This document shows positions 1-46,671 of a stretch of 46,671 nucleotides of DNA, in pieces. This stretch comes from an uncultured Chromatiales bacterium (GTDB lineage Bacteria > Pseudomonadota > Gammaproteobacteria > Steroidobacterales > BM003): the NCBI GenBank assembly GCA_937128475.1, contig CAKZML010000189.1, positions 1 through 46,671 on the forward strand, given 5' to 3'. The first letter of the stretch is position 1. Each line of letters starts with the position of its first letter. The translations under genes and the position numbers were made by a program. The notes under the pieces were generated by a model. That model had not been told where the DNA came from, did no database searches, and saw only the letters and a program-made list of their open reading frames with translations.

Positions 1-794
1 CCAGTGGCAGTCAGGCTAACCGGCTCTTCGGCCAGGTCTTCAGGATTCAGCTTCTGATATTTCTCACCGTTGTAGAGCACTGGACCAATGTATGAATAGC
101 TGTCCACGTCCGTCATGCTGCGCGAGCGAACCACCGCATCACGACGCAGCTGCAGGTACGGCGCAACCGTGACATCCACGTTACTGCGATTCTCTACAGA
201 GTAATTCAGCCCGATGCGATATCCGCCTCGAGTGAACGTATAAACCTTGGTGACTACCAGCCCATTGGCATCCGTCCAGGTGAATGGCACATCAAGTGTG
301 TTTTCACCATCCTGCATGCGGTATTCGGTTTTAGCGCTGGCGTAGGCGGCAAGATGTGTGGGTTCATCCGCGGCACCCGGAATACGCAAACCAGTCTGGT
401 ACACAAAGTCGTGACCGACGGTGGTGTCCAGTAGGCGCATATGAACATCAGGCTGGTTCTTGGCAACCGGATAACGGATAAGTTCCAGCTGTTGAATGTC
501 AGCACCCTGGGTGTTGATCAGCAGGTCGAAAACATCAGTGGTGACCTGTACGAAATTGTTTCCACCAGTTTCTTGAGCAGCCTCAACAGGATCGTCGCCG
601 GTCGGAGCGGCCACGCTGGGTAACTCAGCGGAATCAAGCGATGCGGCAACCGGAATTTCCCCGGGGGCGGATTGCGTAACCGGGCTGGCAGACGGGCGGA
701 CCGGTACTACGGTGTTGTCGACAAGCCATGCCTGGTAAAGAAAAAACCAAACCAGTGCCACAGCACCCCAAATAAATACGCGTTGGTTATCCAT
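1..794 (-). CDS. yidC: Membrane protein insertase YidC, N-terminal part (cut by window edge)
   Basis: YidC inserts proteins into the inner membrane, alone or with SecYEG. I translated the reverse strand from the ATG ending at 794. It begins MDNQRVFIWGAVALVWFFLYQAW, in which the MDNQR start and first transmembrane helix are typical of gammaproteobacterial YidC. A Pro/Ala/Ser-rich linker follows (about residues 30-75), and then the start of the periplasmic beta-sandwich domain (motifs FVQVTTDVFDLLINTQGADI and YRIGLNYSVENRS). The catalytic five-helix core lies beyond the window edge, so about 264 codons are visible. It sits 19 bp downstream of yidD and is the last visible gene of the rpmH-rnpA-yidD-yidC series, the standard order. 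Identity is near certain; only completeness is unknown. Confidence 0.96.
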   Translation of the reverse strand, partial: MDNQRVFIWGAVALVWFFLYQAWLVDNTVVPVRPSASPVTQSAPGEIPVAASLDSAELPSVAAPTGDDPVEAAQETGGNNFVQVTTDVFDLLINTQGADIQQLELIRYPVAKNQPDVHMRLLDTTVGHDFVYQTGLRIPGAADEPTHLAAYASAKTEYRMQDGENTLDVPFTWTDANGLVVTKVYTFTRGGYRIGLNYSVENRSNVDVTVAPYLQLRRDAVVRSRSMTDVDSYSYIGPVLYNGEKYQKLNPEDLAEEPVSLTAT

Positions 795-813
795 GCGGAT
801 CAAGTCCTCAGAT

Positions 814-1035
814 TTAGTCGTGCCTGTGCGGTACAGGATCCCAACCGCCGGCGTTAAATGGGTGACAGCGCCCGATACGGCGCAATGCTAGCCAGCCACC
901 GCGCAACACACCGTATTCGGTGATGGCGGTGACAGCATATTCGGAACAGGTTGGGGAGAACCGGCAACGCGGTCCCAACAACGGGCTTATCAGCCACTGA
1001 TAGGCACGGATTAACGCGATGAAGAGTCGTCGCAT
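814..1035 (-). CDS. yidD: Membrane protein insertion efficiency factor YidD
   Basis: Small 73-residue protein that assists YidC-dependent membrane insertion at the inner face of the membrane. It has the family's amphipathic N-terminus ([21 protein letters not shown]) and the three-cysteine pattern: [11 protein letters not shown] near residues 24-34, and a later Cys in [17 protein letters not shown]. Length is normal for the family, which runs about 70-85 residues. The start codon lies inside the end of rnpA, a 25-bp overlap in another frame, so translation is probably coupled. The overlap with rnpA and position before yidC match most proteobacteria. Confidence 0.95.
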
Positions 1036-1418
1036 TTTCTTTTGATCCTTCGCCAGTGTTCTTTAAGGCTGTGGCGCAGGCGGCTATTTTCAGCCTCCCT
1101 TGCCCCAGCTCGGCTCATTACTACCAAGTCTACGCCCGGTAGCCCTGTTCGGGCCATGCGGAAAGACTCTCGAATAACTCGCTTGATGCGATTTCGCTGG
1201 ACAGCGTTTCCCGATGCCTTAACCGAAATAGCCATTCCCAGGCGCGCCTGCCCAACGCTATTACCGCGCGCAAGCACGGTAAATAACGAATCGGCGGAAC
1301 GCACGTTCCCACGGAAGACCTGAGAAAACTCAGTCGGCCTGGTTAGGCGGTTCCGACGGGGAAGTGTCTGGGATAAATCTGATCGTCGACGGACCGTTAG
1401 GTCTGTGGTGTCGTCAAT
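1011..1418 (-). CDS. rnpA: Ribonuclease P protein component, with apparent non-canonical start
   Basis: Protein subunit of RNase P, which binds the RNA subunit and helps mature tRNA 5' ends. The RNR signature is clear ([19 protein letters not shown]). The first in-frame ATG/GTG/TTG is the GTG ending at 1304, which would give only 97 residues and remove the conserved N-terminal strand. The same frame stays open upstream and encodes the expected family N-terminus, [18 protein letters not shown]. The frame opens after a TAA inside rpmH, and between there and 1304 it has no ATG, GTG or TTG. The best candidate is ATT at 1416-1418, which shares its A with the rpmH stop (TGATT) and would allow coupled re-initiation; this gives 135 residues, a normal length. 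CTG at 1419-1421 is the alternative. Identity is certain; the start codon is inferred. Confidence 0.9.
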
Positions 1419-1552
1419 CAGGGGCAGAGCCGCGCGCGGCCTTTAGCACGACGACGAGCCAGGACCTGACGTCCTGCCTTGGTTGCCATACGGGCACGGA
1501 AGCCGTGCGTGCGGGCACGCTTGATTTTACTAGGTTGAAATGTGCGTTTCAT
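1418..1552 (-). CDS. rpmH: 50S ribosomal protein L34
   Basis: Forty-four-residue large-subunit ribosomal protein that contacts 23S rRNA. The translation begins [20 protein letters not shown] and continues with [19 protein letters not shown], the almost invariant L34 sequence. It was too short to be found by a 60-residue cutoff. It is preceded by a good promoter on the minus strand (1616-1644), and its TGA stop at 1418-1420 overlaps the inferred rnpA start by one base. In E. coli rpmH and rnpA are co-transcribed, with much higher expression of L34. Confidence 0.98.
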
Positions 1553-1615
1553 GTCGCTTACCTGATCAGTATTTCTTAACCGTCGGCTGGGATGACCCGC
1601 GACGTAAAACAGGCA

Positions 1616-1644
1616 ATTTTAGGGGCTGAGCCCTTACAGGTCAA
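1616..1644 (-). promoter_or_regulatory. Sigma-70-type promoter for rpmH-rnpA-yidD-yidC
   Basis: On the minus strand TTGACC (1639-1644) is followed after exactly 17 bases by TAAAAT (1616-1621). Both hexamers are one base off consensus. The predicted transcript starts near 1609 and has a leader of about 55 nt before rpmH. Confidence 0.7.
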
Positions 1645-1683
1645 CAGCATTAATACTTTCTGTGCTAACCGGCCCTGAAGGGG

Positions 1684-1763
1684 TGTGGATAACTAGGCCC
1701 GGGAATGTGGATAACTTTGTCTTATATGGGTTATGCTCCCGCTCCTTTCCCCTGTTATCCACA
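1684..1763. promoter_or_regulatory. DnaA-box cluster upstream of dnaA (oriC candidate / dnaA autoregulation)
   Basis: Three exact copies of the consensus DnaA box TTATCCACA lie in the rpmH-dnaA gap. Two are on the minus strand, reading TGTGGATAA at 1684-1692 and 1706-1714, and one is on the plus strand at 1755-1763. The last lies 24 bp before the dnaA start, so DnaA binding here could repress dnaA. The rest of this 235-bp gap holds the rpmH promoter and no gene. Confidence 0.85.
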
Positions 1764-1787
1764 GCCTAGAGAGAAGCGAATAACCAA

Positions 1788-3122
1788 GTGGGTGGATCTA
1801 TCTGGAACCGCTGTATCAGCCAACTTGAGCACGAGTTGCCCGAGCAGCAATTTAGTACCTGGATTCGCCCCTTGCAAGCGGTTGAAGAAGACGGGCAGCT
1901 CACGCTGCTAGCGCCCAATCGCTTTGTGGTTAACTGGATTGACCAGCATTTCATGGAGCGAATTTCGGTGCTGGTGAACGAATACTCCGTTGGCAAGAAC
2001 ATCCAGGTGAAAGTCGAAGTAGGCACCCGGGAAAAAGCCGCGCCCCCGCCGAGCTTCACCGCTGCACCCCCGACACCACGTCCCGAGGCGGCGCACCTGC
2101 TAGGCAGCAGACTTAACCCGGAGTTCACCTTTGACACCTTTGTCGAGGGTAAAAGTAATCAATTGGCCCGGGCCGCAGCTATACAGGTTGCGCAAAATCC
2201 TGGCCAGGCCTACAACCCTCTGTTCTTTTACGGTGGAGTGGGGCTGGGCAAAACCCACCTGATGCACAGCGTGGGTAATATGATCAGGGCTCATAACCCG
2301 GAAGCCAAGGTTGCCTACGTGCATTCCGAGCGTTTTGTCGGTGACATGGTGCGTGCCTTGCAACACAACACCATTAACGAGTTCAAACGCGCCTACCGCA
2401 GCCTGGACGCCCTGTTGATCGATGACATTCAGTTTTTTGCTGGCAAAGAACGGTCACAGGAAGAATTCTTCCATACTTTCAATGCCTTACTTGAGGGTCA
2501 GCAGCAGGTTATCTTGACCTGTGATCGCTATCCCAAGGAAGTAAACGGCCTGGAAGAGCGGCTGAAATCTCGTTTCGGATGGGGCCTGACGGTGTCGATT
2601 GAGCCGCCGGAACTGGAAACCAGCGTTGCGATTCTGATGAGCAAGGCTGAATCCGCCGGTATCCGCCTGCCGGAAGAGGTGGCGTTTTTTATTGCCAAGC
2701 GGATTCGCTCCAACGTTCGAGAATTGGAAGGCGCGCTGAGAAGAGTAAAAGCTAACGCGCAATTCACCGGACGTCCCATTACACTGGACTTTGCCAAAGA
2801 GGCCCTGAAGGACCTGTTGGCGCTCCAGGAAAAATTGGTGACAATCGAGAATATCCAGAAGACGGTGGCGGAATACTTCAAGATCCGGGTAGCCGACTTG
2901 CTGTCAAAACGTCGCAGTCGCTCGATTACCCGCCCTCGGCAAATGGCCATGGCCTTGTCGAAAGAGCTAACAAACCATAGTCTTCCTGAGATAGGTGATG
3001 CCTATGGCGGACGTGATCACACGACTGTGATGCATGCCTGCAAGCGGGTTAAGGAGCTGCGAGGCATGGAAAGTAGGGTAGACGAAGACTATTTAAACCT
3101 GTTGAGAACCCTGACAGGTTGA
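1788..3122 (+). CDS. dnaA: Chromosomal replication initiator DnaA
   Basis: AAA+ ATPase that binds DnaA boxes, opens oriC and loads the DnaB helicase. It is 444 residues from a GTG start. Domain I at the N-terminus has [17 protein letters not shown], a Pro/Ala-rich linker follows (about 83-105), then the AAA+ domain with Walker A GGVGLGKT (149-156) and Walker B LLIDDIQF (209-216). The C-terminal DNA-binding domain carries the DHTTV signature (410-414). The GTG at 1788 fits the usual N-terminus; no ATG lies nearby. Exact DnaA boxes flank the gene on both sides, as expected for an origin-linked, self-regulated dnaA. It is followed by dnaN, recF and gyrB on the same strand. Confidence 0.98.
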
Positions 3123-3325
3123 TGTGGATAAGCTGTGGTCAAAAAATGACCTTATATTTATCCACAGACCGTACACAGCTGATACCGACCTTAACAGGGG
3201 GGTTGTTAGCCACGATTTTCGAGCATAACACTTTGATTTTATTGTTAAAAAATTAGTTATCCACACAAAAAGCGGTCACTAATAACAATAATAAGTACTA
3301 TATCTTAAAGAATATATATTAAAGG
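3123..3325. other. Putative oriC: DnaA boxes plus AT-rich unwinding region between dnaA and dnaN
   Basis: The 211-bp dnaA-dnaN gap contains three exact DnaA boxes: TGTGGATAA at 3123-3131 (minus strand), TTATCCACA at 3158-3166 and again at 3257-3265 (plus). Box three is followed by a strongly AT-rich stretch (about 3277-3325, almost only A and T) suitable as the DNA unwinding element. No gene fits here. Boxes on both sides of dnaA suggest a bipartite origin, but which side opens cannot be decided from sequence alone. Confidence 0.75.
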
Positions 3326-3333
3326 GTGAGAAG

Positions 3334-4434
3334 ATGAAGCTCAGCGCGAACAGAGAAGTATTACTTGCACCCCTGCAAGCAGTGATCGGAGTGGTTGAAC
3401 GAAGACAGACCATGCCTATTCTGGCCAATATGCTTGTCGTTGCCCGCCAGGGTGTTTTATCAGTCACGGCCACTGACCTGGAAGTTGAACTGGTAGCCAG
3501 CGCCGAGGTGAACGTCGAAGAAGAGGGGGAAATCACTCTTCCTGGTCGCAAGCTGCTGGATATCTGCAAAGCGCTGCCTGAAGGGGCAAAGATCAATTTG
3601 TCCATTTTGGCAGACAAGGCAACCATCCGTTCAGGCAAGAGCCGCTTTACGCTGTCTACTCTCCCGGCTACTGAATTTCCCACCATCGAGGAAATGAATG
3701 TTCAGCAAAAGCTGAAGATTTCTCAGGACGCTATTCGTGGCTTATTGCAGAAAACCCATTTCTCCATGGCACAGCAGGATGTTCGGTATTACCTGAACGG
3801 CTTGTTGTTGGAAGTTGAGAACAAGATTCTGCGGGCTGTGGCGACGGACGGACATCGCCTGGCACTGAGTGAAGTGGATTTTGATGGTGAACAAAGCAGC
3901 CAGGGCTTGCAGGTTATCGTTCCCCGCAAGGGTGTGCTGGAATTGCAGAGACTCCTGGGTTCAGACACGGAAGTGGCGCTGAGTATCGGATCCAATCACA
4001 TTCGCGTTGAATTGGATGGAATTCGCTTCACCTCCAAGCTGATTGATGGGCGTTTTCCCGAATACGGACGCGTCATTCCCCAGGGCGCCAGCCAGGTCAT
4101 GATTGCAGATCGAGGTGTTCTTAAGGCTGCCATGCAGCGGACAGCGATTCTTTCCAATGAGAAATACCGCGGAATTCGCCTGGATTTGAAGGCGGGATTG
4201 CTCACTATGCAGGCCCACAACCCGGAGCAGGAAGAAGCCGAGGAAGAAGTGGAAGTCCAGTATGAGGGTGACGAAATCGAAATTGGTTTCAACGTTAACT
4301 ACATTCTGGATGCCCTGGGCGCTGTTGAAGGAGACCAGGTGCAAATCACTCTTGGCGACTCAAACAGCAGTTGCGTGATTTCTGAAGCCGGTGGCGCACG
4401 TAGCAAATACGTCGTGATGCCGATGCGTCTCTAG
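3334..4434 (+). CDS. dnaN: DNA polymerase III beta subunit (sliding clamp)
   Basis: Ring-shaped homodimeric clamp that tethers DNA polymerase III to DNA and recruits repair and recycling factors. It has 366 residues, the standard length. Recognisable motifs are LQAVIGVVERRQTMPILANML at the N-terminus, FPTIEE, ATDGHRLA, GRFPEY and the C-terminal YVVMPMRL. It starts at an ATG preceded by GGGTGAGAAG. It follows the AT-rich oriC candidate and leads into recF 27 bp downstream. Confidence 0.98.
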   Translation: MKLSANREVLLAPLQAVIGVVERRQTMPILANMLVVARQGVLSVTATDLEVELVASAEVNVEEEGEITLPGRKLLDICKALPEGAKINLSILADKATIRSGKSRFTLSTLPATEFPTIEEMNVQQKLKISQDAIRGLLQKTHFSMAQQDVRYYLNGLLLEVENKILRAVATDGHRLALSEVDFDGEQSSQGLQVIVPRKGVLELQRLLGSDTEVALSIGSNHIRVELDGIRFTSKLIDGRFPEYGRVIPQGASQVMIADRGVLKAAMQRTAILSNEKYRGIRLDLKAGLLTMQAHNPEQEEAEEEVEVQYEGDEIEIGFNVNYILDALGAVEGDQVQITLGDSNSSCVISEAGGARSKYVVMPMRL

Positions 4435-4461
4435 TTTCCGCCCCAGGCGGGACAGGACCTT

Positions 4462-7966
<3,505 letters not shown>

Positions 7967-7981
7967 ACCCCGGGAATTCGC

Positions 7982-8746
7982 TCAGATTTGACGCTCAAGC
8001 CCCGTTTTTTGCACTGAAAAACGCGGTTTGGGCAGTTTTTCAAGGGTTCCCTCTATCCAGGCCCTGGCCTCTGCGTTCAATTGTTGTGGAGTTTTCCCTT
8101 CCGGGGATATCGGCTTGCCTATCACCATATCGATGGTGCCAGGATATTTGATCCAGCTGCGACGGGGCCAAAAATATCCGGCGTTGTGAGTCACCGGAAT
8201 CAGCGGTACACCCGCTTCAATGGCAAGTAATGCGCCACTCGCGCCGTAACGCCGTTCTGCTCCAATCGGAACTCGTGTGCCTTCAGGAAAAATCATTACG
8301 AAATAGCCCTTGGCCAGGCGTTGTTTTCCCTGCTCAATCACCTGGGTGACAGCACGTCGACCGGATGAGCGATCGATGGCAATAGCGTTTAGTGCCACCA
8401 CACCGGTTCCAACAAAGGGAATCCATTTAATTTCCTTTTTTAGCACCCAGCTTTGTTCTGGAAATACCAGCAGCTCTGACAGGGTCTCCCATGCAGAGGA
8501 GTGCTTCAGGTAGACCACCGCACCTCCTTCGGGAATGTTCTCCGCTCCGGTTACACGGTAGTCCAGCTTGCACAAACGCTTGAGCATGCGCATGACCAGG
8601 TCCACCCATCTCACCGCGAGTACATAGCCGTAGTGCCGTCCCTTGAACGGAACAAGAATGGTAATCAGGCCTGCGTACCAGAATACGGTCAGCGCCATCA
8701 GTGTCGTGAACAAAAGCGAGCGTGGAAAGTACAACAGATACTTCAT
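7982..8746 (-). CDS. lptA: Lysophosphatidate acyltransferase (PlsC/LptA family)
   Basis: Inner-membrane enzyme that acylates a lysophospholipid, probably lysophosphatidate to phosphatidate. An N-terminal hydrophobic helix (about 10-35) is followed by the acyltransferase domain. The catalytic motif reads HSSAWET, i.e. HX4E instead of the usual HX4D; as far as I recall this is shared by Pseudomonas LptA-type homologues, so it is probably functional. The second motif is FPEGTR, and HNAGYFWPRRSW is also conserved. The ATG at 8746 begins one base after the gmhB stop; a GTG at 8758 overlapping gmhB is possible. The order gyrB-lptA-gmhB-glyS-glyQ matches Pseudomonas. The symbol (not the LPS-transport LptA) follows that synteny. 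Confidence 0.85.
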   Translation of the reverse strand: MKYLLYFPRSLLFTTLMALTVFWYAGLITILVPFKGRHYGYVLAVRWVDLVMRMLKRLCKLDYRVTGAENIPEGGAVVYLKHSSAWETLSELLVFPEQSWVLKKEIKWIPFVGTGVVALNAIAIDRSSGRRAVTQVIEQGKQRLAKGYFVMIFPEGTRVPIGAERRYGASGALLAIEAGVPLIPVTHNAGYFWPRRSWIKYPGTIDMVIGKPISPEGKTPQQLNAEARAWIEGTLEKLPKPRFSVQKTGLERQI

Positions 8747-8747
8747 G

Positions 8748-9284
8748 TCAGCGTTCACTGATCAAGGCATTTGCTGCCTGATCAAGGTTTTCAAACACTT
8801 CCGTTACCGGGTCGCCAGAAGCGAGAGTTTTCTTACCGTTGCCGGTAAGCACCAGTATGGGTCGCGCACCGATTGCACGTGCCGCGTCCAGGTCTCTCGC
8901 GGAGTCTCCGATGACGGGTACACCCTGCATACTGATCTTCCTGTCCCTGGAAATTTGCTGCAGTAAACCGGGCAGCGGCTTGCGACATTCACAATTTTCA
9001 TCCGGTCGATGGGGGCAAAAATAAATTGCTGAAATTTCGCCTCCACAAAGACGAACCTCACCGAGCATTTTCTGGTGAATTTCTTCCAGCGCATCGAGGT
9101 CGAACAATCCTCGCCCCAAACCAGACTGGTTGCTGGCGACAATCACTGCAAAACCCGCGCGGGAAAATTTTGCGATGGCCTCCAGGCTGTGTGGCAAAGC
9201 CGTCCACTCGGAAGCGGACTTGATGTAATCCGGTGAGTCAGCGTTGATCACGCCGTCCCTGTCCAGGACCACAACCTTCGTCAT
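8748..9284 (-). CDS. gmhB: D-glycero-beta-D-manno-heptose 1,7-bisphosphate 7-phosphatase
   Basis: Cytoplasmic HAD-family phosphatase of ADP-heptose synthesis, supplying the LPS inner core. It has 178 residues. Motif I is DRDGVINAD near the N-terminus, motif II is ASNQSGLGRG, and the zinc-binding loop CPHRPDENCECRKP carries the family's Cys-His-Cys-Cys ligands. The last HAD motif is GDSARDLDAA. The ATG overlaps the glyS stop by four bases (ATGA), so it is translationally coupled to the glyQS operon. Histidinol-phosphatase-like proteins are related, but the zinc loop and synteny favour GmhB. Confidence 0.93.
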   Translation of the reverse strand: MTKVVVLDRDGVINADSPDYIKSASEWTALPHSLEAIAKFSRAGFAVIVASNQSGLGRGLFDLDALEEIHQKMLGEVRLCGGEISAIYFCPHRPDENCECRKPLPGLLQQISRDRKISMQGVPVIGDSARDLDAARAIGARPILVLTGNGKKTLASGDPVTEVFENLDQAANALISER

Positions 9285-11383
9285 TCGCCTGCCTTCAGCA
9301 AAGACAAATCAGCAATGAACAAGAACAACTTTTGCATGGTTCCCAACAAGGCAAGGCGATTTGCCCTGAGTGCCGGGTCCGGATCCATCACCATGACTTT
9401 GTCAAAAAATGCATCCACTGGAACCCGCAACGCGGCCAGTGCGGACAGCGCCTCGGTATAACGACGTTCGCTGAGCAAAGGTTCGACTTGCGCACCCAGG
9501 GATTCGAGTCCCTGGAAAAGAAGACGCTCTTCTTCGAGTTGGAAAAGACCGGGGTCTACAGCGCCAGAAACCGGGTCATCTGATTTGCGCAGGATGTTGC
9601 TGACCCGCTTGTTTGCAGCCGCCAGGCTTTGGGCTTCGGCCATTGCACTGAACGCGCGCACAGCGCCGAGTCGCTGGTGAAAGTCCAACGGACTTGCAGG
9701 CCGCTTTGCGAGAACCGCTTCGAACATATCGCTGGTAATTCCGCTGCCGGATTCTTCCAGGTAATACGCTCTTAGTCGCTCCATGGCGTACTGGTATACA
9801 TCTGCCGCCAATTCACCATCAAGTTTATCCAGGGGCTGCAATGACAGTGCCTTCTCAATGGCGCTCTGCAAGTTCAGATCAAGTTCGCATTCGATGATGA
9901 CACGCATTAAACCCAGTGCTCCACGGCGCAATCCGAAGGGATCCCGACTGCCACTGGGTTTTTGTCCGATCGCAAAAATACCGCACAGGGTATCCAGCTT
10001 GTCAGCGATAGCCAGCACCTGGCCTACCGCACCTGCGGGTAACGCGTCGCCTGCGAAACGTGGCAGGTATTGTTCTTCCATGGCAGCACAAACCTCCGCC
10101 GCCTCACCATCAGCCTCGGCATAGTAACGACCCATGGTGCCCTGTAGTTCTGGAAATTCACCCACCATGTTGGTGGCCAAATCGCACTTGCCTAACAGTG
10201 CAGCCCGCATCACCAGGTCCTGGTTCACAGCAAGTTGACCGGCTATCTCCTGGCCGAGTTTTGACACCCGAACACTCTTGTCGCCTATGCTACCCAGCTT
10301 GTGCTGGAACACGATGTTGTTAAGTCCTGACTGTCTGTCAGCGAGGCTTTGTTTTCTGTCTGTGTTCCAGAAAAACTCTGCATCGGCCAGCCGCGGTCGA
10401 ACTACCCGTTCGTTACCCTCGACAACCTGGTCGGGTTCGCGGCTTTGCAGATTGCTGATCGCAATGAACTGGGGAAGCAAGCTGCCGTCGGCTTGTTGCA
10501 ATGGGAAGTAACGCTGATGTTCCTGCAAGGTGGCAATCAACACTTCTCTTGGCAGGGCCAGGAACCGCTCGTCAATGTTTCCGCGTAAGGACACCGGCCA
10601 TTCCACCAAGGCACTAACTTCATCGAGCAGCGCGTCATCAAAAACGGCCGTTGCACCCACCGCAGCGGACTCTTCAGCAACCAACTCCTCGACACGCGAA
10701 CGACGCTGGTCAAAGCCGGCGATTAACTGGCCTTCTTTTTCCAGGCGCTCCGGGTACTCGTCAACATGGGCCAGGGAAATTGTGCCACTGCTGTGGAAAC
10801 GATGTCCCCGGGTAAGGCGATCGGAACTGGCGCTGAGTATCTGCGCGGGAATGACATCACCGTCCAGCATCATCACGATCCAGTGAACCGGGCGGACAAA
10901 TTCTGCGTCACCGTCGCCCCAGCGCATGCGCTTGGGTATTGGCAAGGCATCAAGTGACGCCTGAACAATTTGTGGCAAGAGGCTCGCCGCGTCCTGTCCT
11001 TTTTCGATTCCGTTATAAACCAGCCACGCCCCCTTGGGAGTGTCTTCTTGCTCCAGGTCCTGCACATTCACACCGCATTTCTCAGCGAAAGAAGTGGCAG
11101 CGCGACTCGGATTGCCTTCGGCATCAAACGCGACTTTGACCGGCGGTCCTTTCAGGGTGACGCTCTTGTCTTCCTGTTGCCGCTGCATGGCCAACACTTT
11201 TACCGCCAGCCTGCGTGGTGTTGCATAGGCGATAATTTCACCGTGGGCCAACGGAGCTTGCTCAAGGCCTTTTTGTATACCTGCCGTGAATGCCTCCGAC
11301 AGGGCACGAAGCGCCTTGGGCGGTAATTCTTCGGTGCCGATTTCAACCAGGAAATTGCTGCGGTTCATGCCTGCATCACTCAT
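9281..11383 (-). CDS. glyS: Glycine--tRNA ligase beta subunit
   Basis: Large subunit of the bacterial alpha2beta2 glycyl-tRNA synthetase; it binds tRNA while the alpha subunit carries the active site. It has 700 residues from the ATG at 11383. That ATG overlaps the glyQ stop (ATGAGTGA) and follows GGAGAG at good spacing. The N-terminal motif [16 protein letters not shown] and the internal [30 protein letters not shown] and [18 protein letters not shown] are standard GlyS sequences. It overlaps gmhB by four bases at its 3' end. Confidence 0.97.
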
Positions 11384-12305
11384 GGCCGCTCTCCGGTTGT
11401 TTTGCACCAAGCATGGGGAAGCCCAGTGCCTCGCGTCGTTGGTAATACGCCTCGGCTACCGCCTTGGCCATTTCCCTGACGCGTAAAATAAAGCGCTGCC
11501 TTTCAGTCACCGAAATTGCATGTCGGGCGTCCAGCAGGTTGAACGCATGTGAAGCTTCCAGCACGCGCTCGTAAGCCGGCAGGGGAAGCTGATCCTCGAT
11601 CAGCGAATGGCACAGCTTTTCGCAATGGTCGAAGTGTCCGAACAGGTATTCAACGGGCGCCTTTTCAAAATTGTAAGTGGATTGCTCGACCTCGTTCTGG
11701 TGGAACACATCTCCATAGGTCACGACTCCCTGGGGACCTTCGGTCCACACCAGGTCGAAGACGCTTTCCTTGGATTGCAGGTACATGGCAATGCGTTCGA
11801 GACCATAGGTGATCTCGCCGGTTACCGGACGGCAGTCCAGTCCGCCCACTTGCTGGAAATAGGTGAACTGGGTTACTTCCATGCCATTGAGCCAAACTTC
11901 CCAGCCCAGGCCCCAGGCGCCCAGGGTCGGTGATTCCCAGTTGTCTTCAACGAAGCGAATGTCGTGCACCAGGGGATCCAGGCCCAGGGTCTTGAGCGAA
12001 TCAAGGTACAGATCCTGGATATTCTCCGGCGACGGCTTCATGACCACCTGGAACTGGTAGTAATGCTGCAGGCGGAAGGGATTGTCGCCGTAACGACCGT
12101 CGGTAGGCCGGCGACTGGGCTGCACATAGGCTGCGTTCCAGGGCTCCGGGCCCAGGGACCTCAGGAAGGTGGCGGCGTGAAAGGTCCCCGCGCCCATTTC
12201 CATGTCGTAGGGCTGTATCAATACACAGCCGTGACTAGCCCAGAACTGCTGTAGGGCAAGAATCAGTTCCTGGAATGTCCGGGGTTTTTGCTTGGCAACG
12301 TCCAC
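11376..12305 (-). CDS. glyQ: Glycine--tRNA ligase alpha subunit
   Basis: Catalytic subunit of the heterotetrameric glycyl-tRNA synthetase, a class II enzyme. It has 309 residues. Conserved blocks include [55 protein letters not shown] and [20 protein letters not shown]. The GTG at 12305 is the only reasonable start before TFQELI. A perfect TATAAT on the minus strand (12336-12341) lies about 24 nt before this start. glyQ heads the four-gene operon glyQ-glyS-gmhB-lptA. Confidence 0.97.
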
Positions 12306-12335
12306 AAATTCAATCCGCTTGAGTGCAAACCCTTA

Positions 12336-12341
12336 ATTATA
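12336..12341 (-). promoter_or_regulatory. -10 element of the glyQSgmhB operon promoter
   Basis: An exact TATAAT on the minus strand, 30 bp before the glyQ GTG. No convincing -35 box is seen at 16-18 bases. The predicted leader is about 24 nt. Confidence 0.5.
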
Positions 12342-12416
12342 CTGGTGGGGACCAAACCCCGTACAGGACCGTGTCGCAATGACTGGGCCAAAATAGTGCA
12401 TGGGAACACCCATATC

Positions 12417-12431
12417 GCACCAAAGCGGTGC
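12417..12431. promoter_or_regulatory. NtrC-binding palindrome upstream of glnA
   Basis: GCACCAAAGCGGTGC is a perfect inverted repeat (GCACC, five bases, GGTGC) matching the NtrC enhancer consensus. It is centred about 80 bp upstream of the sigma-54 motif and just before a sigma-70 -10 box, as in the E. coli glnA control region. Confidence 0.8.
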
Positions 12432-12463
12432 ATCTGAAGACCGCCACGACAAGCGAAAAGGGC

Positions 12464-12511
12464 TATAATCATGAGCGGCTTGCCGTGTGCCGAGCTGGCA
12501 CGCTTCGTGCA
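12464..12511 (+). promoter_or_regulatory. Dual glnA promoters: sigma-70 -10 and sigma-54 -24/-12
   Basis: TATAAT at 12464-12469 is an exact sigma-70 -10 with a weak -35. At 12496-12511 TGGCACGCTTCGTGCA fits the sigma-54 pattern: the invariant GG (12497-12498) and GC (12509-12510) are separated by exactly ten bases. The -12 box reads GTGC instead of TTGC. The arrangement resembles E. coli glnAp1/glnAp2. Confidence 0.72.
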
Positions 12512-12586
12512 AACCCATAGAGAATAGATTTTCCGTCCCAATCCGGGGCGGGTACTGACATGGCTAGAATGCAAGGAGACTATCCG

Positions 12587-13996
12587 ATGAGCGCCGCTGA
12601 CGTCCTGAAACTGATCGAAGAGAAAGAAATCCAGTTTGTCGACCTACGGTTCACCGATACCAAGGGCAAGGAGCAGCATGTCACCGTGCCGGTCAGCCAG
12701 TTGGACGAGGACACGTTTGAGGACGGCAAGATGTTTGATGGTTCGTCCATCGCCGGTTGGAAGGGTATTCAGGAATCTGACATGATCCTGCTTCCCGATG
12801 CCGACTCTGCGGTACTGGACCCCTTTGCCGAAGACGCCACCATGAACCTGCGTTGCGACGTTATCGAACCCGCAACCATGCAGGGTTATGTGCGTGACCC
12901 GCGCTCCCTGGCCCGTCGCGCCGAGGCTTACCTGAAATCCACGGGTATTGCCGACACCGCCTACTTTGGTCCGGAAAACGAATTTTTCGTATTTGACGAT
13001 ATTCGTTGGGGCGTTGAGATGAGCGGTGCTTTTTACGAGATCGACTCCAGCGAAGCCGGATGGAACTCCAAGAAGGTTTACCAGGATGGCAATTTCGGTC
13101 ATCGTCCCGGCGTGAAGGGCGGTTATTTTCCGGTTCCCCCCGTCGATTCGCTGCATGATATCCGCTCCACCATGTGCCTGGCTTTGCACGACATGGGTGT
13201 TGAAACCGAAGTGCATCACCACGAGGTGGCAACCGCCGGCCAGTGTGAAATTGGTGTGAAATACGGCTCCCTGGTACGCAAGGGTGACGAAGTGCAGATC
13301 CTGAAATACGTGGTGCACAATGTGGCCCACGGTTTCGGTAAAACCGCCACCTTCATGCCCAAGCCTGTAGTGGGTGACAACGGTAGTGGCATGCACGTGC
13401 ATATGTCGTTGGCCAAGGACGGTGAAAATCTGTTCAGTGGTGACGGCTACGGCGGTCTGTCTGATGCGGCCCTGTATTTCATCGGCGGCATCATCAAGCA
13501 TGCCAAGGCGTTGAACGCATTCACCAACCCCAGCACCAACAGCTACAAGCGCCTGGTTCCCGGATTTGAAGCACCTGTGAAGCTGGCCTATTCGGCTCGC
13601 AACCGTTCCGCATCGATTCGTGTGCCCTATATCGCCAATCCCAAGGGCCGTCGCATCGAAGTGCGCTTCCCTGACTCCACGGCGAATCCTTACCTGGCTT
13701 TCTCTGCCATGATGATGGCCGGCCTGGACGGCATTCAGAACAAGATCCACCCCGGCGACCCGCTGGACAAGAACTTGTACGACCTGCCTCCCGAGGAGTC
13801 GAAGGATATTCCGGAAGTGGCTTACTCCCTGGAGCAGGCGCTGGAGTGCCTGAGCGCGGATCGTGAGTTCCTCAAGGGCGGCGGTGTCTTCACTGATGAC
13901 CTGATTGATAGCTACATCGAACTGAAGACCGAAGAAGTCACGCGCCTGCGTATGACCACCCATCCGGTTGAATTCCAGATGTACTACAGCCTCTAA
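12587..13996 (+). CDS. glnA: Glutamine synthetase, type I
   Basis: Cytoplasmic dodecameric enzyme making glutamine from glutamate, ammonia and ATP; the main entry point for nitrogen assimilation. It has 469 residues from the ATG at 12587, which follows AAGGAGAC. An in-frame ATG at 12560 would add nine residues and lacks a good ribosome site. Key motifs are [41 protein letters not shown] and [11 protein letters not shown]. The segment NLYDLPPEE carries the tyrosine that GlnE adenylylates in related enzymes. Upstream are an NtrC site and sigma-54/sigma-70 promoters, and ntrB-ntrC lie downstream, so it is very likely nitrogen-controlled. A strong terminator follows. Confidence 0.98.
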
Positions 13997-14020
13997 AGTG
14001 TGAGCTGATTGGCAAAATTA

Positions 14021-14054
14021 GCGGCGGAACCCCCGGGTTTCGCCGTTTTTTTTT
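14021..14054 (+). terminator. Rho-independent terminator after glnA
   Basis: An 11-bp stem with one mismatch (CGGCGGAACCC / GGGTTTCGCCG, 14022-14045) is followed by nine T residues (14046-14054). It separates glnA from the DUF4124-ntrB-ntrC unit. Confidence 0.88.
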
Positions 14055-14087
14055 GTAAAATCGGTTACAGGGAGTATGCTCTGAATC

Positions 14088-14615
14088 ATGAAAATTCTAT
14101 TGACTCTCGTTCTGTTGACCATGGCCTCCGGGGTGTCCGCGACAACGTATAGTTGGGTGGATGAGCAGGGTGTCGTGCATTTCTCTGACATGCCTCATGA
14201 GGGTGCCACGGAAATTCAGCTGGACAAGGCCCAGGGCTACAGCAGTTCGCGCCAGTCCATGTCCGAGAAAAAGCCGGCCGCGGAGGCTGGAAAGTTTCAA
14301 TATGACAGCGTGGAAATTGTCTCTCCTTACGAGGAAGAGGTGCTGTTCAATATCGAGACCCGCATGAGCATGCAGGTAGCGATTACTCCGGCCTTGAGAC
14401 CTGACCATTTCTTGCGCTTACAAATCGATGGCAAGGACGTCACCGACAAGCCTGTCCGCAGTCGCAGTTTTCAGATTGACGGCGTCTTTCGCGGCACCCA
14501 TACCGCCCAGCTGACGGTTGTGGATGCTGACGGCAATACTGTGCAGCAATCCGGTGCTCGTACGTTCCACATTCGACAGAATGTTGCCCAGCCCAGGAAG
14601 CAGCCCCGGACGTAG
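14088..14615 (+). CDS. Exported DUF4124-domain protein
   Basis: A 175-residue protein with a clear Sec signal peptide (MKILLTLVLLTMASGVSA, cleavage near residue 18-19). A DUF4124 motif follows directly, YSWVDEQGVVHFSDMPHEGA (about 21-40). The C-terminal half (about 75-165) looks like a small beta-sandwich, with PDHFLRLQIDGKDVTD and GTHTAQLTVVDADGN. DUF4124 proteins are common in the proteobacterial envelope but have no settled function. The gene overlaps ntrB by one base (TAGTG), so the two are probably coupled. Genes of this family sit next to ntrBC in several gammaproteobacteria, as far as I recall; any role in nitrogen sensing is speculative. Confidence 0.88.
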   Translation: MKILLTLVLLTMASGVSATTYSWVDEQGVVHFSDMPHEGATEIQLDKAQGYSSSRQSMSEKKPAAEAGKFQYDSVEIVSPYEEEVLFNIETRMSMQVAITPALRPDHFLRLQIDGKDVTDKPVRSRSFQIDGVFRGTHTAQLTVVDADGNTVQQSGARTFHIRQNVAQPRKQPRT

Positions 14616-15703
14616 TGACGGACGCAATACAGAATTATTCCCGGCAAGTTCTTGATCACCTGACAACAGCGGTGCTCGCGTTGGACGCTGGGCTATGCGT
14701 TCAATTCATGAACCCTGCCGCCGAGGAAATGTTTGGATTAAGCGCCAGGCAGGCAGGTGGACATCCTCTTTCCCGTCTTTTTCTGAATAGCGCTGAATTG
14801 GAAACCATCGCCGGCCGGGTATTGGAAAAGCAGACGGCCGTGGCGGGGCGCGACCTGGAACTTGTGCCGCGAGAAATGCCGACACTGCCCCTGGCTGTGG
14901 ACTGCTCGGCATCAAATTTTTCAATTGAAGAAGAGGCCGACGGGGTGTTGCTGGAGTTTCAGGACACCACCCGCCTGAGGCGAATAAACAAAGAAGCTGA
15001 ATTGATGCAACAGCATGGCGTGTCTCGCAAGATTATTCGCCAGCTGGCCCACGAGATTAAGAATCCCCTGGGCGGCCTCAAGGGCGCCGCACAGTTGTTG
15101 CAGGGTGAGTTGCTTGACTCGGACCTGGCGGAATACACCACGGTCATGGTTCGGGAAGTGGACCGCCTGGCTGATCTGATCGATCGCATGTTGGGTCCCA
15201 CCCGAGCTTTGGACAGGCGCTCCTGCAACCTGCATGAAGTACTCGACCACGTGCTGCAGCTGGTGGCAGTTGATGCGCCAACCGGGGTGAGTCTTGTCGC
15301 CGATTTCGATCTGTCTTTGCCGCCACTTGAGATGGACCGTGACCTGATGACCCAGGTCTTCCTGAACCTGGCGCGCAATGGGGTGCAGGCGTTGGGGGAG
15401 GAGGGTGAACTGGTGCTGCGGACCCGGGTGCTGAGTAATTTCACCCTGGGTCACCTGCGCTACCGGATGGTGGCGAGCATTGAATTTCAAGACAACGGGC
15501 CGGGCGTGGATCCCTCGGTGGCAGAGACCCTGTTTTACCCACTGGTTACCTCGCGTAGCAACGGCACGGGTCTTGGGCTGTCTATCTCCCAGGAACTGGC
15601 GAACCGGCATAATGGACTCATAGAATTCTCCAGTCGCCCGGGGCACACTGTATTCCAGGTGCTCCTGCCGATGTCTACAGCAATGGACAGCTCTGATGAA
15701 TGA
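14615..15703 (+). CDS. ntrB: Nitrogen regulation sensor histidine kinase NtrB (GlnL)
   Basis: Cytoplasmic kinase/phosphatase that phosphorylates NtrC under nitrogen limitation and is controlled by PII. It has 362 residues from a GTG that shares one base with the upstream stop. The N-terminal PAS domain (about 8-120) contains LDHLTTAVLALDAGLCVQFMN. The H-box is RQLAHEIKNPLGGLKGAAQLL (phospho-acceptor His in AHEIKNP). The ATPase has an N-box (FLNLARNGVQAL) and G-boxes (DNGPGVD and GTGLGLS). There are no transmembrane segments, as expected for NtrB. It overlaps ntrC by eight bases. Confidence 0.95.
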   Translation: MTDAIQNYSRQVLDHLTTAVLALDAGLCVQFMNPAAEEMFGLSARQAGGHPLSRLFLNSAELETIAGRVLEKQTAVAGRDLELVPREMPTLPLAVDCSASNFSIEEEADGVLLEFQDTTRLRRINKEAELMQQHGVSRKIIRQLAHEIKNPLGGLKGAAQLLQGELLDSDLAEYTTVMVREVDRLADLIDRMLGPTRALDRRSCNLHEVLDHVLQLVAVDAPTGVSLVADFDLSLPPLEMDRDLMTQVFLNLARNGVQALGEEGELVLRTRVLSNFTLGHLRYRMVASIEFQDNGPGVDPSVAETLFYPLVTSRSNGTGLGLSISQELANRHNGLIEFSSRPGHTVFQVLLPMSTAMDSSDE

Positions 15704-17108
15704 CACCAAACCCATGGTCTGGGTGGCGGATGATGACACCGCCATACGCTGGGTCCTGCAAAAAGCCCTGGACAAGGCGGGTATAGCCAACCGTTGTTTC
15801 GAGGATGCTGAATCCGTGCTGGAGGCCATGGGCCAGGGTGAGCAGCCTGCCCTGCTGGTAACCGATATATCCATGCCGGGGGCCGACGGTCTTGTCTTGC
15901 TGGCGGCGGTGCGGGAAAAGCTTCCCCGGGTGCCGGTCATCGTTATCACGGCACATTCAGACCTGGACAGCGCGGTAAGCGCCTACCAGGGCGGTGCGTT
16001 TGAATACTTGCCCAAGCCCTTCGATATCGGCCAGGCGGTGGAACTGGTTCGCCGCGGCCTGGCCCAGTCTGAGGCAGATGCTCCCCGGGCCAAGCCCCGA
16101 CCTGTGTTGCCTTCTATCGTGGGGCAGGCGCCTGCGATGCAGAGCGTGTTCCGGGCCATAGGCCGTTTATCGGGGTCCAGCATGACTGTCCTGATTACCG
16201 GAGAATCGGGAACCGGTAAAGAACTGGTTGCACAGGCTCTGCACGAGCACAGTCCACGTTCCGCCGAGGCGTTCGTCGCACTCAATACCTCGGCCATTCC
16301 CGCGGACCTGTTGGAATCCGAATTATTTGGCCATGAGCGAGGCGCGTTTACCGGCGCCGATCGGCAGCGTATCGGCCGTTTCGAGCAGGCCAGCGGTGGC
16401 ACCTTGTTCCTGGATGAGATCGGCGACATGGCTGCGGGATTGCAAACCCGCCTGTTACGAGTCCTGGCCGAGGGCGAGTTTTTCAGGGTCGGTGGGCAGC
16501 GGCCCATCAAGGTGGACACCCGGGTAATCGCCGCCACCAACCAGGACCTTGCAAAAAACGTCTCCCAGGGCGCCTTTCGTGAAGACCTCTATCACCGGCT
16601 AAACGTGATGCGGATTGAAATTCCGCCGCTGCGGGAGCGTCGGGAAGATATTCGGACCCTATTGGAACATTACCTGGCCCTGGTATCCGGGGAGCTGGAA
16701 GTGCCAACAAAGGTATTGAGCCCGGATGTGCTTGATCGGCTAGTTGCCTTTGACTGGCCAGGAAACGTGCGCCAGCTGGTGAATGCCTGTCGACGCCTTA
16801 CGGTGATTGCACCGGGCCGGGATATTCGCCTGGAAGATTTGCCGGAAGAACTTGGCGGTGCGGCCCAGCCAGGAGCCGGGACTCACTGGACAGATGGCCT
16901 GGCCGACTGGGTAAAACAGGCCCTTGCCCGTGGTGAGACGGATTTGCTGGCCAGTGCGGGTCCTGCGTTTGAGACGGTGATGATCGAACAAGCCCTGGCC
17001 GCCGCGGATGGCAAGCGCCAGGAGGCAGCACGCCTGTTGGGCTGGGGACGCAATACCCTTAGCAGAAAAATCCGCGAACTGGGATTGGACGAGACGGGCG
17101 ACGCCTAG
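15696..17108 (+). CDS. ntrC: Nitrogen regulation response regulator NtrC (GlnG)
   Basis: Sigma-54-dependent enhancer-binding activator, phosphorylated by NtrB. It has 470 residues. The receiver domain (1-120) carries Asp57 in TDISMPG and the acidic pocket ADDD (11-14). The AAA+ domain has Walker A GESGTGKE, the sigma-54 contact loop GAFTGA, and Walker B GTLFLDEIGDM. The C-terminal helix-turn-helix is in RQEAARLLGWGRNTLSRKIREL. Its likely target is the NtrC palindrome before glnA (12417-12431). Its stop codon lies in the same CTAG as the stop of the convergent pyrD-like gene. Confidence 0.96.
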   Translation: MNDTKPMVWVADDDTAIRWVLQKALDKAGIANRCFEDAESVLEAMGQGEQPALLVTDISMPGADGLVLLAAVREKLPRVPVIVITAHSDLDSAVSAYQGGAFEYLPKPFDIGQAVELVRRGLAQSEADAPRAKPRPVLPSIVGQAPAMQSVFRAIGRLSGSSMTVLITGESGTGKELVAQALHEHSPRSAEAFVALNTSAIPADLLESELFGHERGAFTGADRQRIGRFEQASGGTLFLDEIGDMAAGLQTRLLRVLAEGEFFRVGGQRPIKVDTRVIAATNQDLAKNVSQGAFREDLYHRLNVMRIEIPPLRERREDIRTLLEHYLALVSGELEVPTKVLSPDVLDRLVAFDWPGNVRQLVNACRRLTVIAPGRDIRLEDLPEELGGAAQPGAGTHWTDGLADWVKQALARGETDLLASAGPAFETVMIEQALAAADGKRQEAARLLGWGRNTLSRKIRELGLDETGDA

Positions 17109-18088
17109 CAGGTATAGCAGGCGGCAAGTTCTGTATCCTTGCCCAGGTCCAGGGTGCCCACCAGGTCAGCAACTTTTTCGATATTGTGCCGAATCAGGTA
17201 ATCGCTGATTCCCTGGTTAATCTTTTGGCACAGCAGGGGATCGTAGAACAAGGCGGTACCCAAACCTACGGCGTCTGCACCGGCAATGATGAATTCCAGC
17301 GCATCCTTGGCGGTCATGAGGCCGCCTTGGCCAATGATGGGAATCCCGTGGGGGGCTGCCACTTCGCGCACCTGGTGAACTTTCAGCAAAGCGATGGGCT
17401 TGATTGCCGGGCCGGACAAGCCGCCCTGCACATTTCCCAGCACCGGCTTGCGGCTTTCGGCATCAATCGCCATACCCATAACGGTGTTGATCACCGACAG
17501 GGCATCGGTGCCCGCTTCGATACAGCGGCGTGCGCCTTCCTTGATATCCGTCTGATTCGGCGAGAGCTTGGTGATCAGTGGTTTGCTGGTGACCTTGCGA
17601 CAAGCTTCAACCACTCGCGCCGCCATATCCGGCACGTTACCAAAGGCGACGCCGCCTTCTTTCACATTCGGACAGGAAATATTGATTTCGATGGCATCGA
17701 TGGGGGAGTCATCAAACAGCCGGGTGACCTCGACGTAGTCTTCGATGACTGATCCGCAGACATTGGCGATGAATCGGGTTTCACTGAAATCCAGGGAGGG
17801 CAGGATCTCGTTTATCACCTTGTGGGCCCCGGGGTTCTGCAGGCCAATTGCGTTAAGCATTCCCATTGGCGTCTCGTACACCCGGTGGGGCGCATTGCCC
17901 GGACGGGGTTCCAGGGTGGTGCCCTTGAGTACGATGCCGCCGACCTGGCGATTTGAAAATCCCTCTACCCGGGTATATTCCTCGCCAAACCCCACGCAGC
18001 CCGAGAGCAGCACTATCGGGGAGTCGAGTCGCAATCCACACAGGGAAGTTGCAATATTTTCGGGGCAATTCTCAATCGCTGTCGTCAT
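17105..18088 (-). CDS. pyrD: Dihydroorotate dehydrogenase, class 1B-like
   Basis: TIM-barrel FMN enzyme of the soluble class 1 dihydroorotate dehydrogenases, 327 residues. The active-site loop EINISCPNVKEGG carries the class 1 catalytic cysteine, and KLSPNQTDI, GGLSGPAIKPIAL and IIGQGGLMTAKDALEFIIAGAD are the FMN-phosphate and barrel motifs. The ATG at 18088 is preferred to a TTG at 18106 because a GAAGAGAA stretch precedes it. Most gammaproteobacteria use a membrane-bound class 2 PyrD. Class 1B enzymes normally need a PyrK iron-sulfur partner, and none is adjacent. It may use another electron acceptor or act on a related pyrimidine. It ends with CYTC. Confidence 0.82.
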   Translation of the reverse strand: MTTAIENCPENIATSLCGLRLDSPIVLLSGCVGFGEEYTRVEGFSNRQVGGIVLKGTTLEPRPGNAPHRVYETPMGMLNAIGLQNPGAHKVINEILPSLDFSETRFIANVCGSVIEDYVEVTRLFDDSPIDAIEINISCPNVKEGGVAFGNVPDMAARVVEACRKVTSKPLITKLSPNQTDIKEGARRCIEAGTDALSVINTVMGMAIDAESRKPVLGNVQGGLSGPAIKPIALLKVHQVREVAAPHGIPIIGQGGLMTAKDALEFIIAGADAVGLGTALFYDPLLCQKINQGISDYLIRHNIEKVADLVGTLDLGKDTELAACYTC

Positions 18089-18138
18089 AATGTCTGTTCT
18101 CTTCAATCTGTCGGGTACCCGGGGGCGTTACTTCAAGC

Positions 18139-18603
18139 ATGTTCCATTTGATCGCATACCAGCCGGAAATACCGCCTAACACCGGCAATATGATACGCCT
18201 TTGCGCCAATTCAGGCGCGACCTTGCACCTTGTGCACCCCCTGGGTTTCGAACTCAGCGAGTCCCGGGTAAAGCGTGCCGGGCTGGATTATCACCAAATG
18301 GCCCACGTGATTGAACACCCTGATCTGGATAGTTGCCTGGCAAGCCTGGGTCATCCCCGGGTATTCGCCCTGTCAACTCGCGGCGGTCAGCGCTATGACC
18401 AGGTGGCGTTTGCTCCCGGAGATGCCCTGCTGCTGGGCCCCGAGACCCGGGGGCTTCCCCAGGAATTGCTGGATTCTCTGCCGTCGGAGCAACGCTTGCG
18501 CATTCCCCTGATGCCGGACAATCGCAGTCTGAATTTATCCAATGCTGCGGCCATCGTCTTGTACGAGGCCTGGCGCCAGCAGGGTTTTCCCGGCGGCAGT
18601 TAG
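18139..18603 (+). CDS. trmL: tRNA (cytidine(34)-2'-O)-methyltransferase TrmL
   Basis: SPOUT-fold methyltransferase, 154 residues, that 2'-O-methylates the wobble base of certain tRNA-Leu isoacceptors. The N-terminus YQPEIPPNTGNMIRLCANSG, the knot motifs LLLGPETRGLP and IPLMPDNRSLNLSNAAAIVLYEAWRQ and the short length are typical of TrmL and distinguish it from longer TrmH proteins. The start is an ATG 50 bp from the divergent pyrD-like gene. It is convergent with the SulP gene, with an 8-bp gap. Confidence 0.95.
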   Translation: MFHLIAYQPEIPPNTGNMIRLCANSGATLHLVHPLGFELSESRVKRAGLDYHQMAHVIEHPDLDSCLASLGHPRVFALSTRGGQRYDQVAFAPGDALLLGPETRGLPQELLDSLPSEQRLRIPLMPDNRSLNLSNAAAIVLYEAWRQQGFPGGS

Positions 18604-18610
18604 TCGCGAC

Positions 18611-20245
18611 TCAAGCGCCTGGCAGCGCTGTTGCATTGATAATTTGCGCGGCAAGTTCCAATCCGCCGGAGCGGGTATCAACCCGCTGGGTTTCCTTCAC
18701 CAGTTCAATGATCTTCATTTGACTGAACAGCCGTGCGACCCGCCAATTCAGACCGACAAGGATGACTTCCTCATTGCGGCTGCGACTACCCCGGATAATG
18801 CTTTCAAGCGCCATGGCCGCGCTAAGGTCGATGCTCGGAACATCGCTCAGGTCCAGTATCAGTACCTCGTGGGGATCCAGTGTGGCCGCTCGTCGGACCA
18901 CGCCATTTGCGGCGCCGAAGGTCAGGGGTCCGGTGAAGTGCAGCAGCAGTACCCGTCCTTTGCAATCCTGCAGCGCCTGGGCCTCGCTGGCGGTAAGGGC
19001 CGAATTTTCGGTGCTGGCGTTGTAGTGCTTGATGGATTCCAGTTGCAGGTCGGCCATTTCTTTCACGAACCGCAGGCTGGCCATCACCATGCCGGCTGCG
19101 ACAGCGGTGATCACGTTGGTCAGCACGGTCAGGGTGAGCACGACCAGCATCAGGGCGGTGCCAGACAAGGGGGAGTGGCGAAGTCGGCGAAGGTAAGGCC
19201 AATCGATGACGTCCAGGCCGACCTTGATCAACACCCCGGCAAGCGCGGCGTAGGGAATTTTTCCTGCGTACTGCCCCAGGCCCAATACCACCGCCAGGAG
19301 CAACATGGCGTGGACCATACCGGAAACGGGACTGCTGCCGCCGGCCCGGATATTACTGACCGTGCGAATGGTTGCGCCGGCCCCGGGGATGCCGCCCACC
19401 AGTCCCGATGCCAGGTTGCCCACGCCCTGTCCGATGAGTTCCTTGTTGGAATCGTGGAAGGTGCCGGTGGCGTTGTCCGCCACCACCGAGGTGAGCAGGC
19501 TGTCCATGGATCCCAGTACGGCCAGTACCAGCCCGGAGAACAGCATCTGTCCCAGCAGGGGTGAGCTGAAAGCAGGCCAGTGCAAACTGGGGAATCCGGT
19601 GGGGATGTCGCCGATCACCGGCGCCTGGTCCATTCCGAACAAGACCATGAGGGTGCCAACGATTAGTGCCATCAAGGGTGAGGGCACGACCCGGGAAATT
19701 CTGCCCGGTGTGAACAGGCAAATGGCCAGTGAGACCAGGCCGATTGCCAGGGCGTCGTAGTTAGGCTGCTGGAATATCACCATGCCCGCTTTCAGGGCAT
19801 CGACAATGCTGGAGGTGGCGGGATGTCCGACCATGTGGTCCATCTGCATGATAATCAGGATGCAGCCGATGCCGCTCATGAAGCCTGAAACCACCGGGTA
19901 GGGAATAAGGTTGATGTAGCGCCCCAGCTTGGCCACGCCGAAACCTATCTGGAACAGTCCGCCCAGCATGACTACGGTAAAGGCAATCGCCGGCGCGTGA
20001 GAAAACTGGACGAAGACGGACGCGAAGACGATGGTCATGGGGCCGGTGGGGCCGGAGATCTGGGCGGGCGTGCCACCAAACAGGGAGGCGAAAAACCCGA
20101 CCATGATGGCGCCGTAAAGACCGGCTACGGGCCCGGCGCCGGAAGCCACGCCAAAAGCCAGTGCCAGGGGAAGGGCGACGACGCCCGCAGTCAAGCCTCC
20201 AAACAGGTTTCCCCGCAGGTTGTCCAAGGACAGGTGGCTAAACAT
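18611..20245 (-). CDS. SulP-family inorganic anion transporter with STAS domain
   Basis: Inner-membrane transporter of the SLC26/SulP family, 544 residues. The hydrophobic part (about 15-420) begins with LRGNLFGGLTAGVVALPLALAFG and has the family motif AQISGPTGPMTIV. A cytoplasmic STAS domain (about 440-540) contains VLILDLSDVPSIDLSAAMAL. Substrates in this family include sulfate, bicarbonate, dicarboxylates and others; the sequence does not decide. The ATG at 20245 is the first start after the gpsA stop; it has only a weak ribosome site (GGAA). It lies 92 bp downstream of gpsA and may be read from the same operon. Confidence 0.9.
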   Translation of the reverse strand: MFSHLSLDNLRGNLFGGLTAGVVALPLALAFGVASGAGPVAGLYGAIMVGFFASLFGGTPAQISGPTGPMTIVFASVFVQFSHAPAIAFTVVMLGGLFQIGFGVAKLGRYINLIPYPVVSGFMSGIGCILIIMQMDHMVGHPATSSIVDALKAGMVIFQQPNYDALAIGLVSLAICLFTPGRISRVVPSPLMALIVGTLMVLFGMDQAPVIGDIPTGFPSLHWPAFSSPLLGQMLFSGLVLAVLGSMDSLLTSVVADNATGTFHDSNKELIGQGVGNLASGLVGGIPGAGATIRTVSNIRAGGSSPVSGMVHAMLLLAVVLGLGQYAGKIPYAALAGVLIKVGLDVIDWPYLRRLRHSPLSGTALMLVVLTLTVLTNVITAVAAGMVMASLRFVKEMADLQLESIKHYNASTENSALTASEAQALQDCKGRVLLLHFTGPLTFGAANGVVRRAATLDPHEVLILDLSDVPSIDLSAAMALESIIRGSRSRNEEVILVGLNWRVARLFSQMKIIELVKETQRVDTRSGGLELAAQIINATALPGA

Positions 20246-20337
20246 ACTGTGAATTCCGGTGTTGGCGCTTGCGGCGCCGGCCTGCGCGCTCCCGGCGGCC
20301 GTGGATGCGCAGTCGGGGTTGCTCTGAAAAGACGGTT

Positions 20338-21336
20338 TTATTCCTGACGTAAATCGCGACCCATTAATGCTTCTACGGCCGTTTGTGGGGCCTTGTTCTC
20401 GTAAAGTATCAGATATATCTGCTCGCAAATCGGCATGTCAACGTTCAGTTTTCGGGAGACGTGCCATACCGCCCTGGCGGCGAGTACGCCCTCTACGACC
20501 TGGCCGATTTCTTTTTGGGCTTCCTCGATACCCTGTCCCGATGCCAGGGCAAGGCCCATGCGCCGGTTGCGTGACAGATTGTCGGTGCAGGTAAGCACCA
20601 GGTCACCCATTCCTGCCAGGCCCATGAAGGTATCCTTGTTCGCGCCCAGGGCGATACCCAGGCGAGTCATCTCCACCAGGCCGCGATTGATCATGGCGAT
20701 ACGGGTATTCGCGCCATAGCCCAGACCGTCACAGATGCCTGCGCCGATGGCCAGGACGTTCTTCACCGCACCGCCAACTTCCACTCCGACGATGTCGTCA
20801 GTGGTGTAGGCGCGGAAATTCTCGCTGGAAATATCCTCGGCCAGTTCCCTGGCGAATTCCGGATCAGTGGCAGCAACGGTCAGTGCGGTGGGCAGTCCAG
20901 CCCCGACTTCCTTTGCGAAAGTCGGTCCTGAAAGTACCGCCAGGGGACGGCTGGATCCGAAGATCTCACTGGCCACCTGGTGAGGCAGCTTGCCAGTATC
21001 CAGTTCAAAGCCCTTGGTTGCCCAGGCCAGCCGCGCGTCGGATCTCAGGTGAGGCTGGATGGCCTCGAGTATTTGCCGAAACGCATGGCTGGGTACGGCG
21101 ACCAGCACATCACGCGCACGAGCCAGTCCGGCGACCAGGTCCGGTTCCACTTCCAGGGATTCAGGGAACATTGCCCCTGGCAGGTAGTGTCGGTTCTCCC
21201 GATGCTCTGCCAGCAGTTCGGGATGGTCCGCGGCACGTCCCCATAACAAGGTATGCCTGCCGGTGCGGCCGAACTGGATCGCCAGCGCGGTTCCCCAGGA
21301 ACCGGCGCCGATAACCAGGATAGAAGATTTCTGCAC
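20338..21336 (-). CDS. gpsA: Glycerol-3-phosphate dehydrogenase [NAD(P)+]
   Basis: Cytoplasmic enzyme reducing dihydroxyacetone phosphate to sn-glycerol 3-phosphate, the backbone for phospholipids. It has 332 residues from a GTG eight bases after the secB stop. Motifs are the dinucleotide fold VIGAGSWGTALA, WATKGFE, LSGPTFAKEV, the catalytic lysine block GAVKNVLAIGAGICDGLG and GLAGMGDLVLTCT. The secB-gpsA order is the same as in E. coli. Confidence 0.97.
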   Translation of the reverse strand: MQKSSILVIGAGSWGTALAIQFGRTGRHTLLWGRAADHPELLAEHRENRHYLPGAMFPESLEVEPDLVAGLARARDVLVAVPSHAFRQILEAIQPHLRSDARLAWATKGFELDTGKLPHQVASEIFGSSRPLAVLSGPTFAKEVGAGLPTALTVAATDPEFARELAEDISSENFRAYTTDDIVGVEVGGAVKNVLAIGAGICDGLGYGANTRIAMINRGLVEMTRLGIALGANKDTFMGLAGMGDLVLTCTDNLSRNRRMGLALASGQGIEEAQKEIGQVVEGVLAARAVWHVSRKLNVDMPICEQIYLILYENKAPQTAVEALMGRDLRQE

Positions 21337-21344
21337 GGCGCTAA

Positions 21345-21845
21345 TCAGGCGTTACCTTCGGTAGGCGCCTTTGCGGCTTCGGATTCCCTGGCTTGCTGGT
21401 ACAGGCGATCAAAGTTCACGGGCTGCAGCAATAACTGGGGGAAACCGCCCTTGGAAACCAGGTCGGAAACCGCTTCACGCGCATAGGGGTAAAGCAGGGA
21501 CGGGCAGTAGCTGGCCAGGATCTGTTTCAGCTCCTCACCTTCAATGCCGCTGATCAGGAATACGCCTGCCTGCTGGATTTCCACCAGGTAGATGGTCTTG
21601 TCGTCCTGGGTAACTTCGACTTCGACTTTCAGTATTACTTCCCGGGCGTTCTCTCCGACAGCTGAATTGGTGCTGGACAGATTCAGGTTCATCTGTGGCT
21701 TCCATTCGGCCATGCCTTGAAACGACTCGATAGGGCTGGGTGACTCGAACGAGCAGTCTTTCAGGTAGAAACGCTGTAATGACAGCTGGGGCCCAGTGGC
21801 TTCGGTGGCGCCGGCTGCTGCGGCGGTATTGTTCTCTTCAGTCAT
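21345..21845 (-). CDS. secB: Protein-export chaperone SecB
   Basis: Tetrameric cytosolic chaperone that keeps preproteins unfolded and delivers them to SecA. It has 166 residues. Recognisable blocks are LQRFYLKDCSFESP, FLISGIEGEELKQIL, CPSLLYPYAREAVSDLVSKGGFP and LQPVNFDRLY. It has a longer Ala/Thr-rich N-terminus than E. coli SecB. The ATG is preceded by AGGGA. It follows grxC with a 38-bp gap and precedes gpsA by 8 bp. Confidence 0.97.
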   Translation of the reverse strand: MTEENNTAAAAGATEATGPQLSLQRFYLKDCSFESPSPIESFQGMAEWKPQMNLNLSSTNSAVGENAREVILKVEVEVTQDDKTIYLVEIQQAGVFLISGIEGEELKQILASYCPSLLYPYAREAVSDLVSKGGFPQLLLQPVNFDRLYQQARESEAAKAPTEGNA

Positions 21846-21883
21846 TGTTCAAGTCCCTAGAGTGTTGTCGTAAATTTAAAAAA

Positions 21884-22156
21884 TCAGGCAGCAGTAGTGT
21901 CAGCTGCCAGCAAATCGTCCAGTTTTTTCAGGCGCTCCAGTTCCAGCAATTCATCGCAACCGCCAATGTGCAGGTCATCGATGAATATCTGGGGCACTGT
22001 GTGTCTACCAGTACGATTAATCATTTCATTGCGCAATTCGGGATTTCCGTCGATCACGAGTTCTTCAAATTCTACGCCCTTGGCCTGGAACAGGCTCCTG
22101 GCCCGGTGGCAATAGCCACACCAGGCGCTGGCGTACATGGTAACCGGCTTATTCAT
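21884..22156 (-). CDS. grxC: Glutaredoxin 3
   Basis: Small glutathione-dependent thiol-disulfide oxidoreductase, 90 residues. The active site is CGYC (13-16) where E. coli GrxC has CPYC; the glycine variant is the notable residue. The glutathione-binding TVPQIFID and GGCDEL segments are present. The start overlaps the yibN stop by one base (TAATG), with AGGAAGGG as ribosome site. Confidence 0.94.
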   Translation of the reverse strand: MNKPVTMYASAWCGYCHRARSLFQAKGVEFEELVIDGNPELRNEMINRTGRHTVPQIFIDDLHIGGCDELLELERLKKLDDLLAADTTAA

Positions 22157-22596
22157 TAACCCTTCCTCGATGAACCTTTCTTTTCCAGCGGGTAGTTTTC
22201 ACTGCGCCATGCAGAAAGTCCGCCCTTGAGGTTATAGACCTGGGTGAACCCTGCCTTGCGCAGTTTGCCGGCAACACGCCCGCTGCTCATTCCGCTCTCA
22301 CAGCAAACAACAATGGGTTTGGTCAGGTCGCTTTTCAAGGCTTCAATCTTGGTATCCAGCTGATCGGACTCGACATTCCTGGCGTTGATGATGTGCCCGG
22401 AGTTGAATTGCTCACGATTACGCACGTCCAGGACAATCGCTCCAGCATTGATCAGGCGTACGCCTTCTGCGCCCTGAACGTCGCTGATCCCTTGGGATTT
22501 AATGCGAATCTCGTATACGAGCGCCATCAGGGTCACCGCGATGGCGGAGACCGATAACAGGGGGTGGGCTGTTGCGAACTGGATAATCTGGTCCAT
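22156..22596 (-). CDS. yibN: Membrane-anchored rhodanese-like protein YibN
   Basis: A 146-residue protein with one N-terminal membrane helix (about 8-28, LLSVSAIAVTLMALVYEI). A rhodanese domain follows (about 40-135) with the active-site loop CCESGMSSG and the end motif LKGGLSAWR. Rhodaneses transfer sulfane sulfur in vitro; in E. coli YibN has been tied to membrane-protein biogenesis, so its role may not be sulfur transfer. It heads the yibN-grxC-secB-gpsA operon, the E. coli order. A perfect TATAAT (22629-22634, minus strand) lies upstream. Confidence 0.92.
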   Translation of the reverse strand: MDQIIQFATAHPLLSVSAIAVTLMALVYEIRIKSQGISDVQGAEGVRLINAGAIVLDVRNREQFNSGHIINARNVESDQLDTKIEALKSDLTKPIVVCCESGMSSGRVAGKLRKAGFTQVYNLKGGLSAWRSENYPLEKKGSSRKG

Positions 22597-22628
22597 GTCT
22601 TGAGTAAACCTTGGATAGAGGGGCGCGC

Positions 22629-22634
22629 ATTATA
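22629..22634 (-). promoter_or_regulatory. -10 element of the yibN-grxC-secB-gpsA promoter
   Basis: An exact TATAAT on the minus strand, with a predicted start about 25 nt before the yibN ATG. The -35 is weak. It lies in the short gap between yibN and the divergent envC. Confidence 0.5.
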
Positions 22635-22702
22635 TCGAATCCGGGGGGTCTGAACGAGCTATGGCTTGAGTGATGGCGGAAATGGCCTACACTCTGCTGC
22701 CC

Positions 22703-23860
22703 ATGAGGGTACGGTTTTTCCACATTCTGGCCATATTGGCCCTGTTAGGCTGCTTTGCTGCGGGCCCGGCGGGGGCCTCGGGTGATCGCGAGCAGCAGCT
22801 GACCGAGCTGCGCGAGCGCATCAAGTCCCTGAAACAGGATATAGACCGCAATACCCGCAAGCGCAGCCAGGTCCAGGCGGCGGTTCAGGAGGCGGAACAG
22901 CAAATCAGCCTGATTAACCGCCGGTTGCGGGAAATTACCACCGAACGAAAGAAAAGCCAGGCCCGCCGTGACCAGCTCTCCGGCCAGCGAAAAGTATTGC
23001 TGGGCCAGGTGGGGTCGGAGCGGGAAGCCCTGGCCGGCCAGGTGCGAGCGGCCTATGTGGCCGGGCGGGAAGAGCGCCTGAAGTTGCTCCTTAACCAGGA
23101 AGACCCCGCGAAACTTGGTCGCATGATGGTCTATTACGACTATTTCAATCATATGCGCGCCCAGACCATAGACCGGGTCGGCGGGCAGATCAGGGAATTA
23201 CAGGAACTTGACCGGCAGTTGGAGGCGGAGATCTCCCGGCTTGCCGGTCTCCAGCAGGAGCGGGAAAAGGAAGTCGCCCGCCTTGAGCAGGCCCGGGTGG
23301 AGCGCCGCCAGGCCGTGGCCAAGCTGGATTCGGAGCTGGCGTCCAAGGGAAGCCAGGTTTCCCAGCTGGAGGAACAGGCCAGGGTGCTTGAGGATTTGGT
23401 GGAAGAATTGCGCAGCGCATTGCGCGATTTTCCCGTCCAGGCCCAGGAGCCGTTTGCCAAATTGCGCGGAAAATTGGCCTGGCCGGTGTCTGGCCGGCTG
23501 CTGGCAGATTTTGGCCAGCCCAGGGCCGGAAGTCGTATCAAGTGGAACGGGGTGCTGGTTGAAACCCGCCAGGGCTCGGAAATTCGCGCCATTTACCATG
23601 GTCGCGTAGCGTATGCGGATTGGCTTCCGGGAATGGGTTTGCTGGTTATTCTGGATCACGGTGACGGGTATATGAGCCTGTACGGGCATAATGACACCCT
23701 CTATATCTCTGCCGGAGACTGGGTTGCTCCCGGGGAAGTGCTGGCCACCGCCGGTGACAGTGGTGGCCGGGCGGAGCCGGCACTGTATTTTGAAATTCGC
23801 AAGGGCAAGCGCTCCGAGAACCCCCATCGCTGGTTTGCCAAGGCCCTGTCCGGGCGGTGA
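22703..23860 (+). CDS. envC: EnvC-type murein hydrolase activator (degenerate LytM)
   Basis: Periplasmic activator of division amidases AmiA/AmiB. It has 385 residues. There is a signal peptide (about 1-25), then long coiled-coil (about 28-250, rich in Q/E/R heptads), then a LytM domain (about 270-385). The LytM zinc ligands are not intact: where active enzymes have HxGxD it reads NGVLVE, and the last HxH-type site reads LYFEIR, as in non-catalytic EnvC. The start is uncertain: in-frame starts at 22670, 22673 and 22682 also exist, and ATG 22703 gives the best signal peptide but has no clear ribosome site. It is followed by ctpA and yibQ. Confidence 0.9.
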   Translation: MRVRFFHILAILALLGCFAAGPAGASGDREQQLTELRERIKSLKQDIDRNTRKRSQVQAAVQEAEQQISLINRRLREITTERKKSQARRDQLSGQRKVLLGQVGSEREALAGQVRAAYVAGREERLKLLLNQEDPAKLGRMMVYYDYFNHMRAQTIDRVGGQIRELQELDRQLEAEISRLAGLQQEREKEVARLEQARVERRQAVAKLDSELASKGSQVSQLEEQARVLEDLVEELRSALRDFPVQAQEPFAKLRGKLAWPVSGRLLADFGQPRAGSRIKWNGVLVETRQGSEIRAIYHGRVAYADWLPGMGLLVILDHGDGYMSLYGHNDTLYISAGDWVAPGEVLATAGDSGGRAEPALYFEIRKGKRSENPHRWFAKALSGR

Positions 23861-23931
23861 CCCGTGTCCGTTCCGCTGTTCGGGGGGCGGCGCTATGCTA
23901 TCGTTTGAGCTGATTATTCGAGGAATAACTC

Positions 23932-25170
23932 ATGTCATTTCGCGTCCGTAGCGTGCTGGTGCTTGCGGTGGGCATTGCCCTCGGCTTGATGCTGTCTGTG
24001 GGCACGGCGGTACGTGCGGATCGTGAAGCGGTGGCTGAAAAGTCCCAACCCCTGCCCACCGAGGATGTGCGCATGCTGGTTGAGGTGCTGGAGTTGGTCA
24101 GGGCCGATTACGTGGACGACGTGGATGAACATCGCCTGATTGAGGACGCCATCCGGGGCATGGTTTCAAGCCTGGATCCCCACTCGGCATTCCTGGACCC
24201 GGATGAATATCGGGAGGTCCGGATCAGCACGGCGGGGGCATACTCCGGTGTGGGCATAGAGCTGGTCCTGGAAGACAAGCAGGTCGTTATCGTCTCGCCC
24301 ATTGAAGATAGCCCCGCTTTTCGCGCAGGCATCGAATCGGGGGATGTGATTCTCAGCGTGGATGGCGCGCCGGTAGATCCAGACCGGCTCGAAGACACGA
24401 TTTCCCGGATGAGAGGGAAGGACGGCACCAGCGTGGTGCTGGGCGTGCACCGTCCCGGGGATGACACAACATTCAGCCTGACCCTGACTCGCGAATTAAT
24501 ACAGGTCGCTTCGGTCAAGGCCCGGACCCTGGAGCCCGGTGTGGGATATATCCGGGTGACGCATTTTTCGGAAACCACGGGTCGCGACCTGGAACGCGCT
24601 GCGCTTCGTTTGAAGAAGGATAACGGCGGCACGCTGCAGGGCCTGATCCTGGATTTGCGTAATAACCCGGGTGGCTTGCTGGACGCGGCGGTGGAGGTCT
24701 CGGATATATTTCTTGAGACGGGCTTGATCGTCAGCGCCGACGGCCGGGTGAATGACGCAAGATTCAGTATGAGCGCCCAGCCTGGTGATGTGCTGGACGG
24801 AAAGCCCATGGTAGTCCTGGTCAACAGCGGCTCCGCCTCAGCCTCGGAAATTGTTGCCGGCGCACTGCAGGATCATGGCCGGGCATTGCTGGTGGGCAGT
24901 CATACCTTTGGCAAGGGTTCGGTTCAGACGGTGATGCCCCTGTCTAATGGTCGTGCCATCAAGCTGACCACCTCGCGATATTTCACCCCTTCGGGTCGGT
25001 CGATCCACGAGGGGGGAATTAATCCGGATGTGGAAGTGCTCCGCGAGGTAGGCGACAGCACGGTCATCACGCCATCGGGGATTCCAATCGCAGATGATGA
25101 CCCGGCGCTGGTCGTGGCGTTGAAGACAATTAAAGAACAAAAAACCATATTGCAAAGCAAGGCCCCATGA
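23932..25170 (+). CDS. ctpA: Carboxy-terminal processing protease (S41 family, CtpA type)
   Basis: Exported serine protease of 412 residues. A signal peptide or membrane anchor lies at about 1-28. The N-terminal helical region is followed by a PDZ domain (about 95-180, GVGIELVLEDKQVVIVSPI) and the S41 catalytic core. The nucleophile serine is in NSGSASASEIVAGAL and the lysine in TFGKGSVQTV, so the Ser-Lys dyad is intact. CtpA homologues in Pseudomonas trim envelope proteins and degrade murein hydrolases. The ATG is preceded by GAGGAAT. It overlaps yibQ by four bases (ATGA). Confidence 0.94.
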   Translation: MSFRVRSVLVLAVGIALGLMLSVGTAVRADREAVAEKSQPLPTEDVRMLVEVLELVRADYVDDVDEHRLIEDAIRGMVSSLDPHSAFLDPDEYREVRISTAGAYSGVGIELVLEDKQVVIVSPIEDSPAFRAGIESGDVILSVDGAPVDPDRLEDTISRMRGKDGTSVVLGVHRPGDDTTFSLTLTRELIQVASVKARTLEPGVGYIRVTHFSETTGRDLERAALRLKKDNGGTLQGLILDLRNNPGGLLDAAVEVSDIFLETGLIVSADGRVNDARFSMSAQPGDVLDGKPMVVLVNSGSASASEIVAGALQDHGRALLVGSHTFGKGSVQTVMPLSNGRAIKLTTSRYFTPSGRSIHEGGINPDVEVLREVGDSTVITPSGIPIADDDPALVVALKTIKEQKTILQSKAP

Positions 25171-25952
25171 CGCTGACGTTGAAATTACTGATGCTGCTAT
25201 GGACGGCGGCAATGCTGCTTACCGCCTCGCCGGCTCGTTCCGACATGGCGGCCCCGCTCATGCGCCCGAATCAACCAACCGTTGCCATCATCATTGACGA
25301 CCTGGGTTATCGACACCTGGAAGGCAAGCGCGCCCTGGCGCTGCCCGGGGCGGTCACTTTGTCTATTCTTCCTCACACGCCTTTCGGCAGGGAGTTTGCA
25401 GAGGGTGCCCATGCAAAGGGGATGGAAGTCATGCTGCACCTTCCACTGCAGCCCGAAGACAGTAGTGAAGATCCGGGCCCCGGGGGCATCTGGCTGGAAT
25501 CCGCCTTAAGTGAAGTTTCCGGGCTGTTGACCGAAGACCTGGCTTCGGTGCCTTATGCGGTGGGCGTGAACAATCACATGGGCAGCATGCTGACCCGGCA
25601 CCCGGGACATATGACCTGGCTAATGGAAGAGCTCGATCGCAGGAAACTTTTCTTTGTGGATAGCTTCACCACGCCCTCCAGCGTCGCGCTGCAAATGGCC
25701 CACGAAACCGGCGTTCCCGCGGTGCGACGCAATGTGTTTCTGGATGCCAACCCGGACGAGGACGCAGTGATGGAAGAGTTCGACCGTCTGCTGGTATTGG
25801 CCAGGGAACGGGGCTATGCCGTGGCTATCGGCCATCCCTATCCAAGCACCATGAGTGTTCTCGAGCGGCGCCTGCCCGAGCTGGAACGTAACGGAATTCG
25901 CCTGGTCCCGGCGAGCCAGTTGATCAAGCAGGCATACGCGGAAGACAGGTAG
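25167..25952 (+). CDS. yibQ: Divergent polysaccharide deacetylase family protein (YibQ)
   Basis: A 261-residue exported protein with a signal peptide (1-25). Its NodB-like fold is of the divergent type: IIIDDLGY (about 41-48), MEVMLHLPLQP, GVNNHMGSMLT and FFVDSFTTPSSVA. Function is not established; a role in peptidoglycan or envelope carbohydrate processing is assumed from fold and position. In E. coli yibQ also follows envC. Start codon overlaps the ctpA stop (ATGA), so envC-ctpA-yibQ probably form one unit. Confidence 0.9.
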   Translation: MTLTLKLLMLLWTAAMLLTASPARSDMAAPLMRPNQPTVAIIIDDLGYRHLEGKRALALPGAVTLSILPHTPFGREFAEGAHAKGMEVMLHLPLQPEDSSEDPGPGGIWLESALSEVSGLLTEDLASVPYAVGVNNHMGSMLTRHPGHMTWLMEELDRRKLFFVDSFTTPSSVALQMAHETGVPAVRRNVFLDANPDEDAVMEEFDRLLVLARERGYAVAIGHPYPSTMSVLERRLPELERNGIRLVPASQLIKQAYAEDR

Positions 25953-25959
25953 CCACACC

Positions 25960-27009
25960 ATGATTTCATCAAAACAGGAAGCGGCTCTTCGATCACGACG
26001 TGCGTTCCCGGTGCGAGGCCTTGCCCATCGTGTGGCGGATTTTCACTGGCTGTGCCTGATTCTTCCACTAGCCTGCCTGGTGATACCCGGGGGCGAGGCG
26101 CGGGACCTGGTGAGCATGGCGGCGGTCCAGGTTCTCTACGCCGGTTACAACCTGCTGGTTCATTACCGCGACCGTTCTCGCAAGAACAGCGTAACCAGTC
26201 TGATGCTGGATACCTGGGTGATGATCGGCTACATCGCATTCATGATGTGGCAGGTGGGTGAGCATGCCGCCGCATTGACGCCGCTTTTCCTGATTCCTGC
26301 CGTGGTTTCTGCCATCGGCCATACCCGGGTCATGGCAATTTCCCACGTGCTGTTGATGTGCGCACTGATGCTGTTTCTTCAGTGGCCCGAATTAACTCAG
26401 CAAAACGCCGCTCGTATTGTCAGCGAACTATTTGTATACGGATTCTTGCTGGTCATGATTGCCGCCCTGGTGGGCGGATTCAAACTGGACAACCTGCTGG
26501 CGTCGGGCCAGTTGCGGCGCTTGATGGACAGGGATGAGCTGACCGGTCTGTTGAACATGCCGGCATTCAGTCGCCTGGGTGCCCAGATTCATCAGCGGAG
26601 CCGCCGCAACGGCGAACCGCTGTCGGTGATGATCGTCGATATCCAAAACCTTAATGCCATCAATGACGCCCATGGTATGGAAGCGGGTAACCAGGTGATC
26701 AAGGCAGTTGGCAGTGTGATTGCCCGGATGATTCGCGACACGGATCTTGCCGCTCGATTTGGCGGAGACGAATTTGTACTGATGCTGCCCTCCGCCGACC
26801 GGGTCAAGGCAGAGGAGATAGGCCAGCGCCTGCGCAACGGCGTGAACCAGACCACGTTGGAGCTCCGGGGCATAGTGAAAAAGGCGGTGGTGAACATCGG
26901 CGTGTCCACCTATCCTCGGGATGGTGAGGCCTTGTCCGAGTTAATTCAGGAAGCCAACCGGGCAATGTATCGAGACAAGGAATTGCGTCGACCCGCGGCA
27001 AAAGGCTGA
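25960..27009 (+). CDS. Membrane-bound diguanylate cyclase (GGDEF)
   Basis: A 349-residue protein. The N-terminal half (about 28-175) holds five or six predicted membrane helices with no recognised sensor family. The C-terminal half is a GGDEF domain: GGDEF itself at 268-272 and the inhibitory RxxD site (RDTD, 259-262) at the right five-residue spacing. The usual DxFKxxND motif reads DIQNLNAIND, so the Phe and Lys are replaced by Leu and Asn; the enzyme may still be active but this deserves a test. It follows yibQ by seven bases and is convergent with the permease gene. Confidence 0.9.
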   Translation: MISSKQEAALRSRRAFPVRGLAHRVADFHWLCLILPLACLVIPGGEARDLVSMAAVQVLYAGYNLLVHYRDRSRKNSVTSLMLDTWVMIGYIAFMMWQVGEHAAALTPLFLIPAVVSAIGHTRVMAISHVLLMCALMLFLQWPELTQQNAARIVSELFVYGFLLVMIAALVGGFKLDNLLASGQLRRLMDRDELTGLLNMPAFSRLGAQIHQRSRRNGEPLSVMIVDIQNLNAINDAHGMEAGNQVIKAVGSVIARMIRDTDLAARFGGDEFVLMLPSADRVKAEEIGQRLRNGVNQTTLELRGIVKKAVVNIGVSTYPRDGEALSELIQEANRAMYRDKELRRPAAKG

Positions 27010-27022
27010 GCAGCAGGCGGGT

Positions 27023-28867
27023 CTACCAGGGCAGGTCGTAATACCAGGCCATGGATATGGATAAGGCAATCCAGACCACCAGCTGCAAGGGAATTCCCAG
27101 TCGCAGGAAATCGCTGGCGCGATAGCCCCCGGCACTCATTACCATCATGTTCACCTGGTAACCGGCGGGGGTCAGGTAACTCATATTGGCGCCGAAGAGC
27201 ACGGCCAGCACCAGGGGTTCCGGCGGCATTCCCAGCGAGGTTGCCACGGAAAACGCGATAGGAGTGCCCATGGCCGCCACAGCACTGTTGGAGACCAGTT
27301 CCGTGACTAGCGCCACGGCCAACATCAGCACCGCCACGACCATGGCTTGTGAGAGTCCGCCGGCCTGGGAGGTGAATACCTCGGCAAGATATTGGGATCC
27401 TCCTGTGTAGGCGATGGTGTTGCCCAGTGCCAGGCTGGTTACCACCAGCATGATTACCCGGGTATCTACCGCAGAGCGTAGTTGCTCCCTGGTCAGGCAT
27501 TTTCCGACAATCATCATGCCGGCTCCCGCCAGGGCGCAGACGCTGATTGGCATAAGTCCGGTGATGGCAGTCGCTACCACCCCCAGGCTTATCGCGATTG
27601 CCAGGTTGCGTCGCGCTGCCATGGGCGCGTCCAGGGCTCCATCCAGGAGCAAAAATATGCCCGAGATTTTCAGCTGTCGGATGGCCTCTTTGCGTCCCTG
27701 GACCAGCAACACGTCACCTGCCTCCAACTCCACGTTCCGCTGGGCATCCAGGGAGGCGCTTCCGCTTTCACCTTTTCTGTGCAGCGCAAGCGGGACGAGA
27801 TTGTTTTGCTGGAAGAACGGGTTTCCCTCTACCTTGCGACCGTGCAACGGAGAGTTGGAGGTCACGACAATCTCGGCGATCTGCTGTTCTTCGGCGCGCT
27901 TTACTACCTTGCTGCTACTGCTGGCGGCGGCCTTGTCCTGGCCGGCATGCAATGTGGCCCCGAGCAGGGTTTCCAGTTCCCGAAGGCGACTGGGAGTTTC
28001 ACGTACATGTAATCGGTCGCCGGCCTTGAGTCGCAAGGTGGGCAGTCGTGCAACAAACACCCCTTCGCCACGTTCAATTTCTCTGAGCCTTATGGGACCC
28101 CGGGCCATGGAGAGCACCTCAGCAATGGTCTTCCCATCGGCCGGCCCGCCGGCTGAGAGATACAGGCTGCCGTTAAATACCCTGGGCTCGGTATTTTCCA
28201 GTGGCGCTTTTCGGGTTGGCAGCAGTCGTGATCCGAACAGCCAGAGGAACAAGATTCCTGCCCCGGCGCCAATTCCGGCGGGTATGGCGAAGTCCATCAT
28301 CCCCAGGCGCTGCATCCCCAGGCCGGTAGCGATGCTCACTACAACGATATTGCTCGCGCTGCCCATTACGGTACACATACCGCCGAGGATCGCGGCGTAT
28401 CCAGCGGGCATAAGAATTTTCGATGCATCAATCTTGCTGCGCATAGCCACGCCAACCAGCAGGGGCAGGAGCATGGCGACCAGCGGAGTATTGTTCATGA
28501 ACATGCTGAGCACGGCCGAGAGCATCAAGGTGGCCAGCAGCGCCAGCCTGGGTCGGGTGATCCAGGCGTCGGCAATGCCCCGCGCCGTGGCTTGCAGCGC
28601 CCCGGTATGTTCCAGGGCCTTGGCACAAATCATCAGGGAAACAATGGCAATGATCGCCTCATTACCAAAGCCCAGGAAAAAGAACTGGGGTTGCAGCACC
28701 TGGCCGGGCCCGGCCATCGGGAAAAGATAGAAAAGCACTACCAGGATGGTAAAGATCAACAGCGCCGAGCTTTCCAGTCGAAACCGGTCCTGGCTGAACA
28801 GGATCAACGCCAGCACGGCCAGCGCCAGGGCGGCCATTGCATGCCAGTCTGGAATCGGGGGTAACAA
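27023..28867 (-). CDS. SLC13/DASS-type permease with paired TrkA-C (RCK_C) domains
   Basis: Inner-membrane permease of 614 residues. A first set of membrane helices carries SMFMNNTPLVAMLLPL, and a second set after about residue 400 carries TELVSNSAVAAMGTPIAFSVA; these are the two inverted-repeat ion sites. Between them are two TrkA-C-like cytoplasmic modules (VFVARLPTLRLKAGDRLHV and VELEAGDVLLVQGRKE). This layout is found in uncharacterised SLC13-like transporters; sulfate, carboxylates or cations are possible substrates. I chose TTG at 28867 because AAGGAGGC lies eight bases before it; ATG at 28840 and longer forms lack such a site. Confidence 0.86.
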   Translation of the reverse strand: MLPPIPDWHAMAALALAVLALILFSQDRFRLESSALLIFTILVVLFYLFPMAGPGQVLQPQFFFLGFGNEAIIAIVSLMICAKALEHTGALQATARGIADAWITRPRLALLATLMLSAVLSMFMNNTPLVAMLLPLLVGVAMRSKIDASKILMPAGYAAILGGMCTVMGSASNIVVVSIATGLGMQRLGMMDFAIPAGIGAGAGILFLWLFGSRLLPTRKAPLENTEPRVFNGSLYLSAGGPADGKTIAEVLSMARGPIRLREIERGEGVFVARLPTLRLKAGDRLHVRETPSRLRELETLLGATLHAGQDKAAASSSSKVVKRAEEQQIAEIVVTSNSPLHGRKVEGNPFFQQNNLVPLALHRKGESGSASLDAQRNVELEAGDVLLVQGRKEAIRQLKISGIFLLLDGALDAPMAARRNLAIAISLGVVATAITGLMPISVCALAGAGMMIVGKCLTREQLRSAVDTRVIMLVVTSLALGNTIAYTGGSQYLAEVFTSQAGGLSQAMVVAVLMLAVALVTELVSNSAVAAMGTPIAFSVATSLGMPPEPLVLAVLFGANMSYLTPAGYQVNMMVMSAGGYRASDFLRLGIPLQLVVWIALSISMAWYYDLPW

Positions 28868-29141
28868 GCGGCCTGCCTCCTTTGCGATATTGGTTCTGGC
28901 CCTGGATTGGCGACAGAATGCAGAGTTTATCTTCCCCTGTCGAGGCCAGGGGCTCTGCCGGGGCCCGGATTGTCCTTGCAGGGCGGGATTCCTGGGGAGC
29001 ACTTGCTATAGTAGGCGCTGACAAATAGACGCAGAATCTAAACCGGGAGCTTGAAGATCTGGCCAAATATAAGGTCGGCGAACGAGCATGGCCCGGGAAA
29101 TTTCAGACCCGCCGAAAGACAAGACCAGGAGTCATCCAGAT
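28868..29141. other. Divergent intergenic region, permease / VOC protein
   Basis: A 274-bp gap between divergent genes. A possible plus-strand -10 (TATAGT, 29007-29012) has no good -35. Short in-frame extensions of both neighbours run into it but lack ribosome sites. I see no RNA gene or clear operator. Confidence 0.4.
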
Positions 29142-29540
29142 ATGGACTTAGCCAACGCCACCATAAGCCAGATAATGATTCCCGTGGATGACTTTGAAAA
29201 GGGCGTGGAATTCTACCGGGATGTCCTGGGTATACCGCTGCTGTTTACCGCCCCGCCGAATATGGCGTTTTTTCAATGTGGCACGGTGCGCCTGCTGGTG
29301 GGCGTGCACGGCGGAACCGGCGAGGCTTCCCGGGGCTCGGCAGTATATTTTGAGGTGGATGACATCCAGGAGACCTATGAGTCGCTGGAACGAAAGGGCG
29401 TGAGATTCAAGAGTCCGCCCCACGTGATACATCGCAGCGGTGGAATGGAGTTGCTGCTGGCGGACTTTCGAGACCCGGACGGTAACCAGCTGGCGCTGAT
29501 GGCCCAGCAACCGTTTGCAGAGGTCACCGAGCAGTCCTGA
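29142..29540 (+). CDS. VOC (glyoxalase-like) family protein
   Basis: A 132-residue single-domain VOC protein. The two beta-alpha-beta-beta-beta units are visible: MIPVDDFEKGVEFYRDVLG in the first and SAVYFEVDDIQETYESLERKGV in the second. It ends with the typical DFRDPDGNQLALM. Of the usual metal ligands the first His position reads Gln/Met and the last Glu reads Ala, so it may not be a metal-dependent lyase. ATG 29142 is chosen for the AGGAG upstream; an upstream in-frame ATG (29088) would add 18 unlikely residues. A second VOC gene follows 42 bp later. Confidence 0.85.
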   Translation: MDLANATISQIMIPVDDFEKGVEFYRDVLGIPLLFTAPPNMAFFQCGTVRLLVGVHGGTGEASRGSAVYFEVDDIQETYESLERKGVRFKSPPHVIHRSGGMELLLADFRDPDGNQLALMAQQPFAEVTEQS

Positions 29541-29582
29541 TTGATACCCCGGGGCTTCCGGGCAGACAGGGGAGAGGGTCGA

Positions 29583-29960
29583 ATGGCGAAGGCGTTGGGA
29601 ATTGGTGGGGTTTTCTTCAAATCGTCGAATCCCCAGGAGTTGGGGGCCTGGTACAAGCAATGCCTGGGGATGCCCGTGGATGAGTACGGGGCGACATTTG
29701 CGCCAGGGGACATCCCGGAGGGCGGATTTACCGCCTGGTCGCCCTTCCGTGCGGATACCGATTATTTTCAGCCCTCGGCAAGAGACTACATGTTCAACCT
29801 GATCGTGGATGATCTTGAGGGCTGCCTGGCGCAGGTCCAGGACGCCGGCGGGACCCTTATCGGAGAAATCGACGAGCACGAATATGGCCGGTTTGGGTGG
29901 TTTATCGACCCGGAAGGCAATAAAGTGGAGCTTTGGGAGCCCCCGAAAACCGGGGCCTGA
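29583..29960 (+). CDS. VOC (glyoxalase-like) family protein
   Basis: A 125-residue VOC protein with GVFFKSSNPQELGAWYKQCLG near the N-terminus, FNLIVDDLEGCLAQVQDAGG in the second half, and the end motif WFIDPEGNKVELWEP, which keeps the final Glu ligand. The first His position is not conserved (GIGGVFF). The ATG at 29583 follows GGGGAGAGGG. It resembles but does not duplicate its upstream neighbour; the two could be partners or act on different small molecules. Substrate unknown. Confidence 0.85.
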   Translation: MAKALGIGGVFFKSSNPQELGAWYKQCLGMPVDEYGATFAPGDIPEGGFTAWSPFRADTDYFQPSARDYMFNLIVDDLEGCLAQVQDAGGTLIGEIDEHEYGRFGWFIDPEGNKVELWEPPKTGA

Positions 29961-30036
29961 TACCGCGCAGACTGTGTTCCGGGGCCGTTTAAGGCGCGTC
30001 TCTGGCATTTCGTCTGCGCATTTTCTGGAGATTTGA

Positions 30037-30501
30037 ATGAATATTGATGACAAGCGAGCCGTATCCATCCACTACACCCTGACCAACGAGCAGGGTGAGA
30101 AGCTGGATAGCTCGGAAGGCCAGGACCCGCTTCGCTACCTGCATGGTGCGAGCAATATTATTCCCGGTCTTGAGAATGCCCTGGTCGGTAAGACCACTGG
30201 CGAAAAAGTTTCAGTGACCGTGCAGCCCGAAGACGCTTACGGCGAGATCAATCCAGAAATGATCCAGATTGTTCCCCGCGAGGCATTCGAAGGTATTGAC
30301 GATATTCAGGCCGGCATGCAGTTCCAGGCCTCCGGCCCTGATGGCCAGACCCAGGTCGTGACCATTAAAGCGGTTGGAGAAGAAGGCGTTACCGTTGACG
30401 GAAATCATCCCCTGGCTGGCCAGGTTCTGAATTTCGACGTCAGCATCGAAGAAGTTCGGGACGCCACCGAGGAAGAGATTGCACACGGCCACGTTCATTA
30501 A
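30037..30501 (+). CDS. slyD: FKBP-type peptidyl-prolyl isomerase, SlyD family
   Basis: A 154-residue cytosolic prolyl isomerase and chaperone. The FKBP part has VSIHYTLTNEQGEKLDSS and GLENALVGKTTGEKV. The inserted chaperone flap (about 70-125) includes IVPREAF and GMQFQA, and the closing segment is DVSIEEVRDATEEEIAHGHVH. The long His/Cys-rich nickel-binding tail of E. coli SlyD is missing; only HGHVH remains, so a strong metallochaperone role is unlikely. slyX lies about 1.9 kb downstream, echoing the slyD-slyX association of E. coli. Confidence 0.93.
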   Translation: MNIDDKRAVSIHYTLTNEQGEKLDSSEGQDPLRYLHGASNIIPGLENALVGKTTGEKVSVTVQPEDAYGEINPEMIQIVPREAFEGIDDIQAGMQFQASGPDGQTQVVTIKAVGEEGVTVDGNHPLAGQVLNFDVSIEEVRDATEEEIAHGHVH

Positions 30502-30538
30502 GTCTGGAACCCGTTTCCAGGAGTAATCCCGTGGACAC

Positions 30539-30565
30539 CGTCACGCCCCCTTGTGGGGCGTGACG
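30539..30565 (+). terminator. Perfect hairpin after slyD (possible terminator)
   Basis: CGTCACGCCCC (30539-30549) pairs perfectly with GGGGCGTGACG (30555-30565) around a 5-base loop. No run of T follows, so it could be a weak terminator, an mRNA 3'-end stabiliser, or part of the next gene's leader. Confidence 0.5.
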
Positions 30566-30584
30566 GCGCTTTGATGGTGGAAAA

Positions 30585-31322
30585 GTGGGCATTGGGGCAG
30601 GTGACAATAATTTATTTCACAGTGAAATTGCCCGCGTACAGCGAGCGGCCTACCCCTTTGTCGACGAGGTTATCCGTTCGATTCCACTAAAAGATCGGGA
30701 AAGTTTTTCGGGTCACCAGATTGCTGCCTTGTCCGATGCGTTGACCAGGTTTCGGATATCTGACGCCTTGACCCAGAACCGGATGGGCCCTCAGCAGCGC
30801 CTGGTTGTGCCTGGTGGCATACCGAAAACTGTTGCCCGTTTTTGTCACGCTTTGATGGAAAAAGTGGCGGGTATTCCAGCCAATGACCATGATTTTCCCC
30901 ACACCGAAATTGCCCGCGTACAGCGTGCGGCCTACCCCTTTGTCGACGGGATTATCCGCTCCATTCCAGTAAAAGATCGGGAAAGCTTTTCCCCTTGCCA
31001 GATAGCCGCTCTGTCCGACGCACTCACCAGAACCCGGATGGGGGCACACCACATTATTGATGCAAGGATTGTCCTCCCGCTATTTTTCACGCGGTTCTAT
31101 GGGATGTTTTTATTCGGCAAGGATAAGCGTGCCGCGGTTCGCCCCCACCCTGTCGAGCATAAGGGCAGCTTGCTGTCCGGGCTGGTGTTGGCTGCCCTGG
31201 TGACTTTGCTGATCGCCGGGTTCTTGCTGGTGGTGTTGCTGGCGTTTATTTACCTGCTCAAAACCGCACTGGGCATCGATATTTTTCCAGACGCACATTT
31301 GTGGGACTTTTTGTCCGGCTAG
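30585..31322 (+). CDS. Unrecognised tandem-repeat membrane-anchored protein, 5' frameshift suspected
   Basis: I do not recognise this 245-residue protein. It contains two near-identical repeats, residues 12-55 and 106-149, each with EIARVQRAAYPFVD, RSIP, KDRESFS and QIAALSDALTR, offset by 282 bp in the DNA. A basic/aromatic stretch (about 160-183, RIVLPLFFTRFYGMFLFGKDKR) and a strong membrane helix (about 195-228) follow. The reading frame opens with GTG 30585. The DNA before repeat 1 matches the DNA before repeat 2 and contains an ATG (30574), but with AAAA instead of AAAAA. With one extra A the start would read MVEKVGIG, like MEKVAGIP before repeat 2. So the true 5' end may be frameshifted or a homopolymer error. 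Confidence 0.7.
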   Translation: MGIGAGDNNLFHSEIARVQRAAYPFVDEVIRSIPLKDRESFSGHQIAALSDALTRFRISDALTQNRMGPQQRLVVPGGIPKTVARFCHALMEKVAGIPANDHDFPHTEIARVQRAAYPFVDGIIRSIPVKDRESFSPCQIAALSDALTRTRMGAHHIIDARIVLPLFFTRFYGMFLFGKDKRAAVRPHPVEHKGSLLSGLVLAALVTLLIAGFLLVVLLAFIYLLKTALGIDIFPDAHLWDFLSG

Positions 31323-31343
31323 GGCCGGCAATAGAGGTGAAGT

Positions 31344-31979
31344 ATGCAAGGCAAGCAGCGACGCGAGCACTGGGACCAGGTATACCGGGAAAAATCACCC
31401 ACCCGGACCAGCTGGTTCCAGCCTGAGCCCAGCTTGTCCCTGGCGTTGATCCAGCGGGCCGGTATTGGCCTTAATGCAGCGATTATTGACGTCGGTGGAG
31501 GCGAGTCTGTCCTGGTGGATTGTTTGCTGGACAGAGGCTTCAACCAATTGACCGTCCTGGATATTTCCGCCGTTGCGCTTGATCGGGTGAGGCAGCGATT
31601 GCCGGCTGATTCACCGGTGCAATGGATCGTGGCAGATATCACTGACTTTGAACCATCAACCCGGTTCAGTCTGTGGCATGACCGGGCGGTGTTCCACTTT
31701 CTCACGGATTCCGAAGATCGGGCCGCGTACAAGGCGGCGCTGGAGCAAGGGCTGGCGCCTGGCGCCCAACTGGTTATTGGCACGTTTGCCCTTGATGGGC
31801 CTGAACGCTGCAGCGGACTGGAAGTTGTGAGATACGATGCAGACTCTCTGGGCCGGGAACTCGGACCAGGGTTTGAATTGCTGGACCAGGAAGACGAGGT
31901 GCACACGACTCCCTGGGGAACCCAGCAAAAGTTTTGTTTTTTTCGCTACCGCTACCACGCGGGGGAGACTCCCAGGTGA
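31344..31979 (+). CDS. Class I SAM-dependent methyltransferase
   Basis: A 211-residue Rossmann-type methyltransferase. It opens with REHWDQVYREKSPTRTSWFQ, typical of small methyltransferases in the UbiE/TehB-like group. The SAM motif I reads IIDVGGGESVLVD with Gly-Gly-Gly-Glu, motif II ends in LDIS, and ADITDF and WHDRAVFHFL follow. The substrate cannot be read from sequence. It overlaps the SUI1 gene by four bases (GTGA), so they are co-translated. Confidence 0.88.
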   Translation: MQGKQRREHWDQVYREKSPTRTSWFQPEPSLSLALIQRAGIGLNAAIIDVGGGESVLVDCLLDRGFNQLTVLDISAVALDRVRQRLPADSPVQWIVADITDFEPSTRFSLWHDRAVFHFLTDSEDRAAYKAALEQGLAPGAQLVIGTFALDGPERCSGLEVVRYDADSLGRELGPGFELLDQEDEVHTTPWGTQQKFCFFRYRYHAGETPR

Positions 31980-32332
31980 ACAAACGTGGCAATAACCTGG
32001 TGTATTCCACTGACCAGGGCCGGCTGTGTCCGGACTGCGAGCAGCCTACGGACCGGTGCCGTTGCAAGGCGAACAAGGCGGCGCCCGGTGGAGACGGTAT
32101 CGTCAGGGTTCGCAAAGAAGTGGCGGGACGCAGGGGCAAGGCCGTGACGGCGGTTGCGGGCGTGCCACTTGAAGGCTTGGAATTACTGGGCCTGGCGAAG
32201 GACCTGAAAAAGCTGTGCGGGTCTGGCGGCACCTTGAAAGACGGTGTCATTGAGGTCCAGGGTGAGCATGTGGAAAAGATCATGGGCCACCTGCAGGGCA
32301 GGGGCTACAAAGTTAAGCGTTCCGGCGGCTGA
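31976..32332 (+). CDS. yciH: SUI1/eIF1-like translation factor YciH
   Basis: A 118-residue bacterial homologue of eIF1. The N-terminus has a CPDC and CRCK cysteine pair. The SUI1 domain has VRVRKEVAGRRGKAVTAVAG, LAKDLKKLCGSGGTLKDGVIEVQG and the closing LQGRGYKVKRSGG. YciH has been reported to influence start-site selection and stress translation in E. coli. The GTG at 31976 follows GGGGGAG. It overlaps the upstream methyltransferase gene. Confidence 0.93.
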   Translation: MNKRGNNLVYSTDQGRLCPDCEQPTDRCRCKANKAAPGGDGIVRVRKEVAGRRGKAVTAVAGVPLEGLELLGLAKDLKKLCGSGGTLKDGVIEVQGEHVEKIMGHLQGRGYKVKRSGG

Positions 32333-32368
32333 TGGCGAAGACCCCGGACAGCGCCTGGAAGGAGAACG

Positions 32369-32581
32369 ATGGCGATGAGCGAAGATCGACTGATAGATAT
32401 TGAAACCAAGCTGGCTTACCAGGAGGACTTGCTGGAGTCCCTGAATCAGCTCGTGATCAAGCAACAGGACCGCATTGATATGCTGGAAACCGTATGCCGG
32501 CGCTTGCTTGATCGCACGAAAGACATCAAGGAACCTGACGAAGTCGGTGGTGACCAGTATGAGATCCCACCTCATTATTGA
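32369..32581 (+). CDS. slyX: SlyX family protein
   Basis: Small coiled-coil protein of 70 residues with the family pattern DRLIDIETKLAYQEDLLESLN, the QQDRIDMLE heptads and the C-terminal EIPPHY. SlyX function is unknown. The ATG follows AAGGAGAACG; a second ATG two codons later is possible. Confidence 0.93.
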   Translation: MAMSEDRLIDIETKLAYQEDLLESLNQLVIKQQDRIDMLETVCRRLLDRTKDIKEPDEVGGDQYEIPPHY

Positions 32582-32614
32582 GCGCTCGCCACCAGTTTGC
32601 CCGGGCACTGCACC

Positions 32615-32941
32615 GTGAGTGAGTGGCAGGTGTACGTTCTGCGCTGCCGTGGCGGCGGGCTGTACACCGGCATTGCGACGGATGTTGAGCGACGCCTCTC
32701 CGAACACCGCAGCGGCAAGGGCGCCAAGGCCCTGCGAGGGAAGGGGCCCCTGTCATTGCTGATTACCGCCCCGGTGGGTAATCGCAGCATGGCCCAGCGG
32801 GTGGAGGCGCGCATAAAGCGCCTGCCCAAGAATCAGAAAGAGACCCTGGTGGGCAAGCCTGCCATGATGCAAGAATTGATCGACGAGATTTTTCAGGACG
32901 TTCAGGAGAGCTCGCAAGACCAGGGCACGCAGCCCGAATAA
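32615..32941 (+). CDS. GIY-YIG nuclease-superfamily protein (UPF0213/YhbQ-like)
   Basis: A 108-residue protein built of one GIY-YIG domain: WQVYVLRCRGGGLYTGIATDVERRL contains the Y-V-L / Y-T-G version of the motif, and KALRGKGPLSLL and the basic end RIKRLPKNQKE match the YhbQ group. Members may act on DNA, but no cellular role is settled. The GTG at 32615 best matches the family length; a TTG at 32597 is in frame. It lies between slyX and the DksA-like gene on the same strand. Confidence 0.86.
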   Translation: MSEWQVYVLRCRGGGLYTGIATDVERRLSEHRSGKGAKALRGKGPLSLLITAPVGNRSMAQRVEARIKRLPKNQKETLVGKPAMMQELIDEIFQDVQESSQDQGTQPE

Positions 32942-32986
32942 AGACCGGGAGTGAATAATTCCGGCGACAGGCCACCACAGGGGAGC

Positions 32987-33340
32987 ATGCATTTGTCGAA
33001 GCACGATGACATCGCGCTACGTGAGCGGCTTGAGCGCTTACGCCAGCAACTCAGGGAAGAACTCGCTGGAGGCAGTGAGGCGGGCGCCACCGTGGAACTG
33101 GACCAGGCCAGGGTGGGGCGCTTGTCCCGAATGGATGCGCTCCAGGCCCAGGCCATGTCCAGGGAGACCAGCCGCCGGACCAGTGTGCGACTGGCAATGG
33201 TGGATGTCGTACTTGCACGAGTGGATTCCGGCGAATACGGTTATTGCGACGAGTGTGGTGAGTTGATCAACCCGAAGAGGCTGGACGTGGACCCCCTGGT
33301 GACATTGTGCATTCAGTGCGCGAGCCTTAAAGAATCTTGA
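32987..33340 (+). CDS. TraR/DksA-family zinc-finger protein
   Basis: Short DksA-like protein, about 117 residues. A helical hairpin with VELDQARVGRLSRMDALQAQAM is followed by a four-cysteine zinc finger (CDECGE and CIQC). The E. coli DksA DxxDxA tip is not obvious, so the effect on RNA polymerase may differ. The start is uncertain: GTG 32951, ATG 32987 and TTG 32993 are all in frame. ATG 32987 has AGGGGAG very close, and the TTG has it at a better spacing. Confidence 0.87.
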   Translation: MHLSKHDDIALRERLERLRQQLREELAGGSEAGATVELDQARVGRLSRMDALQAQAMSRETSRRTSVRLAMVDVVLARVDSGEYGYCDECGELINPKRLDVDPLVTLCIQCASLKES

Positions 33341-33380
33341 GAAGAATTCGAATACCCGTTTTATTCCGACAGGAATTTTT

Positions 33381-34877
33381 ATGAGCGACAAAGACACGTT
33401 ATTGCCGCCCGACAGGTCGGAAGAAAATCTGGATCCGGAGGATTGGGAGGCGACCCGCGCCCTGGGCCATCGCATGTTGGATGACATGATGGACTACATG
33501 AAAACGGTAGCCGACAGGCCGGCGTGGCAGGAAATTCCGGAACAGGTTGTGGCGCGTCTGCATGAGCCTTTGCCCCTGGAGTCGGCTGACGAGTCCCTGG
33601 TTTACCAGCAGTTCAAGCGCGACGTGCTTCCTTACCCGCTGGGCAATATTCATCCCCGTTTCTGGGCCTGGGTGATCGGTACCGGAACGCCGATGGGCGT
33701 GTTGTCCGAATTACTGGCCGCCACAATGAACCCGAATATGGGAGGCGGTGTACAGGCGCCGTACCTGGTGGAAAAACAGGTGCTTGAATGGATGCGTGAG
33801 ATTTTCGAATTTCCCGAGGGTTCAAGTGGTTTGTTGGTGAGCGGTGGGTCCATGGCTAACCTGGTCGGACTTACTGTTGCCAGGCATGTCCGGGCAGGAT
33901 TTGATGTTCGCAAACAGGGATTACATGGTTCGCCAAAACCCCTGACGGTATACGGATCCACCCAAATGCATTCCTCAGTGCAGAAGGCGCTGGAGTTGAT
34001 GGGTATGGGGACCGACGGTCTCAGGCTGGTGGAAACGCGCCCGGACCACAGCATTGATGTGGAGGCGCTGGGGCGCATGCTGGAGGAAGATCGCGCCGCC
34101 GGTATGCAACCAATATGTATCGTGGGCAATGCCGGCACGGTGAACACCGGTGCGGTGGATGACCTGGATGCCCTGGCAGATATTTGCCAGGCACAAGAGT
34201 TGTGGTTTCACGTGGACGGGGCGTTCGGCGCCTGGGCCGCAATTGTTCCCGAGCGGGCCGCACAAATGCGCGGCATGAGCCGTGCGGACTCCCTGGCATT
34301 CGACCTGCACAAGTGGCTGTACATGCCCATCGAGATTGGCTGCGTGTTGGTCCGGGATAACGCGCAGCACCGGGATACCTTTTCTTTGACGCCGGCGTAT
34401 CTTGAGCAGACTGTCCGGGGCGTGGCGGCAGGCGGTAACTGGTTCAGCGACTACGGTGTGCAACTAAGCAGAAACTTCCGTGCGCTAAAGGCCTGGATGT
34501 CCCTGAAGACCTACGGCATCGAAAAATATCGCCGTCTTATCAGGCAGAACATGGAGCAGGCGGTTTACCTGGGTGATCAGGTGGAGGCGCACCCGCAATT
34601 ACAATTGATGGCTCCAGTGAGCTTGAATATCGTGGTCTTTCGCTATCGGGCGGAAGGTCTTGATGAGGTGGCGCTGGACGAGTTGAATAGGGAAATTCTC
34701 CTGCGTATCCAGGAGCGGGGAATTGCCGTGCCGTCGGGCACCAGGGTTAATGATCGTTACGTAATCAGGGTGGCCCATGTGAATCATCGAACCCGCTATT
34801 CCGACATGGACCTGCTTGTGCAGTCGGTATTGGAAATCGGTGGGGAGATTCTGGACCCCGGACAAAAGCCCGAATAA
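33381..34877 (+). CDS. Group II pyridoxal-phosphate-dependent decarboxylase
   Basis: A 498-residue fold-type I enzyme of the aromatic-L-amino-acid/glutamate decarboxylase family. NIHPRFWAWVIGTGTPMGVL and LVSGGSMANL are in the N-terminal part. GNAGTVNTGAVDDL and WFHVDGAFGAW precede the PLP-binding lysine K311 in FDLHKWLYMP. The family decarboxylates amino acids to amines; the specific substrate cannot be predicted. ATG with AGGAA upstream. The racemase gene follows 9 bp later, which suggests a shared amino-acid pathway. Confidence 0.9.
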   Translation: MSDKDTLLPPDRSEENLDPEDWEATRALGHRMLDDMMDYMKTVADRPAWQEIPEQVVARLHEPLPLESADESLVYQQFKRDVLPYPLGNIHPRFWAWVIGTGTPMGVLSELLAATMNPNMGGGVQAPYLVEKQVLEWMREIFEFPEGSSGLLVSGGSMANLVGLTVARHVRAGFDVRKQGLHGSPKPLTVYGSTQMHSSVQKALELMGMGTDGLRLVETRPDHSIDVEALGRMLEEDRAAGMQPICIVGNAGTVNTGAVDDLDALADICQAQELWFHVDGAFGAWAAIVPERAAQMRGMSRADSLAFDLHKWLYMPIEIGCVLVRDNAQHRDTFSLTPAYLEQTVRGVAAGGNWFSDYGVQLSRNFRALKAWMSLKTYGIEKYRRLIRQNMEQAVYLGDQVEAHPQLQLMAPVSLNIVVFRYRAEGLDEVALDELNREILLRIQERGIAVPSGTRVNDRYVIRVAHVNHRTRYSDMDLLVQSVLEIGGEILDPGQKPE

Positions 34878-34886
34878 AGGTTGCTG

Positions 34887-35582
34887 ATGAAACATCCAAA
34901 ACATATAGGCATCGTTGGTGTAAGCGCAGAGGGCGCCGCCCTTTGCTATCGAACCATTTGCGCCGAGGGACCGGAAATCATGGGGCGGCACATGCACCCG
35001 GATATCACCATGCACACCTTCCCCCTGGGCCGTTACATGGCACAGCTGGAAGCGGGTGGATGGGGGCCTGTGGCGGGCATGATGCTGGATTCGGCCAGGC
35101 GACTGAAGGAAGCGGGTGCCCAGTTCCTGGTGTGTCCCGATAATACGGTGCACGAAGCCCTGGATATATGCCGTGGAGATTCATCCCTGCCCTGGCTGCA
35201 CATTGCCGAGGTGGTGGTCCAGGAAGCGGTTGAGCGCGGATATCGGAAGCTGGGGATCCTGGGTACGTCCTGGTTGATGGAAGGCCTGGTATACGCCCGT
35301 CAATGTTCCGCGGTGGGGCTGCAGACGGCCATTCCGGAGCCGGAGCAACGCACACGCATTAACCAGATTATTTTTGATGAACTGGTAAACATGCGCCTGG
35401 AGGAAGACTCCCGGGCGTATTTTTCCTCGGTGATTGAATCCCTCTCCGCCGGGGGTTGTGATGCCGTCGTGCTGGGGTGTACGGAAATCCCCCTGCTGGT
35501 TGAGCAGCATGACTCTTGCTTGCCTATTCTGGATTCAACCAGGTTGCTGGCCAGGGCGGCCGTGCGTTATTCCCTCGCCTGA
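34887..35582 (+). CDS. Aspartate/glutamate-type racemase family protein
   Basis: A 231-residue member of the Asp/Glu/hydantoin racemase superfamily. The second catalytic region GCTEIPLL has the expected cysteine (about C198). The first region reads LVCPDNTVHE: the usual CNT is replaced by DNT, with the cysteine (C83) two residues earlier. This CPDNT variant seems to define a subfamily, so activity may be on another acidic amino acid or not be a two-cysteine racemisation. The ATG at 34887 follows AAAGG; a TTG two codons upstream is possible. Confidence 0.83.
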   Translation: MKHPKHIGIVGVSAEGAALCYRTICAEGPEIMGRHMHPDITMHTFPLGRYMAQLEAGGWGPVAGMMLDSARRLKEAGAQFLVCPDNTVHEALDICRGDSSLPWLHIAEVVVQEAVERGYRKLGILGTSWLMEGLVYARQCSAVGLQTAIPEPEQRTRINQIIFDELVNMRLEEDSRAYFSSVIESLSAGGCDAVVLGCTEIPLLVEQHDSCLPILDSTRLLARAAVRYSLA

Positions 35583-35641
35583 TCGAAGGAAATTTCCTGC
35601 TAATTGCTGACGGGGATGCCTTGTAGAGGCACAATGTATTC

Positions 35642-36589
35642 ATGCTCGTTTCTACCGCCCAAGTGATTGCCGGCCTCGTTCTCCTGTACTTTGGAGGTGA
35701 GGGACTGATATCCGGAGCTTCCCGCCTTGCGCTGAGAATGGGGGTTTCCTCGCTGATTGTTGGTCTGACTGTTGTCGCCTTTGGAACCAGCGCGCCCGAA
35801 CTGTTCGTTTCCCTGGGGGCGGTACTGGATGGGCTGGATGATGTGGCGGTTGGTAATGTCGTTGGATCCAATATCTGCAACATCGCCCTGATCCTGGGCC
35901 TGGCGGCTGTATCGCGGCCAATAAGAATCAATGCCCGATTGATCAAGGCGGATCTTCCGTTGCTGATAGCGGCCTCCCTGTGGCTGATCTTTATTTTGCG
36001 AGACGGTTCGGTGGCCCGTTTGGAAGGTGCGATATCCATCCTGGGTCTCCTGGCCTATGTGGCGTTCAACGCCTGGGAGGCGAATCGGGAAGACGAGCCG
36101 GTAAAAGAGGAGTTGCAGAAGGCCTCTCCCCAGCCGGGCTGGTCCCTGACCAAGGACCTGGCGTTTATCGGCCTCGGGCTTGTGGCGCTGGCAGCGGGTG
36201 CGAATTGGTTTGTCAGCGGAGCGGTGGCTATAGCAACTCTTGTCGGGCTGAGTCCGGCATTTATCGGCCTGACCATTGTCGCCATCGGAACCAGTCTTCC
36301 GGAGTTGGCTGTCACCGTGCTGGCCTCACGCCGGGGACAGGGTGACATCGCCGTGGGCAATGTGATCGGTTCCAACCTGTTTAATATCGGGGCCATAATG
36401 GGCATTACCTCAGCGGTTCACCCGGTGGAGCGCGGCGGGATCCTGTGGGCGGACATGGGCGTAATGCTGGGGTTGACCCTGGTTTTAGTGCCGATGTTGT
36501 TGCTTGGTTCTCACCTGACCCGGAACCGGGGAGCAATCCTTATCGCAAGCTATATCGCCTACATAATCTGGCGGTTGAATGTCGGCTAG
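35642..36589 (+). CDS. Calcium/sodium antiporter (YrbG/CaCA family)
   Basis: Inner-membrane K-independent Na+/Ca2+ exchanger homologue, 315 residues with about ten membrane helices. Both alpha repeats are intact: GTSAPELFVSLGAV with GNVVGSNICNI in the first half and GTSLPELAVTVLAS with GNVIGSNLFNI in the second. It is convergent with the dgcA-like gene, ending three bases before it. No functional tie to the amino-acid genes can be shown. Confidence 0.92.
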   Translation: MLVSTAQVIAGLVLLYFGGEGLISGASRLALRMGVSSLIVGLTVVAFGTSAPELFVSLGAVLDGLDDVAVGNVVGSNICNIALILGLAAVSRPIRINARLIKADLPLLIAASLWLIFILRDGSVARLEGAISILGLLAYVAFNAWEANREDEPVKEELQKASPQPGWSLTKDLAFIGLGLVALAAGANWFVSGAVAIATLVGLSPAFIGLTIVAIGTSLPELAVTVLASRRGQGDIAVGNVIGSNLFNIGAIMGITSAVHPVERGGILWADMGVMLGLTLVLVPMLLLGSHLTRNRGAILIASYIAYIIWRLNVG

Positions 36590-36592
36590 CGG

Positions 36593-37567
36593 TTAACCCC
36601 AGAGCTCCCGTTCCGGAATCTGCATCAGCGCGCCTTCGAAGCGCAGCGCTGGTTGGGCGTCACCAATTTGCCAAAGAGGCCCGTCAAGGTCTACCAGGGC
36701 TGCCTGCTGGGCAATGATCATGGCGGGGGCCATGGCCAGGGAGGAGCCCAGCATATTTCCCACCATCACCTGTTTGCCGTGGTTATTGCACCAGGCAAGA
36801 ATTTTCAGGCCATCAGTAAGGCCACCGCACTTGTCCAGCTTGATGTTGATTGCGCTATAGCAGTCGGCGACGCGCTCAAGGTCGGCGCTGCTTTGGCAGG
36901 ACTCGTCTGCACACAGGGGAACCGGATATTTGAGGCCCCGCAGGGGTTCGTCCTGACCCATGGGCAAGGGTTGTTCCAGCAGTTCGATCTTGTTGGCCGC
37001 CAGTAAATCACCCAGTTTGTCCAGTAGTTCCGGGGACCAGGAGCCATTGGCGTCTATCATGATTCGGGCATCCGGACGGGCCTTGCGAATCGCAATAATC
37101 TTGTCCCCGGTATCTTCGCTGTTGAGCTTGAGCTTCAAGTGAGGCATGTCACGGCAATCCCGGGCCTTGGAGGCCATGGCCCGGGCTTCCCCAAGGGCCA
37201 GGGTAAATACCGTGTGCACGGGCTTCATGTCCATGTTCAGCAGTTCCCAGATGCGCCGACCGGCGCGCTTGGCCTCCAGGTCCCAAAGGGCGCAGTCCAG
37301 TCCGTTTCGTGCCCCACCCGGTGGCAGTAACTCCTGGAGTTCTTTCAGGCCGGCGCCAGCTTCGATCTGCCTGCGAACGGTTTCGATGTCTGCAGTGATG
37401 GTTTGGGCGTTCTCACCCAGGTAGTCCACGCCAAGGGTTTCTGCACGGCCCAGTAGACCGTCTTTTTCCAGATGGACTGTCACCACCTTGATGGCGGTGG
37501 TTACCTCGGAAGCGGTAATGAATGGCTCCACCATTTCCCAATCTGTCGTAAAGACCTTCAAATTCAT
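36593..37567 (-). CDS. dgcA: Enolase-superfamily epimerase, DgcA / dipeptide epimerase type
   Basis: A 324-residue member of the muconate-lactonizing subgroup. Catalytic residues are in place: K145/K147 in HLKLKLN, metal ligands D172 (MIDANG), E198 (LLEQP) and D221 (CADES), and a second lysine in NIKLDKCGG (K243/K246). DLDG near residue 293 matches the substrate motif of L-Ala-D/L-Glu epimerases. Because its partner is a DUF1611 protein, the better call is N-acetyl-D-glutamate racemase (DgcA of D-glutamate catabolism), with dipeptide epimerase YcjG type as the alternative. ATG overlaps the upstream stop by four bases (ATGA). Confidence 0.82.
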   Translation of the reverse strand: MNLKVFTTDWEMVEPFITASEVTTAIKVVTVHLEKDGLLGRAETLGVDYLGENAQTITADIETVRRQIEAGAGLKELQELLPPGGARNGLDCALWDLEAKRAGRRIWELLNMDMKPVHTVFTLALGEARAMASKARDCRDMPHLKLKLNSEDTGDKIIAIRKARPDARIMIDANGSWSPELLDKLGDLLAANKIELLEQPLPMGQDEPLRGLKYPVPLCADESCQSSADLERVADCYSAINIKLDKCGGLTDGLKILAWCNNHGKQVMVGNMLGSSLAMAPAMIIAQQAALVDLDGPLWQIGDAQPALRFEGALMQIPERELWG

Positions 37568-38586
37568 GATCCGGATTCCCGCTCCAGTTCATCCAGCAGG
37601 GTCTCGACACCATCAATGATCGGGTCCACGCAGGGCAGGCCTGTGGCGGCCGTGACCTTTTCCAGGTATGCACTCCTGTTGGCGGACTCCAGGCCGGAGG
37701 TGTTCACGCTGATGCCGATGAATCGCACACCGGGATTGGTTAGTCTCGCCGCATCCAGGTAGCGCTGCATGCAGTAGCCCAGGTCGGGGATCGGATATCC
37801 GGGAAACTCGTCGATTTCTTCACGCAGGGCATCGTGGCACAAGACCATGACATCGGGTTGACTGCCGTGAATCAACCCCAGGGTTACCGCAGCGTAGGCC
37901 GGATGGAACAGCGACCCCTGGCCTTCAATCACATCCCAGTGATCAGGCTGGTTATCCGGGGACAGCATTTCTGCAGCGCCGGCCAGGAAATCGGAGACCA
38001 CGGCGTCTATGGGAATACCTTGACCGGCGATCAGCAGGCCGGTTTGGCCGGTGGCACGAAAGCTGGCGTTGGCACCTCGTTGTTCCAGGCCCCGGTGCAG
38101 TGCCAGGGCGGAATATTTTTTACCCACGCAGCAATCGGTGCCAACCATCAACATGCGTTTGCCGGTTCGACGACGCCCGTTGGCCAGGGGGATGGCTGTG
38201 GGAGGGACGCGAACGTCAACCAGTGATCGGCCATTTCGTGCTGCGGATACTCGCAGCTCGTCTACATCTTGAAGACGGGTATGCATACCGCTTACCAGGT
38301 CCAGTCCGGCATCCAGCGCCTCCAGCAGGGAGTCCAGCCAGCGAGGGTTCATGGAGCCGCCGGAGGGGGCGACGCCGATAACCAGGCTGCGTGCCCCGGC
38401 CGCTACCGCCTGTGCCGGCGTCATTTCGGGAAGCCCCAGGTCGACAGTGCAGTCCGGGTGGCGTAACTGGCCAACACACAGGTCGGGACGCCAGTCCTTC
38501 AGGCCACGGCCGGTTTTTGCATCCAGGGGATTTTTCACATCACCCAGGAATACCAGGTAAGGCGTGGATATTTTTGTCACGCTCAT
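37564..38586 (-). CDS. dgcN: DUF1611 protein, D-glutamate N-acetyltransferase DgcN type
   Basis: A 340-residue DUF1611 protein. The N-terminal Rossmann-like part has FLGDVKNPLDAKTGRGL, and a P-loop-like motif GTDCCVGKK (149-157) begins the C-terminal part. HWDVIEGQGSLFHPAYAAVTLGLI and GISVNTSGL are also family-typical. Described DgcN proteins of marine bacteria N-acetylate D-glutamate so that DgcA can racemise it. Both flanking junctions are ATGA overlaps (deacylase before, dgcA after), so the three proteins are made together. Function is inferred from family and neighbour, not from active-site proof. Confidence 0.84.
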   Translation of the reverse strand: MSVTKISTPYLVFLGDVKNPLDAKTGRGLKDWRPDLCVGQLRHPDCTVDLGLPEMTPAQAVAAGARSLVIGVAPSGGSMNPRWLDSLLEALDAGLDLVSGMHTRLQDVDELRVSAARNGRSLVDVRVPPTAIPLANGRRRTGKRMLMVGTDCCVGKKYSALALHRGLEQRGANASFRATGQTGLLIAGQGIPIDAVVSDFLAGAAEMLSPDNQPDHWDVIEGQGSLFHPAYAAVTLGLIHGSQPDVMVLCHDALREEIDEFPGYPIPDLGYCMQRYLDAARLTNPGVRFIGISVNTSGLESANRSAYLEKVTAATGLPCVDPIIDGVETLLDELERESGS

Positions 38587-40124
38587 TCGGGACTCCGCTT
38601 AATGACCTGGCCCGGGTGATTGCCGGTGACCTTTCCATCACTAAATACTGCCTGGCCGTTTACCCACACCGTGAGAATGCCACTGGACAGCAGTTCCGGT
38701 TGCTGGGGAGTGGCGTGATCGATGATGGTGTCTGGATCGAACAGCACCATGTCGGCGGCTGAGCCGGCTACCAGGGTTCCCCGGTTGGTCATGCCCATAT
38801 GCGCTGCCGCCAATCCGGTCATTTTATGCACCGCCATCTCAAGAGGCATCAGTTGATCCTCGCGAACATAGCGACCGAGGATCCTGGGATAGCTGCCCCG
38901 GGCCCGGGGGTGCAGGCTGACCAGTCCACCATCGGTACACACGTTGGTGTGGGGCCATAGCAGCAGTTGCTTGACGTCTTCAACCAGCATGCTGGTGCCG
39001 ATAATGTTATCGCCTTCACCGGTACGTTCTTCCCACTCGATGGACTCGTTCGCCACCTCCATGAAGGTGGTAACCGGATCCTTTCCGCGCAATGCAGCGA
39101 CCTCGGTTAGCTTCATGCCCACATACTCGGGATGAGGCGGGAAGTGGGTGAACCAGAGCCCCTCAGGTGGTGCGATCTCGGCCAGTGCCAATTCAACCGC
39201 TTTGCGGTCATTGGGATCCCGGCCGGGTAACAGCACCATCAGGTTGGAATGCCAGTACTCGTAGGGATAGATGTCGGCGGTGATGTCGATGCCTTCAGCC
39301 CGGGCCTGGTCAAGTCTGGCCAGGGTTTGAGGCGCCTGGCCCCAAAGTCGTTTCATGGCTAATTTGAAATGTGAAATTTGCACCGGCATACCGGTCTGGC
39401 GGCCGATCTCGATAATTTCTTCCAGTGCGTCTTCGAACCAGCGGTCCTCGCTACGCATGTGACTGATATACCGTCCGCCATACCCTGCTGCCACCTTGGC
39501 AAGAATCAATACCTCGGAGGGGTTGGAATAAATTCCGGGGTCATATTCCATGCCGGTTGCCAGTCCCAGTGCTCCGGCGGTCATATCCCGTTCCAGCATT
39601 CCCGACATGGCCTTCACTTCATCGTCATTGGCATCACGGCGAAAATCTTTACCCATCACATTGTCACGGAGCGTGTTGTGACCTGAGTAGGCGGCGATGT
39701 TGAGCGCGGTGGGTTGCTGCTCAAGCTTCTGGAAGAAGTCAGACAATGGCCAGGGTGAGGAGCCATCCTGTCCTACCACGGCCGTGGTGATCCCCTGGCT
39801 TACCGCGGGTAATGCCCCGGGCATCTCGAGCACGTCAGAGCCTGCGTGACTGTGGGTGTCGATAAATCCCGGAGCCAGTACCTTGCCGCCGGCATCTACC
39901 ACCTGTTCTCCGTCAAGGGGAGTCAACGCGCCGATTTCCTTTATCACGCCATCCTGGATTCTTACACCACCGTCAAAAGCCGGGGCACCTGTGCCGTCCA
40001 GGATTTTCGCATTGCTGATTAGCCAACTGGTGGGTGGAGTAACAGTTTCCGGTTCCTTTGAACAACCGCTTAATAAACTCAGGAGGAGGCATAGTGAAAG
40101 GATCAAAGAACACCGGGCATTCAT
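38583..40124 (-). CDS. Lipoprotein N-acyl-D-amino-acid deacylase-like amidohydrolase
   Basis: A 513-residue amidohydrolase related to D-aminoacylase. It has a lipoprotein signal: MNARCSLILSLCLLLSLLSGC, lipobox LLSG-C with C21, followed by Ser-Lys, so probably exported and anchored. The metal motif HSH (91-93), ISHMRSE, QISHFK and CTDGG are present. In classical D-aminoacylase a cysteine in GNCG is a metal ligand; here the position reads GQDG (118-121), i.e. Asp. The ATG at 40124 follows AGGAG with good spacing; 13 extra residues are possible upstream. It heads the operon with dgcN and dgcA and could release D-amino acids in the periplasm. Confidence 0.83.
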   Translation of the reverse strand: MNARCSLILSLCLLLSLLSGCSKEPETVTPPTSWLISNAKILDGTGAPAFDGGVRIQDGVIKEIGALTPLDGEQVVDAGGKVLAPGFIDTHSHAGSDVLEMPGALPAVSQGITTAVVGQDGSSPWPLSDFFQKLEQQPTALNIAAYSGHNTLRDNVMGKDFRRDANDDEVKAMSGMLERDMTAGALGLATGMEYDPGIYSNPSEVLILAKVAAGYGGRYISHMRSEDRWFEDALEEIIEIGRQTGMPVQISHFKLAMKRLWGQAPQTLARLDQARAEGIDITADIYPYEYWHSNLMVLLPGRDPNDRKAVELALAEIAPPEGLWFTHFPPHPEYVGMKLTEVAALRGKDPVTTFMEVANESIEWEERTGEGDNIIGTSMLVEDVKQLLLWPHTNVCTDGGLVSLHPRARGSYPRILGRYVREDQLMPLEMAVHKMTGLAAAHMGMTNRGTLVAGSAADMVLFDPDTIIDHATPQQPELLSSGILTVWVNGQAVFSDGKVTGNHPGQVIKRSPE

Positions 40125-40279
40125 ACGAGTACTCCTGCTTCCAGAGAGAGGTGAAAAAGCCAAGGTATCAGAAGGCGTCTACCGCGGCTAATAGTGAAAT
40201 TGCTGCGGTTTGCAAGTCCTCGCCGCCGGTGGGTAACATGAGACTGAATCCGAAATGGACGTTCCATCTGGGGCACAAA

Positions 40280-41059
40280 ATGAGTGACACATCTGACTAC
40301 AATCGTGGCGCCTGGGATCGCATGGTTGAAAATGCGAATCCCTGGACCTTGCCGGTATCCGACGACCAGGTTCGTGACGCCAGGAACGGTGATTGGAACG
40401 TGGTCCTGACGCCGCTCAAGGCGGTTCCCAGAAACTGGTTCGGTGATCTGTCGGGGGCCCGGGTGTTGTGCCTTGCCTCGGCCGGCGGTCAGCAAGGTCC
40501 GATACTGTCAGCGGCGGGAGCACAGGTGACGGTACTGGATAATTCTCCGGCCCAGTTGGCAAGAGATGAAGAAGTGGCCCGGCGTAACGACCTGGATATA
40601 CAGCTGGAACTGGGATTGATGCAGGACCTCTCGCGTTTTGCCGACCAGTCTTTTGACCTGGTCTTCAATCCGGTTTCCAACTGTTTCACCGAGGATCTCG
40701 CACCGGTCTGGCGAGAGGCTTTTCGTGTAATCCGCCCCGGGGGGCGCTTGCTAGTGGGGTGTTGCAATCCGGTGTTGTTCGGCTTTGATCCGGACGCCAC
40801 CGGTCCGCAGGCCCTGCAGTGGAAATATCGGCTGCCGTATTCTGACCTTACCTCTCGCAGTCCTGAAGATTTGCAGCGACACATGGCCAAGGGGCAGGCA
40901 CTGGAATTCAGTCACTCACTCGAAGACCAGCTGGGCGGACAATTGCGTGCCGGCTTTATGATTGCCGATCTGTTTGAGGACGGCGACAGGGACAGGGACT
41001 GGGAATTGGCGGAATATTTTCCGCCCTTTATCGCGACCCTGGCGATCAAGCCATTGTGA
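40280..41059 (+). CDS. Class I SAM-dependent methyltransferase
   Basis: A 259-residue methyltransferase. It starts with MSDTSDYNRGAWDRMVENANPWTLPVS, typical of a group of uncharacterised methyltransferases. The SAM site is VLCLASAGGQQGPILSAAG, unusual for AGGQQ in place of the common GxGxG, followed by VTVLDNSPAQLARDE and FDLVFNPVSNCF. Acceptor unknown. The frame extends upstream to 40058, but that part overlaps the divergent deacylase gene and is unlikely to be translated. Divergent from the D-amino-acid operon, with a 155-bp gap. Confidence 0.88.
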   Translation: MSDTSDYNRGAWDRMVENANPWTLPVSDDQVRDARNGDWNVVLTPLKAVPRNWFGDLSGARVLCLASAGGQQGPILSAAGAQVTVLDNSPAQLARDEEVARRNDLDIQLELGLMQDLSRFADQSFDLVFNPVSNCFTEDLAPVWREAFRVIRPGGRLLVGCCNPVLFGFDPDATGPQALQWKYRLPYSDLTSRSPEDLQRHMAKGQALEFSHSLEDQLGGQLRAGFMIADLFEDGDRDRDWELAEYFPPFIATLAIKPL

Positions 41060-41074
41060 GAAGACTTCCCTGAT

Positions 41075-41989
41075 CTAGCTGGTGCTTCGCAAGGTCGCTG
41101 CCAGCAAGTAAAGGAACTCGAGAGCCAGGGTGGCCCCGGCCAATGACGTGAGTTCCGCGTGGTCGTAGGATGGCGCGACTTCCACCACGTCGAATCCGCG
41201 AATATCCAGTTCCACCAGGCCACGAACGATTTGCAGCGCCCGGTCGGAACTGAGTCCTCCCGCTACCGGGGTGCCGGTGCCGGGGGCATAGGCCGGGTCC
41301 AGGCAGTCGATATCGAAGGTGAGGTAGGCCGGAACATCCCCGACCCGTTCACGAATTCGACTGATGCACTCCGCCGCGTTGTGTTCATTAACCCAGGCGG
41401 CGTCCATGACCTCGAAGGGATGGTCCTTGCGATTGTAGGTGGTGCGGATACCAATCTGGATAGAGTTCTCCGGCAGCAGGAGACCTTCGTTCAGCGCACG
41501 AAGGAACATGGTGCCGTGATCGTATTCTCCGCCCTGTCCGTAGGTGTCCGTGTGAGCGTCAAAATGAATCAGCGCCATCGGGCCATGTTTTTTCGCATGG
41601 GCCCTGAGCAGCGGCAAAGAGATGTAATGATCGCCACCCAGGGTGATCAGGCTCTTGCCGGCCTGGATAACTTCCGCGGCCTTGCGTTCAAGGCTTTCTG
41701 TGAATCCCTTCGGGTCGCCGGGCAGGGCCGGGACATCGCCGAGGTCTTCAGCGGTAAGAAATTTGCCCGCATCAAAGTCCCACGGCCAGCGGGTTTCTTC
41801 CCAGGCGAGATTCGCAGAGGCCTGCCGAATGCCCGCAGGTCCGGAACGTGTGCCGGATCGCCCGGTGGTGGCAAGGTCAAATGGGGCGCCCAGGATCAGC
41901 GCCCGGGCAGAGGACATCGCCACGTCTTCACAATGAGGAAACCGCAGGAAAGTCGGGCAGCCGGTAAACAAGGGAAGATCAGAAGCCAT
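41075..41989 (-). CDS. speB: Agmatinase-family ureohydrolase
   Basis: A 304-residue enzyme of the arginase/agmatinase family that hydrolyses guanidino compounds to urea. The dimanganese ligands are all visible: H121 in GGDHYISLP, D144/H146/D148 in FDAHTDTY, and D226/D228 in FDIDCLDPAYAPGTGTP. Agmatinase (agmatine to putrescine) is the closest assignment, but guanidinobutyrase or related activities cannot be excluded. The ATG at 41989 follows GGAG. There is no arginine decarboxylase in the window. Confidence 0.88.
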   Translation of the reverse strand: MASDLPLFTGCPTFLRFPHCEDVAMSSARALILGAPFDLATTGRSGTRSGPAGIRQASANLAWEETRWPWDFDAGKFLTAEDLGDVPALPGDPKGFTESLERKAAEVIQAGKSLITLGGDHYISLPLLRAHAKKHGPMALIHFDAHTDTYGQGGEYDHGTMFLRALNEGLLLPENSIQIGIRTTYNRKDHPFEVMDAAWVNEHNAAECISRIRERVGDVPAYLTFDIDCLDPAYAPGTGTPVAGGLSSDRALQIVRGLVELDIRGFDVVEVAPSYDHAELTSLAGATLALEFLYLLAATLRSTS

Positions 41990-42158
41990 TGAGAAACTCC
42001 GCCGAAACAAGTGTTGTGGGGTCGAAAAGCGCAGCATATCACCAGTGCGCTCGACATGCAGAGTCAGACTAATGTCAGGTGGGTTCCGTTTCAGCGCCTG
42101 GTTTATGATGACTGTGGACCGGATTGATTCGGGACCCAGTTGACGGAGAATAAAAAAA

Positions 42159-43118
42159 ATGAAAAACACACTTGTTGCCTTGATGTTGCTGGCCTGGGCC
42201 GCCTTGTTGGGACAGCCTGCCCAGGTGCTTGCGGATGAATTGTTGCCACTGGATGCCCAGCGAGCCCACCTGTACCTGATGCGCCCGGTGATGGGGGCCA
42301 ACGAACTGTCCGTGATGGTTACTGTCAATGGCGAGCGGGTGCCCGGCCTGAACGTCAATGAATACCTGGTCATCAGTCTTCCGCCCGGCAAACACCAGTT
42401 GGAACTGGCGGCGGGCGGCGCCAGCGTGAAAAAGAGCCTGCCCATATCCGGTGGGCAGGGGGCATACATATTTGTTGAGATGGAGTCCACGGCGATTGAT
42501 TACGTCCTCGGTATACAGGAGCTTGAGCGTGATATCGCTGGTCGATATTTGATACGCAGCGATTCCGGGGGGCCTGTGCCGCTGGTCCTGGACGCTGCAG
42601 GAGCGCCCCTTGAGCTAGTATCGGCGCCGGTGCCGGCGGTTGCTCCTGTTGCAGCAGTTCCGGCGGTGGCAGTCGCGGCAGTGGCGGCACCCCGGGCCGC
42701 AGGCCACGGTCTCCCCTCCGGGATCAGCATAGTGACCCTTGGAGTGGATAACCTTGAGCGCTCGGTCCGCTTTTATACGGATGGCCTGGGCCTGAAACTG
42801 TCTTCACATAGCACACGGGACATTGCGTTTTTTGAATTGCCAGGAAGTTGGCTGGCCTTGTATTCCAAAGCTGAACTGGCCGATGACATAGGAGTTTCTG
42901 TTGGCCAGCCTGGGGGTTTCCCGGGCTTCACCCTGGCGCATAACGTGCAGGACAAAGAGGCCGTGGACCGGGTGATGACCATGGCTGCCGAAGCGGGCGC
43001 CGAAATCGTTAAGCCAGCCCAGGATGCCTTCTGGGGCGGCTACTCCGGGTACTTCAGGGATCCCGATGGCTTCTACTGGGAAGTCGCCTGGAACCCGCAA
43101 TTGCCGCTAGGGCGGTAA
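42159..43118 (+). CDS. Exported DUF2846-VOC fusion protein
   Basis: A 319-residue two-domain protein. A signal peptide (1-25) precedes a DUF2846-like domain (about 35-130, HLYLMRP, VNEYLVISLPPGKHQLEL). An Ala/Pro/Val-rich linker (about 153-185) leads to a VOC domain (about 187-315) with IVTLGVDNLERSVRFYTDGLGL and the closing YFRDPDGFYWEVAW. VOC proteins are mostly cytosolic, so a secreted one joined to DUF2846 is unusual. The ATG follows CGGAGAA. Function unknown. Confidence 0.85.
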   Translation: MKNTLVALMLLAWAALLGQPAQVLADELLPLDAQRAHLYLMRPVMGANELSVMVTVNGERVPGLNVNEYLVISLPPGKHQLELAAGGASVKKSLPISGGQGAYIFVEMESTAIDYVLGIQELERDIAGRYLIRSDSGGPVPLVLDAAGAPLELVSAPVPAVAPVAAVPAVAVAAVAAPRAAGHGLPSGISIVTLGVDNLERSVRFYTDGLGLKLSSHSTRDIAFFELPGSWLALYSKAELADDIGVSVGQPGGFPGFTLAHNVQDKEAVDRVMTMAAEAGAEIVKPAQDAFWGGYSGYFRDPDGFYWEVAWNPQLPLGR

Positions 43119-43142
43119 TCAAGGAATTCCTCTTACGAAAGC

Positions 43143-43182
43143 GGGGAAGCGGGGGCCACTTCCGTGTGGACCCGCTTTCCCC
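43143..43182 (+). terminator. Hairpin after the DUF2846-VOC gene (possible terminator)
   Basis: GGGGAAGCGGG (43143-43153) pairs with CCCGCTTTCCCC (43171-43182) with one bulged base around a 17-base loop. No T run follows. The rest of the 245-bp gap to the next gene shows nothing else I can name. Confidence 0.4.
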
Positions 43183-43363
43183 TGTTCGGCCCCGCTCCCT
43201 GGGGTCGGCAGGGTTACTAAGCCTGCACCGTTGATGTTGTGGGAAGAGGCAACAGCGGGCAACGCGAGTTTCACTCCAATGAGCCGAAAAAGCTGTGAAT
43301 CAGTTAAGCTAGTACATAGGTTTTCGTCTGACCGCTGCCCTGTCAGGGGCAATGGAGTGTTAT

Positions 43364-43753
43364 ATGAAATACGTTGTTGAAACGGACAAGTCTGTAGATC
43401 AGGCCGCCAGTGCGCTGGAAGCTGCCGTGGCGCGGCACAATTTCGGTGTTTTGCATGTGTATGACCTGAAACAGACCTTGCACGGAAAGGGCTTCGACTT
43501 ACCCAATGAGTGCCGAATTTATGAAGTATGTAATCCGGCCCAGGCCCTGAAGGTATTGAGTAGCGATATGGATATGAATATGGCGCTGCCCTGCCGCATC
43601 AGTGTTTACCAGGATGGTGGAAAGACCCGGGTGGGAATGGTGCTGCCCACAGCGCTGCTGTCTTCCTTGTCACAGGCCGAGGGCCTGGAAGAGGTCGCGG
43701 CCTTTGTCGAGAAGGAAACCCGCGCGATGATCGACGAGGCCTGCCAGTCGTAG
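43364..43753 (+). CDS. DUF302 family protein
   Basis: A 129-residue single-domain DUF302 protein. It shows DKSVDQAASALEAAVARHNFGVLHVYDLKQTLHGKG at the start, the core RIYEVCNPAQALKVL and ALPCRISVYQDGGKTRVGMV. DUF302 proteins have no firm biochemical role; some are linked to metal or redox stress. The ATG at 43364 has GGAG seven bases upstream, better than the in-frame ATG at 43352. It is followed 30 bp later by a zinc-type exporter, which suits a metal-related role, though this is only context. Confidence 0.88.
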   Translation: MKYVVETDKSVDQAASALEAAVARHNFGVLHVYDLKQTLHGKGFDLPNECRIYEVCNPAQALKVLSSDMDMNMALPCRISVYQDGGKTRVGMVLPTALLSSLSQAEGLEEVAAFVEKETRAMIDEACQS

Positions 43754-43783
43754 CTTGACCGGCGCGGCTTTCCGGAGAATTTC

Positions 43784-44713
43784 ATGCACCACCACGAGGA
43801 AAACCATGGACATTACAACCGCCTGTTTGCCATAGGCGTGGTGTTGAATGTCGTGTTTGTGCTGGTGGAGACCGTGGCGGGGTTCGCCGCCAATTCTCTG
43901 GCCCTGCTGGCTGACGCGGGCCATAACCTGGTTGATGTTCTCAGCCTGTTGCTGGCCTGGGGCGCTCACACATTGGCGAGTAGCAAGCCTACCCATCGGC
44001 GTACCTATGGCCTGCGCCGAAGTACCATACTGGCCTCGCTGATCAGTGCGGTGGCCTTGTATGGCGCCCTGGGCGCCATGGCCTGGGAAGCGGTAGGAAG
44101 GTTCCAGTCAGAAGCACCGGTCTCTGGAAAGGTCATGATTATCGTGGCGGCGGTGGGTATGCTCATCAACGGACTCACCGCCATGTTGTTCGCCCGGGAT
44201 CGCCATCACGATCTGAATATTCGTGGGGCGTTTTTACACATGGCCGCTGATGCGCTGGTATCCCTGGGCGTGGTGATTACCGGTGTGGTGCTGATGTACA
44301 GCGGTTGGCTGTGGCTGGATCCGGCAATTTCCCTGGTTATTATCGTGGTGGTTCTTGGCTCCGGCTGGGGTCTGTTGAGTGAATCCCTGAACCTGGCGGT
44401 GGATGCCGTGCCATCTCACATTGATGCTCGAGAGGTGCGTGAGTACCTGGAGAAACTGCCGGGGGTCGAATCCCTGCATGATTTACATATCTGGGGAATG
44501 AGTACCACCGAGACCGCCCTTACCGCACATCTTGTAATGCGTGGGCGCGAGGGATCCTATGATGCATTTCTCTCGGACACTTCAAGCGCCTTGCATCAGC
44601 GCTTCGCTATCCACCACGCTACCTTGCAGATCGAAAATGGAGGACTGGAGGATGGCGAGGAAAGATGGTCTTGCGGTGCCGATTGTGATTCGGCAATTAC
44701 CGGGGCCGTATAG
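43784..44713 (+). CDS. Cation diffusion facilitator, zinc exporter type (ZitB/CzcD)
   Basis: A 309-residue inner-membrane exporter with six membrane helices. The N-terminus is histidine-rich (MHHHEENHGHYN). Metal site motifs are LADAGHNLVD in helix 2 and HMAADALVSLG in helix 5, the His-Asp pattern of zinc-type CDF proteins. The C-terminal cytoplasmic domain (about 215-285) contains VESLHDLHIWGMS and HHATLQIE. It ends with a Cys-bearing tail (WSCGADCDS). Confidence 0.93.
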   Translation: MHHHEENHGHYNRLFAIGVVLNVVFVLVETVAGFAANSLALLADAGHNLVDVLSLLLAWGAHTLASSKPTHRRTYGLRRSTILASLISAVALYGALGAMAWEAVGRFQSEAPVSGKVMIIVAAVGMLINGLTAMLFARDRHHDLNIRGAFLHMAADALVSLGVVITGVVLMYSGWLWLDPAISLVIIVVVLGSGWGLLSESLNLAVDAVPSHIDAREVREYLEKLPGVESLHDLHIWGMSTTETALTAHLVMRGREGSYDAFLSDTSSALHQRFAIHHATLQIENGGLEDGEERWSCGADCDSAITGAV

Positions 44714-44815
44714 TAGTTGGAAGGCGCGGGAAAGAGTGCCGCCGCGTGTATTTTTAACGTTAACCGTCGCCAGGGCTTGATAGAACCTGTCGCCGAAAAA
44801 TTTGAGATAAAAGAT

Positions 44816-46671
44816 ATGATCGCAAGGCTGCGAATTGTCTCCCTGCTTGCCGCACTGGCAGTAAGTTCCACACTCTATGCACAGGATCCGGTTGAGGTCG
44901 CCCCCGAGACGGCTGTCGTTAGCAACAGTCTCGTTGCTGCTGAAATCCCTGTTTCGGCGGAGCGCTTGATCGCTGACCTTGCTGCACAAGAGGAGAGCAT
45001 TCGCAGCTCGGAAGCTGAGTTACGGCTTGAAACGGAATTGGAAAGGCTCGAGGCTAAATCTCTCGAGATCCAAAAAAACAAATCAGCGCTGCGACCAGAA
45101 AATTTTTCAAATCGCGCCCGGGGCCTGTACAAGCAAAAATGGCAGGCCTTGCAAGTTGAGCGAGAAAGCTGGGGCAGGGACCTGGACCAGGAGGTTGCCA
45201 GCCTGCAAGCCAAACGGACTCAACTGAAGTCCCTGCAGCAGACATGGGAAGCAACGTTACAGGAATACCAGGGTGAAGAACTCGCCGTAGCGCTTAAAGA
45301 ACGGATTGCCACCGTACTGTCAAGAGTCTCGGCAATGGACAAGCAATATGCGAGCGCCATGAGTCGATTATCCAGGCTCTACCAGGATGCGCAGCCGGGC
45401 AACCTGTTAGTCCGCGACGCCCTGAACCGTTTTGACGTGGTGGAAAGGCAAAGTATGTCGAGAATGTTAACCATCGACAGTCCGGCGCTATGGCAAGTTT
45501 TCAGCCAGCAGCCTGAGGCAGAGGCTCTGGGCAAAGACAGCGCTACCGTGCCAGTAATTTCCGAGATTAAATGGGCCCGCTTTATTGAGATCTACCGCGC
45601 AACACTTATTGTTCACGGTTTGATTCTTATCGCCTTGTTGTGGCTAACCCTGTCCCTGGCAAAACGCAGGAAGCAATGGAAAGAAAAAGAGTTCCTGAGT
45701 AAAGCCGTATTGCTTTTCTCAGCTCCGGTTTCTCTGGCCTTACTGCTGGCATTGCTGATAAGCGCCATTTTCTATACCTCCTTTCCCTTGCGCATCCAGG
45801 ATGCGCGAGCCTTGTTGATTGCGGTGTTTACGGTGATGGTTCTGCGGCCAATTCTTCGGGGCCGGATACGTAAATTGCTGTATATCAGCATGACCTTGTT
45901 CGTCGCTACGAAACTGGTTGAGGCTGCAAATCACTTCAGCGTTGTCGAGCGTTTTGGATTGTTGGCCGTGAATCTTGCGGCCGCGTGGTTCATGGCGTAT
46001 CTGGGTAAGGTTGTTCCCGCAGGTGAGGATGAAAGTCGTTGGTGGCGGTGGGTAAGTGTTGCTTCCCGATGGGCCTTGCCATTGCTGGCAGTGGGCGTGG
46101 TGTCCAATGTGCTTGGTAACGTAACCCTGGCAGAAGCCATCACCATGGGCACTGTGTACACCCTGACCGCCGGCGTGGTGCTGGCGGCCGGTGTTGTGAT
46201 TCTCGAAATTACCATCGAGGTTCTTTTGCTTGCCAGGGCCGTTCCGCAGTTCAAGGCCTTGCATAGCCATCGGGAGTTGTTTCAGCAACGTGCATTCACC
46301 GGATTGCGAGCGCTTGGTTTACTTATTTGGTTAGACGCCAGCCTGTCGTTCTTCAATATCAGGGATTGGGTTATAGGGGGTCTTGGGGGCATGATCTCTC
46401 ATCGGGTCCAGTTGGGCAGCATGGATTTATCTGCCATGGACCTGATCGCTTTCGGCTTGTCGTTATATGTGGCGACACTGCTATCACGCTTTATACGATT
46501 CCTACTCGAAGAAGAAGTGTATCAGCGAGTGCAAATGCCCAGGGGATTGCCCAACACGGTTTCCATGTTGGTCAATTACGGCATCCTCGCCATCGGTTTC
46601 TTTGTTGCCATCTCGGTGGCTGGTATTGACCTGTCCAGGTTCGCCATTGTTGCCGGTGCACTGGGTGTGGG
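44816..46671 (+). CDS. Mechanosensitive ion channel (MscS family), 3' truncated by window
   Basis: Open frame of 618 codons running off the window. It starts with a signal peptide (MIARLRIVSLLAALAVSSTLYA, cleavage near 22), then a long charged coiled-coil periplasmic part (about 60-240). From about residue 255 there are at least seven membrane helices. The last visible part, LPNTVSMLVNYGILAIGFFVAISVAGIDLSRFAIVAGALGVG, is the start of the MscS pore region (the conserved AGALGVG). The layout is like large MscK/MscM-type channels that release solutes on osmotic downshock. Confidence 0.92.
   Translation, partial: MIARLRIVSLLAALAVSSTLYAQDPVEVAPETAVVSNSLVAAEIPVSAERLIADLAAQEESIRSSEAELRLETELERLEAKSLEIQKNKSALRPENFSNRARGLYKQKWQALQVERESWGRDLDQEVASLQAKRTQLKSLQQTWEATLQEYQGEELAVALKERIATVLSRVSAMDKQYASAMSRLSRLYQDAQPGNLLVRDALNRFDVVERQSMSRMLTIDSPALWQVFSQQPEAEALGKDSATVPVISEIKWARFIEIYRATLIVHGLILIALLWLTLSLAKRRKQWKEKEFLSKAVLLFSAPVSLALLLALLISAIFYTSFPLRIQDARALLIAVFTVMVLRPILRGRIRKLLYISMTLFVATKLVEAANHFSVVERFGLLAVNLAAAWFMAYLGKVVPAGEDESRWWRWVSVASRWALPLLAVGVVSNVLGNVTLAEAITMGTVYTLTAGVVLAAGVVILEITIEVLLLARAVPQFKALHSHRELFQQRAFTGLRALGLLIWLDASLSFFNIRDWVIGGLGGMISHRVQLGSMDLSAMDLIAFGLSLYVATLLSRFIRFLLEEEVYQRVQMPRGLPNTVSMLVNYGILAIGFFVAISVAGIDLSRFAIVAGALGV

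Follow-up and report, generated by a model that had tools for sequence, protein, structure and literature searches.

The question raised by this locus is how a D-amino acid might be freed before it is catabolized through DgcN and DgcA. In the deep sea, D-amino acids contribute importantly to the resistant pool of dissolved organic matter (PMC12363236). A DgcN-DgcA pathway of D-glutamate catabolism has been described (Yu et al. 2023, ISME J, as cited in PMC12363236) and is used in Shewanella (PMC10845958); the step that frees D-amino acids before DgcN and DgcA is not settled in the literature searched. An operon in the DNA analyzed here (the window, the whole 46,671 nucleotides of contig C189 from a 3.06 Mb assembly of an uncultured Chromatiales bacterium) is a concrete candidate. 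The original prediction had proposed a full route, in which an exported amidohydrolase releases D-amino acids that DgcN-like and DgcA-like proteins then convert. This is plausible in outline, with export, fold, DgcN and gene linkage in its favor, but the hydrolase departs from the standard D-aminoacylase and the DgcA-like protein falls under the curated cut-off.

As predicted, three open reading frames lie in a run on the reverse strand and are joined by two ATGA overlaps. The first (positions 38583 to 40124, 513 aa) encodes an exported lipoprotein with a D-aminoacylase fold, named DAA here; the second (37564 to 38586, 340 aa) encodes DgcN, of the N-acetyltransferase family DUF1611; and the third (36593 to 37567, 324 aa) encodes a DgcA-like racemase/epimerase of the enolase superfamily. 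The overlaps, of four bases each, are at 38583 to 38586 (DAA/DgcN) and 37564 to 37567 (DgcN/DgcA), and, judging from the sequence, the three genes are translationally coupled.

The predicted export of the amidohydrolase was borne out by its N-terminus. The best start of DAA is the ATG at 40124, with a TTG at 40163 upstream, and the protein read from this ATG begins MNARCSLILSLCLLLSLLSGC-SKEP, a putative lipoprotein signal peptide (residues 1-21, positions 40062 to 40124, reverse strand) with a hydrophobic N-terminus when scored, the lipobox LSGC and Ser at +2. Lipoproteins with Ser at +2 are sorted to the outer membrane, and this residue suggests that DAA resides there. The D-aminoacylase-like fold was likewise supported by modeling. 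DAA carries a Pfam Amidohydro_3 domain (101 bits), and its AlphaFold model, built from 25 relatives, has a pLDDT of 92 and best matches D-aminoacylase (1v4y/1rjq/1m7j, Z 59), OngB (9kb3, Z 58.9) and N-acyl-D-Glu deacylase (3gip, Z 57.4). About 450 residues aligned with 1m7j, 3gip and 9kb1 at Z 57-59; after these N-deacylases of D-amino acids and amino-sugar acids, the next families (allantoinase and dihydroorotase) reached only Z 34-35, a difference that favors the scavenging route set out below. DAA scored 175.7 bits on PRK09061 (NF006560), under the cut-off of 340.

In characterized members of the D-aminoacylase type, zinc is held by Cys/His/His, an Asp serves as the base, and Lys, Tyr and Arg contact the alpha-carboxylate; Arg295 of BbDam (Bordetella) binds the gamma-carboxylate of N-acetyl-D-Glu, and Phe191 of AfDam (Alcaligenes) has a role in the side-chain pocket (PMC12017989). 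The active-site positions of DAA were assigned by sequence alignment. In an ungapped alignment to 1m7j, 9g5m and 3gip, Asp120 (GQDG; codon 39765 to 39767, reverse strand) takes the place of the zinc-ligand Cys (GNCG), and it is invariant in 25/25 subfamily proteins and in 48/48 at the 98% level; the Cys of the subtype V Cys/His/His metal site is replaced in DAA and both His are kept. The His ligands H222 and H252, the base D398 and the HxH pair H91 and H93 are invariant in the subfamily, as are the putative alpha-carboxylate binders K254, Y286 and R407, which match the published description (PMC12017989), and the amide-oxygen tyrosine Y194 is nearly invariant. Two further positions bear on the side chain. 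Arg302 (codon 39219 to 39221, reverse strand), which lies in a loop, aligns in sequence with Arg295 of BbDam, and nearly every subfamily member has Arg or Lys at this position; Glu193 (codon 39546 to 39548, reverse strand) stands in place of Phe191 of AfDam and is invariant. The aligned residues place DAA in an exported subfamily that, with Asp instead of Cys as metal ligand in all its members, is not the standard D-aminoacylase, and the original assignment therefore holds for the fold but not for the standard identity.

DAA thus shares with BbDam (3gip) and AfDam (1m7j) the fold, the His ligands, the catalytic Asp, the alpha-carboxylate binders and the counterpart of Arg295, and differs from them in its export, its zinc ligand, a His-x-Lys in place of His-His-Lys and the Glu at the place of Phe191. 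OngB (9kb1) has the same fold and acetamido/carboxylate machinery, but it works in the cytoplasm, carries Cys97 and, as part of the ong cluster, has GlcNAc1A as its substrate (PMC12017989).

Export went together with the Asp ligand. In the phylum sample and the subfamily combined, a clearly hydrophobic N-terminus was found in 54/58 Asp-type proteins versus 3/18 Cys-type proteins; these counts include related, non-independent sequences, and some of the upstream stretches, though few, may be untranslated. The N-termini of the remaining four Asp-type proteins also resemble signal peptides by eye. Pseudomonadota relatives of D-aminoacylase (L153-L181) with Asp at the zinc-Cys position had signal peptides and those with Cys mostly did not, L161 being an exported Cys-type protein and the sole exception noted. 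There is also a second exported branch of the Asp type (NDG, FY/YY). Avoidance of a reactive Cys by a periplasmic enzyme could explain the association, and the question for enzymology is why exported D-aminoacylase relatives hold zinc with Asp and others with Cys. A tentative and rather doubtful extension is that the exported hydrolases, adapted to the periplasm, represent a new class of metal site within the amidohydrolase superfamily, with Asp/His/His for Cys/His/His, and that the member in this operon would release D-Glu in the periplasm from murein fragments or N-acyl-D-amino acids and feed a DgcN/DgcA branch of shifted specificity. A literature search that had the founding DgcN paper outside its scope returned no report of an exported Asp-ligand subfamily or of its coupling to dgcN; such a subfamily, coupled repeatedly to dgcN, is the most interesting aspect of the locus.

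The identification of the DUF1611 protein as DgcN was upheld by its score of 483.1 bits on the DgcN equivalog model NF041892, just above the cut-off of 480. The protein contains DUF1611_N (76 bits) and DUF1611_C (236 bits), is related to the solved structure 7xrj (E 1e-105) and conserves a P-loop-like GTDCCVGKK. The DgcA-like protein contains MR_MLE_N (37 bits) and MR_MLE_C (88 bits) and keeps the enolase catalytic lysines and metal ligands (KLKL, DAN, EQP, ADES and NIKLDK), with the KxK and KLDK lysines and the DLDGP motif conserved. Its score on the DgcA equivalog model NF042940 was 386.7 bits, narrowly under the cut-off of 400, and four further DAA-linked DgcA members scored 363-396, all below 400; a 4gfi-like DgcA (L003) reached 505 and two other DgcN-linked classes 431 and 402. 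The nearest model, the motifs and the gene's overlap with dgcN, an adjacency also seen in relatives, speak for a DgcA identity of the enolase; the cut-off does not, and the specificity loops are changed.

These loop changes set the DAA-linked DgcAs apart. The window's protein falls within a set of 19 rows with a support of 99, 16 of which are DAA-linked. Compared with the remaining DgcN-linked DgcAs, this group is distinct at T18, A19, E21, I26, D48 and Q300, among other positions; the first five sit in two loop segments capping the active site, with E21 near-invariant and D48 invariant in the group. Where YcjG and 4gfi have an arginine, the window's protein has Ser20. This 20s-loop arginine is one that we take to have a role in YcjG; a literature search on it found no paper. 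Since the loops are altered, the arginine is lost and the scores lie under the DgcA cut-off, a shift in specificity of the DAA-linked group is possible, and the true substrate may differ somewhat from N-acetyl-D-Glu. The DgcA-like protein is likely, though not certainly, an N-acetyl-D-Glu racemase, given that its divergent group scores short of the curated threshold and has altered specificity loops.

Taken together, these data are consistent with a scavenging route for a D-amino acid of the D-Glu type with periplasmic release, a reading whose chances we regard as evenly balanced; the D-amino acid is most likely D-glutamate. In the route that we infer, DAA would act as a periplasmic lipoprotein with zinc held by Asp120, His222 and His252 and with Asp398 as general base, and would cleave the amide that acylates the alpha-amine of the D-amino acid, which in nature may carry an acetyl or longer acyl group or be linked to the L-Ala of murein L-Ala-D-Glu. 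Once freed, the D-amino acid would be imported by a general symporter, N-acetylated by DgcN, racemized in its N-acetyl form by the DgcA-like enzyme and deacetylated to the L-amino acid by an enzyme encoded elsewhere in the genome. The operon resembles the known DgcN-DgcA pathway in its curated DgcN and adjoining enolase, and differs from it by adding a coupled upstream exported hydrolase and by its divergent DgcA. The route is favored by the DgcN score, the conservation of K254, Y286, R407, Y194 and D398, the alignment of R302 with the D-Glu gamma-carboxylate Arg of 3gip, and the export of subfamily members. It is weakened by a DAA metal ligand unlike that of every characterized relative and by the scores under 400 of all linked DgcAs tested; in addition, if the substrate were only N-acetyl-D-Glu, removal and re-addition of the acetyl group would be wasteful.

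The acidic residues of the DAA pocket (E193) and of the DgcA loops (E21 and D48) also misfit a purely acidic side chain, and they open a different reading of the same layout, in which DAA, DgcN and a specificity-shifted DgcA group would serve a D-amino acid of another kind. This could be cationic or zwitterionic, such as D-Lys, D-Orn, D-Arg or the D-centre of diaminopimelate. The gain of E21 and D48 in the capping segments, the invariance of E193, the absence of the 20s-loop Arg that YcjG and 4gfi-like DgcA keep, and a well-supported DgcA group core lying below the DgcA cut-off all speak for it. Against this, DgcN still passes NF041892 and R302 of DAA argues for a carboxylate, and another D-amino acid is judged unlikely.

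Linkage across genomes bears on whether the hydrolase belongs to the D-glutamate route at all. When public genomes were scanned with the DgcN protein, 32 loci were recovered, of which 31 extended far enough upstream to be assessed, and a DAA relative lay directly upstream of DgcN on the same strand in 22/31, usually followed by DgcA; this fraction is not a rate for all DgcN, because the scan favors close relatives of the operon's DgcN. Linked hosts include Halieaceae, Luminiphilus, HTCC2080 and Woeseiaceae, several of the linked relatives are marine Proteobacteria, and 4-base overlaps are often present, with both recurring in L036 and L040. Among 246 genomes of the window's order, 77 had a close DgcN and 43 a DAA relative (E < 1e-100); the two co-occurred above expectation (30/43 DAA genomes versus 77/246 overall; Fisher p 1e-8, uncorrected for shared ancestry). 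The DAA-DgcN linkage is above chance, and both this co-occurrence and the adjacency at public loci support the D-Glu route, whose candidate release step is shared with marine lineages such as Halieaceae/Luminiphilus. The linkage of the deacylase with DUF1611 that had been put forward for survey thus recurs, but it is lineage-restricted. Of 321 sampled genomes of the class, only 2 contained a close relative of DAA and 12 one of DgcN; the layout is therefore restricted, and a wide class-level linkage was rejected.

Within the order, DAA and dgcN were adjacent in the same order only in G000, G002, G153 and G210; in G169 the neighbor of dgcN is a distant DAA relative, and in G089 (L130) a DAA relative in divergent orientation adjoins distant DgcN/DgcA relatives. 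Because most DAA relatives of the order (42-61% identity) are not neighbors of dgcN but of TonB receptor, S9 peptidase, beta-lactamase-like or DUF6524 genes, and some DAA genomes are without a close DgcN, DAA has other uses. This counts against the D-Glu route and, together with the common occurrence of DgcN-DgcA without DAA at public loci, could mean that DAA acts as an exported amidohydrolase or peptidase of general function and is linked to dgcN-dgcA only incidentally in some lineages, DgcN and DgcA alone handling D-Glu. That explanation is distinctly improbable, given overlapping, order-conserved genes in hosts as distant as Halieaceae, HTCC2080 and Woeseiaceae and the loci L121/L023, L045 and L123, which keep DAA with DgcN while DgcA is not adjoining. 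At the Woeseiaceae locus (L121:3602-4630, L023:11009-12037), DAA and DgcN are followed by a peptidase S51 family gene in the place of DgcA. In one MAG contig (L052:1086-3550), DAA and DgcN both appear frame-shifted, by sequencing error or decay.

Murein dipeptide recycling, in which the enolase would be a YcjG-type L-Ala-D/L-Glu epimerase, DAA a periplasmic muropeptide/dipeptide hydrolase and DgcN a side player, had been offered as an alternative and is very unlikely, for although the protein shares with YcjG (1jpd) the enolase fold, the lysine pair and the DxD motif (DLDGP) and has PRK15129 (NF011708) as its second-best NCBIfam model, its 252.8 bits there lie far under the cut-off of 343 (compared with 386.7 of 400 for DgcA), the 20s-loop Arg is missing, and the partner genes differ, the constant one being DgcN, which has no known role in murein recycling.

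For the remaining steps of the D-Glu route, neither an importer nor a deacetylase lies beside the operon, as had been noted, and no dedicated importer recurred among the neighbors examined. Two SDF symporter genes are present elsewhere in the genome, and such symporters could import D-Glu. ArgE/ArgJ had been suggested as the deacetylase; ArgE is encoded away from the operon and scores over its cut-off, and with the symporters it favors the route, but ArgJ was rejected as the last step when it was not found in the assembly, an absence that is not certain because the assembly is rated 96% complete. An Asp/Glu racemase (34881-35582) and a PLP decarboxylase (33381-34877) do exist on the opposite strand, separated from the operon by about 1.0 and 1.7 kb, respectively; they were rejected as operon partners, since they were seen beside it in no related locus and a convergent Ca/Na antiporter gene (35642-36589) lies between the operon and the racemase. 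This racemase is the only family member over its cut-off in the assembly, and the usual MurI is therefore divergent (a weak match is on contig C107) or in a gap. The antiporter gene also adjoins DgcA in the closest relative, from the same genus (L021:2588-3154).
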